Below are positions 1-64,000 of a DNA stretch of 64,000 bases, in pieces. The notes beneath the pieces were generated by a model. That model did not search any database. It worked only from the letters and a program-made list of their open reading frames with translations, and was not told the DNA's origin. Source of the stretch: Heterotrichella gracilis (lineage: Eukaryota; Sar; Xanthophyceae; Tribonematales; Xanthonemataceae); the NCBI GenBank assembly GCA_032358255.1, contig JAULBX010030817.1:62001-126000 (forward strand). The letters run 5' to 3'. Every line of letters begins with the position of its first letter. Position 1 is the first letter of the stretch. The position numbers and the translations under genes were made by a program.

Positions 1-1399
1 ATTCATGGCGCTAATCCTGACTGCCACTGCCTGGAAGGACAAGATAAATAGACTCAGCAAACAAACCAGCCAAGATCTACACGGCACAGCCCACTAGAGG
101 CATCATATATGTAAACAAATTACTTGCTTGCTAGCTGTGGACATATGTGTAGACAGTGTAGGCAAACATAGGCGAAGTGTGTTAGCCAGGGAGCTACACA
201 AGGGGTTGAACGTGGAAAACCCCGACACGCAGACTGTTTGAGCAACCAAGACAACTTGGTTTGCCAAGTGTGCGCGACAAAGTGCAGCAGAGTGCACTAC
301 ACAGAAAGGCTTTGCCCACACACACACGTACTACACCCATGTTCCGTGACAGAGCCTGGGGGCTTGCAGGCACAATAAAGGGCGACACATCCGACACTGA
401 GACACCTTTGCTAAGCAGCGGCCACAGGAGCAGGTTGGTTACCTGATGCCAGGTGCGTGATCTCCACCGAGAGTGCCTCTCAACAGGAAACCGAGGGAGG
501 TCCCAGTACTTGCCAACCTTGAGCTCTTCCCAAAACCCTGTAACCGGAGCCAACACCAGCTAGGACCACAGCTGCAAGAAACGAAGCCCACTTCTGGTGC
601 TCAGATGCGCTGTTCTGGCTTTCGGACGTTCCTCGCCACAATCCACCGGAAAGGACCCCCTCAGGCACTGGTCTGCAACGGTTTCCAAACAAACCCTCGA
701 GATATGGTCACAGCAGCAGAAGCGCAGTACAGAGAATCGTCCTATGCAAGTACGCGGGACAACGTGGGAAGTATGCTCGGGTTTGCCTGCCGTTTACCGT
801 TTTGTCGTCACTCTGTGGGTCAACGACAGTTTGGAGGTTTGGAATTCCTTTTGTCAAGGGATATACGAGCAACGGGGAGGGAAATGCACCCACTTTTCTG
901 TTGAATTATAAATGCAATAAAACAAATTAAATGCAAATGTGGCATAGTTGTAATTCCTGAACAATAAATTGAAAATGCACCCTTCTCAAGGCCAGCCTAA
1001 CCCAGTGGGTGGCTGGAGGTCCCAAGTCGAGTTACTTCAAATCTTAGCGTCAACAAGTGCAGTATCGTTGTACCGAGTTCACTAGTGTTGCATTGTAGCA
1101 GCCACAGTTACATGCCATGTGGTACCAGTTGGTCTACCAATCTACGTCAACATATGTTCGGACTCCGACAAACCACTGGCAGTACTCGTATTGCTTTATC
1201 CCAGTATAAGGCTGTGAGTTGGTGCGTGCCCTTGCCCACTCGATTGTTGGCAGCTGCAAGCAACAGAGTGTGTCTACAGCGGTTGGTGCTGTCCTCACAA
1301 CATAGGTTTGAACGACAGAAGGTAGGAAAGAAGATAGCAGTGGGCACATGCTATTTGGCTGCTACCAGACGCCAGCATCAACAGTAAGTTGAAGGCCCC
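1..1399. other. Left-end region without a supported gene
   Basis: No gene is supported here. Open frames of 60-143 codons occur on both strands, but none has a recognisable domain, consistent splice sites or codon bias like the neighbouring genes. The stretch is less GC-rich than the gene bodies. The part next to 1400 is presumably the 3' untranslated region of the minus-strand TAF8 gene; a TGTAA-type element, the usual green-algal poly(A) signal, reads on the minus strand near 1105-1109. Confidence 0.5.
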
Positions 1400-4033
1400 T
1401 TAGATGCGCTCTGCATCATCTGCATCGTCCACCGGCAGGGCGCCCGCCCCCGCCGCCGCCCCCGCCGCCAGTATCTCCTGTGCGCGCGCCACCTCATACT
1501 CCTTCACCTCATCAGCAGCCAGGGCACGGGAGGAGGGCTTCCGCCGCCGCCGCTCCTCGCCACGCGCCGCCCGCGCAGCACCCACCGCCTCATCCTCGGC
1601 AAACGCATCCTCCACATCCCTGGCGTCGCACACAGGAAGCGGTGAGGAAACAGAATGGATCATTGTGGATGGTGGCATGAAATTGTGTAGTGCCATGGGC
1701 TGCCATGCACGTGGTGGCAAATACAGTGGATGCAGCGTGTGGTTGTGCCTATTTGCAGCCAGTGTATGGGGCCCGTACCACATTGCGATTGCCGTCTGTG
1801 CCTGACGCCGCAACTGCGTCGTCCAGTCCATTGAGAACGCAACGCGTGGCGCGGGAGGTGCAGCCTCGGCGGACAGAGTGGGACCCTCGTTGCGTTGCCA
1901 CCCCAGCCACTCCTCTGCACACACAAGATGTTGTGTCACATCTGAGGCACATGCATGGCAGCGAGCATGCGCATGCGCATACACGTGCACATGCACATGG
2001 TCATGCACCCCCCGTGTCCAACCAATACACAGGGGCATGTGTGGTAACCAGCAGACAACTTATTAGCAGGCCAAAACTGTGTGCCCTCACCTCCCACCCC
2101 CGCTACCTCTGCCCCCCCTGGTGCATCAAGCATGGGCAGCTCTGGGATGGTTGCCTCATCCTGCCTGTCGGCCCCTGCCTCAGGTGCCCCCCCTGCCTCC
2201 CCTTCACCAGCATCCTCCCATGTGGGCTCCAACAGGAATGGGTTGGAGGGCCGTCCAGTGGCTGGGGTCTGGGGGAGGGGAAGGGGAGGCAGAGTTTGTC
2301 ACATACACCCATGATACAATCACAAACACACTGGCTGCATGACCATCCAGTCAAGCATCACATGGTGCGGTACCGTGCATGACCACCTGGATAGCATCGC
2401 ATGCTGCATGGCCATCGACACAAGCAAGATGCATGAAATCCAGACAGAAACGCATCACATGCTGCAGAGCGGTGCGCCAACCCATGTGCAGAGCACCAAT
2501 GCACGTGCAAGCTGGGGCAGCAACGAGCGCCGCCACACCACATGCACACACAGAACCCCCATGTGCACATCCACCACAGCCCAACCTGCTCCACCCAGCC
2601 CGCACCTGCGTGTTCGCCGCTGCCCGTGAATGGAGCGCCAGTAGGGCTGCCTCCGCCTGGTGTCGCTGCTGCTGCACATACTGACGCTGGGCAGCAGGGG
2701 CGGCTGCTGGGCCGGGGAAGACGGGAGTGGAATTGTACCTTGGGGGGCGTGGGGGGAGTGTTGAAGGCATGCGTGCCGGGTGGATGCGTGCTGTTCTGCA
2801 TGGTGGCTCATTGGCACTGCAGCTCCATCCTTTGTCACATGCACATACCCTATACCCTGTGGTCAATTGTCATGTGGGCGCATGCACATGGACTGCTGTG
2901 GGCCAACGGGGAGGTGTGGGATTCAGGGGTAACAGGCATGTGTTGCAGGGTTGAGAGGTAGGGTTGAGGTGCGCACGTGTGCTTGTCGGGGAAGGCGGGC
3001 AGGAAGGAGGGGATGTGCGCAGGGGTGGCCTGCACAGCAAGCAACCACTTCAGTCCCATTGCCCTAGCTTGCATGCCGCCCTCTACCAGCCTGTCATACG
3101 TGGCATGGGGGGCACATCCACTGGGCTGGAGACAGGCAGTGAGGACCAGGCAGCATAATTCCAGGGACAACAATTTTGCTGAAATGGTGTGCTACAAATG
3201 CCCAGTCCCACCTCTTTCTTGTCGGCAAATGTGGCGGGCTGGCGGGCGCGGCGCTTGATGGGGTAGGGGGGCACGCTCTGTGCAAAGGGGACCTCCTCCT
3301 GCGGGGGCAGCGGAGCAGGTCAGCCATGGGGCTGAATTGACAGCCGTGCACATGGCCAGGCAAGGGCATCGTAACAAGGAGCCGCACTGTGTATATGGGA
3401 CAGAAGGCACACACACACACAACCCTCTGGCCTCTTCCCAACCCGCGCCTTGCGCCAGGGAGCACCATGCTTGAATGCACCCCCATACTGGATAGTGACG
3501 CCCGCTTGCTGCTTTACATACTTCACACACCTAACACATTCAGCCACCCTACCTCCTGCTGCACAAACTTCATAAGATCATCCGCAGTGGTGCCCACGTC
3601 CTCGAGCGCAAGCAGCTGCAGGGAGGAAAATCATGAAGGGAAAGGTGGGAGGGGGTACAAGAGGTGAGGAGAGGCAAGGTGATGCAGAGAGGCAAAGCAG
3701 CTGCTTGCACACACAGGGTGCGCTGTGCACTGGGCGCCACGCCTATATGCATGCATATGCATTGGGATTAATTGCCACAACAGCCACCTCATGCGGTGTC
3801 CCATTCACAATGTGTGCACATCCACAAGCACGCACCAGGTCAAACACGTTGCTCTCAGTCCTCCCCGCCAGCTCCGCGTACGCGTGCGAGCTTGCGCCCA
3901 CCTCCCCCACATAGCGCAGCAGCAGCTCGCCCAGGGCGTCCACCGCGCTCCCCTGGCAGGAATCGAACCCCAGGCTCTCCACCAGCTGGGCGGCAGCGAC
4001 CTTGGCCACGGCTTGGGAGTAGGCGGCAGCCAT
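1400..4033 (-). CDS. TAF8: TFIID subunit 8 (TAF8), histone-fold protein
   Basis: TAF8 is a subunit of the general transcription factor TFIID in the nucleus, where its histone fold pairs with TAF10. Eight exons on the minus strand (4033-3836, 3615-3553, 3298-3212, 3029-2977, 2738-2606, 2268-2091, 1914-1779, 1619-1400) splice in phase to 355 residues. Residues 1 to about 75 form the histone fold of the bromo-associated type (AVAKVAAAQLVESLGF, then a VDALGELLLRYV helix). Residues about 90-102 hold the EVPFAQSVPPYPI motif, and about 118-140 the TAF8 C-terminal signature TPAHIPSFLPAFPDKHT. The tail is acidic and ends in Ala-rich sequence. The start is the first in-frame ATG; a CCACCA-type run lies directly upstream of it. 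The length is ordinary for the family. The intron between exons 7 and 8 also stays open in frame, so intron retention would lengthen the protein rather than stop it. Confidence 0.93.
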
Positions 4034-4782
4034 GGTGGTGGTAGTGGTGGTGGTGGTGGGGTGGGTTGCAGACGGTGGTGCTGTGTCCTTATTACATGCG
4101 GTTGACCACGCTGTATGCAGCTTCAAAACACTGCTAGATAGCCTTGAATCACGGGTTTTCAGTCACCTTGAGGAGGGAAGTCTAGCCTCGGTTCAACAGC
4201 ATGCATGCATGTATCGAACGCCGATGGTCCAAGGCTCAATGGGTCCAGGCTCAAAGGGTGCAAAAAACCAGGTGACTTTGTCCTGCTTGAGGTAGGCACT
4301 TGAAAGGTGCTATCTGCTCGCGTTACACAGAGTTATAACTGGGGTGCATGCATCTTCTTAGCACCTCCCCTGTGCACCTGTTGAGCCTTCCCCCCTGTAA
4401 CATAAAGGACATTTACATGGCAAGGACACGAACTGCGTGATGAAGTGAACAAAGCAGTTGGCCACAAAGGCACTAACATAATACTGTGCCTATCCCTCCT
4501 TTCGCGTCTTTTCTCTCAGGCTCGTTGCTAGCTAAACAAATTAGCTTGCTTGGACTTTGCATAGCAACCCACAGTACTAGGGGCACATCACCCTGTTCAG
4601 TCCACACCTTCCCAGGCCCAGTCCCACTGATTGGCTGCTCAAAACCTTGTGTTCTACCTGGACTGGCCGATGGGTGTGAGCAGTGGCCAAAACTCAGTCG
4701 GGTGTTCTCAACCTAGGGGCGCATTGCGTTGACACCCACCCACCCTGCCATCCTCCCACCCTCCCCCAGCAACAGCCCCGCC
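4034..4782. other. Intergenic region between divergent TAF8 and TGD2
   Basis: 749 bp separate the two starts, which point away from each other, so both promoters must lie here. A GGT trinucleotide run sits at 4034-4060, in the TAF8 leader. I see no clear TATA box or other recognisable element. Confidence 0.5.
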
Positions 4783-7700
4783 ATGTCAGGCCTCAGAACC
4801 CTGCCCGCCCCCTTCGCCCTTGCGCCAGGCATCGCGACCCTGCACTGCAACCGCCTGTCACCCTTCAGGCCCCTCCCACCCCGGCCCCTCCATGCCCGCC
4901 GATCCACCCCCCGGTGTGCCACAGCCAAGCAGGGCGACCAGGCTCCGCCCCCACCCCGCAAGGGATCTATCTCCAGCGGCGTGTTTAAGTCGCTGCGTGA
5001 CTTTGGGTTCGGTCGTGTGAGCTTCTGGGAGGGGGGCGTGGGCCTGTTCATACTGGCGGGGATAGGTGAGCCAGGGGCATAAGCTTGGTGGGGGGGTGGG
5101 GGTAGTGGGGCACTGGGCACCAACCACAAACCATATGCCTCGCGTCTTTGTGTGCCTGGTGGAATCAGTATGTTGGTGGATTGGGGTATTGGGGTGCACA
5201 CATGCTTGGGTGCCTGGGCTTGGGGTGGTGCGGTGCTCGCCAGCACAGGTGTCTTCGGTAGCGTGTGCGTAGTTGTTCCACGGCATACTCCAGCCAGCAG
5301 CATATTGAGAGTGGTCTTGTGAGACCGTAAACTATGCTGCATATGCTAGCGCCTTCAGATGCTGCCTCTGTCTCTATGCATGCATATGCACAACACAGTG
5401 CCCGTCACAGGTGCCTGCTCCACTAGTGCTGTGTCATGCGCCACACGCACTGACCATCAGTTGGTGGCAGCTGTGGCACACGCGATGGGGATCCTTGCTC
5501 TACCGCCCCTTTGCTTGCTTGGCGCAGCTCCACCCCGCAGCTTTGCTCCTCACCGTGTGTGCCTGACATACCTGCAGGGTTCACCATCTTCCTCGTCACC
5601 TGGGCAAGGGGGGGAGCGTTTGGGAGGAGAAACCAGGGGTACCAGGTGAGTACCCTACTCTGCCACCACACTCCCTGTCACTCGCAGGCGCTGCAGGTCT
5701 GCCAAGGCAAACACTGCTCTGTGTCCCCTTGGGCTAGTCAGGTGCACCATCTGGCTTGGTACACTGGTGCGGGCATGTGCGTGTGTGTTCTACACTGTGT
5801 GTGTGTTGCTGACTGCAAGCCTGTGCTGCCCCTTGCAGGCGTGGTTCGAGTTCCCACTGGCTTCAGGCATCCAAGTGGGCACCCCTGTCAGGGTAAGGCT
5901 GCACCCTGCCACTCTGCGCTCCTGGAAGGCGGCACCCACCATCACCATGCACTGCACAACCTTCATGCCGCCGCTCCCCACCATCATAATTTGCGTGCAT
6001 GTAATCTCCTCTGCCGATGACAGATGCTTTCCAGAATGACACAAAACTGGTCGTTGTGCAAAGCACCGGCATAGCTGATTTACCTGATCCACTCATCCCT
6101 GGAATTGCATTCCATGCACTGGGCATCTGGGGGAGCGTTAGCGTGTTGCTGTTCAGATGCCAAAGCGTGCTGCCGTTGTGGAATGGATTTCCCCCGCCTG
6201 TGCCATCGTCACCCCTCCCCTTTCCCCCCTTGTTCCCAGATCCGCGAGGTTCAGGTTGGGAGTGTGCTGAGCGTGCGGCCCAGCCTGGAGAAGGTGGAGG
6301 TGCTGGTGGAGGTGAGCAAGCTGGCAGATAAAGGGGAGATGGGGTTGGGGGAGGACATTGGCGTGTAGGGTGCAGTCAAGGCGGCAATGCAGCCATCACA
6401 TGAGCTGTGCCACACTAGCAGCACCGGCTGGGGCTGCAGGCTAGCAAGACATGCTTGCCCACGGTGCATGAAGCAGCTGCTGTGCCCCCTAGCGTGCTGA
6501 GCCCCCCACCTGCCCCCACTGCAGATCCGCGACGTGAACACCGTCATCCCATGCAACTCCCTGATTGAGGCCAACCAGTCGGGCCTCATTGCCGAGCCGC
6601 TGGTTGACATCACACCCATGGCGCCAATACCAGAGTACACGGTGAGGGGAACAAGCTGGCCACATGCCATGCACCGCACCACAACTCGAGCCTGCTGCAC
6701 ACATTCCTGGCATTGGACCACAGCGCCTACAGCAATGAAGCAGCACATGTGCCACCCGGTTTCCTCGTATGTGTATCGCATGACCTGCCCCCCACATACA
6801 GGCCAACCCCCTTGATGACGCATGTGACAAGGAGGGGAAGATCGTGTGCCACCTGGGGACGATAACGGGTGTCAGAGGTGGGTCAGGAAGAGGGGGGCAT
6901 GTGGGGCACAGTGTGTTGGTCATCTTTGGCTGACCCATAGCAATGGAGCAGCATGGGTGCACAGTGTGTGTCAGTGGTGGGTGGGCACCATGCACAACCA
7001 CATGGCCACAAAAGTCCTCGGTGTGTACACGGCACATGGCACTTGCACACGGCACATGGCACTTGCACCCCACATGCTCCTCCTGGCCATGTGGATCCAC
7101 CCCCATGCCATGCACACACCCACCACCCCCACTACGTCCCTACTCTCCCCCACCCCCCGCAGGCGTTGCGCTGGACGACCTTGTCCACATCTGCACCAAG
7201 ATTGCCCGCCAGATGGACTCTGAGGGCATCGACAGCGTGTTCCGCACAGTGGACAGCCTGCAGGAGGCAATAGAGGAGGCCAGGCCATTGTTGTCAAGGG
7301 CGGTGGAGCTGGCGGATGAGGTGGGGTAGGGAGGGGGTGGCGAGGTCGTTGCGTGATGTCCTGATAGGAGTACTAGTGCAAGCACAGGCGCCAAGGGCCA
7401 CACACCAGGTGGGACCTTGCCATTGATGGGTTGCATTTGATATCGACAGGGGAATGGGTAGGGATCAATGAGTAAATAGGGCCGTCCAGTATGCGTGGAA
7501 ATGTTTCTTATCTCATCTGTATGTGGACGTGCGGCAACCACAGTAGCTACAGGTGCCATCACCCCTGCAGGTTGCCCCCTTTCTTAGCCGCCTTCACCAC
7601 TCACACACACACCCCTCCCACCACCCTTCTGCAGGTCATCCCCCTCCTATCCGACCTGCGCGCTGGCCCGCTGGTGACCAACATTGAGGCGCTCAGCAAG

Positions 7701-8101
7701 TCTGCAGCGGAGGCGGCTGCGGACATACACAACCTGCAGACGGAGGTGCTCACGCAGGTGAGGAGTGGCAGGGAGTAGGCGGAACGAGTCTCGTGTGTGG
7801 CGGGTCAGATGGGGCCCCTGGTTGCTTTGTGCGCACCAGCAGGCATGCGCCTCAGGTACCCACGCGGCCAGGGCAAGGCTGCGCCCCGCAGCGCTCCTGC
7901 CTGCCTTGCAACCCACCCACCCCGCTGCCCCCCTTGCAGGGCAACATCGACGCCCTGCGCCAGAGCGTGACCACCCTCACCTCCACCCTGCAACACATTG
8001 AGTCCATCACCGCGGATGTGGGCCTGCTCACGGGGGACGCGCGCACACGAACCTCGCTCAAGAACCTCATTGAGGCGCTGTCGCGGCTGGTGGCGGACTG
8101 A
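4783..8101 (+). CDS. TGD2: TGD2-like MCE-domain lipid-transfer protein of the chloroplast envelope
   Basis: In plants TGD2 is the substrate-binding subunit of the TGD1-2-3 ABC transporter, which brings ER-derived lipid through the inner chloroplast envelope. It is the eukaryotic relative of bacterial MlaD. Nine exons (4783-5065, 5578-5645, 5839-5892, 6240-6311, 6525-6641, 6802-6877, 7163-7320, 7635-7757, 7940-8101) give 370 residues. Residues 1 to about 60 are Arg/Pro/Ser-rich with few acidic residues, as in a chloroplast transit peptide. One membrane segment follows at about 84-103. The MCE domain is at about 116-198 (FEFPLASGIQVGTPVR, then VGSVLSV and IPCNSLIEANQSGLIAEPL). The rest is a helical C-terminal half rich in Glu, Leu and Ala, as in TGD2. 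No key part is missing and the length fits the plant family. Confidence 0.93.
7027..7066. repeat. Two-copy 20-bp tandem duplication in TGD2 intron 6
   Basis: ACACGGCACATGGCACTTGC occurs twice with no spacer and no mismatch. It lies in the intron between exons 6 and 7 and does not touch a splice site. Confidence 0.9.
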
Positions 8102-8340
8102 TGGGGGCCAGCCTGAGGGAGCAGGGGGGTTGGCACGCCGGCCAGGTGCCCTTCTCTTGCAGCGCAGCCGTGTGCGTATGAGGGGTGGGTTCGGCACGTC
8201 TGGCAGAGTGTAGCCCACGCAGAGGCAGGCTGAGCCTTCTTCCCAATGAGCGCCTAGCACTGCCAGGCGGTCTGCAGCAGCAGCAGCAGCTAGGAGGGAC
8301 CATGGCCCGCATGCATGCGCTCCACTGATTTTAAACTAAG

Positions 8341-8420
8341 TACAGCATGGATGGCGGGTCGAACCTGTTTCACTGAGTTTTCAGCATCCAGACACAGCTG
8401 CTAGCCGCTGCGCCGCGGCG
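8341..8420 (-). repeat. tRNA-like (SINE) relic with Pol III A- and B-box matches
   Basis: Read on the minus strand, GGCGCAGCGGCTAGC resembles the A box (D arm) of a tRNA. About 35 nt further on, GGTTCGACCC matches the B-box consensus GWTCRANNC. The D and anticodon stems do not pair properly, so this is not a working tRNA. A tRNA-derived SINE relic is the simplest reading. No long poly(A) or target duplication was seen. Confidence 0.3.
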
Positions 8421-8516
8421 CGGTAGTACATGTACAGGCCATGCTGGGCAACTTGCAGCCGCTGCAGCTGACCTTGAACCTCTTCAACATGTCATGCTGA
8501 TTTGGCACTGGCCACC

Positions 8517-8552
8517 GCGCCACGCACGCGGTGGCCACCGCGTGCGTGGCGC
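8517..8552. repeat. Perfect 36-bp palindrome
   Basis: The sequence from GCGCCACGCACGCGG to its mirror CCGCGTGCGTGGCGC equals its own reverse complement over 36 bp, with the centre between 8534 and 8535 and no spacer. It is in intergenic sequence about 420 bp past the TGD2 stop. Confidence 0.95.
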
Positions 8553-10020
8553 CATGGTGCATCGCCCAGTGAGTCAGATTTGGTTTTTCTTGCAATTGCA
8601 AGAGGTGGTTGATCAGTCAAGCCTTCAAGTTGCATCAGATGCGCACATGCGGATTGCATATGGATATATCAGATATAATTTAAACTTTACAGTAATCAGC
8701 GCTGACTTCCAGCGCCAGCGGTTCAGAGCACGTGATGGCCTCAGGCGCCAACGCCAATGCCGTGCACGCATGCATGTCCGCAGGGCTGTCAGAGAGCACT
8801 TTAGCTCTAAAGTGCTAGCATAATTTTAAAGCACAGCGTATGCCCAAACATTTTGATGTAATACTGTCACAGTGACTGGCAATCTATTATGTGATTATCA
8901 TACGTATACTGCGCAGTGCCACGCATGCAGCCCTCAGCCCTTGAAGGCTTAATTATTACCACGACGTCATTCACGTGGTATTGCAATTTGTATACGTATT
9001 CATGCGTGGCAATTTGTACACGACGTGTTGTCAACTGTGTTCACCGGTGGACGAATGTCATGAGTTGGCAACTGATTGCAATGCCAAGCCCCATGGGCCT
9101 CCAAGTTGGTAAGCGATGGCCCGTTGAAGGAGTGATTCAGAAACAGCTGCCGCAGCGGCTAGCGAGGCTAAGCGACCCGGAGGTCCGCTGGTCCGCAACT
9201 GTGTTACACTGCCAGGCCTCGGCCTAGGTCCTAGAGACCAACAGTGTGATGTAAGCGGAGCCTGCCATAATAGGCAGCTGCCTAGGCTGGCACAAGGTAA
9301 TTGCTACGCGCAACTTGAAAATCCACCTGGTTGGTCCAACTTGTCCACACAACATTCGATATAATGTGTCCATTACTCAGTCTATGCATGAGCTGACAAT
9401 GCAAGCAACTTGACGTAGAGTGATAAAACGTGCCTCTGAGTCAGGCACACCATTGCACCATGCAAGTTTGTCAGAGAAAAGCTGTACAGGACATGGCCTC
9501 GAGCCTAAAGGAAAATTCGCTAACAGATATTGGACATTCATGTCGGTGATCCCTGGTGCGGTGCAGTGCAGTGCCCAGGCTCGTGTATGCAATACAGCAC
9601 CTAATGATGCAGCACCCGACTTGTATAACGGTGCATTGCTCACACTCATGAATGCGACTCGCCACTGCTGAATGCTCTCACCACTGTGCAAGGTGCGGGT
9701 CAACAGATGGCGGCTGTGTCCTGACGTACACTCCAAAACCAGCGGGGACTGTAAAACCCTGGATAAAACCCGCGCCAATCACCGCCCCCTCCACAGAACA
9801 ACAAACCCCCTCCCCATGGCATCCACTACCGCACATGCACATGCATGGCACGCCCCCCGCTGCCACCCATGCCATCTCGCCGCCGCAGCATTCCCAATCC
9901 TTCTGCGTCCACCCGCGAGCATGATGGTGCAGTTGCACCATCCCACAGCCTGCTGCACCTGCCTCCCACAGGCTGTCAGGCACTGCGCTGCCATGTGGCC
10001 CGCCCCGCCGCGCTGTGCGC

Positions 10021-12297
10021 TTAGAACAGCACGCCCCCCCCTGCCGCGGCCTTCTCCTTGTCGTACATCTCAAAGTACTGGTAGATGATGGTCACGGCCA
10101 GCAGGATGCCTGTGCCCGACCCAATGGCGCCCATGAAGTCAGCCACGATGGTGAGCGCGCCGATGCACATGCCACCAAAGGCGGCGGCGATGGGGATGTA
10201 GCGGTTGAGCTCCTTCTTGAGGGAGGACACGGTGTCGCGGTGACCCTGCGACAGAGGAGGAGGTGGCGGGTCAAAGGGGGGGACATGGAGGGCCATGGCA
10301 GCACGCGGCTGAAGCTGGAACATGGCCCTGCGTACGCAATCAATTGCATGCATTTCAAGGGGTGCAGGGGACACAGCATAATGACTGCCCATTGCAGTCA
10401 ACACCATGCGCTGTGGCTTCATTGCCAACCCACCTGCAAAAAGTACTGCTGCTCGCGCAGCTGCTTGGCAACGTCGTTGGCTGATGAGCCTGACACCTCG
10501 ATCCAGGTCTTGGAGAACAGCGCGCATGCGGAGAGCATGAAGGCCACGTAGATGATGGCGTGCAGCGGGTTGGCGGCAACCTCGGTGAGGCTGTGGGGGG
10601 GGGAGATGTAGTACACAAGGCCGCCAACGGGGTGCATCTGGCCAGAGTAGTCAAGCTCCTGTGGGGAAGGGGACATCAGGTCAGATAACCAGGCCTCACG
10701 TAATTCAGGTTGCGGTACCCAGGCCAAAAAACAGAGTGCATACCCCGCATGCAATGCAGGCTGCGCGCCCCATGCAGAGAAATAATGAAGCGCCTGATGC
10801 ATCAACCTGCCATCTTCTACGCCCCGTCCCCCCTCTCACCTGCCATCTGCCCAGCAGCTGCACCAGGAAGTTTGTGCTGTAGCGCTTGTAGAGCAGCTGG
10901 GAGATGAAGTACAGGTTGGACACCAGCGCGGACTGCAGCATGATGGGCATGTTGGAGGTGTAGAACAGCTTGATGGGGTAGTTGTGCTGCGCGCCGCGCT
11001 GGCGCTTGCTGCGCACAGGCAGGTCGACGCGGAAGCCCTGCAGGGGACACAGGGGCGGGCGTAGGTGGGAGGGGGCGATGGCCAGGAGGCACTGCGGGCC
11101 AGCGGTACCTGGTGGCCCAGGGGGCGCAGCCGCCGAAGCACACAACCCTGGTGGCGTGCCTCTAGACAACAGCAGATAGCATGTGACAACGCGGGTCACA
11201 CATCATGATGCCTTGCAAAGGAGCATGAGAATGTTCCTGAAGATTCTGTATGCATACTATTCAATGCAGTGCCCTGCCATATGGCGCGCAGCCCCTGCGG
11301 TGTTGTGCAAGTCCTGCACCTGCCCCCGCACCTGGAAGTAGATGACCACCAGGAAGATGACCACGGTGGACAGCAGGTTGGTGATGTTGGGGAGGTTCTC
11401 CCGGAAGAAGGCCTCCTTCAGCGCGCGGACCTTGTCGTTGCGGGAGATGAGCAAGTGGACCAGCGCGATGAGTGCGCCCTCAAACTCAGCACCGCGTGCG
11501 CCGCTGACTGTGTATGGGCTGAAGGCCTTCCAGATGATGCTCTCGCAGATGTTGGTGGCAATGAACAGGGAGATACCAGAGCCCAAGCCGTAACCCTTTT
11601 GTAGCAGCTCATCAAGGCAGATGACGATGATGCCAGCAATCAGTAGCTGCAAGTTGTGGCACATCATGTCATAACAATGTCCAAACAGCATAATTCCAAC
11701 CAAAAGATGCAGGCAAGACAGAAGATACCACAATGACCTACCTGAACGATGATGAGGCAGGCGTTCATGGCTCCCAGTTCGCGGACATCGCCGTACATGC
11801 CTGACACCACGTAGGCCACTGCCTCTCCAATGGTGATCAGGACCCCGAGCAATTTTTGGGCACCCGCCCTGCGCAATAACACAGGTACACAGTCAACGTC
11901 TGCAGGCACATCAATTAGTAGAGATGATACGGTTGGCGAGGGGAACAGCCACTCACAGGAGCTCCCGATCCGCTTTGACACTGTTGTCAATGTCAATAAT
12001 CTTGGACCCCGCCAGGAGCTGCATCACCAGCCCAGATGTGACGATGGGCCCAATGCCAAGCTCCATACAGGTCCCTCTGTTGGAAGCCATAATCACACGC
12101 GCCCAGTAGAAGGGATCGGCTCCCTGATTCGTCTGGATCCCATACAGGGGCAGCTGCGAGCAGACCAAGAAAATGAACAGTGCCACAGCAGTGTAGATTG
12201 CCTTTTCCCTGAAAGAAACCTTCCTTTCTGCTTGTTGCACATCGGGAAGGACCGATAAGAACGGTTTTACGAGGTTCAACGGCCGAAACCCGCTCAT
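10021..12297 (-). CDS. SEC61A: Sec61 alpha, core subunit of the ER protein-conducting channel
   Basis: Sec61 alpha is the ten-helix pore of the ER translocon, working with Sec61 beta and gamma and with docked ribosomes. Six exons on the minus strand (12297-11957, 11868-11742, 11646-11332, 11037-10840, 10658-10434, 10245-10021) join to 476 residues, exactly the usual length. The N terminus [13 protein letters not shown] and the QLPLYGIQ plug-side segment are typical. Also typical are the [18 protein letters not shown] helix, the cytosolic loop [13 protein letters not shown] that contacts the ribosome, and the C-terminal [11 protein letters not shown]. All membrane segments are present and nothing is truncated. 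Its start faces the TRP-like gene 1.17 kb away. Confidence 0.97.
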
Positions 12298-13464
12298 TTT
12301 GCCTGGATATCTGGCGCACAAAGGTTCCGGTGTGATTGGTTGATGGGATGTCAGGCTAGGAGATCATTCTCTATGCTCTATGCTCGCCACCATCAACGCA
12401 AACCTTTCCTTGCTTTAAACTAGAACATCTTGAAACAAACGCTTGATGCCCAAATGCGCTGTGGCGGCGAGTAGTGCTGGTTTGGGGCATAACTCAAAGC
12501 GCTGCTTCACAAGTGCAGCGAGCACTGCTCGGAGCAGCGATTCCCAGTGAAGGTGCAAGTGGCAAGGGAAAATGATACTGTGCGCGCAAGCGAGTGGGCA
12601 TTTTCAACCCACAAAGGTCAAGACTCTGCAGCCTGCCTGCAGTGCAGGACCTCTGCAGGACTCTGCTGGACTCTGGTCAAGACTGCGTTGAACCCACTGA
12701 AGTTTGTTCAAGAAGACGGATCTATGTGAGAAATCCGCCAAGCTCTGGCCTTCACCGCAACTGGGCGTGCAGCTGGTACGCAGAGGTGAGATGATTGGGG
12801 CATTCTTGGTGGGCATGCGGGTGGTGTTCGACACCAGATCTTGGCGTTCATGGCAACAACCAGTATATTCTCAGCCGTGCCGCTTCGTTGATGCTTCTAC
12901 CCTCGGGGCGGGAACCATGTCGACCCCCTGGTCTGGTGGGGGGGTGCATGCATGCATAATATATATTTCTACTGCAGGCGTCACCCGGGCAGCAGGCCTG
13001 TCTGTCCAGCTCTGAAGACTTATTATCCAGTCAATCATGCAAACCCACGACTGGATAATAAGTCTAGTTTGCTTGCCTGCATGCCGTCTCGGTTGGTTTC
13101 AATTAGGTTAGCTAGGCTTTGCCCCGAACACCGTGGCACGATTGCCCCCGCACACTTAGCACCTAGCAACCGCACAGTCTGAACGTAGTTCATGCGCTCT
13201 TCAACCATCCTTGCTCGACACTGGGTCGTCGTGGTGCGCGCATGAGACCACGCGGTGTGACCACATTAACCCTAATATGACGTACCTAGCCAAGTTGGGA
13301 AGCACTAGCTTATTGGCATAGACCGAGCAGCCTTGCAGTCCTTACCCACGACTGTCCAGCAGGAACAAAGCATTTCGTCCTTGCCTGCAGCTTAGACCTG
13401 GCCCTGGCAGCCCACCACCTCCAAGTGCAGGGCCAGCACCCACCTGCCCCACGCCATCCCCACC
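12298..13464. other. Intergenic region between divergent Sec61 alpha and TRP-like gene
   Basis: About 1.17 kb between two starts, so it should hold both promoters. It contains a perfect 17-bp inverted repeat at 13016-13065 and, just before it, a TGCATGCATAATATATAT stretch at about 12946-12966. No gene is supported. Confidence 0.5.
13016..13065. repeat. Perfect 17-bp inverted repeat, 16-nt spacer
   Basis: AGACTTATTATCCAGTC at 13016-13032 is mirrored without mismatch by its complement at 13049-13065. It lies about 400 bp upstream of the TRP-like start and 720 bp upstream of the Sec61 alpha start. It could be a bound operator-like site, a hairpin or the remnant of a small foldback element. Confidence 0.9.
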
Positions 13465-16400
13465 ATGGCGGATACCCAACCGCTGCTGGGCGGGTTGTGT
13501 GTGGAGTATGACAGCGTGGCGGTGCCTGTGGCGCCACTCACACCGGATGATGTCACCGCGCGACAGCTGCTCATGCTGCGCCCCGCAGAGGTACGGTGGA
13601 GCCTGCAGCTGCAGCCTAGCGCCCTGTGCACTCACGCCCACCCTCCCAGAAGTGCACCCTACCTGGTACCAAATGTTGGTGCTGGTGGAATGCACATCAG
13701 GAGCATGCCATGCCGCCAGTGCCTTTGCCCAGGGTGCCTGCACATGCCCTTCAACCGCACGTGTTGCAGCCTGCCGACCGCCCACAGTGCCTCGTCCATC
13801 CCGATTGGCACCGCACCTGCTTTGCTACCACCCCTGTAACCCTTTCATCTTACCCCCGCCCCCAGATGATCCGCTACCTGAACCACAAGGGCATGCACAA
13901 GCTGGGGGAGCTGTCTGTGCGTGACTCCACCGCCCTGCGCGCATTTGAGTCTGACAAGGTGCTGGCGCTGGGGGCGGAGTCAAGGCACCTGGACTGGCAG
14001 GCCATGTGGGGCCGCCACCTGGCGCAGTACGAGGACACTGCCTCCATGTGGACTGCTGCGGTGCAGGTGGAGGCCTGGGTGACTACAGTCAGGGATGCGG
14101 CAGGGACGGATGTGCAGGGAATTGTGAGTGGCGGTTGGGATGGGAGTGGGTGGTGGGGCGGTGGGGATGGACCTGACGGACATGCGGTCATGGCGCAACC
14201 ATGATTGGGGTGGTGGGGTTATGCCTGGAATGCATGCAGCCGCAGCTGTATGTTGTGCGCCAGTGTGATGTGCACCCTGTGTCGGCGGGAGAACGCAACA
14301 GGATAAATAACACAACAGTGCCATCCGCCACTGCCCCACACACCCATTTTCACCCCTGGCATACCGCGCGCTACCTGCCTGCTGACCTGTGTGGTGACCC
14401 CCTCCCTCCCCCCCGCAGCTCCACCCCCTGGTTGACCGCCTGTCTCGCGGTGCCTGCTCCATCAAGGTGTTTGGCCTGCCCATCGTGCGGGCGGTGGTCA
14501 ACTACAAGTGGAGCAGGTGGGGAGACAGTGGCAGGGCAGCGAAGCACCATGTACTGCCATAAAACATCAAGCCATACCGGCATTTGATGTTGCCATGCAG
14601 GAATCACTGCCCACTCTTCCATCCGCAGCTGCACGTTTGTATCGGTGTATTGGTTGTTTGGTGCACACACCCATCATGCGCATGCTTGCACATGTTGGAT
14701 GCCATTGCATGTCCGCCCAACACCGGCCACAGGGACAGGGACAGGCGGTGTCACTGCAAAAGGTGTATTTGCGGCACATCCCATGCCAATAGTGGTGCCA
14801 CTCCCTCCCTTCACCCCTTCCCTTCACCCCATGCAGCTTTGCCCTGCGCCTCCTCACTGCCCAGCTGTGCGTGTTCCTGGTGTGGCTGCTGTCCTTCAAT
14901 GTGTTCACGTACCTGCTGCAGGTGAGGCGATGGGACAGGGGCAAGGGGCTGCATACACATGACCCTGCCCCCGTATGGTAGTGCTGTCCTGTGTGCATGT
15001 TGGTGTGGGTGTGGACATGCGCATGTGTGGTCTCACAGTGTGTGGATGTCATGGTGGACAATGATTGATGCAGTTGCCGCACATGCAGACGTGCGTTGAG
15101 GGGCAGTGTCTGCTATGCCATGCAAGCGCAGGGGCTTTATGGACTGTGGTTGTAATCTAGAGTGCCACACTCCTTTAATGTGATGCCATGTGACGTGCAG
15201 GATGAGAGCCCCACCGCAAGCCTACCTGACCTCCTAGCCACACACAGGTACGCATGCGCATATGCTGTGTAATGCAATTGGACGCACTGTACAGCAAACC
15301 TCACTGTATGCACAGCACACGCCACACCGGCTGCAAAGCTGGTCCCCGTCCACCACCCCCACCACCCCTCCGCTGCGCAGGGGCCGCCTGACCGTCGCCT
15401 CCGGCTGCCTGTCCCTGGCCGCCATGCTCCCCTTCCTGTGCATTGAGGTGTCGTCACTGGTGGCGTACGGCTACGGCTGGTGCACCAACTACTGGAACGT
15501 GATTGACGTGGCCACGTTCTCCCTGCAGGTGAGGCTGCGGTACCAGTACTGCATGCAGCAAAAAATGCCCCACCCAACATGTTTTGCTGCGGTGCATTGG
15601 CCGCAGCTGGAATATATGTTACATGCCATGGTGCTCAGATTAACCAGCCACCAACAGTGCAATTCAACAACCATTTCTAACTAGTTTGTAGTGCAAAATT
15701 TGCCCAGCATGCACCACCTGCAGCAGTTACCCCCCCTTCCCCCACCCCTCAGATCTGCATCACCTCCCTCCACCTCACCCGTGCCTACCCCAGCTGCCTC
15801 ACCCTGGCAGTGGTGGCGCAGTCCATCCTGCTGTGGTTCAAGCTGCAGTACTTCTCGCGCGTGTTCAAGCAGACACGGTTCGCAATCATGGACGCAATGA
15901 ACAACGTGGTGTCGGAGGTCTGCTGGTGAGGACAGGGGGTGGCCACTTGTGCAACTTGTGTGAGGCTGGGCTCGCAATATTCCAGGGATGGGTTTCCTGC
16001 TGTAGCTGATGACTGTTATGTGTAGGGACTGGTGCACCACATCCCATGAAGCGCATGTGTATGCGCAGCTCATCCCCCGGGCATGCTGTACCCAGCACCA
16101 CCATCCACCCCACTGCTACACCACCCCTACACCCCTTGCAGGCCTGTCGCATGCCCTCGCCATTTGACTCTCCCCCCCACTGCCTTGCGCAGGTACTTTG
16201 TGTTCATCCTGTTCATGATGTGGGGCTTTGCCAACGCCTTCTACACGCTGTACCGCGCCGACCAGGAGCGCGCGGAGCAGTTTGCAACCATATGGACCTC
16301 ATTCCTCACAACCTTCACGTGGGCGATGTCGGGGGCGGACTTTGCATCCACACAGCAGACGCAGCATGCAGGTGGGTTGGAGGGGTGGGCGGTGGGCAAA

Positions 16401-18015
16401 AGTAGGGGAGCAACATGCATGCCCGCGTGTGGGGATGTCATGTTGCCATACCCACATGTGCATTTGACATGACGCCATACCTGCCTGTGCATGTGTCAGA
16501 ATGGGAGAAATCCTGTAGCATGTGGACACGCACACAGCCATTGGGATAGCAACGACCTAGTTTCGCGACCAGTTTGTCCAATGCCATGTCTAGTTAGTTA
16601 ATCACATGCATTCCAGCAATACAGCCAGATGTCATTGCCATGTCCCAACCCCAGCGGCCCCACTTTACATGCTTCCTTTCTCCCCTGCAGGCCTGTCCCT
16701 AGCCCTTGCGGTTCTGTACCAGTTCCTGATGGCCATGATCCTCATGAACATACTGTCGGGGACGATATTCGACACCATACAGAAGAACTCGGCCAACCAG
16801 GACCTCAAGTTGGTGAGACCACACACCCAAACACCACACACCCCGCACACACACAATGCATGTGCTGAGCTACATGCAGTACCCATATAGGTCATGTGCG
16901 CAACCAATCACCGCCCACACACCAGGAATTGCTCGAGTGTGTGCCATGCTAGGGCCTCCCTCCCCTCCCATACCATAGCCAGGCCCTGCCGCCTCCACTC
17001 ACCCCGCCACCTCAGCAGCCAAATTACACTCCCCCTACCATGCGCCCACACCCACACCACCATACAGTCCACTCCCCTCCTGCACCTTATTCCCAGATCC
17101 TGTACCGCGCAACTTACGCTCCTGCGCCCCCCCAAGGTGCTGTACCGCGCGCAGCTCATTGACGAGCTTGAGAACAGCCTCCCCCCGTGGCTGGAGGCTG
17201 CGCTGGGCGTGCCCCGGCCCGCATACATCCACGTGCTCACCCTGTCGCCGCAGGCACTGGAGGACCAGGACCTGGCGCTCATGCTCAATGGTGGGTGGGG
17301 GGGTGGGGGTGGGGGATCAGACACTGCATGATGGGTGGGAGGTGGTGGTGTTGTCGCTGACCCGTGGCCAGGTGGTGCAGCTACGGCACGCAGCATCCAC
17401 TGTGCGTGCACAATGGGAGGTGGTTGCCTGGTGCGGGTCCACCGCCGCACCCACAAGGAATGGGGTGGCGGATGCATTCCGCCCTGCTTGCTGAAACAGC
17501 ACATCTGTGTGTCCGTTGGTTCAGATGAGGCTGTTGAGGAGCTGATGTCTGGAGATGATGGGGCTGAGGAGGAGGAGGGCAAGGCACCAGCCACAGGTGC
17601 AGGGCACCTTTGCGCAGGCACTACCCATCCCACCGCAACCCCTGGCACCCACACACATGCCGTTGCGCTGGCGGGTAGCTGTGCTCCAGGCGTGGGTGTT
17701 GCGATGCATGTACATCTGCCCTTGTGCACACCGCCTGGCATACATCACGTGGTCATGTCATGTCATCACGTGGCTGCTACCTGGGCCACTGAGTTGCATG
17801 CATCCCCCTGAGGCGCAGAGCACTGCCCATGGTGACCACTCAAGTGGGGACAACCCTTGTGCGCACATGCAGGCGACAGCGGGTCCACCGCCGCTGCCCT
17901 GGATGGCCTGCGCCAGGAGGTGGCTGCGCTGCGTGAGGTGGTGGCCCAACTGGGGGCGCAGCTGAGTATGCAGATGGAGGCAGGGCCAAGGGGGAGCAAG
18001 GCAGTGCGCAGATGA
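13465..18015 (+). CDS. TRP-like six-helix cation channel
   Basis: Twelve exons (13465-13590, 13866-14123, 14419-14516, 14837-14921, 15201-15247, 15381-15528, 15753-15925, 16193-16371, 16691-16812, 17137-17290, 17525-17596, 17873-18015) give 534 residues with consistent phases. The layout is that of TRP channels. A soluble N-terminal 160 residues end in VVNYKWS. Six hydrophobic helices follow, at about 162-188, 207-232, 241-266, 267-292, 312-333 and 373-398. The NYWNVIDV motif opens the third, and a pore loop near 345-365 (FLTTFTWAMSGADF) lies before the last. After helix six come an acidic stretch and a short coiled coil (ALDGLRQEVAALREVVAQL). No ankyrin repeats are present in or upstream of the gene. 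TRPV/TRPA-like is my best family guess; a polycystin is less likely because the large extracellular loop is absent. Membrane location and calcium permeability are inferences from the family. Confidence 0.8.
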
Positions 18016-19775
18016 TGAAGGGGAGTCGGTGGCATGGTGGTGCTGGTGGACACTATGCTGGCAGGATGGATCCATGGCCATGGTGTCGCTGGTGAACGTC
18101 ACGTTCCAGAAATATCTTCAGGCAATCTGTGGGATATCAGTACCGTTTCAGTTGTGATTTTCAAAATCTGAAACAAACTATTAATAGTATACCGTACTGT
18201 TGGAAACCCAACGCGCACCCCCCAAAAACGTAATAAATATACCTAATGCGCACCTAATGCGCACCCCAAAACACATTTGGTTAATCTACCGCGCACCTAA
18301 CCCGCAGGGGTAGTGCCAATTAGTTACCACCCCGCACACCACACACCTGAGCCCTGCAGGTAGGGTGCAGCTACTGATTGCAGGTCTGTCCAGGTATCTT
18401 CTGCTACGAATAGCAGAGAGTGAAGAAGGGGTTTGACATGGAATCCAAAATCATTTCAGGGTTTAGGGTTCGTGTAGGGTTTTATTTCAGCAGGGTTTGG
18501 TAGCCTACTGGTTTATTTGTTGCTGAAAATTCACTGCAGTCGTGCAACTACTTTCGTTCGTATCAAACTACAGTATTGGCCTATTTCGACAACGACCAAC
18601 AGTGCAGCAGCAGATTGGGAACCCAGGCAATCGACGAACCGAATCGAGGGCGGGTTTTGACGTGCAGTGATGTCGTCGAAGCGGGCACTCTTTCATTAGT
18701 ATCATACGAAGTTGCGCGTTTACCTTGCGACTCTTCGAACTGTTTGAGCTTCTGCCTCCAGGTTTCGAGCTAACGCGCAGGCCGAGATGTAATTAATTTA
18801 TCTAACGCGCGGCCACTGCGCAGGCCGTAAATGATGAATTAATTATGACTGCGCACTAACGCGCAGGTTCATTAATAAAGCGCGTTGGGTTTCCAAGAGT
18901 CCGGTATACAGGTGGCAATTTATGCAATCTGGCAGACAAAATGATCGATATCGTGATCAGATCAATGGCATTCTGGCATGCATGGAGCTCAGCCAGTCAC
19001 CTCACAGCGCCGCACAGCGCAATATGCTTGAAAATTACCATATATAATCATTTATGCCTGCGTAGGCCCAGCGGGTGACAACAGTGTGACACAGTGGTCA
19101 TCATCAATATTACTCCCGGTCCTGGACCACTGGAGCTGCTCATGAGCTGAGCACTGCTGCAGGCTGATTTTCTTGGGTACTATAATAATTATTGTTGCGC
19201 ACGCAACAATGCGCACTGCGAAATGTGATCATGATTGCAAAGTCATGACTTCAAATTTGCAATTGATTACCACATGAACAGTTGACTGATTAAATTTACA
19301 GAGTGCGAGATGTAAGCTCGCACGTAAATTCTCAGCTGCAAGATGTGTACGTATGATCACCGTGATTGGATCTGATACTGGCCGCAGCCAACGCAAGGCT
19401 TCAAGCAGTGCCACTCAGTACCTAGTACTAGGACGGGTTCCCTGACTGACTTGACTTGGGGGCTATGCGTAGTTGCTATGCCGCCTTATTTATGCCTTTG
19501 GCGTCTGTTTTCTTTTCTTTTCTTTTCTTTTTCTGTAGTACTGGGCACACATCCTGTATAATATTTTATCACAACGCATCAATATAATCCTGATGTCCAC
19601 CTCTATTTCAAGATGTTTCCAATAGGGAGTACGGTGCCGCAGTCCCAGTTCTCCAAGCTGCAGTCCCAGTGACTGTAAGGCTCAATCGCGCAAGCTCCTT
19701 CAGTGACGCACTGGGTGTCAAAATCACGGCAATCACTTCCCATGGCTTCGCAACTACTCCCCTCCCCTGCCCTCC
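18016..19775. other. Intergenic region between convergent TRP-like and NOSIP genes
   Basis: About 1.76 kb between two 3' ends. Nearly half is the inverted-repeat transposon at 18190-18906. The rest is AT-richer than the genes and includes a TTTTC tandem run at about 19508-19532. No gene is supported. Confidence 0.6.
18190..18906. mobile_element. Non-autonomous DNA transposon (MITE), TA target duplication
   Basis: The ends are 27-30-bp inverted repeats. 18187-18216 and the complement of 18880-18909 match at 28 of 30 positions and share TTGGAAACCCAACGCGC. Placing the ends at TACCG/CGGTA leaves a TA on each side (18188-18189 and 18907-18908), as for Tc1/mariner-type elements. Inside there is no frame long enough for a transposase. 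Sub-terminal copies of a CTAAYGCGCA motif occur at both ends, in the left part as TAATGCGCACC and in the right part as CTAACGCGCAGG; they could be transposase-binding sites. The superfamily is an inference from the TA duplication alone. Confidence 0.75.
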
Positions 19776-22493
19776 TCAGTTCATGAAGCTTAGCCCCCCT
19801 GCGCTGCGCGCCCCCCCATGCTGCCCCCGCAGGTCAGCCAGGCCAGAGCCAGGCCCAAGGGGGAAGTAGCGAGCCGACTGCAGAAAAAGGGGGAGGCAAT
19901 GTCAGGGGGCGCCACACAGTGACAGGGCAGGACTCGCAGTTGGAATGTTCAGATATTGCAGGCCCATGATAGCTGCGGAGTGGGGATGAGTGGGACATCA
20001 ACTTCGAAATTCATCCCAGCGCAGGGTTTGACGTTCCAGGAGAGGTGCAAACAGCAGTGCCCGCACATGTATGATGTGCCAGGGGCTGCATGCACCCCAT
20101 CGCCAAAGGCGAGCACCTGTTAGGGCATACGCCTTCCCCCACAGCCATGTGCGCGCAGGCACTCCCTCTGTCCCCAAACCTACACCACCACCTACCTCCG
20201 TCTTCTCCTTGTCGTGCGCCGCAAAGCCCGTCCCCCCCCGTTGCAGCTCGATGACCCCCCCCTCCTTGATGCGCACCCCGTTGAACACCCCCTCGGGCTT
20301 GATCAGCTTGCGGTACGTCTCCTCTAGCACAACGTCGCCTGTGCAGAAGGGTATGTCACGCAAATTGGGCTTGGCGTGTGGGGTATGGCACACACAGCAA
20401 GCACATTGGGTGGGCCAGGCACTGCGCCATGATCAGCCCAGTACACATGCACAAAGCAGGTAATGGCCTTACGCTGCAGCACCCCACACAGCACCCCGAT
20501 GCCACCAGCACAGCGGCTCTCCCCTAACGAAGCACCACCATTGCTGTTCATCCACCCATACACACCCACATATCTCCTTCCCCACCCCCTGCGGCCCCAA
20601 TGGCACTCCTCCACCCCACCCACCGTCCCCCCGTCTCCCCACCTGTGGCCTTGAGGCACAGCAGCTTGCTGGAGTTCTTGAAGGTGTCGGTCGTGAGCGG
20701 GTCCATGTAGCGGTTATTGCTGCCGCCATCGACATCCCCCGGCACCGGCGTCAGCTTGACCCCGACCAGGTCCTTCATCCTCAGCTTCTTGCCAGAGGCG
20801 GGGCAGGTGGTGTCGGAGGGCGGCCGCGGCAGCAGGATGCGGCTTTCGGGGGTCTGGGAGGGAACCCAGAAGGCGCGCAGCTCCTGGGGTGGGTGGTGGG
20901 AAAAAGGAATATTTGGGGCCATGTGCAAGGCGTTTGGAAGGGTTGAGATGGGATCCAACCGGCGCGCTCTGGGAGAAGATAAACCAAGCTTAACCTTGAC
21001 ACCCTAAGGAGATGTTCTTTTGGTTGTATCGAGGGGCAGGCCCTTTGCTATGTATACATTAGCAAATTGCAGTTCAATGGTTTTTGAACTTTCATGCATG
21101 CGTTGGCCTGTGTCGAAGTGATATTGCATTGTGTGTAGGGTCCATTCCTCCTGCACGTATTGACACCCAACCACCCACCTTTGCCTTGTCCGCGTTCTCC
21201 TGTATATTGTACACGCTTGTCACCACGCGCTTGTCAGCCTGGGCAGCCTGGGCCTCACTGGCAAGGGCAGCCTGCAGCGCACCCGCGGTGGCGTCGCTTG
21301 CGCCCATGTGGTTCTGGCGGTCAAAGGCCAGCAGGGAGGCCTCGTGCTGCACATCAGCCAGCTCTGCGGCCTGCAATGGGGAGGCGTGGGAGGGTTTTCA
21401 CCAGGGTTTTGCGGGTCCTGTGGTGGACACCAGGTGCACACCAGCCAGCCCTGCCAACCTAGCAAGGGGTTTGGTGACGAGTCCATGCAGAGCGTGTGGG
21501 CATGTGGGCGCATGCACTGCTTCCCCGCACTGGTCCCGTGGTCCAATGCTGCACAGCTGCACCACACAGCCATAAGGCGTGAGCCACATCCAACCGCCCC
21601 ACCCCACCTTCCTCTGCAGCTCCTGCTGCTGCGCCTCCCACGCCGCCAGCTTCCTCTTATTTGCCTTCTTCTGAGCCACCAGGTTCTCAAGGATGGCCTC
21701 GCGTGAGAACAGGTGGCCCTCGGGGCAGCACACCGGGTCCTGTGGAGGGAGGGAAGACGATGGGGCTCAACGGCGGGCTAGTGCATGAGGGTGGGATAAA
21801 TGCCGTCGCAGCGGCATGCCGAGTATGCGCTGGATAGGATGAGGGTGCAGGAACATGGGTGCAGTGCATGTATGCCGGGACCATGCGTCCAATGCAACTC
21901 GTGGACCCACGTGCTGGGTCAGTAGCAGTATGTGGGTGCCTGCCATATGCGTAGGGTTTTGCCAGGGTTTTCGTACCACCACTGGCTGCAGCGTTAGGCA
22001 GCAGTCATCGAAGTTGCCTGTGGAGTCCTGCGCCACACACACAGGCAGGTGGGCAGGGAGGGGGGTAGCAGTGGCAGGTGGCCAGTGTGCGGTGCCTCGT
22101 CGCCCCACCTCGCCACCAACAGGAGGCCCTCCATGCAGCCATGCGCCAGGTGGGTATAAGTTGGCTCCCACTGGCGGGTCCCACTGGAGCTTCCAGGGTT
22201 GTAAAATACTACATTAAATGGGTCGGCGCAGTCACAAACCATTAACAAAAGGCTTGTAAAATATCTAAATTAATTGGGCCGGCGCAGTCATAAACCATGA
22301 ACAAAAGGCGCATGCGCCCTGCCCTGCGCCTCGGTGCATGCATGAGCACATGTATGTGCCCTACCCATCACGGCCCACCCACCTTCCCCAGCCGCTCCTT
22401 TGCAGTACCGTGGCCCAGCGCGCGTCTCTCCGCATAGGTCAGCGCCTCCACCCCCATGGTCCCGGCATTCTTGCTGTGGCGCTGGCCACCCAT
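19776..22493 (-). CDS. NOSIP: NOSIP / CSU1-type U-box E3 ubiquitin ligase
   Basis: NOSIP proteins are nuclear E3 ubiquitin ligases with a split U-box; the plant member CSU1 targets COP1/SPA. Seven exons on the minus strand (22493-22383, 22027-21977, 21739-21608, 21370-21179, 20883-20643, 20338-20196, 19877-19776) give 323 residues, close to the usual 300-310. The N terminus MGGQRHSKNAGTMG and FDDCCLTLQPVVDPVCCPEG are the zinc-nosip signature. REAILENLVAQKKANKRKLAAWE is the following helix. The second U-box half is CPASGKKLRMKDLVGVKLTPV, and the conserved end contains ARYFPLGPGSGLADL. The exon 2 donor could be three bases earlier, which would change only one valine. The antisense small orphan gene begins 1.05 kb upstream. 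Confidence 0.9.
22199..22309. repeat. Two-copy 55-bp tandem repeat in NOSIP intron 1
   Basis: Two adjoining units, 22199-22253 and 22254-22309, both start TTGTAAAATA and end AACAAAAGGC, with GGCGCAGTCA in the middle. They differ at a few positions and by one base in length. The repeat is inside the first intron and is AT-richer than its surroundings. Confidence 0.85.
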
Positions 22494-23541
22494 GGTGACA
22501 GGAGGGGTACACTGCCGCTGCTATTGGTGCTCTTACACAGTTGATGCGTGGGCTCGCTGCAGGATGCTGGCTCACCCCTGCCTGGGGGTTATTGCTGGCT
22601 GCTGCTGCTATGTGAGTCTGTGCACGGCCATGCCAGTTCAAGGCGACTGCTGTCTCTGCACTCGCCTGGTCCTTCCTCCACTGCCGACTGTTTTTGATCT
22701 GTGATGATTTCTGCGTTGAGATGCTGCAGGCCAGGCCTATGCTAACGGTGCTTGTCTGTCGCTGTGATTGCTGTGTACCTGAACGTGCGTTATGCATGCA
22801 CATGCATGCACATGCAAAGGAAGTACGAGGGCGTTCGCAGTGTGCCGGCAGGGCGTTATCAAGTTATTACCAGGAGTTGACAGCGCCCAAGCCCAGCAAA
22901 CTGCAAAGGTTGTGATCGGCCAGCGTGTATATTCCTGCTGAAAGGGCTCAAGCTGAAGCGACTCGACTGTTTGACGCATGAATGCATGCATATACACCAA
23001 TATACACCGGAAGGGAAACTACGAGGGTGTGCACATATACCCTGAAATACACCCATATAGAGGGTGTGCATGCACAGTTTTTCAGGTACCAGTCGCTATC
23101 CGTCCTCTGCGACTGCCTCCATAATTGAGTGCTGCCAGGCACCACCACCACCTACCTCCACCAATGTGACCTTGGTTTGGTTTCTGCCAAGGACGTATCC
23201 AGCACTCGATCACCTCGGCGCTGGCCCCAGTGCCCCAAAGTACTTCCTCCTGAGACAGACAGCTGCCAAGGTGTGCCGCCAGGTCGTTATGCTGCAACAA
23301 CCACTGCATGCTTTGAGCTGCAGGTGACCTGCGGGACACCACTCCCCCTGAACGCCACAAGCGGTTATACTTCTGGGTATGTCTGCACGCCCATCGTGTA
23401 TATGTGCATTCCCACCATGTATGTTGCCCTAGGCTTACTGAATCCAAGCGCCTCAGGTTGGTTTCCACCCGTCACACCACCTCCCTGCAGGGCCTGCCAT
23501 GACAGCCCCCCTGGCCCGCACCTGCTGACACACAGCCAGCC
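22494..23541. other. Intergenic region between divergent NOSIP and small orphan gene
   Basis: About 1.05 kb between two starts. It holds GCATGCACAT-type simple sequence near 22795-22815 and the direct repeat GAGGGTGTGCA near 23024 and 23060. A long plus-strand frame beginning near 23129 runs into the next gene in another frame and is not supported. Confidence 0.5.
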
Positions 23542-24266
23542 ATGGCGCACCCAGAAGACCCTACCCAAGACCCTGACCCCGAACCGCTACCCCTACCCCC
23601 TGGCGTGTCCCCTGCCCGCGCCGCCCTGCAGACCGTGCTCCTCGAGAGCGTGTTGGCAGTGGAGGAGATGGTGGAGGCCTTCAAGGGGTTTAGCTTGCTG
23701 CCACACGCGCCACTGCAGCGCAAGCTGCCGTACTACGAGTGAGTTGCCTAGGTTCGGGACCGAATGTGTTGATGTGTATGCAATGTGCATTGCGTCGCGG
23801 CCATGGTTTTGCTCTGCCCCTGCTGGATGGACCATCGGCAGGCAGGCGTGGGGCTGGCGGGGGGCAAGCAGGACAGGTAAACCCATGCTGCAGTGTGTGG
23901 CAGCGGTACATGCAGGGAGGCACATGCAGATGGTGCAGAAGTCAGGTACCTAGCCTACTGTTACTGGTCATCCGTGCCTCCCCATCGCACTACATGGTGC
24001 ACCCTCCAGAAGCCCCACCAATGGCAGCTCACCCCCCATCCCCCAATCCCAGGCAAGCCATAGCTGACCCCGAGCGAGCGGTCCTCCTCCCGCCCAAGCT
24101 GCGCGCGGTGCTGGCCAGCCGGGAGCGCCACCCCACACCCAGCCTCACCCGCCAGCAGCTGCAGCAGCGGCGCCGCGGTGCCTTCCACGGCTACGCACCA
24201 GGCCTGGGCACGGTGTTGGTGGCAAACCTGGCGCTGCTGTGGGTGCTCACGCACGTGCAAGTTTGA
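23542..24266 (+). CDS. Small predicted tail-anchored membrane protein of unknown family
   Basis: I do not recognise this protein. Two exons (23542-23738 and 24053-24266) join in phase 2 to 136 residues across a GTGAGT donor and a CCCAG acceptor. Residues 1-25 are acidic and proline-rich. Residues about 28-50 form a predicted amphipathic helix (LLESVLAVEEMVEAFKGF). The middle is basic (RQQLQQRRRG), and the last 20 or so residues are a single hydrophobic segment (GLGTVLVANLALLWVLTHV) with only a few residues after it. This is the layout of a tail-anchored protein of the ER, mitochondrial or plastid outer membrane. The clean splice junction and the change in composition at both ends support it as a real gene. 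Confidence 0.6.
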
Positions 24267-25584
24267 GGGGAGGGGGGGGCATGTGGATGCTTGCATGCGC
24301 GTCTGTGCGAGGGGCGCTTGGGGGCACAAACGCGCATGCGGCGGCGGGACTGTGCGCTTGGAGCAGTCGAAGGGTGGTTTGGGGCCCAGCGCGCGCGCAT
24401 GGTGGAGGCGGAGGGTGCATGTGCGACCTTCACCAAAGTGTACAAAGAGGGGCATGCATTGGGGCATATGGGTATGCATTCGATTATGAGAGGTGGGGGG
24501 GCATGGGGACCTCCTGCTGCGCAATTGGTGGATTGGCAGCTGGGACTCATGGGTTCCAATCCAGTTTTGAGTGTTAGGGAGGTGAGCAATGGCCCAGGGG
24601 TAGGGAGCGCACCGTCAGCCAGCCAGTTTTTTCTTCTGATTTTAATTGTTGGGGTGTTTTGTTTCATTGGCCCCATATGGCAAATTTGATGCCACAGCGC
24701 ACGCCCCTGCTGTTGTACAAGTGATCAGCCAGCATACAGCCTTCGTAGAAATGTTATCATGTACACGGTGACCAGCCTCGAATCTGACGTGACCAGCAGT
24801 ACCCATGAATAGTGCGTCACGGTGCAAGCATGCCACATCAGTGGGCCCGGGGTCCGACCGAGCCTGATACTGTCAATTGATGATGTAATCATGCATGTAA
24901 AAATACTGTAACTGTCACAGCAATATCATGTTCAACTTGACAAGGCTTCATGAGCAAATTTGCTTCTGTTGAGGTTTTGGCTCCTGCAGGCCACGAGTAA
25001 TTTTGAAAGTACTACTCATGATGAAGTACTCCAACTTGGATTCGAATCTTTAACTTCAACTCGAAAAATAGACTAGAAAATCCCGCCCCGGTGACCGCTG
25101 CGTGGCAGTTAGACTAGACTAACAAAATCCCGGGGCCGGCCCCCGCCACGTGGTACCCGGTACCGCTGTGGTTGACAATCGGGCGATGATTGCCGCTGCC
25201 GCCGCCGGGCCCGGGCAGTGTGGGCTTCCGGCAGGGGATTAACAGTTATGTGGAATAATTTATTTAATTCAGTTGCCACAGGGTGGCACAATCATTTTAT
25301 TGCTGGTCCAGGTACTTTGCAGTGTATAGCATGCGAAGCCATTAATCACTCAGTATACTTTCAAGTGACTTTAGAGTAATGAACTTCAAATGACAAGGCT
25401 TTGCCATTATCATACGAGCTGGCAGTCCCACACTGAGTCAGCCCAGCCTGGCCGGCCTGGCCAGCGCACTGTGCCTAATTAGACGTACGCTGTGCACTAC
25501 AATCGTGCACCCAATCACTGGGGCCCCTACTGGCAGCCTGCCGCAGGCTTTCTCAAGTATGTACATCTCACTACCAGTACTCTG
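24267..25584. other. Intergenic region, no gene seen
   Basis: About 1.3 kb between the 3' ends of the small orphan and the Lys/Arg-rich gene. It includes a tRNA T-arm-like sequence GGGTTCCAATCC near 24550 and an AT-rich stretch with no supported frame. Confidence 0.5.
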
Positions 25585-27209
25585 TTACCCACCCTGAGCT
25601 GGCTGCACAGACAGTGGGGACAGGGAGGCAGGCACAATGGGCGGGGACCCTGGTGCATGCAGCTGCACCTGTGTATCTGGGCCTGGGGTTGATGCTGCGG
25701 GCCAACAGCCAGTGACTGTCGTGGGGTTGGTGGCGGCAGCCCGCACCTTTGCTGCGCGGCTACGCGTCATGCGCAGCGGGTGGGTGTTCCTCGTCACCCA
25801 CTTTTCATCATCCCCATGCTCTCTGGCATGCACTCCATCAGCACCAGCTTCACCTCTGCTGCGCTTCTTGCTGTTACCCCCCTTGTCCCTCTTCCCTGGC
25901 TGCGCGCATCCCCCTGCCCTACTCGATTCACCATCTGGCTCCACCAGCTGGGAGCCACCTGCTCCTGGGCCCCCTCTCCCCTCCCCTGCTGCATGCACCC
26001 CTGCTGAGCTGTCCTCATGCTGCATGTGGCCACCAGCACCCTGCTCACTGCTGCCATGACGTCGCCTCTTGCTGTGTGTCGTTGCGACAGCGTCACAGCC
26101 TCCCTCTTCCCCCCTCCCTTGCTTGTTCCCTTTTTCCTCCCAGTCCATTTTGCGCTTCTTGGACTTCTCCCGCTTGCTGTTGTGCCCCTTCTCCTCCCTC
26201 CTCCTCTTCTTGGGCTTGCTAAGGTGCCCCTCCTGCACGGGATCACTGTCCCTCCTCCTCTGCTTATGTCCCTGCCACCTTCTTTGCCCTCCCTAGAGCT
26301 CCTCCCCTTTATGTGCGTTTCATCCTCTGCCTCACCCACCCGCTTCCTCTTTTGTTTCTTCTCCTCTGTCTGCTTTCTTGCCTTCTTGTGCTTTCCCCTT
26401 GTTGTGTGCTTTCCCTGCCTTTTCATGCCCTTTGCACTGTCCTGCTCCCTCTTGCTTTCCCCCACAATGTGGCCCCCCTCCCCGCCCACCTGCATCTCAG
26501 CCGACTCCCTATCCCTCTTTCGCTTCCCACTGCTCCCTCTGCTGTGCTTCCTATATGCGCCCTTGTCATTGTTGTCCCGTGGCCCATTCTCCCCCTGCAC
26601 TCGCACCCCCTTGCCCACATTGCGGCACTCAATCAGGCTGTCCCCATCTGGCAGCCGGCTTGATCCACCACCATCCCCTGGATCACCTGCCTTGACGCCA
26701 GCACACCTCGCTGCCATGAATCTCCAATGTGTGCACTAAAAAGGCTCAAACACAGAGCATGCTGGAAAATGGACACGCCTTCCCGCCAATAGCAGGCCCA
26801 CTGGCAATCTGCCATAGTATGCTGTATGGCGCACAGGGGGGACAGTCACTGTGTGGCTGCCAGTGGCTAGATGAATAGTACACGTGGTATAGGTGCTATT
26901 TGTCACATGAGTAATATCCTGTTATGCGCATGGGTGCTGATATGTGTACAAGTGTAACAGGCGCAGTGTGTTGCCCTGCGTATGCACGCAGGTCTGCCTG
27001 CCAGACTCGGGTGGTGCGGCATGCCCATGATGATCACACCAGCTGATGATCATGATGCACAGCTCTGCCGCACCTAGCGTCAGCCCCGCCAGCCGCTCTG
27101 TGCTCCATGCCAGGCCCTCACCCTCCCTCGCCCACTCCCCATGTGAACGGCCAACTGAATCCATGCGCTGCTGCTCCCGTGCTGCTGGTGATTGAGGCAG
27201 GTTTGCCAT
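25585..27209 (-). CDS. Lys/Arg-rich, probably nuclear, protein of unknown family
   Basis: I do not recognise this protein. Three exons on the minus strand (27209-27074, 26686-26340, 26232-25585) join in phase to 376 residues. The 107-nt second intron has a GTGGGT donor and a GTGCAG acceptor like other genes here, and it is what links two frames that otherwise overlap. The first intron, 26687-27073, is less sure because its acceptor lacks a pyrimidine tract. From about residue 80 the protein is highly charged, with several runs that look like nuclear localisation signals (KKARKQTEEKKQKRKR, KPKKRRREEKG, KREKSKKRKMDWEEKG). No folded domain is visible, so it is probably largely disordered. It might be a nucleolar protein; a decayed gene is the alternative. 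Confidence 0.45.
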
Positions 27210-28755
27210 TTTAGTTGGCGCACTACTTAGGTGGGTGTCTGTCTGCAAGCGTTGATAGAAGGTGGGTATTGCTATGTAATAGAAGGGCCTCACCTTGTTG
27301 GTGGAATTACGGTAAGAGGGTGTACTAAATGGCCAACGAGCATGCTGCACTATGCCCGGTCCATGCTGCTGCGGCAGGCCCAGTACTTCGCATATGTATG
27401 CGACCACACAGTGACTGGAAGCGCTTTTATAGCTATAGTAGAGCTCCTATAATGCGCATATAATATGCTCTTTGACAGAGCGCGGTGACGACCGTGCGTG
27501 AGGTCTGAATGGTTTGCAAAGCATCTTGCATGTGTGGTGTTTCGAGCTCACGAACCTGGCGCACACGGGTCACACTCTTGTTTAGCTATCAGCTTCGTAA
27601 GACCCATTGGCGAATGTGGTGGTAACAGGCTCCGCGGTCGAATACTAGCACCAATACCTTGTTCTTCGCAATTTAGTATACAATCTTGGTAGCAAATGAG
27701 AACTAGGTGGTTATGGCCGCGCTAACGTTGCGTCCTTGCAAGTATTTCGGACGCATGTGCCCACATGCATGCATGCGTACTTCTCAAGTATTGTGGCCCG
27801 CTAAGCTTACCTTGAAGGCTTGCTGAGCTCTAAAGGTCTTCGAGTTAGGTTTGTTGCTGCATGCATATCACATTCAATCGCACATAAAGCGGCTTGAATG
27901 GGTCACAACGTTTACACATGCATGCCATATTTGCGAGATGCCGCAGGGTTTCAAATCGTCCCCGGGGGCCTAGAGGGCTGGGGAGATGGCTTGCAATATT
28001 TGTCGGACATTGTGGGGCCCACAAAGTCATTGCCATCAGACACGGTCTCAAGCCAATTACAATAAGACCGGCTCAACTACGCCTGTACATTGGCAATTGT
28101 TAACAGATGACTGGTGTCACAGTCAGTGACCATCACCTGCAGGTGCGACCCACTGGATCACAGCACATGCCGTCCACAGCGCCTTCAGATGAGCGTCGCC
28201 AACAAGAAAAAGAGGACACACCTTGCTGCCAAGTGTTAGCTATACACATCCAAATGATACCAATTGTCGCAGTGGGATCATGCATGGAATGGCGCAACAC
28301 TGCCTGTCTTTGGTAGTCGAATCAAAATGCAGCACTGGTATCAAACATGATGCATACTGGAGTATACATGATGCAGCATGTTGAACACGTTGGGCGGTGT
28401 GCCATAAAAAAATTGTTACTAACAGTACATTATGGCTAGGCTATCAAGGAGCTCACGCCGGTCTCATGGTGGTCCCTCAATGGCGACACTCACTGAGAGG
28501 AAAACAATCTGATACAATATGAAAATGTGAAATTCGCAATGGGATGGAGAAACATAGAAACATTGTTCAAGAAACCTCAGGCTATGCATAATGTATCCAA
28601 ATATGCGCCGCTCACTGTTTATTTGCCTCTCAAGAAGCTAAGCATTTTAGTGTATGATACAATCAGTTGCACTGCGCCTGGGAAAATCGCATTGCTCTGC
28701 TCGGATCCTGGTGCTCCCAATCCTCACGCACGCCTACTCACAAGACCACGCACAC
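27210..28755. other. Intergenic region, no gene seen
   Basis: About 1.5 kb between the start of the Lys/Arg-rich gene and the 3' end of the SERAC1-like gene. AT-richer than the genes, with several short frames and no domain or splice support. Confidence 0.5.
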
Positions 28756-31700
28756 TCACGAGTCCCCCCCTCCCTCCTCCCCCCCTTCCTCCCCCTCTTT
28801 CTCCTTGGCCACCCGCTCCACCACCCCCTGAATGAGGTGCAGCGTGCGCGTGTACCCCTCATCCTCACGCGTCTCGGGTTTGCATGCGGCGATGTGGTCC
28901 ACCCCCTCCAGCACCACAAACTCCCCAAACCCAGGGTAGGCGCTCTCATAGGGCACCACCATGAGGCGAGGTAGGTAGCCCAGCAGCTGGGTGGGGGCGC
29001 CCTCTGCAAAGCTGAGTATGGGAACGCCCCTGCGCTTGTGCAGGGTGCGAATGCTGTCGTTGAGCTCCTCCAGGTGATGGCCGGGCTTGAGGTGGAGCAC
29101 GGAGGCGGCGGGGGAGGCGCCAAGGTACCTGGGGGCGGTGGAGAATGATGCTACGCATTCACCACCTGCGCACTAAATACGCCACACACTGTGTCACTGC
29201 TAGAGCGACAGCCATATGAACCCATGCCCGCAGCATCTCCAATAAAATCAAGCAACTAAAACCGCCCTACCTCAGGTTCCAGCCCACGTCCGCCAGCCAT
29301 GAGCCCAGGTGCGGGCACGCGTAGAACACCAGCCCCGCAGTGTGGTCCAGCATGGCGGCCTGCTCAGCGCGCCTGGCGCCCCCACTCAGGCTCTTTGACA
29401 GCAGCTCCTTCACCAGCAGGCCACCCATGGAGTGCGTGACCCACACCACGGGGCGCTGGCCGATGCCTGCAGCTGCCAGCCTGTCCACCAGCAGGCCCAC
29501 GGTGTGCTGGAAGGGTAGCGACTCACCCTGCAGAAAACGGGGAGGGAATGGTACATGCACGTGGTGGAATGGGGCACTCTCCATGTGACACCCAAGGGCC
29601 ATTCCGAGGATGCCTGGACATGCATGTTGCCTGGAACCGCAAAGCCACATGCCTTTCCCCACATATACCCCAAGTTAATATGGACAACCCGCCGCACAGT
29701 ATATGACAAATCTGTAGCCAACACACAGTACATTCCAACCCCTAGTCAACCCACCCCCTGTCAGGAAATGGCCTGCTCCCTTCCCTCCCCCCACCGCATC
29801 GCACCTCCCATCCAGTGACTGGTGCCGAGTACTCCAGCGATATGAGGCGCGCACCCGGCACATCTGCGGCCAGCCACTCTGTTGGCCAGCAGTGGTGCAC
29901 ATCCATGGCCTTGGAGCCATGCGCAAGGGAGGAGGGGTCCTCTCGGCGCCACGTCACAAAGGGGCCGCCCCTGGGGGTGAGGGGAGGGGGCGCATAATGA
30001 GTTTCGTGGGAAGGGGTATGTAATGGTGGAGGCATGTGAACGAGGCTGGCGAACACAAGAGCTGAAATACTGCACTGAAGCACTGCATGGTGGTGCCAGC
30101 CTAAACCCTGCCTGAAGCCCTGCCTGAAGCACTGCCTGAACCCTGCCTGAAGCACTGCATGGTGGTGCCTGCCAGCGCGTCTATCCCCAGCTCTTGCCAG
30201 GGGCCCTCTGCCCCTTGTGTATCCCCATGCCATCACCGCAGAAGATACACCCCCACACCCCCGCCTCCACGCACCTGATCCCGTGCACAAACACAATGTC
30301 CACCAGCGGCGCCCCCTCCCCATTCGCCCCCGCCCCCTCCAGCGCCAGACATCTGTGGTGTGGTGCATGTGGGTCCAGCAGGTGCACCCCATCCTTGAGC
30401 ACCAGGCGCGGGCCACTCACACGCGCGCCGCTGGTGGGCATGCCGCAGGGAGGGTAAGGGGGGGAGGCTGCAGCGGGGAGGGCAGGGTGAGGAATGGGTT
30501 AGGGTGCTTTGTTTACTATCAACACAAACTCCAGTGACAAATTTTAGATATTTTTGTGGCAGGCTGCGATCAGATATTTCCATGTTCCTAATGCAATTCA
30601 CAGCTCGCATGCCATGTATGCAATACGGGCACACGGGGGTGGCAACATGGATGCAGAAGGGGACATGCAATAATAGTTGTGGGACTCTGTTTGCTGCGTA
30701 CCATCCCCAGCGTGCGCCACTCCAAATGTGTGGCTGAGCGCCAGGCGGCTGATGATTGCAGCCAGGGCGCGCTCAGAGTGCTGGGGGCTGCAGGAGGACT
30801 GCCGGGTGTCGTCAGATGCCTCCTCAGGGGCTGCTGACGTGTCAATCGTTTGGTCTGGCGCCGACATGAGGTGTATGAGTGCGCGCTGCGCGTGTGAGGC
30901 CAGGGTGCAGTCTGAGGATGCGGCTGCATCCTCCAGCCACCGCACAAACAAGCTGCCTACACAGGGGGCGAAAAGGCAGGTGTCAGAGGCAAGGTGCCAT
31001 GGATGCAGTTCGTATGATTGCCAAATGTCAGGTGATACCGGCGATCAGATGGTTCCAGGGTGTGTGCGTTGCTACTCCGTTTTTAGTGGTGCCAATGGCT
31101 ATGCCACTGCCTTCTTGATGCCTCCAAATTGTCTTGCATGCGACTGTCATAATTGCATGGTGGCAACTGTGCATCCAAGTACTACCCACCTGAACTCACC
31201 AGCTATTGACAAAGACTAGAGTGTAAACCTTACTGGGTTCTGCTTGCCAACCTGGTAATCCCACTAGGGTGCATGGCCCATTCTGCATTTTTTATTGAGC
31301 TGCACCCTCCACCGCTGCCTACTACCCTGTCAGGGTGTGCGTCCCCACCTTGCAGCGTGGCCCTGCCCTGCGGCGTGGCAGACACAATGGCCAGTATGCG
31401 CGCGCTCTGCTGGCGGATGTCCAGCCCATCCGTTGCCCCTAGCATGTCGCGTGACTGCGCCCCCCCTGCGCCCTCCACCCCCTTCTCCTCCCAGTCCAGG
31501 TCACGCTGCAGCGCCAGGCGGTGGAGCAGGGGCAGGATGCCGGCAGACACCAGCCACTCCTGCTTCTTCTCGTCGTTGGCAATCAGACCAGCCAGCACCT
31601 GCACATCCTCCCGGGGGATTAGGGTTTGGGTGAAGGTGGCCACAACCACATCAAATAACAGCATTAAACCAAGTTGTCAGATTGAATTAATAACTCTAGT

Positions 31701-34700
31701 CACATTATATTATAGTGAATATAAGGCAAAAACATATATTTGAATCGTCAAATTAAATGACAAAAAATTTCCTCCGTCTGATTGTGCATGCCACATGCTG
31801 CACAAGATGATCACGGACGATCACAGATGCACAAAGCAATGTCCAGCCACCCCGCACAGCATCCACTTGCGCAGCAGTGACCCCAGCCCACCCACTCACG
31901 TCTAGTGCAGTTGCCAGGATGGTCTCTGTCAGCGCGGCGTCAACGGTGGCGGCGGCGGCGGGGTAGGCGGCAGCAGCGGCGGGGCTCAGGGCGTCCTCCG
32001 CGTCAGGAGGAGGCTCTTGAAACGCGCCTGCGGGGAGGGAAACCCTCTTTCGGTTACCCGCGACACACTGTGGAGCTGCAGGCTGTGGGCACCAGCTGCA
32101 CCCCCCTCCCTATCCAGCCACCACCCACGCTGCCTGCTGCAGCGAGCGTTCAGGTCCACAACAATCGCCAGTGCCGATTCTTGCGCCAATCAAACCAGTG
32201 CCACCACCCCTATCCTAGGGATTCCCACCCCCGCACCTATCGTGTCCGATGCCGCCCTGAGCTGCGCCGCCACCGCCCGCGCGTAGGTGGGCACCACAGG
32301 CACCGCCCCCAGCAGCGCCTGTTCCTCCCCTGCGTCACCCGCACCCGCACCCCCCCTGGCCAGCAGCTGGGTCACCAGGCTGAGGGGCAGCGCCTGCACC
32401 GCTGGCTGCTCCTGCTTGGGTATGCGCACGCTGCCGTAGCTCCTCACATTGTGCGACAGCGCGATGAGCAGCTCCGACAGCCACTCGTGTGCCAGCTGGG
32501 AGCCGCTGGGGCCGGCCTCAAGGGCACAGCCTGAGGGCAGAGGGTGTGTGGGGGTGAGGGTGAAGGGGAGGAGGGTAAGAAGCAGTTGCGGATGTGATGC
32601 ACACAGCACTATGGGGGATGTACACATTCATTTGTGTGGCAGGCATGGGAGCAGGATGTTTCTGTGCTTGTACTCATCATGTACGACAAAGCAGGATGGT
32701 GCAAACACAGCGCAATAGAGACGGCCACCCTGCCTGTACTGCTGGTTCCCATACAACCCCGTACTCAGGCGAGCAGCCCCGCACCCCCATCCGCACCTGC
32801 CAGCGCCTCCACGGCAGCTGCCCTCACCCCCTCCTCAGCCGCATCCACCCGGCACACAACCCGCAGAAGCCGCTCCACCCACCGCTCCCGCGCGCTCTCC
32901 ACCCACCCCCCTCCCCTCCCCGCCGCCATGACCGCCGCCTGCGCCTGAATGGCCCCGCGCTGCACCTCGGGTGGCGATGAGGGCAGTGCCAGGCGCTCAA
33001 GCAGGGGCAGCAGGCTGTGTTGGACCAGGGGTTGGTCACCTGCACATGTTTAAAGGAAATCAGGAATATATACACATATATACAACTCACAAAAGAATTA
33101 ACGCGCTCTAGCAGGGGCTGGTCATCTCTAGATGCACACGTGAGGTGGCTGAGCCAGGGAGCCAGGAACAAGGCATGGGACATCAAGATTCGGGAGTGCA
33201 TTGGTATCAAAAAGGTGCTCGTGTAGCCTATGCATCTGGCATGGGGCGATTGAGGGCGCGCTGCAGCACCATAATCGCGTTGATGCACCAGTTGGGCGTC
33301 TGAATAAGGTACCAAGTGCTGACTACGGGCATGGCATCTCTCCTCTGTTAAAAACCACCGCCGGACCGTCGCCCCTCATGCAGGGCCTTGCGCCTCACCT
33401 GTGACCCCCTGCGCCACCACCGCCGCCAGCGTCTCGATTGCCATCAGCACCAGCGGCCAGTCCCTCATGGCCGCGCCATCCGCCGTTATGTACAGCAGCT
33501 CGCGGCGCCACAGGGGCGGGGATAGGGCGGCGGGGGAGGGGCAGCTGCGCCACAGGGCAGACAGGGACCTGCGGGGAGGGCGGTGGATTGGTGGCTATGG
33601 ACTAGCAAGAAGGCGCGAGAGGCTGTTAACATCCCGATTCGCATTCCAGTACATGGCACCAACCACAACCACGCATCGCCATTGTCATTCTGCAGCCCCA
33701 CAACACAGAATGACACTTCTTAACCCACACACAACACCCTCCCTGCACCACCTGTGCCCCTTTGCCCCACCTGACCACCTCCCACTGCATCCCATGCATG
33801 TCCGCACCACCACCCGAGGCCACCGCCGCCGCCTCGCCTATCGCCTCCCCTGCCCCGCCCGCCGCCAGCGCCTGCGCCGCCGCCACCGACCCCTCCGCCA
33901 GTGCGGCAATGAATCGCAGTGTCAGCTGTCGCTGGACAAGGGGGGAGTCAGAGCTGACCTGCAAGTGGGGGCAACAACCAATTCGTCAATGGGTAGCAGT
34001 CAATGAACAATCCAGTGGCAAAGCACAACCTTTTGCTGCGGCTCCATGTCCAAAAGAGGAGATTGCCCAATGTACAGAAAGCTTCGCTGGGCAAATAGGC
34101 CAACAATAATGGGTTCATCCGCAGCCCACATCTTCCCACCCGCCACCCACACCCTGCCAATCGACACACCACAAGCATGTGGCAACATCCCTAGTACCAC
34201 CCTCATCCCCCAACCATGGCTCACCATGTGCATTACGCTTACATCCCCCTCAACCACCCACCAACAGCCCTGTCAATTGCCCCCCCATGTGCACCACCCT
34301 CCCCCTGGCCTCACCATGTGCAGCACCTCCGCCACATCCTCCTGCCCCACCACCAGCGGCAGGCGGGCGGTGAGCGCCACGTCAGCAACAACAGCTGCCA
34401 GGTGGGCTGCGCTGTCGCCAGCTGGCGCGTCCTGAGCACACACCGCACGCAGCAGCAAGGGGATGGCGCCCGGGCGGCTCAGCACGGCGCAGGCGGTGGT
34501 ACCTGCAGGGCAAGTGACACATGGAATTACATAGTTCTGTGCAATTTCCTTGGCAATCCGAGCAGAATGTGCCATCACTGCATACAAATGTATGTGTGGC
34601 GGAAGTTCATGCCATGCTGCATGCCCCTGCATGGATGCGCCCAACAAGGCCTGTGATTCGATTATGATGGTGCATTTGTTGCAAGGTGGGCGCCTGCACT

Positions 34701-35478
34701 GCAGCCCAAGTCGTCTCGCTTGCACAGCCTGGCATTCACCCCCACCTGTACTGAGCAGGTTGATGAGCGCCCGCCGCGCCCCCTCCTGCGCCACCCCACC
34801 CCCTGCCGCGGCCTCCAGCAGCCAGTCCAGCATTGCCTTGCCCCCCAGCCGCACCAGCCCCTCGCGTTGGGCCACATTTTCGCTGGCGGAGGCCAGTGCC
34901 AGGGCAGTGGCGCCGGCCAGGGTGGTGGTGGTGGTGGTGGTGGTGGTGGCGGGGGGGTGGAGCAGGTGGTGGGACAGGTGGCGGCAGAAGGAGGTGGCGC
35001 TGACGGCGGTGGCGGAGGCAATGGCCAGGGCCGCTCCAGCGCGTTGCTGGAGCATGGGAGGACAGTTTTCAGCCAAATGCTTGGGGCATGGGGCGGGGAG
35101 ATCACAAACCATGCCACAGGAAAATTTGTCTCACAATACGGCACAGTAGATGCCCAAATACGGCTGCAGTGGTATATAGTGAAAATGCTTCACCAATGTG
35201 AGCTTGTGCATCCCCGCTTGGCCACAGCTCTGCACCAGTGCAGCCCAGGTGCACCTAGGGGTGTTTCTCCACACACCTACACACCCACTGCACGTTAATA
35301 ATCAGTGCCACTGTACCTGCAGCCCCTCAGGCGGCGGTATGCCTCCCTGCTGCCCTCTGGGCCCCTCCAGGGGCGGGGCATTGCTGTGCACCCACAGCCC
35401 CCCACCCACCCCAGCGGCCACCAGCAGCACCCGCCGGGCGGCGGGCACTCGGTGGCCCACGAACGAGGCTAACTTCAT
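28756..35478 (-). CDS. SERAC1: SERAC1-like protein: ARM-type repeats plus serine alpha/beta-hydrolase
   Basis: SERAC1 in animals acts at mitochondria-ER contacts in phosphatidylglycerol remodelling. Fourteen exons on the minus strand (35478-35317, 35046-34746, 34502-34315, 33958-33771, 33568-33399, 33039-32797, 32530-32237, 32027-31900, 31607-31349, 30956-30702, 30467-30275, 29970-29805, 29527-29271, 29128-28756) give 1,058 residues. The N terminus is basic with one hydrophobic stretch (about 12-31), fitting a mitochondrial signal anchor. Residues about 55-725 are Ala/Leu-rich helical ARM-like repeats. The hydrolase follows: DIVFVHGIRGGPFVTWR (HG at 791-792), the nucleophile elbow VTHSMGG (Ser882), FYACPHLGSWLADVG, and EGVDHIAACKP with a likely catalytic His1013. 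A run of nine Thr (88-96) is coded by an ACC repeat. The protein is much longer than human SERAC1, mainly in the repeat region. The start used is the first ATG; an upstream TTG extension is unlikely. Confidence 0.85.
30076..30172. repeat. Short tandem repeat in a SERAC1-like intron
   Basis: CCCTGCCTGAAG and CACTGCCTGAA units alternate, and the 17-nt CACTGCATGGTGGTGCC flanks the array on both sides in the same orientation. The array lies in the intron between exons 11 and 12. Confidence 0.85.
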
Positions 35479-36304
35479 TGGCCTCGTTGTGGGGTGGAGG
35501 CGCTGTGGCACATTCTGTAGAGGCCTGGTGTTGAAGAAGGCCAATGCGAATATTCTTGGTGCAATGGCAAGGTCAAAGCATGGTGTGTGTTCACCGCCAC
35601 TGCACCGAGGAGCAACAAAGGCTTGGAAACACTACCAGAACCACGGATATGATATACGAGTGGTGAAAAAGGTGGTCGTATAGAGCCGTGTTGTGCTCAG
35701 ATCACTAGTTTCTTGTTTTCCACATTGCCCGGTGCATGCCATGCCTTGGTCAGTAGCGTGCAGTAGTTTGGGTACCTGGCTCTGTAATCGACACAATGTT
35801 AATATCCAGGCACCAATGTACTTGACAAAGTACAACTGCACTGTGGGATGCATCGTTGCTTTATGTCGTGGCATTTGAGAAGGCTGTCGGAAGACGCTGA
35901 GTTGGCATGGTGTCCCCGTTTTTCAGCCCAGGGGAGGGTACGAACCCTAAACGTTTTGGGTTTGGGAAGTGCAAACCCTTTTGAAAACCCTACTTTGTTG
36001 CTAGACCCAACTTTGCGAGTCTTGCTGTCACTCTATTAGCTGGGCATACTCAGTAGGCTCAGGAGGCTCCAGCACCAGCACTTCTAATTTAGAATCTGCC
36101 AGCCACATTCACACGACACAGCGGCATTGTTTGGTTCATTACAGAACAGTGTTGTCATACAGGATGGTAGGGTTACATGCTTACAACATATGAGTGAAGA
36201 AAATATGACTGCTGTGTGGCGAGCATGAGTACGGCTGCCAGCACCAAATCAAACCCCATTTCATGAGCCTGTCTCCGGGAGCGCTCGCGGCTGCCTGGCT
36301 CACA
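35479..36304. other. Intergenic region between two minus-strand genes
   Basis: 826 bp between the SERAC1-like start and the ETF-QO stop. It should hold the SERAC1-like promoter and the ETF-QO 3' untranslated region. A TGTAA-type poly(A) element reads on the minus strand near 36173-36177, about 130 nt past the ETF-QO stop. Several GGGTTT/AAACCC pieces occur at 35940-36000. No gene is supported. Confidence 0.5.
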
Positions 36305-39300
36305 TCACATGACCGTGTATGCTGGCCCCCCGCCCCCCTCCGGCACCGTCCAGTGTATGTTCTGTGTGGGGTCCTTGATGTCGCAGGCCTTGCAGTGCAG
36401 GCAGTTCTGAGCGTTGATCTGGAGCTCAGGGGGGGAGCCGGGTGCAGGGGCCACATACTCGTACACGCCTGGGGGTGGGAGGGCACATGGCTCCATCAGC
36501 AGGGCAGGAGCAAGCACGGGTGCATGGTCAGGTCATGGAAAGCGGGACCACCTAGCCTGGCCTACGCTTCCAGACAAGCAAGATTTGCACATTGGTCGCG
36601 CATTTGCACAATGGTCACAAAGCAGTTGCCAAGCCGAGAGTACATGCAAGGCGCACTTCTGGCACCCCGCCGCATGCGCAGCACCCAGTGATATTGCACA
36701 GTACTTAGGGCTGCATGCAGGTGGGATTGGCATGCACATGGTGTGGCACATGCTTCGCACCTGCTGGGCAGTAATTTGCTTCTGGGCCACCATAGATCGG
36801 CAGATTGACCACCTACACGGGAGGGGCAAGGGCGCATGAGCAGGCCGGGGGGACAGGCCATGCAGGGCGGGGCAGAGACATGGCACAGGTACACGGCAAT
36901 GTGCACATATGACAACACATGTAAAGAAGGAAAGGCATTGCACACATCGATGTATCAACACATGCACACCACCACTGCGCCATGCTCGGCAACTGTAAGC
37001 CATGTCTCAGCCCACTAGGCTAATAACCTGACGGGCTAACCTGATTGCGCAGCTCACCTGTGGTATCCCTGGGTTCCTGAGCTGTAGGTGTGGCGGCTGG
37101 TCATGGTTGTGGTTGGTGCCGCTGCGGTACAAGCTGGTGGGAAGGTCAAAGGACAGGACGCCGTCAGGGGGGGGATAGGAGGGGGGGGTGAACTCGGAGG
37201 CGGGGCGCAGCTTCTCATCGTCAGCATACCTGGGAGGGGAGCAAGGGGGCTGAGGGCGGTGGTGCCGAGGAAAGGGGTGAACAAGCATTTACCTCTGAGC
37301 GGCACGGCTTGCACTTGTTGTTGTAATTATTTGAATGCAGTGTCCATGTGTGGGCTGGAGGGGTGACCACCCAACAGAGCAGACACAACGCCCCGATCAT
37401 GAAAGTGGGTGGCGCATCCTTTGAAATATATGCCATGCCAGGGCCGCTGGTGAACATATGTACGCACATGTGGACAACCACACCATGTACCCAGCACAGC
37501 ACAGCCCTGGCCTGTGCCTCCCCGCCCAGCCCCCGCCCTTTCCCCTCACCTGTGCCTCAGTGTCCACGGCTCCTTCCCCCTGGTGAGGTAGGCAGACACA
37601 CCCGCCAGCGCCATGCCCGCCCACAGCCCAGCCCTGAACCCTGGGCGGATGTTGCGCTCGCGGTGAAGCTCCTCATGAACCCACGATGACCTGCACACAC
37701 AGGGGGAGGGAGGCACATGTTAGAGTCATGTTCACAGGGGGTGCGGTAGATTCCTGTTTGGGTGTTTGGGAAAACCATTGCATGCTGTTCATTTTTTATG
37801 TACTCTTCACTGCTCCTCGGGGGTCAGCACACCACTACCATGGCACCCAGCCTGCCTACACCCTGCCCCCCACCTGAGTGCCTCCTCATATGGCTCCATG
37901 TCTACAGGCCCAGCAGCAGGTGCACCAGGGGCAGTCAGGGCAGCAAAGGCGGTGTCTGCCGCTAGCATGCCCGACTTCATGGCGGTGTGGGTGCCCTGGG
38001 AATATGGGGGAAAGGGAGTAAAGGGGGGGGGGAACACCCACAACCCTGCCACCCCCAAATGCTGGGTCAGCTTTCCTGCCTGCGTGTGTAGGGGTTCCCT
38101 GCCTCGCGCAGCGGCTCAATTTTGCATGCAGTGGTGACTAGTGCACCACGTGCAGCATTCCCAGGATCTGTGGCAGTTGCATGCATAACCCAACATCACA
38201 TGCAGGACACGGGTGGTATCACTGGTGCCACATTCCACCTGCCACCGCCCCCACCCCACTCCTACAACACCACCCACCACCCCATCCATTCCCCCTGCTA
38301 GCCACGTACCTTTATCTTGGGCACATTGAGGAAGCCAGCCGCGCAGCCTACCAGTGCCCCGCCTGGGAATGTGAGCTTGGGTATGGACTGCAGCCCGCCC
38401 TCATTCAGTGTGCGCGCCCCGTACTGCAGGCATGTGCCGCCCGCCAGGTGCCGGGCTATGGAGGGGTGGTGCTTGAAACGCTGGAACTCCCTGGAAGGTG
38501 GCGGTGGTAATGTGGGGTGGCTTGCATGGGAGGGGTTGGCAGCAGCAATGGGTGTGTGATGGGGCGCGAGGGGTGGCACATGTAGTTGTTGCTGACGGGA
38601 GCAATGGCGCGCTGGGCCAGGCAGTGATGTTGCCAACTGGACACCACAGGCATCCCTTTGTTCCTCACTAATCCACCCCTACTGAGACCCATCATGGCTC
38701 CGGCTGCCAAACACATCTTTCCCAGCCCAGCAGCGCCATAATGTTCGTCCCTTCCCGCGCACCCCCCTCCCACCCACCTGAATGGGCTGATGTGTGGGTT
38801 TTCGTAGTCCAGCGCCACCACCAGCCCCAGCGCCACTTGGCATCCCGCCATGTGGTACAGGAAGGAGCCGCCGTACACAGAGGAGGGCAGCGGCCAACCC
38901 ACTGTGTGCACCACCAGGCCGGGCTGGTGGACCGACTCCGGGACCTGCGGGGGAGGTGGGGGCTGGGGCGGTGGGAGGGGAGCGGGAGGGGACTATGGGA
39001 CCAGCAGTGAGATGGGAGGAGGACTGGTGCACCGAATAAAACCGTTACTGAACGTATGCCTGAATGACTGGCTCTTGCATTCCCTGCTGACTATGCGGAA
39101 TAGTAATCCTGTTGACCTCAAAACGAATTGCTGCCATGTTGATATACGAATTGCTGCCATGTTGGTATGCTGGACGCACAAAGTGCCGATCTCTAGCTTC
39201 AAGGCAATTGTTGTTAGGAAAGACGTTATGACTGGTGGGTGAGGGGACACTGGGAAAGGCACATTGTAGAAGTGTCAAGTATTGAACAACGATGGCATTC

Positions 39301-41504
39301 CATCCCATACCACCGAGCATTAACCCCGTTCCCTGGCAATGTAGCTCTGTACGTGTGGCATCAAGCACCACCATCCACCACACGTACAGAGCTCCATGGC
39401 CATGCAACAGGGGTATGCTGGGTGTCATGGAATGTAGGGCCATTGTTCTTCAACATCAGGGTTTGGGGAGCAGGGCTGCTGCTTGGAATCCCCACGTACC
39501 TCCCACACCTCCTTGATCCCCAGCGCGTACGTCTGGGGGCTCGCACCTGCCTCCACGCGCAGCTGGTAGCGCTTCATAACCTCCTACGCACAGCACATCG
39601 ACATGTTGCCCCCAATTCTTGCACAATTAAACATAAGTTTATCAGCTGGGTGAATCATCTACCACTGCCACCAACAGTATGTCACAGAATGTATGATTTT
39701 GATATTTGAATACCCTTTAATTCCTGTACACATGCGTGGTAGAATATGCAATTGATGCCATACCATTGCAATAGATAGGAGTATAAATTTAAAGTGTCAA
39801 TAATTCAAACATGTGAGCAACAAGAAATGCGACAAAACATGGCATCACCGTACGCTCCCTGAAATTGTGTACATCCTGCAACCTGCCCACATGCCCTGCA
39901 CCACGCCACCACCCCCTTTCTCCTCTTTTCCCACCTGTGACAGCGACCCCCTGCACCCCTCAGCCAGCAGCGTGGTCCTTGCGCGCAGCTCTATGCCCGG
40001 GCTGAAGCTGTCCTTGCGCATCCCCTGCTTGTCAACACCAAAGTCGCCAGTCACAACACCCGCCACGCGCTGCCGGTCGTCAAACAGCATCCCTGATGCT
40101 GCGAACCCGGGGAAGATGTCCACCCCCAGGCCCTCAGCCACGCTCCCCAGCTTGTGTACCAGCTGGCTGCGGGCACAGGGGGAGGCCACTCGGACATGCA
40201 TGGCCTCACGCCTATGTTGTCTTTACTGTGAGACTTGTCATGTCTCTACTTTCAATGCCAGTAGCAAAGCGGTGAACCCCATGTATATGGTAGCCCATGC
40301 CTGCACGCATGACAGGCAAGCATGGCATGGCGGGTGCACGGCATGCATGAAAAATAGAAAATCACATGCTGCAAGGGTGATGAAAACTAATCTTTACTGC
40401 GTAGTGCCAGCCTACACCAGTTTTTGTTTTTTACAGGTATTGTAATATATCATCCAACACCGTGCATATATACCTCCTGGCACTGTCCCCCTCCCCACCT
40501 GAGGCTGAGTATGAAATTCCCCTTGTTGTGCATCTGCGGCGCCACGGGCAGCCTCAGCGCGCGCTTGCCAGTGAGCAGGTAGAAGCGGTCGCGCGTGATT
40601 GGGGTGGCGCCAGGCAGGAAGCCCTCCTCGTCACGCCACTCGGGCACAAGCTCGTCCAATGCGCGTGGCTCAAACACGTTGCCGGACAGGATGTGGGCGC
40701 CTGAGGTGCAGGGCAGTGGGCATGGGTGGTGGTGGTGACTGTGGTCGCGGCCACAACACGCCCATGTGACATGATGACGACAAGCTGTTGGCCGCATGTG
40801 CACATGTGACACAATGCATGTGGCACATGGATACAAGCGTGCAGCAGGCCAGAGCCAATCTACTTGGCCCCGCATGTGCAGGACTGAATGTCAATCTGGC
40901 TGGAATGCCGGAATGCATGCTGTACAAATTAATAAAAAATGCGAAATTAATGCAGCAGGGGCAAATGTGCAGGCATGTATTAGCCAAGCATGCAGTTGCC
41001 ATTGGAGTCACGTAGATGTAATGTAATCCACCCCAGACTCCATGGATACCCATGCCCATCCCCACTCACCTACTTCCGCCCCCTTCTCCACCACACATAC
41101 CCGCACCTCCTTGCCCTCTGTGGCGCACCGCTGCACACACGCACACGCCATTGGCACACAGTGGAGAAGAGACACAGCCCTCCATGCAAATGTGCTGACC
41201 AACACACTTTCACAACTGGGAGAGAAGACGGCAGACCACCCAGCTGACCACATGGGCTATGTGGAAACCCCTGCCAGGGTATTCATACCTGCTTGAGGCG
41301 TATCGCTGCCGCCAGCCCCGCAGGGCCCGCCCCCACTATGCACACGTCATATTCCATCACCTCCCTGGGCTCAAGCAGGCCGATCTCCCCAGACAGCGAT
41401 GACAGGTGGCGCCCCAGCGCTGGCCCGCCCCGCCCCGTCCATTGCGCCGCGACCTGGCGACAAATGGTGGGAAGGCGGGAGGCGCTGCCCAAGTGGAGCA
41501 CCAT
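36305..41504 (-). CDS. ETFDH: Electron-transfer flavoprotein:ubiquinone oxidoreductase (ETF-QO)
   Basis: ETF-QO passes electrons from ETF (fatty-acid, branched-chain and lysine breakdown) to ubiquinone at the inner mitochondrial membrane, using FAD and a 4Fe-4S cluster. Twelve exons on the minus strand (41504-41289, 41130-41070, 40700-40499, 40166-39935, 39583-39500, 38944-38778, 38490-38310, 37995-37874, 37690-37550, 37229-37058, 36812-36761, 36468-36305) give 597 residues, near the family norm. The first 45 residues are Arg-rich and non-acidic, as in a mitochondrial presequence. The FAD-binding loop is [13 protein letters not shown] (58-63 GAGPAG). Other family blocks are [46 protein letters not shown] and [13 protein letters not shown]. 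The cluster ligands Cys541, Cys566, Cys569 and Cys572 are all present, the last three in [13 protein letters not shown]. Confidence 0.97.
39282..39453. repeat. 172-nt imperfect foldback in ETF-QO intron 5
   Basis: A left arm of about 77 nt (39282-39358) folds onto a right arm of about 76 nt (39378-39453), leaving a 19-nt loop. The 16 bp nearest the loop, CCACACGTACAGAGCT, pair perfectly. Further out the arms match imperfectly, with small bulges, and end TTGAACAA opposite TTCTTCAA. It could be a small foldback transposon or the source of a hairpin RNA; no clear target duplication was seen. Confidence 0.8.
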
Positions 41505-43620
41505 GGTGCTGGCCAGGAGGAGGGGGTATGTGGGGAGCGGAGGGTGCTCTACTCAGGTGGTGGCGATGATGTGTTGCTGGTGCGGAGCTGTGGCTGTGGC
41601 GTGGAGCGTGTGCCTCCCTCCAGGTGATCGGGTGCTGCTGCTGCGCACCCCTGTGTGTTGCGCTGGCAGTCAGAGGCGGAACAGCTAAGTATCCTGCGTG
41701 CAAGTGCGCGAGGGGTTTGTGTATGAAGGGCGATGCCTGGGGTGCGCTGGCGCCAGGGGCCACGAGTGCTGTGGGGCTTTTGCGGTCAGGGCAGCACAAT
41801 ATTTCTCTAAAAGTGGGTGTATAATCAACACGTTACAGGCTAATCCATTATAAGGCATGTGCGTTGGGCCGAGGGCGTGGAGATGCCTGGGCAAGCATGT
41901 GTCACTTCATAGGGCAGTGGTCAATGGTGCACATGCCGTGCACGATCAGAGTGGCAAATGCACAAGTTCGATAAAGCACGCACAAAGGATCACAGTAGTA
42001 GCTCAGTAATAGTCGGGGCAATGTGTGGGCGATAGCAGGTGCAACGTACGCGCACCTGCTGTTTGTACTGCCTGTAGGCCTGGACTCTCGCGGATGGCTC
42101 GGTCGATCTTGAGCTGGCAACTGCTAGCTTGGGCAGGCGCCTACTGCGCAGCTTGCTACTTAACAAGTTGTTGTGCAATGCAAAGTCGCCAGTTGCATAT
42201 TCTATTCAGTGTAGCGCTCCGACAGTATATGCATGCATGTGAGCACGTCAGCGGCACGCCAACTCAGTTTCACAGCAAGCTACGCAGTGCAGTCCGCTTA
42301 AGGTGGGCATCGGTGAACTGGATAGAGTATTTTCTTGCTTAAATAATACTCTTGGAGGTTTGCCCGCAAACGTTACCTGGAATGTGCCTTGGCCTTGGCC
42401 GGGGGCAGGCTTTGTGGGAGGCTGACTAGAGTGTGACTTTGTGGGTGCCTCCACGAATAGCACAGGTCGAGGCAATAAACAGTAGGTTTTAGCCTTCAAT
42501 AGCCGCTTGTGGGCATATACACGTATAACTACTCTATATGGCAGAGTGAGCTGGGCTCTTTACTGGCATTTGAACTTCAACCCGAAGATTACAGCTGATG
42601 CCAGTAGGTGCGACCCAGTCTGCATATGCATGCACCGTGTTGCGCTTGGAAACGTGGCGAGCAACTCCTTCACTGTGCCTCATCTACTTCAAACTTTACG
42701 GCTCGCGAGTGTGCTGTTGCCGGTTGTTGTTATCTGGGTCCTGTTGCCCCAAACCGAGTGACAACGATCACCACCGTGTTGGACTGTTCAAAGTTGAACC
42801 CTTTTGCATGGAGACATCTCGTTCCATCCTCTAGTGCTGCATACGACAAACCCCGTTTAACTTTCCCAAGGGCTGCTGCACAATGCTCCATGTTCCATGT
42901 CAACAGTGTTTGACCCACTGGCCGTGAGGACGGCTGCACAAACACCTTGACCCTTCGGGCTTAGGGGATGCGCGACTCCTTCCGGTTTCGAAATATGTTT
43001 AGAGTTGCCTGCCCAGTCGAAAGTGCATTGCTCTTCTTTTACCTGGTTCAAACCCCCGAACCCATATTGTGCACATTGCTCAAGCGCGCAGCGTCAACCT
43101 CGCATATTCATACCTTTGGGAGGGGTTCTAGAGCACCCACTGTTCCAGTCAGCCCCTATGCTGCCTAACTTGTACTTTGCAGTGGGTATTCATACCCACT
43201 AATCAAGCTCACGTTAGAAACGATCCGTACCGACACACTGCTCATAGCAGCCCCGCCCTTGTCCTGACAACGTCCTTTTTGTTGCCTTTGGGTTGTTTTG
43301 TAGCTCTGTTCAGGTATGCAAGCATCTCCATATGCATTGCACCCAGAATAAAGTGTCCTTTATTAAACAAGATGTACGGAGCTGGTGTCGATCTGCACCT
43401 CTCATCTACTGCCCGTCCTCACCTGCCCTGGTCAACCATTCCTGATGTCACCACCCTTGTATTGTGTGGCAGGACGGAGTGGTGCACAGCTTGGAAGCCG
43501 CGAGCCGATCGCGATACCACTCCCACCTGTCGGCACCCCTGCGTGCAGCACCCACCAGGCATGGCCACACCACCGCCGACGGGGTCTGGGCGTTAGCGCC
43601 TGGTCGCCCCCACCCCTGCC
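41505..43620. other. Intergenic region between divergent ETF-QO and golgin genes
   Basis: About 2.1 kb between two starts, the longest upstream region in the window. No domain-bearing or spliceable frame is seen. It must hold both promoters, and untranslated first exons are possible. Confidence 0.5.
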
Positions 43621-46600
43621 ATGTCTTCTAAGCAGGAGGAGCTGCGGCTGGCAGGGCTGAAGCGGGTGGGTGGGGGGGGGTGGCACAGCCCAGAAGATGT
43701 TACTTGATATGAATGTATAAACCCAACACGCACCTGGACCTGCACTGCAACACAACCAGCTGCACTGACACTATTTCTCCGGCACGTGCTAACATGCCGC
43801 CTTCCAATGTACCTTGTCTTTCATGGGGTGGATCCGAGCACTAGGCACTAGGCACCTCATCCCCCCCCCCATTTGTGGTGCAGCCACACACACTGAGCCG
43901 ACTTAGTGTGGGCCCCCTTCCTATGTCACATAAACGATGTGCGTGGGTGTGGATCTACCTCCTCTGTGTGGATTCACCTCCACCTCCTATGCATGCCTCA
44001 GGCTGCCACACCCTGCCCATACCCCACACCGGCCTGCACCTACCCCCCCTGTTGTGCCCTGCAGCTTGAGCAGTTCAAGAAGAAGAAGCGCGCAGCCGAG
44101 GCCAACAAGAGCGCAGCAGCAGCAGTACCGGAGCAGGTGCGCCAGGCACACACATGCGCACCCACCCACCACACACCTTTGAATGGCATGCCCCATCCCC
44201 ATACATCCTGTAATCCGTGTACCTGCATGCTGCCCTGTCTACATGCTGCATCAAGGGGGGCAACTATGGCTTACTGTATTGTCCTTGATTGCGTGTCCCT
44301 TTCCAAGGCACCAACCGCAGTGATCCCCCCCTGCAGCCCGCTGCTGACCTGGCCACTGCCAACACAAAGGAGGAGAAGCATGGTGAGCGCATCGCACACA
44401 CAAAAAGGCTATTGCCAGCGCCACACATGCTGCCAGACCACTGTCATCGTGGTACCATTTACACTGGCGGCCTGCGCCATGCCACCATCATCGCATAACA
44501 TGGCCTGTTCCCCAGCATGGCCTTTTGTAGGGTTCTTCACGTGTTGGGTCAGCTACCACTGCATCCACAATGAAGGGCACAGTAGTTTGCATCAATCAGC
44601 GTGACCCACCACCTCTGCCACAACACCATTTGCATGCACGCCGCAGGAGGGGCGGCGCTAATCCGTTGCCCCTCCCACCCTTGAACCCAGACCCTGCTCC
44701 CGGTGCAGCATCCAAAACCCTGCGATTGAGCGAGGACCAGACACAGCCAAGTGGCGAGTCGGGGGCGCTGCTGCATGCCAGGGGTGCAGGGGAGCAGGAG
44801 GTTAGCTCGCGCCATGTGGCACCAGCACACAGCAGCGATGGGGCGGCAATGGTTGAGGAGCAGCAGGGGTGGGTGGCGGGGTGGTGCTGGTGCTGGGTGC
44901 ATGCGGGGCATGCATGTCGCATGCACTGGTGTCTGTAGTTGTCTCCCTCAATCCACCCTGCTATTGTAACCAATAGTTACAATGATCTCCATTCGTGGGG
45001 AGTGGGTTGCGGTCAAGGTGATGCACTCTTCTGGCCTTTTTCCATCCTCATGCATCCTATGGTTGGAGCGGCACCTCGCACCCGTCCGGCCATGGATGCA
45101 GCATGTGCACTCATCACCGTGCCCCTCCCCCCCTTGCAGGTCGGAGTCTGCTGCCCCCCCTCGTGTGCACCACCTTGGCAACACCATCAAGGAGGCGCAC
45201 ACACGCGTGGCGTCTGCGGAGGACAAGGTCAGGCAGCTGGAGGTAGGGGGGCTGTCTGTGTTGAGATAGGGACCAGCTCTATCCCCACGGCATGCGCCGA
45301 CTACATGCTTCATGCTTGTTGTTGCTGGCATATTTTATCCCTCATTGTCCTTCTGTCAGCAACCTGGATGCCCACCATGGCTCCTCTCGCATCCTGCATC
45401 ACTCTTGCGGGACTGCACATGTGCATTGCACCCACTCATCACACACATCCCAACCCGCACCGCCCATCCCACCCATCTGCAGATTGAGCTGGACAAGCTC
45501 GACCCCTCATCCCCAGCGCACAACCCTCCCCGGCCCCCTGCCCCTGGCTCCCCCCCCCACCCCTCCGCCTCCCCTGCCACTCTGCTTGCCCGCCTGAAGC
45601 ACGACCTTGCCACCAGCAACAGCCTGTGCTACCGCCTGCATGATGAGGTGGCGGAGTCACGGAGGAGCGGCGAGGAGGCGGTGGCCCAGCTGAGGGAGGT
45701 GCAGGCACAGCTGGAGGACATGCAGGTGGGTGCATGTCGTTTTTTTTGGGGGGAGACCCTGGGGAGGGTTGGAGGGATTGGGCTTTGGATGAGGGTGCAG
45801 GTGGGGGCTGGAAGTGTGTGTGGCGGTGGTGGGTGATCCCTGGGGCTTGGTGTGGGGGGGTCATAGGACCTTTCTGGCAACATGCTAGGGTGTGCGGGTG
45901 CGTGCGGGTTGTTGAGGGCTGCAGCAATGCTCCTCCCGTCTGTGCTGGTCAGAACTCCTGGTACACCTCCCGCATGTGATACCACTCATTTGTGCTGTAC
46001 CCCTGCCATCCCCATCCCCACCACGCCTCCCCGCAGGCCGCCAACGCCTTGCTCCAGTCCCAGCTGGACGACAACGCAGCAGCAGCCGATGCTGACCTGG
46101 CGGCTGCGCATCAGCAGGCGGCGGAGGCAAGGGAGGAACGAGACGCGGCGCTGGCAGCAGGTGGGGGGTGCTTCTCTCCTGCTGTGTGTGCCTGCAGCTT
46201 GCATGGATCATGCCACTTGTCATATATTCAGGCCACTTGCATGGGAGTCACGCCACTTTCCAATGAAGCATGCCCTTTGGATGTGAATCACGCCACTTGG
46301 CAGTGATCTATGCCAACAGCACACTGCTGCCATGGCCGTGCCTGGGATGCTGTTGTAACCCCTTGGGACCAGGCCACAGTCTCTGGTGCATATGCCTCCA
46401 CCCATGCACACCACACCAGACCCATGTCATGTCAAGGTCATGCAGGGCTCCTCATGGCATGGCATCCTCTTGTGTCCCCCTATAATGCCCCTTCCACCCC
46501 CGTGTCACAGCCCGCACCAGCCCCGAGGCTGCCCACCTGTCCACCCAGCTGGCTGCCGCACGCACCCGCATGGATGCACTGGAGTCCCAGCTACAGGAGG

Positions 46601-49600
46601 TGGCACAGCGGGACACGCAGGCTGGGGCAAGAGAACGGGAGCAGGAGGAGGTGGGGCTCTGAAGTGGGGGGCCTCGCATGGGGCTGGGGCGCTGATGCTT
46701 CTTGGCAGGGGCATGTTTTTCTTGATTGCATGCATGCCAGCATCTTAGCCAGAGTAGCAACATCCCTTTGCAGGATTTGCACCACTAGAACGAAGTTGCC
46801 GCTTCTGGAAGTCTTGGTTTTAAAGGGGGCATATCAGACGCTGGTGTTTGCCATGCTCCCTCGTAAGTGTGGTGTGACATGCTTGTGGCATGCCTGACCC
46901 ACTGCCACATGGCACGTGCAGGAGATCCTCCAGCTGCGCGGCCAGTTGGAGCGGTCAGCGGCACAGTGCGCGGCACAGCACGGAGAGGCGCAGGCTGCGC
47001 AGGAGGCGATGGCGCACGCGCAGGCGCAGGCGGCCCAGGCTTGGGATCAGGCGTCGCGGCTGAGTGGCGAGGTGGCTGCGCTCAGGGAGCAGCTGGCAAT
47101 GGCGGCAGGTAGGGTACAGGGGCCAGTATGTAGCTGCGGTTGTGAAGTCAGGAGTGCATGACATGGATGCATGTCACTGCCACTGTAGCCCTGCACCAGG
47201 GCCAGCCTTGCATGCAGTATCACGCCGGCGCTGCAGCCACATGCATGTATGCTCTCGCGGTAATGAGGTCATCCCTAGACAGCATATCAACTTCCCCCCC
47301 GGCCCTGCCCCTGCACCCCCAGGCCCTGACCAGATCGCCGCTGCCCGCGAGCGCATGGCGCAGCTTGAGCGGGAGGTGTCTGTGGTGAAAGAGTACGCTT
47401 ACGCCAAGGATGCTGAGCTGGCGCAGTCGCAGGACACGGTACAGCTGCTGCAGGCCAAGCTGGGCCAGCTGTCAGCGGCTGTGCAGGCTGCGCAGGGTGG
47501 TGCGTCTGAGTCTGATGCCCAGCGTGAGGCCATGCAGGGGCAGCTGGTGCGGCTGAGTGAGCAGCTGGCGGTGGCGCAGGCGGCGGCGGAGCAGGTGGGC
47601 GGGGTGCTTGCGGGATAGTATGTGTGGTGCAGGGTTTCAGAGTTTAGGGTTTAGGGGTTTAGGGTTTAGGGTTAGTGTGTCATGTGGTCCCCATGTGGAG
47701 TGTGGTATGTGGCCAGGGCCCTGGCATGGCATGGCAACCCTCACCCGGTGCCAGGCCACCGCCTGTTCTGCTGCTTGCACACTAGCATGCTCTGTGGATT
47801 TTGAATTGTGAATGTACACACCATGATTCGATGGCGCTCTCCTTACTCCCCAGCTCCCACCTCTGGAGCACGACCTGAAGCGCGCCCGCAAGCGCTGCGA
47901 GCTGGCTGAGTCGCGTGCGCATGAGCGCCAGGCCGAGTGCGATGAGCTGCGTGCGCGTCTGGGTGTGTCTGGTCAGCGCATCAGCCTGGCTGAGAAGGAG
48001 CTGGAGCAGTCCCAGGCAATGATAGCGGAGCTCACCGAGGAGCTGAGGTGGGGGAGGGGGGAGGGGGGAGGGGGCAGCGGGGTGTTAAGAGTGTTCACTT
48101 TTATCTGCTTTCCTTGTGTGAGAGGGGGCAATCTGTTGCCCGGAAGTAGGGGGTGTGGGTGGGGACGATGGATCCCTGGGGCCTGCGGTGCTTGCTGGTG
48201 GGTTGGGGGGGAGGGCGGGTGCACGGCTACCTTCCACGAAGCACTCACATCCCTACCCACTACCTTGCAGGAAGGCTGCCAGTCCCTCCCCTGGCCGCGG
48301 CCCGCCCTCCCCCTTGCCCAAGTCTTTCAACCCCCGCCGCATCATAGAGCTTGAGGCGGCGCTGGCGCACGCGGAGGGGGAGGCGTGCACTCTGAACGGG
48401 AGGCTCAGGGAGGTGGAAGCAGGTAGGTGGGGGAATGGGGAAGGGAGGGGGGGTTGGTGCGTGTCTGCATGGGGTGTGCTGCCCTGGAGTTGCTCAGGGG
48501 CACACACTGCAAGGGCCACATGACCACATGTGTACACCATGATGGCACCATGTGCGCCCATGGCAAACTGAAGATCAGCGCCAGGTTTGGTAGAGCACTG
48601 TGCATGCACCACCAGCTTACCACCTCACCCCCCCACCCTGGCATCAGCCCCACCCACCCATAGTCACCCTGGCATATCCCCCACCTGCAGAGTGCGCTTC
48701 GGCCCAGCAGGAGGCCGCCGGCCTTGCCGACCAGCTGCAGGCACGTGGGGGGCACGTGGCGGGTGGGGGCGGTGCGGCACTGGAGGGTGCTGAGGGGGGT
48801 GCCTCGCTGTCTACCGACCAGCTCAACCGGCTGCAGGAGTCTGAGGCGCAGGTGCAGGTGCTGCAGCGCCAGGTGGGGGAAAAGTATGCTGTGGCGCCCA
48901 CTAGCTGGGTATTGTCATTGGGCATGTCAAATTTCAGATAAGATTTTGTTTTTTACTATGAAAAAAAGAAAAGAAGTGAGTGTTGTGGGCAGGGGGGGCT
49001 GCATGGTCCTGCGCCACTAGGGGTCTGCCAGCACCCACTGTTCACCCCATACCACACCGCTGCCCCATGGCATCCCACCACCTCAACCCCTCGCACGCCC
49101 TGCTCTGCCGTGCTGGGTGGCTAATGCGCCCCCTCCCTTGGCCCCCTCCCAGGTCCATGAATGGCAGGAGAAGCTCAAGGTCGCTGTGAAGAAGGGCAAG
49201 TCCATTGAGCGAGCCAAGCAGCGCCTTGAGGAGGCCATGCGCAGCCAGGCAGAGCAGCTGGAGAGGGCGATGGCGCAGGCGGAGCAGGGGCAGGCCGCCG
49301 GGGAGCGGGCAATGGAGCAGCAGGTGAGAGGGGAACCGGATCAGGCCATGGAATGAAGGTGGTGCTGGTTGTGTAGCACATCTTGTTCCATGTGTTGACG
49401 GGGTAGTTTCGGTAGTTCAATTGGAGCTGTTAACATGCCCATGGTGCTGGACATGGCCCATGTCATATGGGTAAGCCACCCATGTGACCACATGTGTTGG
49501 CAGGGTCCATGGCAACATCTGTTGGCTGCAGTCCTGGGTCCCAGCGGCTGTATGGCATATACACTCACACTCACATTCGCCATATTCAATGCCCTCGCCC

Positions 49601-52600
49601 CTTCCTTTCAGGTGTCTGGGCTCCAGACTCGGCTGTCTGAAGCCCACGCCAGCATTGAGCAGCTGGGCGCTGCGCTGGAGGCAAAGGGGGTGCAGCTGAA
49701 TGCGGCACAAGGGGAGATGGAGGAGCTGCGGCAGGCGGTGGAGGGGCTGGAGGCACAGGTGGGGCGCTGTATGTGGCTGTGGGGTGGGGTGGAACCTCGC
49801 CACCTGTAATCCTCTTCAAAGTGCAATGTTGATTTTCAGCAATTGTCTGCCATGTGCTATGGCAGGTTTTTGCACAGTTGAAATTTAGTAAATTCAGTCA
49901 TGCACCCTACCACTTCTGGGGTGATAGACCATGATATATCCTACCCTTTACCCTGCTATTACCCTGAACACCCCTCTGCAGGTGCGTGAGGCTCAGGCGC
50001 ACGCTGACGACAGCGCAGCAGCGACGGCGGCCGAGCAGCAGCGGGCAGAGCAGTCGGCAGGGCAGGTGGAGGGGTTGCAGCGCGCAGTGAAGGAGGCACA
50101 GGAGGCGGCAACGGTGCGTTCATAGCTGCACAGTGGGTCCAACGCTGCATCCTCTGGCAACAAATATGCCACAGGTTCAGATCAAACCTATAATGCACAC
50201 TGTAGGGTGCAGGGTTCATGAATTGAAGTTGACCATCACCTCCTGGATTGCAGGCAAGCGAGGCAGCCCAGCGCACCGCAGACTCGCATGCAGAGGCACT
50301 GCGCGCTCGGGTGGCGCAGCTGGAGGGCGAGCTGGCGCATGCGCAGCAGCGGGCAGACGCGCTGGCCTCAAGCACCACGTCCGAGCTGCGGCAGCAGCTG
50401 CAGGGTGCGCATGCCGAGTGCGGTGAGCTACGTCAACAGGTGCTTGCCCTACGGGCGGAGCATAGCAACGTGGTGGCGCAGGCCATGACCGAGCTGCGCG
50501 CCAAGGACGGGGAGGTGGCGTCGCTCAAGATGGCGGTGCAGCAGGCGGGGAGCGCGGCGGAGGCGGCTTCAAGGGAGCATGCTGCGGGGCTGGCGGCGCT
50601 GGCGGCGCGACTCGGGGGCGTGGAGGGTGGGGTGACAGTGGAGGTGTTGGGTCGGCGTATGGCTGCGGTGCATGCTGAGACGGCGGCCAGGGGCGAGGAG
50701 CTGCGGGGGGCAAGGGAGCAGGTGGCGGCGCTGGGGGCAGAGCTGGAGCGCCAGCAGGTCGGTGGGGGATGGAATCCTTGCATGTTGCTGGAAATCCTGC
50801 ACAGTGATGGTTGCTTGAGCACACTGGAGGTCACAATCCATCCCAATGGTTCTTTGGTCGACGAATGCTGCATGTCATTGTTTGTTTCCTGCCCTGCGAT
50901 GCCCACACCCTCTGCATATCGAGAGAGGGAGGCTGAAATGTGTGTGAAGTGCGCATGGGTAGCAAGTAGTGTGTGTTGCCCCCCTGCAGGCAGTGGAGGG
51001 TGACAACGTGCAGCTGCAGCGCCAGGTGGCGGACAACCGTGCAGCCACAGAGGCATCATCAACCGCCCTGCGGGCGGCCCAGGCCCAGGCCGAGTCACAG
51101 GCTGCGCGGGTGCGGGAGCTTGAGGAGCGGGTGCGGGATCTGAGCTCCGACTATGAAGCAGTGCGCCAGGCATTGGAGTCACTGGAGGATGCCGAGTCGG
51201 AGGCAGCCGCTGCGCATGGTGTGCTTCAGGCCCAGCTGGGCGATATGCACCTGGAGAAGATCGGGCTGCAGGCGGAGTGGAACGAGCTGCAGGTGGGGTT
51301 GGTGTGCTGGAGGAACAGGGGGTATCATTCCTTCTGGTGGTGCATTTTGTGAGCTTTTGCCTGCACACCATGGTCGGCGCAGTGGCGGTGAGGTGTGCTG
51401 GTGTAGACTGACCACATACGCCTGGCTGGCGTGGCATGTGTGGGAACTGCTGTGATTGGGGTACAACTGTGATCTGTACATGGCAGACATGGCTGGCGTG
51501 CATGGACCACACATGCGTGCTCCTGGCTGATGCGGCATGTGGTGCGGTGTGTTCAGGACCAGGTCACCTCACTGCAGCGGGAGGTGGAGGCAGCTGGTGA
51601 GCAGGCGCGGGAAAACCACCAGGCAGCCGCGCAGCACCTGGCCAAGGCAGAGCAGCTTGAGACGCAGCTGGAGGCGGTGACCGCCGACCTGGCTGCGGCG
51701 AGGGAGTTGGCTGCTGCTGCTGAAGCTCGTGCGGAGGGCCTGGCTCAGGAGCTGGCGGGTGTGCAGCAATTGCTGCAGGAGGCAGAGGGCAGAGTGGGCG
51801 AAGCGCAGGCCAGGGCCGAAGAGCTGGAGCGGACCCTTGTAGCTAGCGAGGCGCAGCTGCAGGAGATGACAGCACAGCTGGGGGCAGCAAGGGAGGCTGC
51901 GACGGCGGCTGAAGCACGCGGTGGTGAGGCGCAGGGGCGCGCAGATGCAGCTTTGGAGGAGCTGGCATCAGTGCAACTAGCGCTGCGGGAGGCGCAGGGG
52001 GTGGTGGAGGCCACCAGAGCACAGCTGGCAGAAGCCCGGGAGACGACCGCTGCTGCGGAGGCGGTGGTGGCTGAACTGCATGCGTCACGGGATGCACTGG
52101 TGGCGCAGCTTGATGAGGCCAGGGAGGCTGGTGCTGCTGCCGAGGCGCTGGCGGCAGCACAGCAGGTGGCGCTGGACCAGCAGCAGCAGGCACTGGAGGC
52201 TGTCACGCAGCAGCTGGATGCGGCGGAAGCAGCTGGTGCGGCGGCTGGGGAAGCTGCTGTGCAGCATGAGGCGGCCATGGCGGGTGTGCAGCAGGCACTG
52301 GAGGCAGCCAATGTGGAGCTGGCAGCTTGCAAGGCGGCCCTTGATGCAGCTGAGGCGCTAGCAGCAGAGCGCCAGGCAGGCTTGGATGAGGTGCATGGCC
52401 AGGTGGAGGCACTGCACATGGAGCTGGATGCAGCCAAGCAAGCAGCGGCGGACGCCACCGACCTCGCCGCGCAGCGCCAGGCCACCATCGACACCTTGGC
52501 TGCTGACCTGGCCGCATCCCGCCAAGGGGGCGCGTCCTCCGAGGAGCACGTTGCTGAGCTGGATGCATGCCTGGACGCCCTTGGTGCTGAGCTGGCGGCG

Positions 52601-55600
52601 GCACGCGAGGCGGCCGCTGCAGCTCAAGCACAGTCAGCATCGCACCTGGCCACCATCCAGGACCTCCAGCAGGCCGCTGAAGCCCATTCAGGGCAGCTGG
52701 CAGAGGCGCGTGAGGCTGCAGCGGCTGCACAGGCGCTGGCAGCGGCGCATGAGGCAACAATGGGCGAGCTCCAGCGGGAGTGTGATGCTGCCGCTGCACG
52801 GGTAGCTGATGCGCACCAGCAGGCAGAAGCTGCGCAGACCCTTGCAGAGGAGCATGCATCCACCATCAGCCAGCTGCGGCAGGCATTGGAGCACAGCCAC
52901 GCTGAGCTGGCGGCAGCGCAGCAGTCTGCGGCGGCGGCAATCGCGCTGGCGGAGCGACACGCGGGCACCATTGCCGATCTGGTGCAAGGCGTGGACACCA
53001 ACAGCGCTGACCTGACTGCTGCTGAGGCAACAGCTGCTGAGCTGCGCCTTGCAGTGGACGCTACAGGGGCTGAGCTGGCACAGGCGCGGGAGGATGCTGC
53101 GGCGGCAGAGGCGCGCGCCGCACAACATGCGGCGACCACGGAAGAGCTGCAGCGCGTGGTGGATGCCCTCCAAGCGGAGGCAGCGGCCACACATGAGGCT
53201 GCAGCAGTGCTGGAAGCGCATGTGGCAGAACTTGAGGCCACCCTTGCAGAGCGGGAACATGCTATTGGTGCGGGGGCTGCGGAGCTTGCTGCTGCACAGG
53301 CGGCTGCTACCGCTGGAGGCACTCGTGCGGAAGAGCTCCAGGCTGCGCTGGATGCGGCTTCCCTGGCGGCACGTGAGGCTGCAGAGGCAGCTGAAGCGCG
53401 CGTCCATGCACTCCAAGAAGCCCACGAGGAGGGTTTGCGCCAGGAGAGGGAGGCTGCGCAGCGAGAACTCGGCGATCTCACTTCCCAGCATGAGGCTCTG
53501 GTTGCCAACCTGGCTGGGGCGCATGTTGAGCGGAATCAGCTGCAGGATGAGGTGCGGGCGCTGCAGGCGGGGGGCGCCGAGGCTGCCACCCACATGGCTC
53601 GGCTTGAGGCTGAGCTGGCGTCCACCGGGCAAGAGCTGGCAATCCAGGTGGGGGACAGGGAAGCATATGCATGGCACCATGGGGGTCCAACTCTAGGAGA
53701 GTGGCTTCATAGGAAATAGCTGTAAAGTTTTTGTTTATTTTGCAGAGTAACAGGATTTAAACCTGCGACTTTCCAGCGTGGAGGGGGAGTGGGGCACCTT
53801 GGGCATCCCTGCTGGCAGCAATGGTTCAGTGATTCGCACTTGCGTTGAGCCTGTCCATGTGCATGCCCTGTCCCGCGTGATCGTTCGGCACAGGGGAAGC
53901 CATCGCGCTGCGGCATGTGATATGCTGGGCCTGATTTGACGCCACGCCGCTGGTGCCGCTGTGCAGGTGCGTGCCCTTGAGGAGCGCAGTGCCCTGCTCC
54001 AAGCTGCCCACCGGGACCTTGAGCAGCTGAGGGGCCAGCAGGAGATGCTGCAGGTGGGAAGCGCAATTGTCTGCCATCTGTCACACATGTGCTGGTAGAT
54101 CATGCGCCTCGCGTACATGCATCAGCTATGTAGAGCGCCAATCGAGCAGGACTTCTACCATGCACTTGCGCTGCATGGCAAGTGGTGTATGGTGGGGGTG
54201 TGCACATGGTTGTTGTGTGTGTGACCCATCGCTGTGCGCTGTGCATCTCATCAATAATCATCCAGTAGCTAGCCCTCATCCAGCCCAATCCCAAGCATGT
54301 GGCCGCTGATTAGATGGCTGGTGCCCCTTTCCTCTGCCCAGGCCCTTGCCGCCAGCCGCGTGTCGGAAGCCGATGCAGCGCATGCCATGGGGGATCAGCT
54401 GCAGGCACTGGAAGAGCAGCTGGAGGAGCAGCGCCAGGTGGCGGCTGATGGCGCTGCTGAGGTGGCGTCCCTCCAGTTGCAGCTTGCCTCCCTGCAGCTG
54501 GAGCTGGATGCACAGCGCCAGGAGGCATTCAAGGTTGCTGACCTGCAAGCTGAGGTGGCAGCCCTGCAGGCTGAGCTGGATGCGCAGCGCCAGGTGGCAG
54601 CTGATGGCGCTGCTGAGGTGGCATCCCTGCAGGCGCAGCTGTCTGAGGCAGTGGGTGCGGCTGAGCACGCCACCGCCAAGCTGCGCGGCGCTGTGAAGAA
54701 GGGGCGCGCGCTTGAGCGCCAGGTGGCACTGCTGGAGGGGCAGCTGGAGGGGGCCAAGGGAGTGGCAGGGGTACGGACTAGGCAGGGGAGGTGGGGGGTT
54801 GCTGCGTGGGAAAATCCCTCACCTCTTTGCGGGTTCTGCACTTGCCTCATTTTTGTTTATGACTTTTCATCAGGAATCATGCTTATTCCCAGTTTTGTCA
54901 CTGTGGTTGGCAAAACAAATCAGGTGGAATCGTTGTTGCATGTGGTACGCTCCCGCTGATCATGGCGTGCAATGGGAAAGCTGGTTCGCCCCTCTCACGG
55001 CCTCTCCTCCTTCTCCAGGTGCGCAATGGCGGGTCTGATGGTGAGCATGACGCCGGCAGCGCTGCAGGCCACTCGCCTCGCGCAGGATCCTCCCAGGGGG
55101 ACAGCGTTGAGCACGTGGGCCAAGTGGGGCATGGGACCCAGGTGAGGGGGGGTATTGGTTGTCATCAGTGTATTCTCTCCGCTAATTTAGCTGTACTGCT
55201 GGATCGCATTGTAGGTAAGTGTATGTTCTCTGTGACATCGGGTATGATGTTAAGCTCGATAGCTCAATGGTGAGGAGTCATGCCCATGTGTATGTACCCC
55301 TCACGTGCTTGTGACAGTAAACACTATGTCTGGGGCTGCAATGACTGTTGGTGCGCCCTTTTGCATCATGCGCAGGCTGAGTTGAGTGAGCTGGCATCCA
55401 CGCGGTCTGAGCTGACAGCAACCCGGCAGGCACTGGAGGATGCGCAGCGCCAGCTGGCAGATGCACATGTGCTGGTGCAGGTGTCTCCTGCCCCCTCCCC
55501 ATCCAAGGTACAGCTCCCGCCATTGCACCCTCTCCTGTCATGCATTTACAGTGAGGGAGGGTGGAATCCATGTGGTAGGAGCTAACCTGGAAGTGAGCTG

Positions 55601-58600
55601 GAGTGGTAAAAGTGTGCTGTTGTGTAATTGAGGACCTGTGTGGTGTGGTGATCGGGGGTTCAAAAATACACGGTTCGGCGATGTGGTGGCTATTTTCACC
55701 AGCACACATCTACCCAAGGGGCTGCTAATTATAAAGAACGATTTGCCAGCCAGACTTTCATGGCATTGCATTTGGCAGTGCTGTGCATACTCCACCGCCA
55801 CCATCTACGTCCATATGCAGGCCACCACCACGGAGGCCGATGGCGGTGAGTCTGTGGACAAGCTGCGGTCACGCCTGCAGGCTGCTGTGCGCAAGGGTCG
55901 AGCCATGGAGGCGCAGAGGGCAGCGCTGGAGGAGGAGGCGGTGGGGGTGGCGGGGGCGGTGCACGCGCTGTGCTCGCTGATGGGCACAGGGGGTGCGCAG
56001 GGAGAAGGTGGGTGGGGCGGGGGCAAGGGGTTTCATGCGCACCATTATCTGCCTAAATCACCTTCGCCCCCTGCAGATGCCCTGTAACTGTAACCAAAGC
56101 AATTCTGTTGCCACGCTAGGTTGCTTGCTCGCACCATCTAGATGTGGTCATGGGGAGTAGTAACATAAACATGTAGGATGGTCAGTCAGCCAACATAATT
56201 TGTATGGAACAAGTGTTTGCCACCCTCCCCCATAGCATTGACGGTACTCACCTCCCCCTTGCCCAGGCGTCCACCCCGAGGTGCTTGCCCTGCTGACACC
56301 TGGCGCAGCCCCACCCAAGGCCGCGTTGCAACACTGCCAGGAGGCACTGCGCGCTGCCGAGGCGCTGTGGCGCGGCCGGTCAGGGGCGTGGGCGCAGCAG
56401 CTGGAGGCCACCAGGCAGGAGGCGGGGGCGCAGGCGCATGGCGCTCAGGCGGCTGCGGATGAGCAGCGCAGGGCGGCGGAGGGGCTGCAGGGGGAGCTGG
56501 AGGCAGCTCGGGAACAGGTTCGTGTGTGGGATGGGTCTGCGCCTTACCTACTTAGCACTTGCGCAGTTGTTTGGGTTGGGTAATGTGGCAGTGTCTCCTA
56601 AACTCCTCTCCAGCCGCGATCTCTGTATCTCATGCATGTGACGCCTGAGGATGTGTCCACTGGTGTGCTCTGCACGTCACTGTCTGCTCTGCCCTGTCTT
56701 CCCTATGATCAACATTGTTCATGGCGCAGGTGGCACTGCTGGCGCACCAACTAGCCGAGGCTCGGGAGGCTGCGCACCAGGCCGATGCCATGGCCACGGT
56801 GCGGGACGCGCAGCGGGTGGCGGCCGAGGAGCGGTTTGGCGCTTTGCGGCAGGCGGCTGAGGCTGCGCAGGCCCAGGTGGCGGGGCTGCAGCGCCAGGTG
56901 GCGCAGGCGCAGGAGGCAGCGGAGCGATTTGAAAGCGATGCTATTGGTACGTGAGGAGGGGGGGGACCACGCCCGTACATTGGGCCACTTGCAAGTACTC
57001 CTTATAATTTTGGTTGCATGTTCTTTCTGGCAGTTTGGTATCCTGCCGGCTCTGCCTGATGCACTGCAGTGTGCTTCACCTGCTTGACATGCCTGTGCAC
57101 TCCTGCCATATATGATACCATCTCCTCATGGCCCTATACCCACCTCTTAATTAAGCGTAATCCTGACCCCAACCAACCCACCCTCGCAGGCAGCCACATG
57201 CTTGTTGAGCAGCTGGAGGAGTCGCTGTCATCCTCCCGCCGCGAGGTTGAGTCCATGCGGCGGGGGGCGGGGGCAGCGGCGGAGCTGGTTGCGGGGCTGA
57301 GGGGGCGCGTGGCTGAGCTTGAGCGCCAGCTGGCACACCCTGGGCACCAGGAGGAGGTGGTGGCGCTGCGGCAACAGGTGGGTACGGGTGGGTGGTGTGG
57401 GGGAACAGCATTACCAGCGGCACGACCCAGCGGGAGTGGTGCTGTCCGGCATGCAGCGCCTCCCTGCAGTGCAGGAGGGCCTATACTGTCATGTGCACCC
57501 TGCAACATGTGGCTAGCGCCTCAGCATATGGCTGCTGCACCATTCAGGGTTTTGCCTGGCACCTGTCTGTCAAAGTAAGTAAGGAAGTATTTTGCTTTCC
57601 AGCTTTGAAGCCAGGTCTGTCTGTCAAAGGCCATTTGATAAAATGCATCTTACTATGGACACGCATTTACGGGCAGACGCAATTGCACAAGTGACCCTTG
57701 GCCCACCCACTCCCCACCGCAGCTGCGTGAGGCTGAGGATGCGCGCGCACATGCTGCTGAGGAGGATGCATCAGCCATGCGCACCCGGGTGGCGCAGCTG
57801 CAGGTAGGGGACGTCATGGACAGGAGGCCAGTGCCCTTCTCTTTGCTACCTCCACGTCTTCTCATGACAACACATTGCCACAAGGACAGGCCATGTGGTA
57901 GACTTTTCCTTTATTTCCATTTTCACTCTTTTCAATTATTGTAGTATTACAGGGTTACAATGGTATAATTATTTTGATGTTTTTTAATATTTAGTAGGAA
58001 TTTAAATACTATTTATCTTTGTTTCTGCAGGGCGACCTGGCTGAGGCACGCGGTGAGGCTGAGGCGGCGTGTGAGCGCACAACGGCCCTGGCCAGGGAGG
58101 TGGCGGCGGCTGAGGAGCGGAGGGGGGGGCTGCAGCGGCGATGCGACGCTGCGGAGTTTGAGTTGGCTGAGGCGGCGCGGGAGGCTGCACGGCTGGAGGG
58201 CGAGCTGGCGCTGGTGCAGGTGCGTGGGGGACCAGGGGCCTAGCTGGGGCGGTGCCTGGCGGCAGGGCTGGCATGTGGGTGGCTGCGTGAGCAGAGGTCA
58301 CACGTCCCCGCAGAAATATGTGGCACCTACTGGTCTTGAACCAGTCAGAATGCAGGATTGAATGTTGTCATGGAGACTTGGTTGCTGCCGGTCCAGTGTA
58401 CAGCGGCCATGCGTCAGATACCCCGCCTCTCTCACCCACCCACTCCACCCCGCAACAGGCTGCCTCCACCCAGCGCGAGGAGGACCTACTGGCACAGCTG
58501 GAGGAGGTGGAGCGGGAGGCGGCCAGGCTGAAAGCGCGCGCAGACATGCAGCGGGAGGGCTCAGCGCCTGCCCCTGTCCCTGGTGCCGTTGACCCCTCTG

Positions 58601-60472
58601 TGCTTGAGGCCGACGCGGAGCTGGTGGGTGATGTGCTGGCGGATGTGGTGGAGGCGGCGTGCCAGGTGGTGGGGCGGCAGGCATCGGAGGGGCAAGAGGA
58701 GGAGGTGGGTGACGGAGGGGCAAGAGGAGGAGGAGGTTGCTGCATTATTTAAGTAAATTATTTCTTTTTAAAGAAATGATAATATGCATTATAAAAAAAT
58801 TGTAACTAAAAGAAAACGCAGGGATGGCATATCATGAGAGATTATCACAGCGGTGCTGCTGCATGCGCTGCATCATCCCCCTGCTCTGCGTGTGCTCATG
58901 CTGTCGAATGGTGCCTCATGCCTCATGCATTGTGGGTGCAGGCTGGTGTGGAGTCAAGCCTGCTTCGCACGCCTGCCCTGCACGAGGTGCTGTCGCGTGC
59001 GCTGGCCCTGCGTGGCCTGGTACTGGGCCTGCGGGAGGCGGGGGCGGCGCAGCAGCAGGCAATGGAGGCGGTGGCGGACCAGGCGGCGGCGCTGGCCAAG
59101 GTGGGGGGTGGGGAAACAGTGCAGAGGGATGGCTGTGGGTGACTGGTTGGGATTGAGTGCATGGGCAAGGCGTACCGTATTGGTAGCATTGGTCGCGCTG
59201 GGGGTCCTGCTCGTAGTGGTAGTGGTATCGCTGCATGGCAACCAATCTACCTTGGGCAAGTGCCTATTTGTGGTGCGGTGGCTTATCCAATTCGCATGTT
59301 CAATCTCTGACCTTGCACCCACCGTCTCATGGTACGATGTCTTCACTGCTTTGACTCCATGTGGCAAATTACCACCACGTGGTAGGGTGAATTATAGTTG
59401 CACATTGCTGCTCCATCCCAGCACCCCTTTGTTCCAGCAAAGGGCACGCCTCGTGGCGCCACAGCACATGGTTTCATTACCAGGGTAGGTAGCACCACAG
59501 CACTTGCCTGTGCAGAGCCATTACCCCACGGCTCTTGTCTCACCCCCACCTGGGCCCCTGTGCAGGCTGAGCGGCGCCTGGCTGACAGCGCTGCGGAGCG
59601 TGACGCATTGGCTGCACAGCTGGCGGGGGTGCAGGCGCAGGTGGAGCGGCTGCAGCACCAGGCGGCCCAGGCGCCTGCGGTGGTGTCGGTGCATGGGGAG
59701 GCCGCGGGTTATGCTGTGACCGGGGGCCTGCTGCGCAGCGGTGCGGTGGCTGCGACAAGCTCTGCGGTGGACCAACAGGTGGGACAAGCAGGGGCCAGGC
59801 GTGCGCGGGTGCGGTAGCAATTGCAGAAAGGTCGTCCATAGACATGCTTTATGTGGTGAAGTAAAACCGTCTCAATACAAGATAGTTGACTTGAGCAAAA
59901 CAAAAAATTAATGGGTTGTGTGTTTTTTGCCAATTCTTGCGGTGCTGGGAGCCCACAATTGTGTTTGTTGCGTGCAATTACACCAAGTATGGTATCCACA
60001 TCACCCATGGGCATCCTCCACATCAATTCGAAAGTGCATCAGTCCTTCCTGGGCCCCACTCTCCACCCTGGCCCTGGCTGTATCGCGCTCCCCTCCCGCG
60101 TGCCATGGCGCTGTGCCTGCTCCCCCCCCCCCAACCCACCCACCCACATCCCCCACCCCCCCACTCCAGGGCCTGGCGGAGCTCAAGCGGCGCGACCTGC
60201 CTGAGGGCGATGTGGTGCTGAGCCTGCCGCTGGACCCAGACTCAGAGGACGATGACCGGGGGGGGCGCATACCCGCTGACTTTAGGCCGCTCACCACGCT
60301 CACCTGTGTGGCTGGGGCCACCGACCCGCGCGTGCGGTCCGCTGCGCTCACCGCTGACCGCTTCACAATGGCGCTGGATCGGTACCTGCGCACGCAGCCC
60401 GGGGCGCGGCTGGTTGCGGGCACCTACACTGTGCTGATGCATGTGCTGCTGCTGGCTGCCTTGGCCACATAG
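43621..60472 (+). CDS. GOLGA5: Giant golgin-84-like coiled-coil tether of the Golgi
   Basis: Golgin-84 type proteins are C-terminally anchored Golgi tethers that capture vesicles. Thirty-three exons splice with fully consistent phases to about 2,696 residues; human and plant golgin-84 have roughly 700. Main exons: 43621-43665, 44065-44136, 44337-44382, 44691-44868, 45140-45242, 45483-45725, 46037-46160, 46511-46650, 46922-47108, 47323-47594, 47854-48047, 48271-48422, 48691-48872, 49153-49323, 49612-49758, 49982-50113, 50254-50757, 50990-51292, 51557-53647, 53967-54053, 54342-54770, 55019-55141, 55376-55507, 55821-56007, 56267-56517, 56730-56946, 57190-57377, 57723-57803, 58031-58219, 58459-58704, 58942-59100, 59566-59778, 60170-60472. 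Almost the whole chain is Ala/Glu/Gln/Leu coiled coil. The last exon carries DRFTMALDRYLRTQPGAR (2659-2676) and a final membrane helix (2677-2696). Tyr2682 and His2687 are five apart as in TM-golgins, which identifies the family. The basic N terminus (LEQFKKKKRAAE) resembles other golgins. Exon 3-5 and exon 23 junctions are the least sure. Confidence 0.8.
47642..47676 (+). repeat. Interstitial telomere-like repeat (TTTAGGG)
   Basis: About four and a half units of TTTAGGG, one with an extra G, lie in the intron between golgin exons 10 and 11. This is the plant/Chlorella telomere unit, not the TTTTAGGG unit of Chlamydomonas. Confidence 0.8.
51698..53398 (+). repeat. Coding array of 35-residue (105-bp) heptad modules in golgin exon 19
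   Basis: Within the 697-codon exon the protein repeats every 35 residues, which is five heptads. Modules start with AREA-like sequence and carry LA..H.ATI..LQ in the middle. Four modules (52118-52537) plus a 21-residue spacer (52538-52600) make a 161-residue unit. A second unit of exactly the same make-up follows (52601-53083), then three more 35-residue modules (53084-53398). The two spacers are alike, both containing GAELA. The segment 51698-52117 is also 140 residues long and built from pieces that are multiples of seven. Confidence 0.9.
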
Positions 60473-61640
60473 GGGGTGGGGTGGGGGTGGGGGGGGTGCT
60501 GGGGGGTTGTTTTTGGGACGTTGGGTCAAGTGGGTTTTAGCGGTGCTTTGGGGCAAACAACGTGCTGTGTATGGGATAGTCTATGGCACCTCCATTCAGC
60601 CTGCAAGACAGGTTTGATTGATCAGTCATCGCACGTTTGTTGGTAATTTTAATAATAAAGCTGAATGCAGTCGATTTCATTTAGCAAGGAAATTTGTGTT
60701 CTAATTTGACTAGGGGCACGGTGTCCTCTTTCTGTATCTATCTTACCTGGTCCAGTCACTGTCTGCCTTCAATCGTGTTGGTAAGGTGCAGGGTGAGGCT
60801 GGTTGTGGCGGTGTCAGGTAGGCGTCCTAATGGTGTGTTCCTTTATACCCGCCAGGTGGGAGCTGTGGCGCTTCTTGCGGTGCATACCCATGGGTTAGGG
60901 TTTGAGTTATCTGGTCGGTGCCCTGGTGCGAGCCAGTGGCCCCTTGACTACGCCTCTGTGCGTCCCCTTTCTTTCTTTCTTTCTTCTTATCTGGGGACGG
61001 TGTCCAGTGCGCAAAGCCTCAGTGATCAACAACGCTGGGTCCCTGCTGGTTACCCTCGGAGGGTTCTGGCAAAATCCTACTAATATGTGTACACGGCAAC
61101 GACCAAACATTGTTTGAAGCTGCTGTCATATATGGTAACCTCTTTGTCCGTTTTTGGCAGTTCATCAACAGCAAATAGCTTCCGAACTGCACTGTAGAGA
61201 CCGCTGTTCACGGTTGTGTTGTCATAGGCAACGTGCAAACGACCATGCCCGTAGTCGAGATCCCACCCCTGTGAGATACAGCGCTTCAACTATAACTTCA
61301 AGTTGGCCAAGACGCCCAAACGGGACGTTCAGTTTGAAAACCAAGTTGGAGTCCTCCTCTATCAAAAGCAGCGCTTCAACGTTGTTCTAGCAGTTTTCTC
61401 ACATGCGTCGTTGCATATTGGCACCGAGTCGTTGAACCAACCCTTAGTAAGACAGACAGGAAGAGCAGCTAGTGTTTACGGTTGGTGGTTGGCTGCAAGG
61501 GGAAGTCAGTAAGAAGCGCAGTTGGTGTTTTCCCGGGGCTGCCTGGCCGGCAGGACAGCATTGTCACTTTCCCATTTCACAGTTTAAACGAAGCCAAACA
61601 GGCTTCTCTTTGCTGCTGGACATAGGAAGCAGTTGGCAAC
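60473..61640. other. Intergenic region between golgin and YJU2B genes
   Basis: About 1.17 kb between two plus-strand genes, holding the golgin 3' untranslated region and the YJU2B promoter. It has a TTTC run at about 60968-60987 and the 13-nt direct repeat GCAGCGCTTCAAC-like near 61278 and 61367. No gene is supported. Confidence 0.5.
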
Positions 61641-63406
61641 ATGTCGTCCCTTGCAGCCGCCCGGGCCGATAACTTCTACTTCCCGCCGGAGTGGGACCCA
61701 TCCAAGGGAGGCCTCAACAAGGTATCAGCCATATGCATGCATATAGGTGTTTGCTCACCTTGTGGTTGCCTTTGTTGCGGACTGTGCGTGCGCGCATATT
61801 GTTGCGTTACTATTTCTTTAGGCTCCCAAACTTCTCTATTACATTGCTGGCTCCAATGCCAAACATCCATTGCAATGCCTGTACCATGCACGTGAACTAC
61901 CATATCCAACCCGCCCATTCTCCTACTGTCCACCTGACAGCAACCTGTCGTGCCTGCAGTTCCATGGCCAGCATGCGCTGCGCGAGCGCGCCAAGAAAAT
62001 TGACCAGGGCATCCTGGTTATCAGATTCGAAATGCCCTTCAATGTGTGGTGCTCGGGGTGCGGCCACCTGATAGGCAAGGGCGTGCGCTTCAACGCAGAG
62101 AAGAAGCAGATCGGGAACTACCACTCCACCAAGATATGGTCCTTTGGCATGAAGGCGCCCTGCTGCGGGCAGCGCATCGAGGTGCACACAGACCCAAAGA
62201 ACACCGAGTATGTGGTGGCGGAGGGGGCAAAGCGGAAGGTGAGGCAGTGCACAGCGCCGGAACACTCCTCTCACACTGCACATGGCACGCAAAATTCTGC
62301 ATTGAGTGGTCCATGCCCGCAACTATGCATGTTTGTTCATCCATGCCAGCATGACTTGAGCGGCATGGGCATGCCCGCATGGCGCCGGTCCACCCCAGCA
62401 CCCTCTGCCAGGTCGGGGCACACACTAGTTGTTACTGTCTACTTTACACACGGAAACCCACTCACCTTGGAGTGTCACCTCTGCACAGCAGCAGCGCCAC
62501 CACCCGCGCACTGACACACACACACCCCGTTCCCCACGCCCTCAGACCCAGACCTGGCAGGCCGCCTCCGCCGAGACCCTGGAGCTCCCCGACCCAGCTG
62601 AGCGCCAGGCCATGGTGGACGACCCCTTGGCAGCGCTGGAGCACAACGTGGAGGACAGACGTGCAGCGGTGGCCAGGCGCACCGAGTTTGAGGCGCTGCG
62701 CGAGGACAGCGCCGCCAAGCACAAGGATGACTACACGCTGAACAAGGCGCTGCGCAGGAGGCTGAGGTGGATGTTGATAATCCCAATCGCCACACTCTCT
62801 TCACCCTACTGCCCTATTTGTGCCCCCCTTTAAAGGTGTCATGCCCTCCCAGAAGCCATGGCACGCAGGATGGCACCATTGCTCCACTTTGGGGAGTGGG
62901 GGTGAGCATACATGCATGCGTGTGATGGAGCTGGGGAGGGGTGGTGGCGCCGTATGCAGCACGCATGGATGACATTGATGGAACATGTACTGGGGAAGGA
63001 TGTGGGGTACTGCCCGCCACCCCGTGCTGGCGCCTGACGGCGTGCTGTTGCGACACGCAGGGCTGTGCGCAAGGACGAGTCGCAGCGTGAGGAGCGGCGG
63101 CGGGAGCTGGGCCTTGCTGACCACGTGGCGCTGCTGCCGCATGCAAAGGGCGATGCCGCAGTGGCCGCGCTCATGCCCTACGGCGACCCCAAGGCCTTTG
63201 ATCGCAACTGGCGCCACAGGCGTAGGGAGATTGCGGCGCAGTCCATCTTTGACACGCCGGCGGCCGCCCGGGGGAAGGGGGTCAAGCGTTGCGCGCCTGG
63301 GTCTGATGGCAAGGCGGGGAGTGTGCAGGTCAAGGCGGCGCTGCTGGCCAAGCGGCGGCGATTGGATCCGGGTGTGAAGCTTGGGGTGGGGCTGGGGGGA
63401 AAGTAG
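61641..63406 (+). CDS. YJU2B: YJU2B/CCDC130, Yju2-family (CWC16) splicing protein
   Basis: Yju2/CWC16 proteins join the spliceosome around branching and are nuclear. Four exons (61641-61721, 61960-62238, 62546-62766, 63061-63406) give 308 residues. The start MSSLAAARADNFYFPPEW is the family hallmark. The conserved core continues with FHGQHALRERAKKIDQGILV, the CxxC pair in NVWCSGCGHLIGKGVRFNAE, and a CC pair in KAPCCGQRIEVHTDPKN, together a zinc-binding fold. NYHSTKIWSF is typical too. The C-terminal half is charged and helical, ending in a basic tail (AKRRRLDPGVKL). It is of the CCDC130 rather than CCDC94 branch, judged from the N terminus. Confidence 0.95.
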
Positions 63407-64000
63407 GGTTGCAGGGTGCTGGGGATTGAGGTGCCCGGCCGCCACGGGATGCACATGTCGCGGGTTTGAATTATTGCTCAGTGATGGCTTTGGCATTATC
63501 ATTTCCCGCTACGGCAGTACTTGCTGTGTTGTTCAGCAAGGGCATGGGTTTGCCGTGGTGCAGGGGCAGCTTAGGATCTTCCCCTGTACCTGGCTGGGGA
63601 ATTTTTTTAAACTGTAGTTCTCGTCCTGCTTTGTACTTCTGGCTATTTCTTGTGCTTTCTCCGTCTGTGTTTTTCTGAGGTGTCTTTTTTTAAGTTTAAA
63701 TTGAGAAAGAGGTGTGCTATTTCATTGCCCTCGATCACTCTAAATCTCGTTGTTGTTCCGTCACACCCTCACTGATGGTGTGCAGTTTTGAAGTGAGGAC
63801 AAGCGGTCCTCTGTTGCCCTAGAGGTGGGCGTTGGTCCCTGCGTTGGTCCAAGGCAACTCTTGAAGTGACTGTTATTCCCACAAAAATAAAATGTATTTT
63901 TCTCCAGCTTTTCTCGACAGGCTGGTGACTGGGGGTGACGTCGCCTTGACAGTGTCAGTGTAGCCTATGGCTTTCTGAGCCGCGACGGGTACTTTATTAT
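63407..64000. other. Right-end region without a supported gene
   Basis: This is the YJU2B 3' untranslated region and beyond. It contains a tRNA T-arm-like CGCGGGTTTGAATTA near 63451-63465 and T-rich stretches near 63600-63710. No gene is supported. Confidence 0.5.

Follow-up and report, generated by a model that had tools for sequence, protein, structure and literature searches.

A register-keeping array of 35-residue heptad modules within one large exon of a predicted coiled-coil gene in Heterotrichella gracilis

A predicted 33-exon coiled-coil gene

The window analyzed here, a 64,000-nucleotide stretch of the Heterotrichella gracilis assembly GCA_032358255.1 (contig JAULBX010030817.1, positions 62,001 to 126,000, forward strand), contains a gene that we modeled at 43621..60472 on the plus strand. 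Its 33 exons encode 2,681 aa, a long coiled coil with a hydrophobic C-terminal tail. The model was predicted from the sequence, with exon edges chosen by eye and the start codon inferred, and it is internally consistent: all 32 introns begin with GT and end with CAG, 24 of them are in phase 0, and a single open frame runs from ATG to TAG without an inner stop. Exon 23 may, as judged by eye, have an alternative in-frame donor 27 nt further downstream. A telomere-like heptamer run (AGGGTTT, 5.9 copies) occupies 47631-47673, in the intron that separates exons 10 and 11.

Exon 19 (51557..53647, plus strand; 697 aa, phase 0 at either end) is far longer than the others, as an earlier note on this DNA had remarked: it measures 2091 nt against a median of 182 nt for the 33 exons, and the next longest has 504 nt. 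It would be the longest even without the repeat array described below, because the array accounts for 1134 of its 2091 nt.

The last exon (60170..60472, plus strand) encodes the C-terminal tail. By hydropathy alone, the highest 19-aa window of the whole protein (mean 2.01) spans residues 2662-2680, right at the C-terminal end. In Pfam, the exon resembles Golgin_A5 with an E value of 1.9e-4 and 21.6 bits, below the cut-off of 31.7, and its residues 52-96 align to the end of that family (251-295 of 305). CASP_C gives a weaker alignment, again at the end of the family (208-245 of 252; E 0.18, 11.5 bits), and likewise below the cut-off, here 28. Matches to Pfam GAS, HAUS1, and ADIP also stayed below cut-off, and we judged them typical of coiled coils.

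Protein searches with the whole model, exon 19, and the last exon returned no relative at E ≤ 0.001 among the candidates listed (7986 and 7996 sharing most words, plus 52). Against the PDB, exon 19 had no relative at E ≤ 0.01, and the last exon had two weak matches (E 0.42 and 0.5). Exon 19 matched only itself in its own genome (11 candidates scored), and megablast gave no phage match.

Elsewhere in the window, an exon of the neighboring gene at 61822-62514 belongs to a protein of the Saf4/Yju2 family (Pfam E 1e-42), open frames on the minus strand at 10021-11892 have the look, on visual inspection, of Sec61-type translocon subunit exons, and 22195-22309 holds a tandem repeat of 56 bp in 2.1 copies with 88% matches. 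In the genome as a whole, 43 matches at exon level to the chlorophyll a/b-binding family reach E ≤ 0.001, and one exon of this family aligns best with CP26 entries in the PDB, the best of them probably from green algae, which suggested a green-algal host.

Modules, register, and core layers in exon 19

When exon 19 is compared with itself, two spacings stand out. Lags of 35 and 161 residues are the top two among 335 protein lags tested, and neither was reached by any of 2000 heptad-preserving shuffles; at the DNA level, lags of 105 and 483 bp are likewise the top two, among 1297. We placed the modules with a profile built from nine of them, using leave-one-out scoring. The results agree with what had been noticed at first, namely 35-residue modules in groups of four, 21-residue spacers, a 161-residue step, and a third unit that is only begun.

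In its best reading, the array reads spacer plus four modules, spacer plus four modules, and spacer plus one module (52055-53188, plus strand throughout). Spacer S0 (52055..52117) is followed by modules M1-M4 (52118..52537; starts 52118, 52223, 52328, and 52433), spacer S1 (52538..52600) by modules M5-M8 (52601..53020; starts 52601, 52706, 52811, and 52916), and spacer S2 (53021..53083) by module M9 (53084..53188), which opens the third unit with a leave-one-out score of 26.6 bits. Each module has 35 aa and each spacer 21 aa. Neighboring modules are spaced by 35 residues in six of eight cases and by 56 in the other two, so every module and spacer length is a multiple of seven, as originally claimed. 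Five of the nine modules exceed 21.7 bits, the 95% point of the shuffle maximum (200 shuffles), while M2, M3, M4, and M8 score 14.9-19.0 bits. A decayed tenth module is possible directly after M9, at 53189, a position absent from those scoring at least 8 bits in the profile scan. The wider range first given for the repeats, 51698-53398, does contain the array but overstates it: the lag-35 signal has a Z of 7.13 in the array, compared with -0.57 before it and 0.11 after it.

The spacers resemble one another, with pairwise BLOSUM scores of 37, 39, and 45, yet scores this high also occur in 0.4-1.4% of in-register pairs taken at unrelated lags. We considered whether a spacer is a truncated module (module residues 15-35). 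Offset 14 is the best of 35 for spacer against module (mean 18.1), and at this offset the scores of the spacers are equaled by only 1-2 of 222 other exon windows. The case is not made, because these 222 windows average 16.5 (maximum 39.9) when each may take the offset that suits it best.

Heptad register was followed with a scan that used a COILS-type weight table. A single heptad phase extends from residue 21 of exon 19 to about residue 588 (51617 to about 53320). Twelve runs of 1-8 windows leave this main phase, with best scores of 0.86-1.38, and each returns to the same phase. Register is thus kept inside the array, as had been proposed, but it shifts just past it, at approximately 53320..53400 on the plus strand, still inside the wider coordinates of the earlier note. 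Scores of at least 1.3 cover 97% of exon 19 residues and 80% of the whole gene model. A single-sequence AlphaFold2 model of 52055-53104 predicts helices at residues 2-158 and 163-349 with a mean pLDDT of 91.9; the predicted break falls in a QGGASS stretch at the M4/S1 border (52523..52540, plus strand), with 52529-52540 non-helical.

Beyond the repeats as first observed, the modules share a regular set of core layers. Each has ten layers in constant phase, with the consensus Ala-Ala-Ala-Ala-polar (mostly His)-Ile-Leu-Leu-x-Leu; from M1 to M9, these layers read AGAAQLQLVL, AGAAHMVLAL, CLAARLVVLL, AAAARILLSG, AAASHILAHL, AAAAHMLCAV, AAAAHILLSL, AAAAHILVNL, and AAAAHTLVLA. Alanine fills 31 of the 36 core positions in the module heads, and the d position that comes next is polar in 9/9 modules (His in 6/9). 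By comparison, 14 of 81 d positions overall are polar, as are 3 of 72 core positions outside the modules. Hypergeometric P values (polar, 7.7e-9; His, 6.8e-6; Ala, 1.8e-12) are descriptive only, as the columns were picked after inspection. Every module consists of a soft half, with four Ala layers and a buried polar layer (mostly His), and a firm half, made mostly of Ile, Leu, Val, or Met layers. Exon 19 is also poor in lysine, with 3 Lys among 697 residues (38 Arg, 232 Ala), compared with 44 Lys among the 1984 residues of the rest of the protein. A coiled coil rises 0.1485 nm per residue, which gives computed lengths of 5.2 nm for a module, 23.9 nm for a unit, 56.1 nm for the array, and 103.5 nm for the exon.

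Origin and age of the repeats

In-frame tandem duplication is the likeliest origin of the array, and such duplications look old. At lag 35, identical residues use the same codon at a frequency of 0.370, against 0.376 expected (184 pairs). Agreement is 0.407 against 0.366 between adjacent modules (n = 113, P 0.19) and 0.450 against 0.403 between units 1 and 2 (n = 60, P 0.25), and lag 161, taken across the entire exon, gives a borderline value (0.455 versus 0.387, 145 pairs; reached by 28 of 500 shuffles). The two units agree at third positions at 0.391, against 0.315 by composition, an excess of which shared residues alone would give part. Exact repeats extend to at most 18 bp, at a spacing of 105, and one 16-mer recurs at a spacing of 525. 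Growth of the exon by unequal exchange had been suggested earlier. If a recent exchange is meant, this is unsupported, because no significant residual similarity persists at synonymous sites; TRF likewise found no array of these periods. We do not expect copy number to change between strains.

Without any duplication, a structural demand for soft and firm stretches alternating every five heptads, acting on an Ala-, Glu-, and Leu-rich coil, might have produced the same regularity by convergence. Codon sharing, which is not significantly above expectation at lag 35 or between adjacent modules, fits this explanation, as does the fact that much of the regularity sits in the core pattern. We nevertheless regard it as unlikely: M6 and M9 share 21 of 35 residues, beyond what ten core positions could give, the first ten residues of M5 and M6 are identical, the 18-bp exact repeat lies at a spacing of exactly one module, and the lags survive shuffles that preserve the residues of each heptad position.

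Duplication being preferred, we asked how the 161-residue step arose. A single doubling of a four-module unit would leave each module closest to its own counterpart. The counterpart order ranks second among 24 permutations, both in protein (183, mean 161.5) and in DNA (218, mean 207.5), and the modules most alike (up to 21/35 residues) are those of the second block and M9, more so than block 1 is to block 2. The step itself is present, as first noted, but its origin in one duplication event is weakly supported. Our reading is that there were several rounds of 35-residue events with the spacers retained, a single 161-residue event being not proven.

A literature search on 35-residue heptad duplications found no paper, and among the results listed by related searches there were only the analogues cited here; we make no claim that such arrays are unpublished. 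The available part of PMC4350178 holds nothing on duplications. In the chicken BG genes, whose cytoplasmic tails are coiled coils, the number of heptads varies between genes and haplotypes, and the heptads are described as lying mostly on separate 21-nt exons (PMC5938342), whereas exon 19 alone carries a large number of them. In the gamma protein of Plasmodium vivax MSP3, heptads are abundant and the DNA repeats are imperfect (PMC7335089). Its phase shifts are described as being of all kinds and tandem amino-acid repeats as absent, unlike the single register that runs throughout the array; we do not suggest kinship with MSP3. The array is an unusually orderly case of a known mode of growth of long rod proteins.

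A proposed jointed rod in a putative golgin-type tether

Golgin-84/GOLGA5, giantin, and CASP are likewise long coiled coils that end in a hydrophobic C-terminal segment, although the Golgin_A5 and CASP family profiles match here below their curated cut-offs. Golgin-84, giantin, and CASP are not known to contain a 35-residue array. Three basic motifs, KLKVAVKKGKSIE, KLRGAVKKGRALE, and RLQAAVRKGRAME, occur in exons 14, 21, and 24 (49153-49323, 54342-54770, and 55821-56007), and we take them, as a lead only, to resemble a motif of TNO1-type plant proteins. The protein is also TNO1-like in being a large coiled-coil protein. TNO1 itself is a TGN protein of the green lineage that interacts with SYP41 and is a putative tether (PMC4642138, PMC9274083). 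Among golgins, a C-terminal transmembrane anchor is described for giantin, golgin-84, and CASP (PMC4707255), and a review gives giantin as absent from plants and golgin-84 and CASP as present (PMC9274083).

Judged by sequence features, this rod-shaped protein probably has a Golgi-tethering role. We favor, with some confidence, the interpretation that the array is an in-frame-duplicated, register-keeping jointed rod within a probably parallel dimeric, C-terminally membrane-anchored, golgin-type algal tether. Exon 19 would account for some 100 nm of the rod, a long coiled coil that is probably a parallel dimer. In it, a 35-residue module of five heptads would have been duplicated in frame, with groups of four modules plus a 21-residue spacer arrayed so that the heptad register stayed intact. 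Given the soft and firm halves of the modules, the rod would therefore have evenly spaced bendable joints every 5.2 nm. Such joints might help a long tether to bend and to draw the vesicles it has captured towards the membrane. Golgins extend from Golgi membranes as coiled coils, and tethering by GCC185 needs flexibility (PMC4721967). Alanine clusters are among the features that give tropomyosin flexibility (PMC11626781); like the array, they place Ala runs in core layers, but tropomyosin is an actin-binding rod, whereas here Ala layers followed by a polar, mostly His, layer form a 35-residue tandem module.

Exon 19 could instead be a passive spacer, with length its sole relevant property and the repeats simply left behind by duplication. 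According to a review, vertebrates conserve the length of the giantin coil but not its sequence, and coils of this kind are viewed as molecular spacers (PMC5082667). Yet the polar layer has been kept in every module, and the alanines in most head core positions, although codon agreement is no better than chance; core layers kept in this way suggest selection on more than length, and we consider a passive role the less probable explanation. Slightly more doubtful still is that each module offers the same docking site, to Rab GTPases, SNAREs, or the cytoskeleton, instead of a mechanical joint, which would give multivalent binding along the rod. Rab binding along the length of golgins has been reported (PMC5082667, PMC4721967), and regular spacing would fit repeated sites, but the most regular feature that we found is the buried core.

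The jointed rod may also be taken further, to a proposal that we offer as a long shot: a golgin-type tether with a higher-order segmented rod, in which an elastic joint of 35 residues, made of four Ala layers and a buried His, recurs four at a time with a constant spacer, and in which module copy number would set the bendability, and perhaps the pH sensitivity, of the 56-nm stretch. The coils of golgins have been portrayed as rods interrupted by many short breaks (PMC5082667, PMC4707255). The strict 35-residue alternation of soft and firm layers, maintained while codons agree no better than by chance, provides a natural setting in which to ask whether regular core layers encode the flexibility of golgins, and whether rods grow by register-keeping modules.
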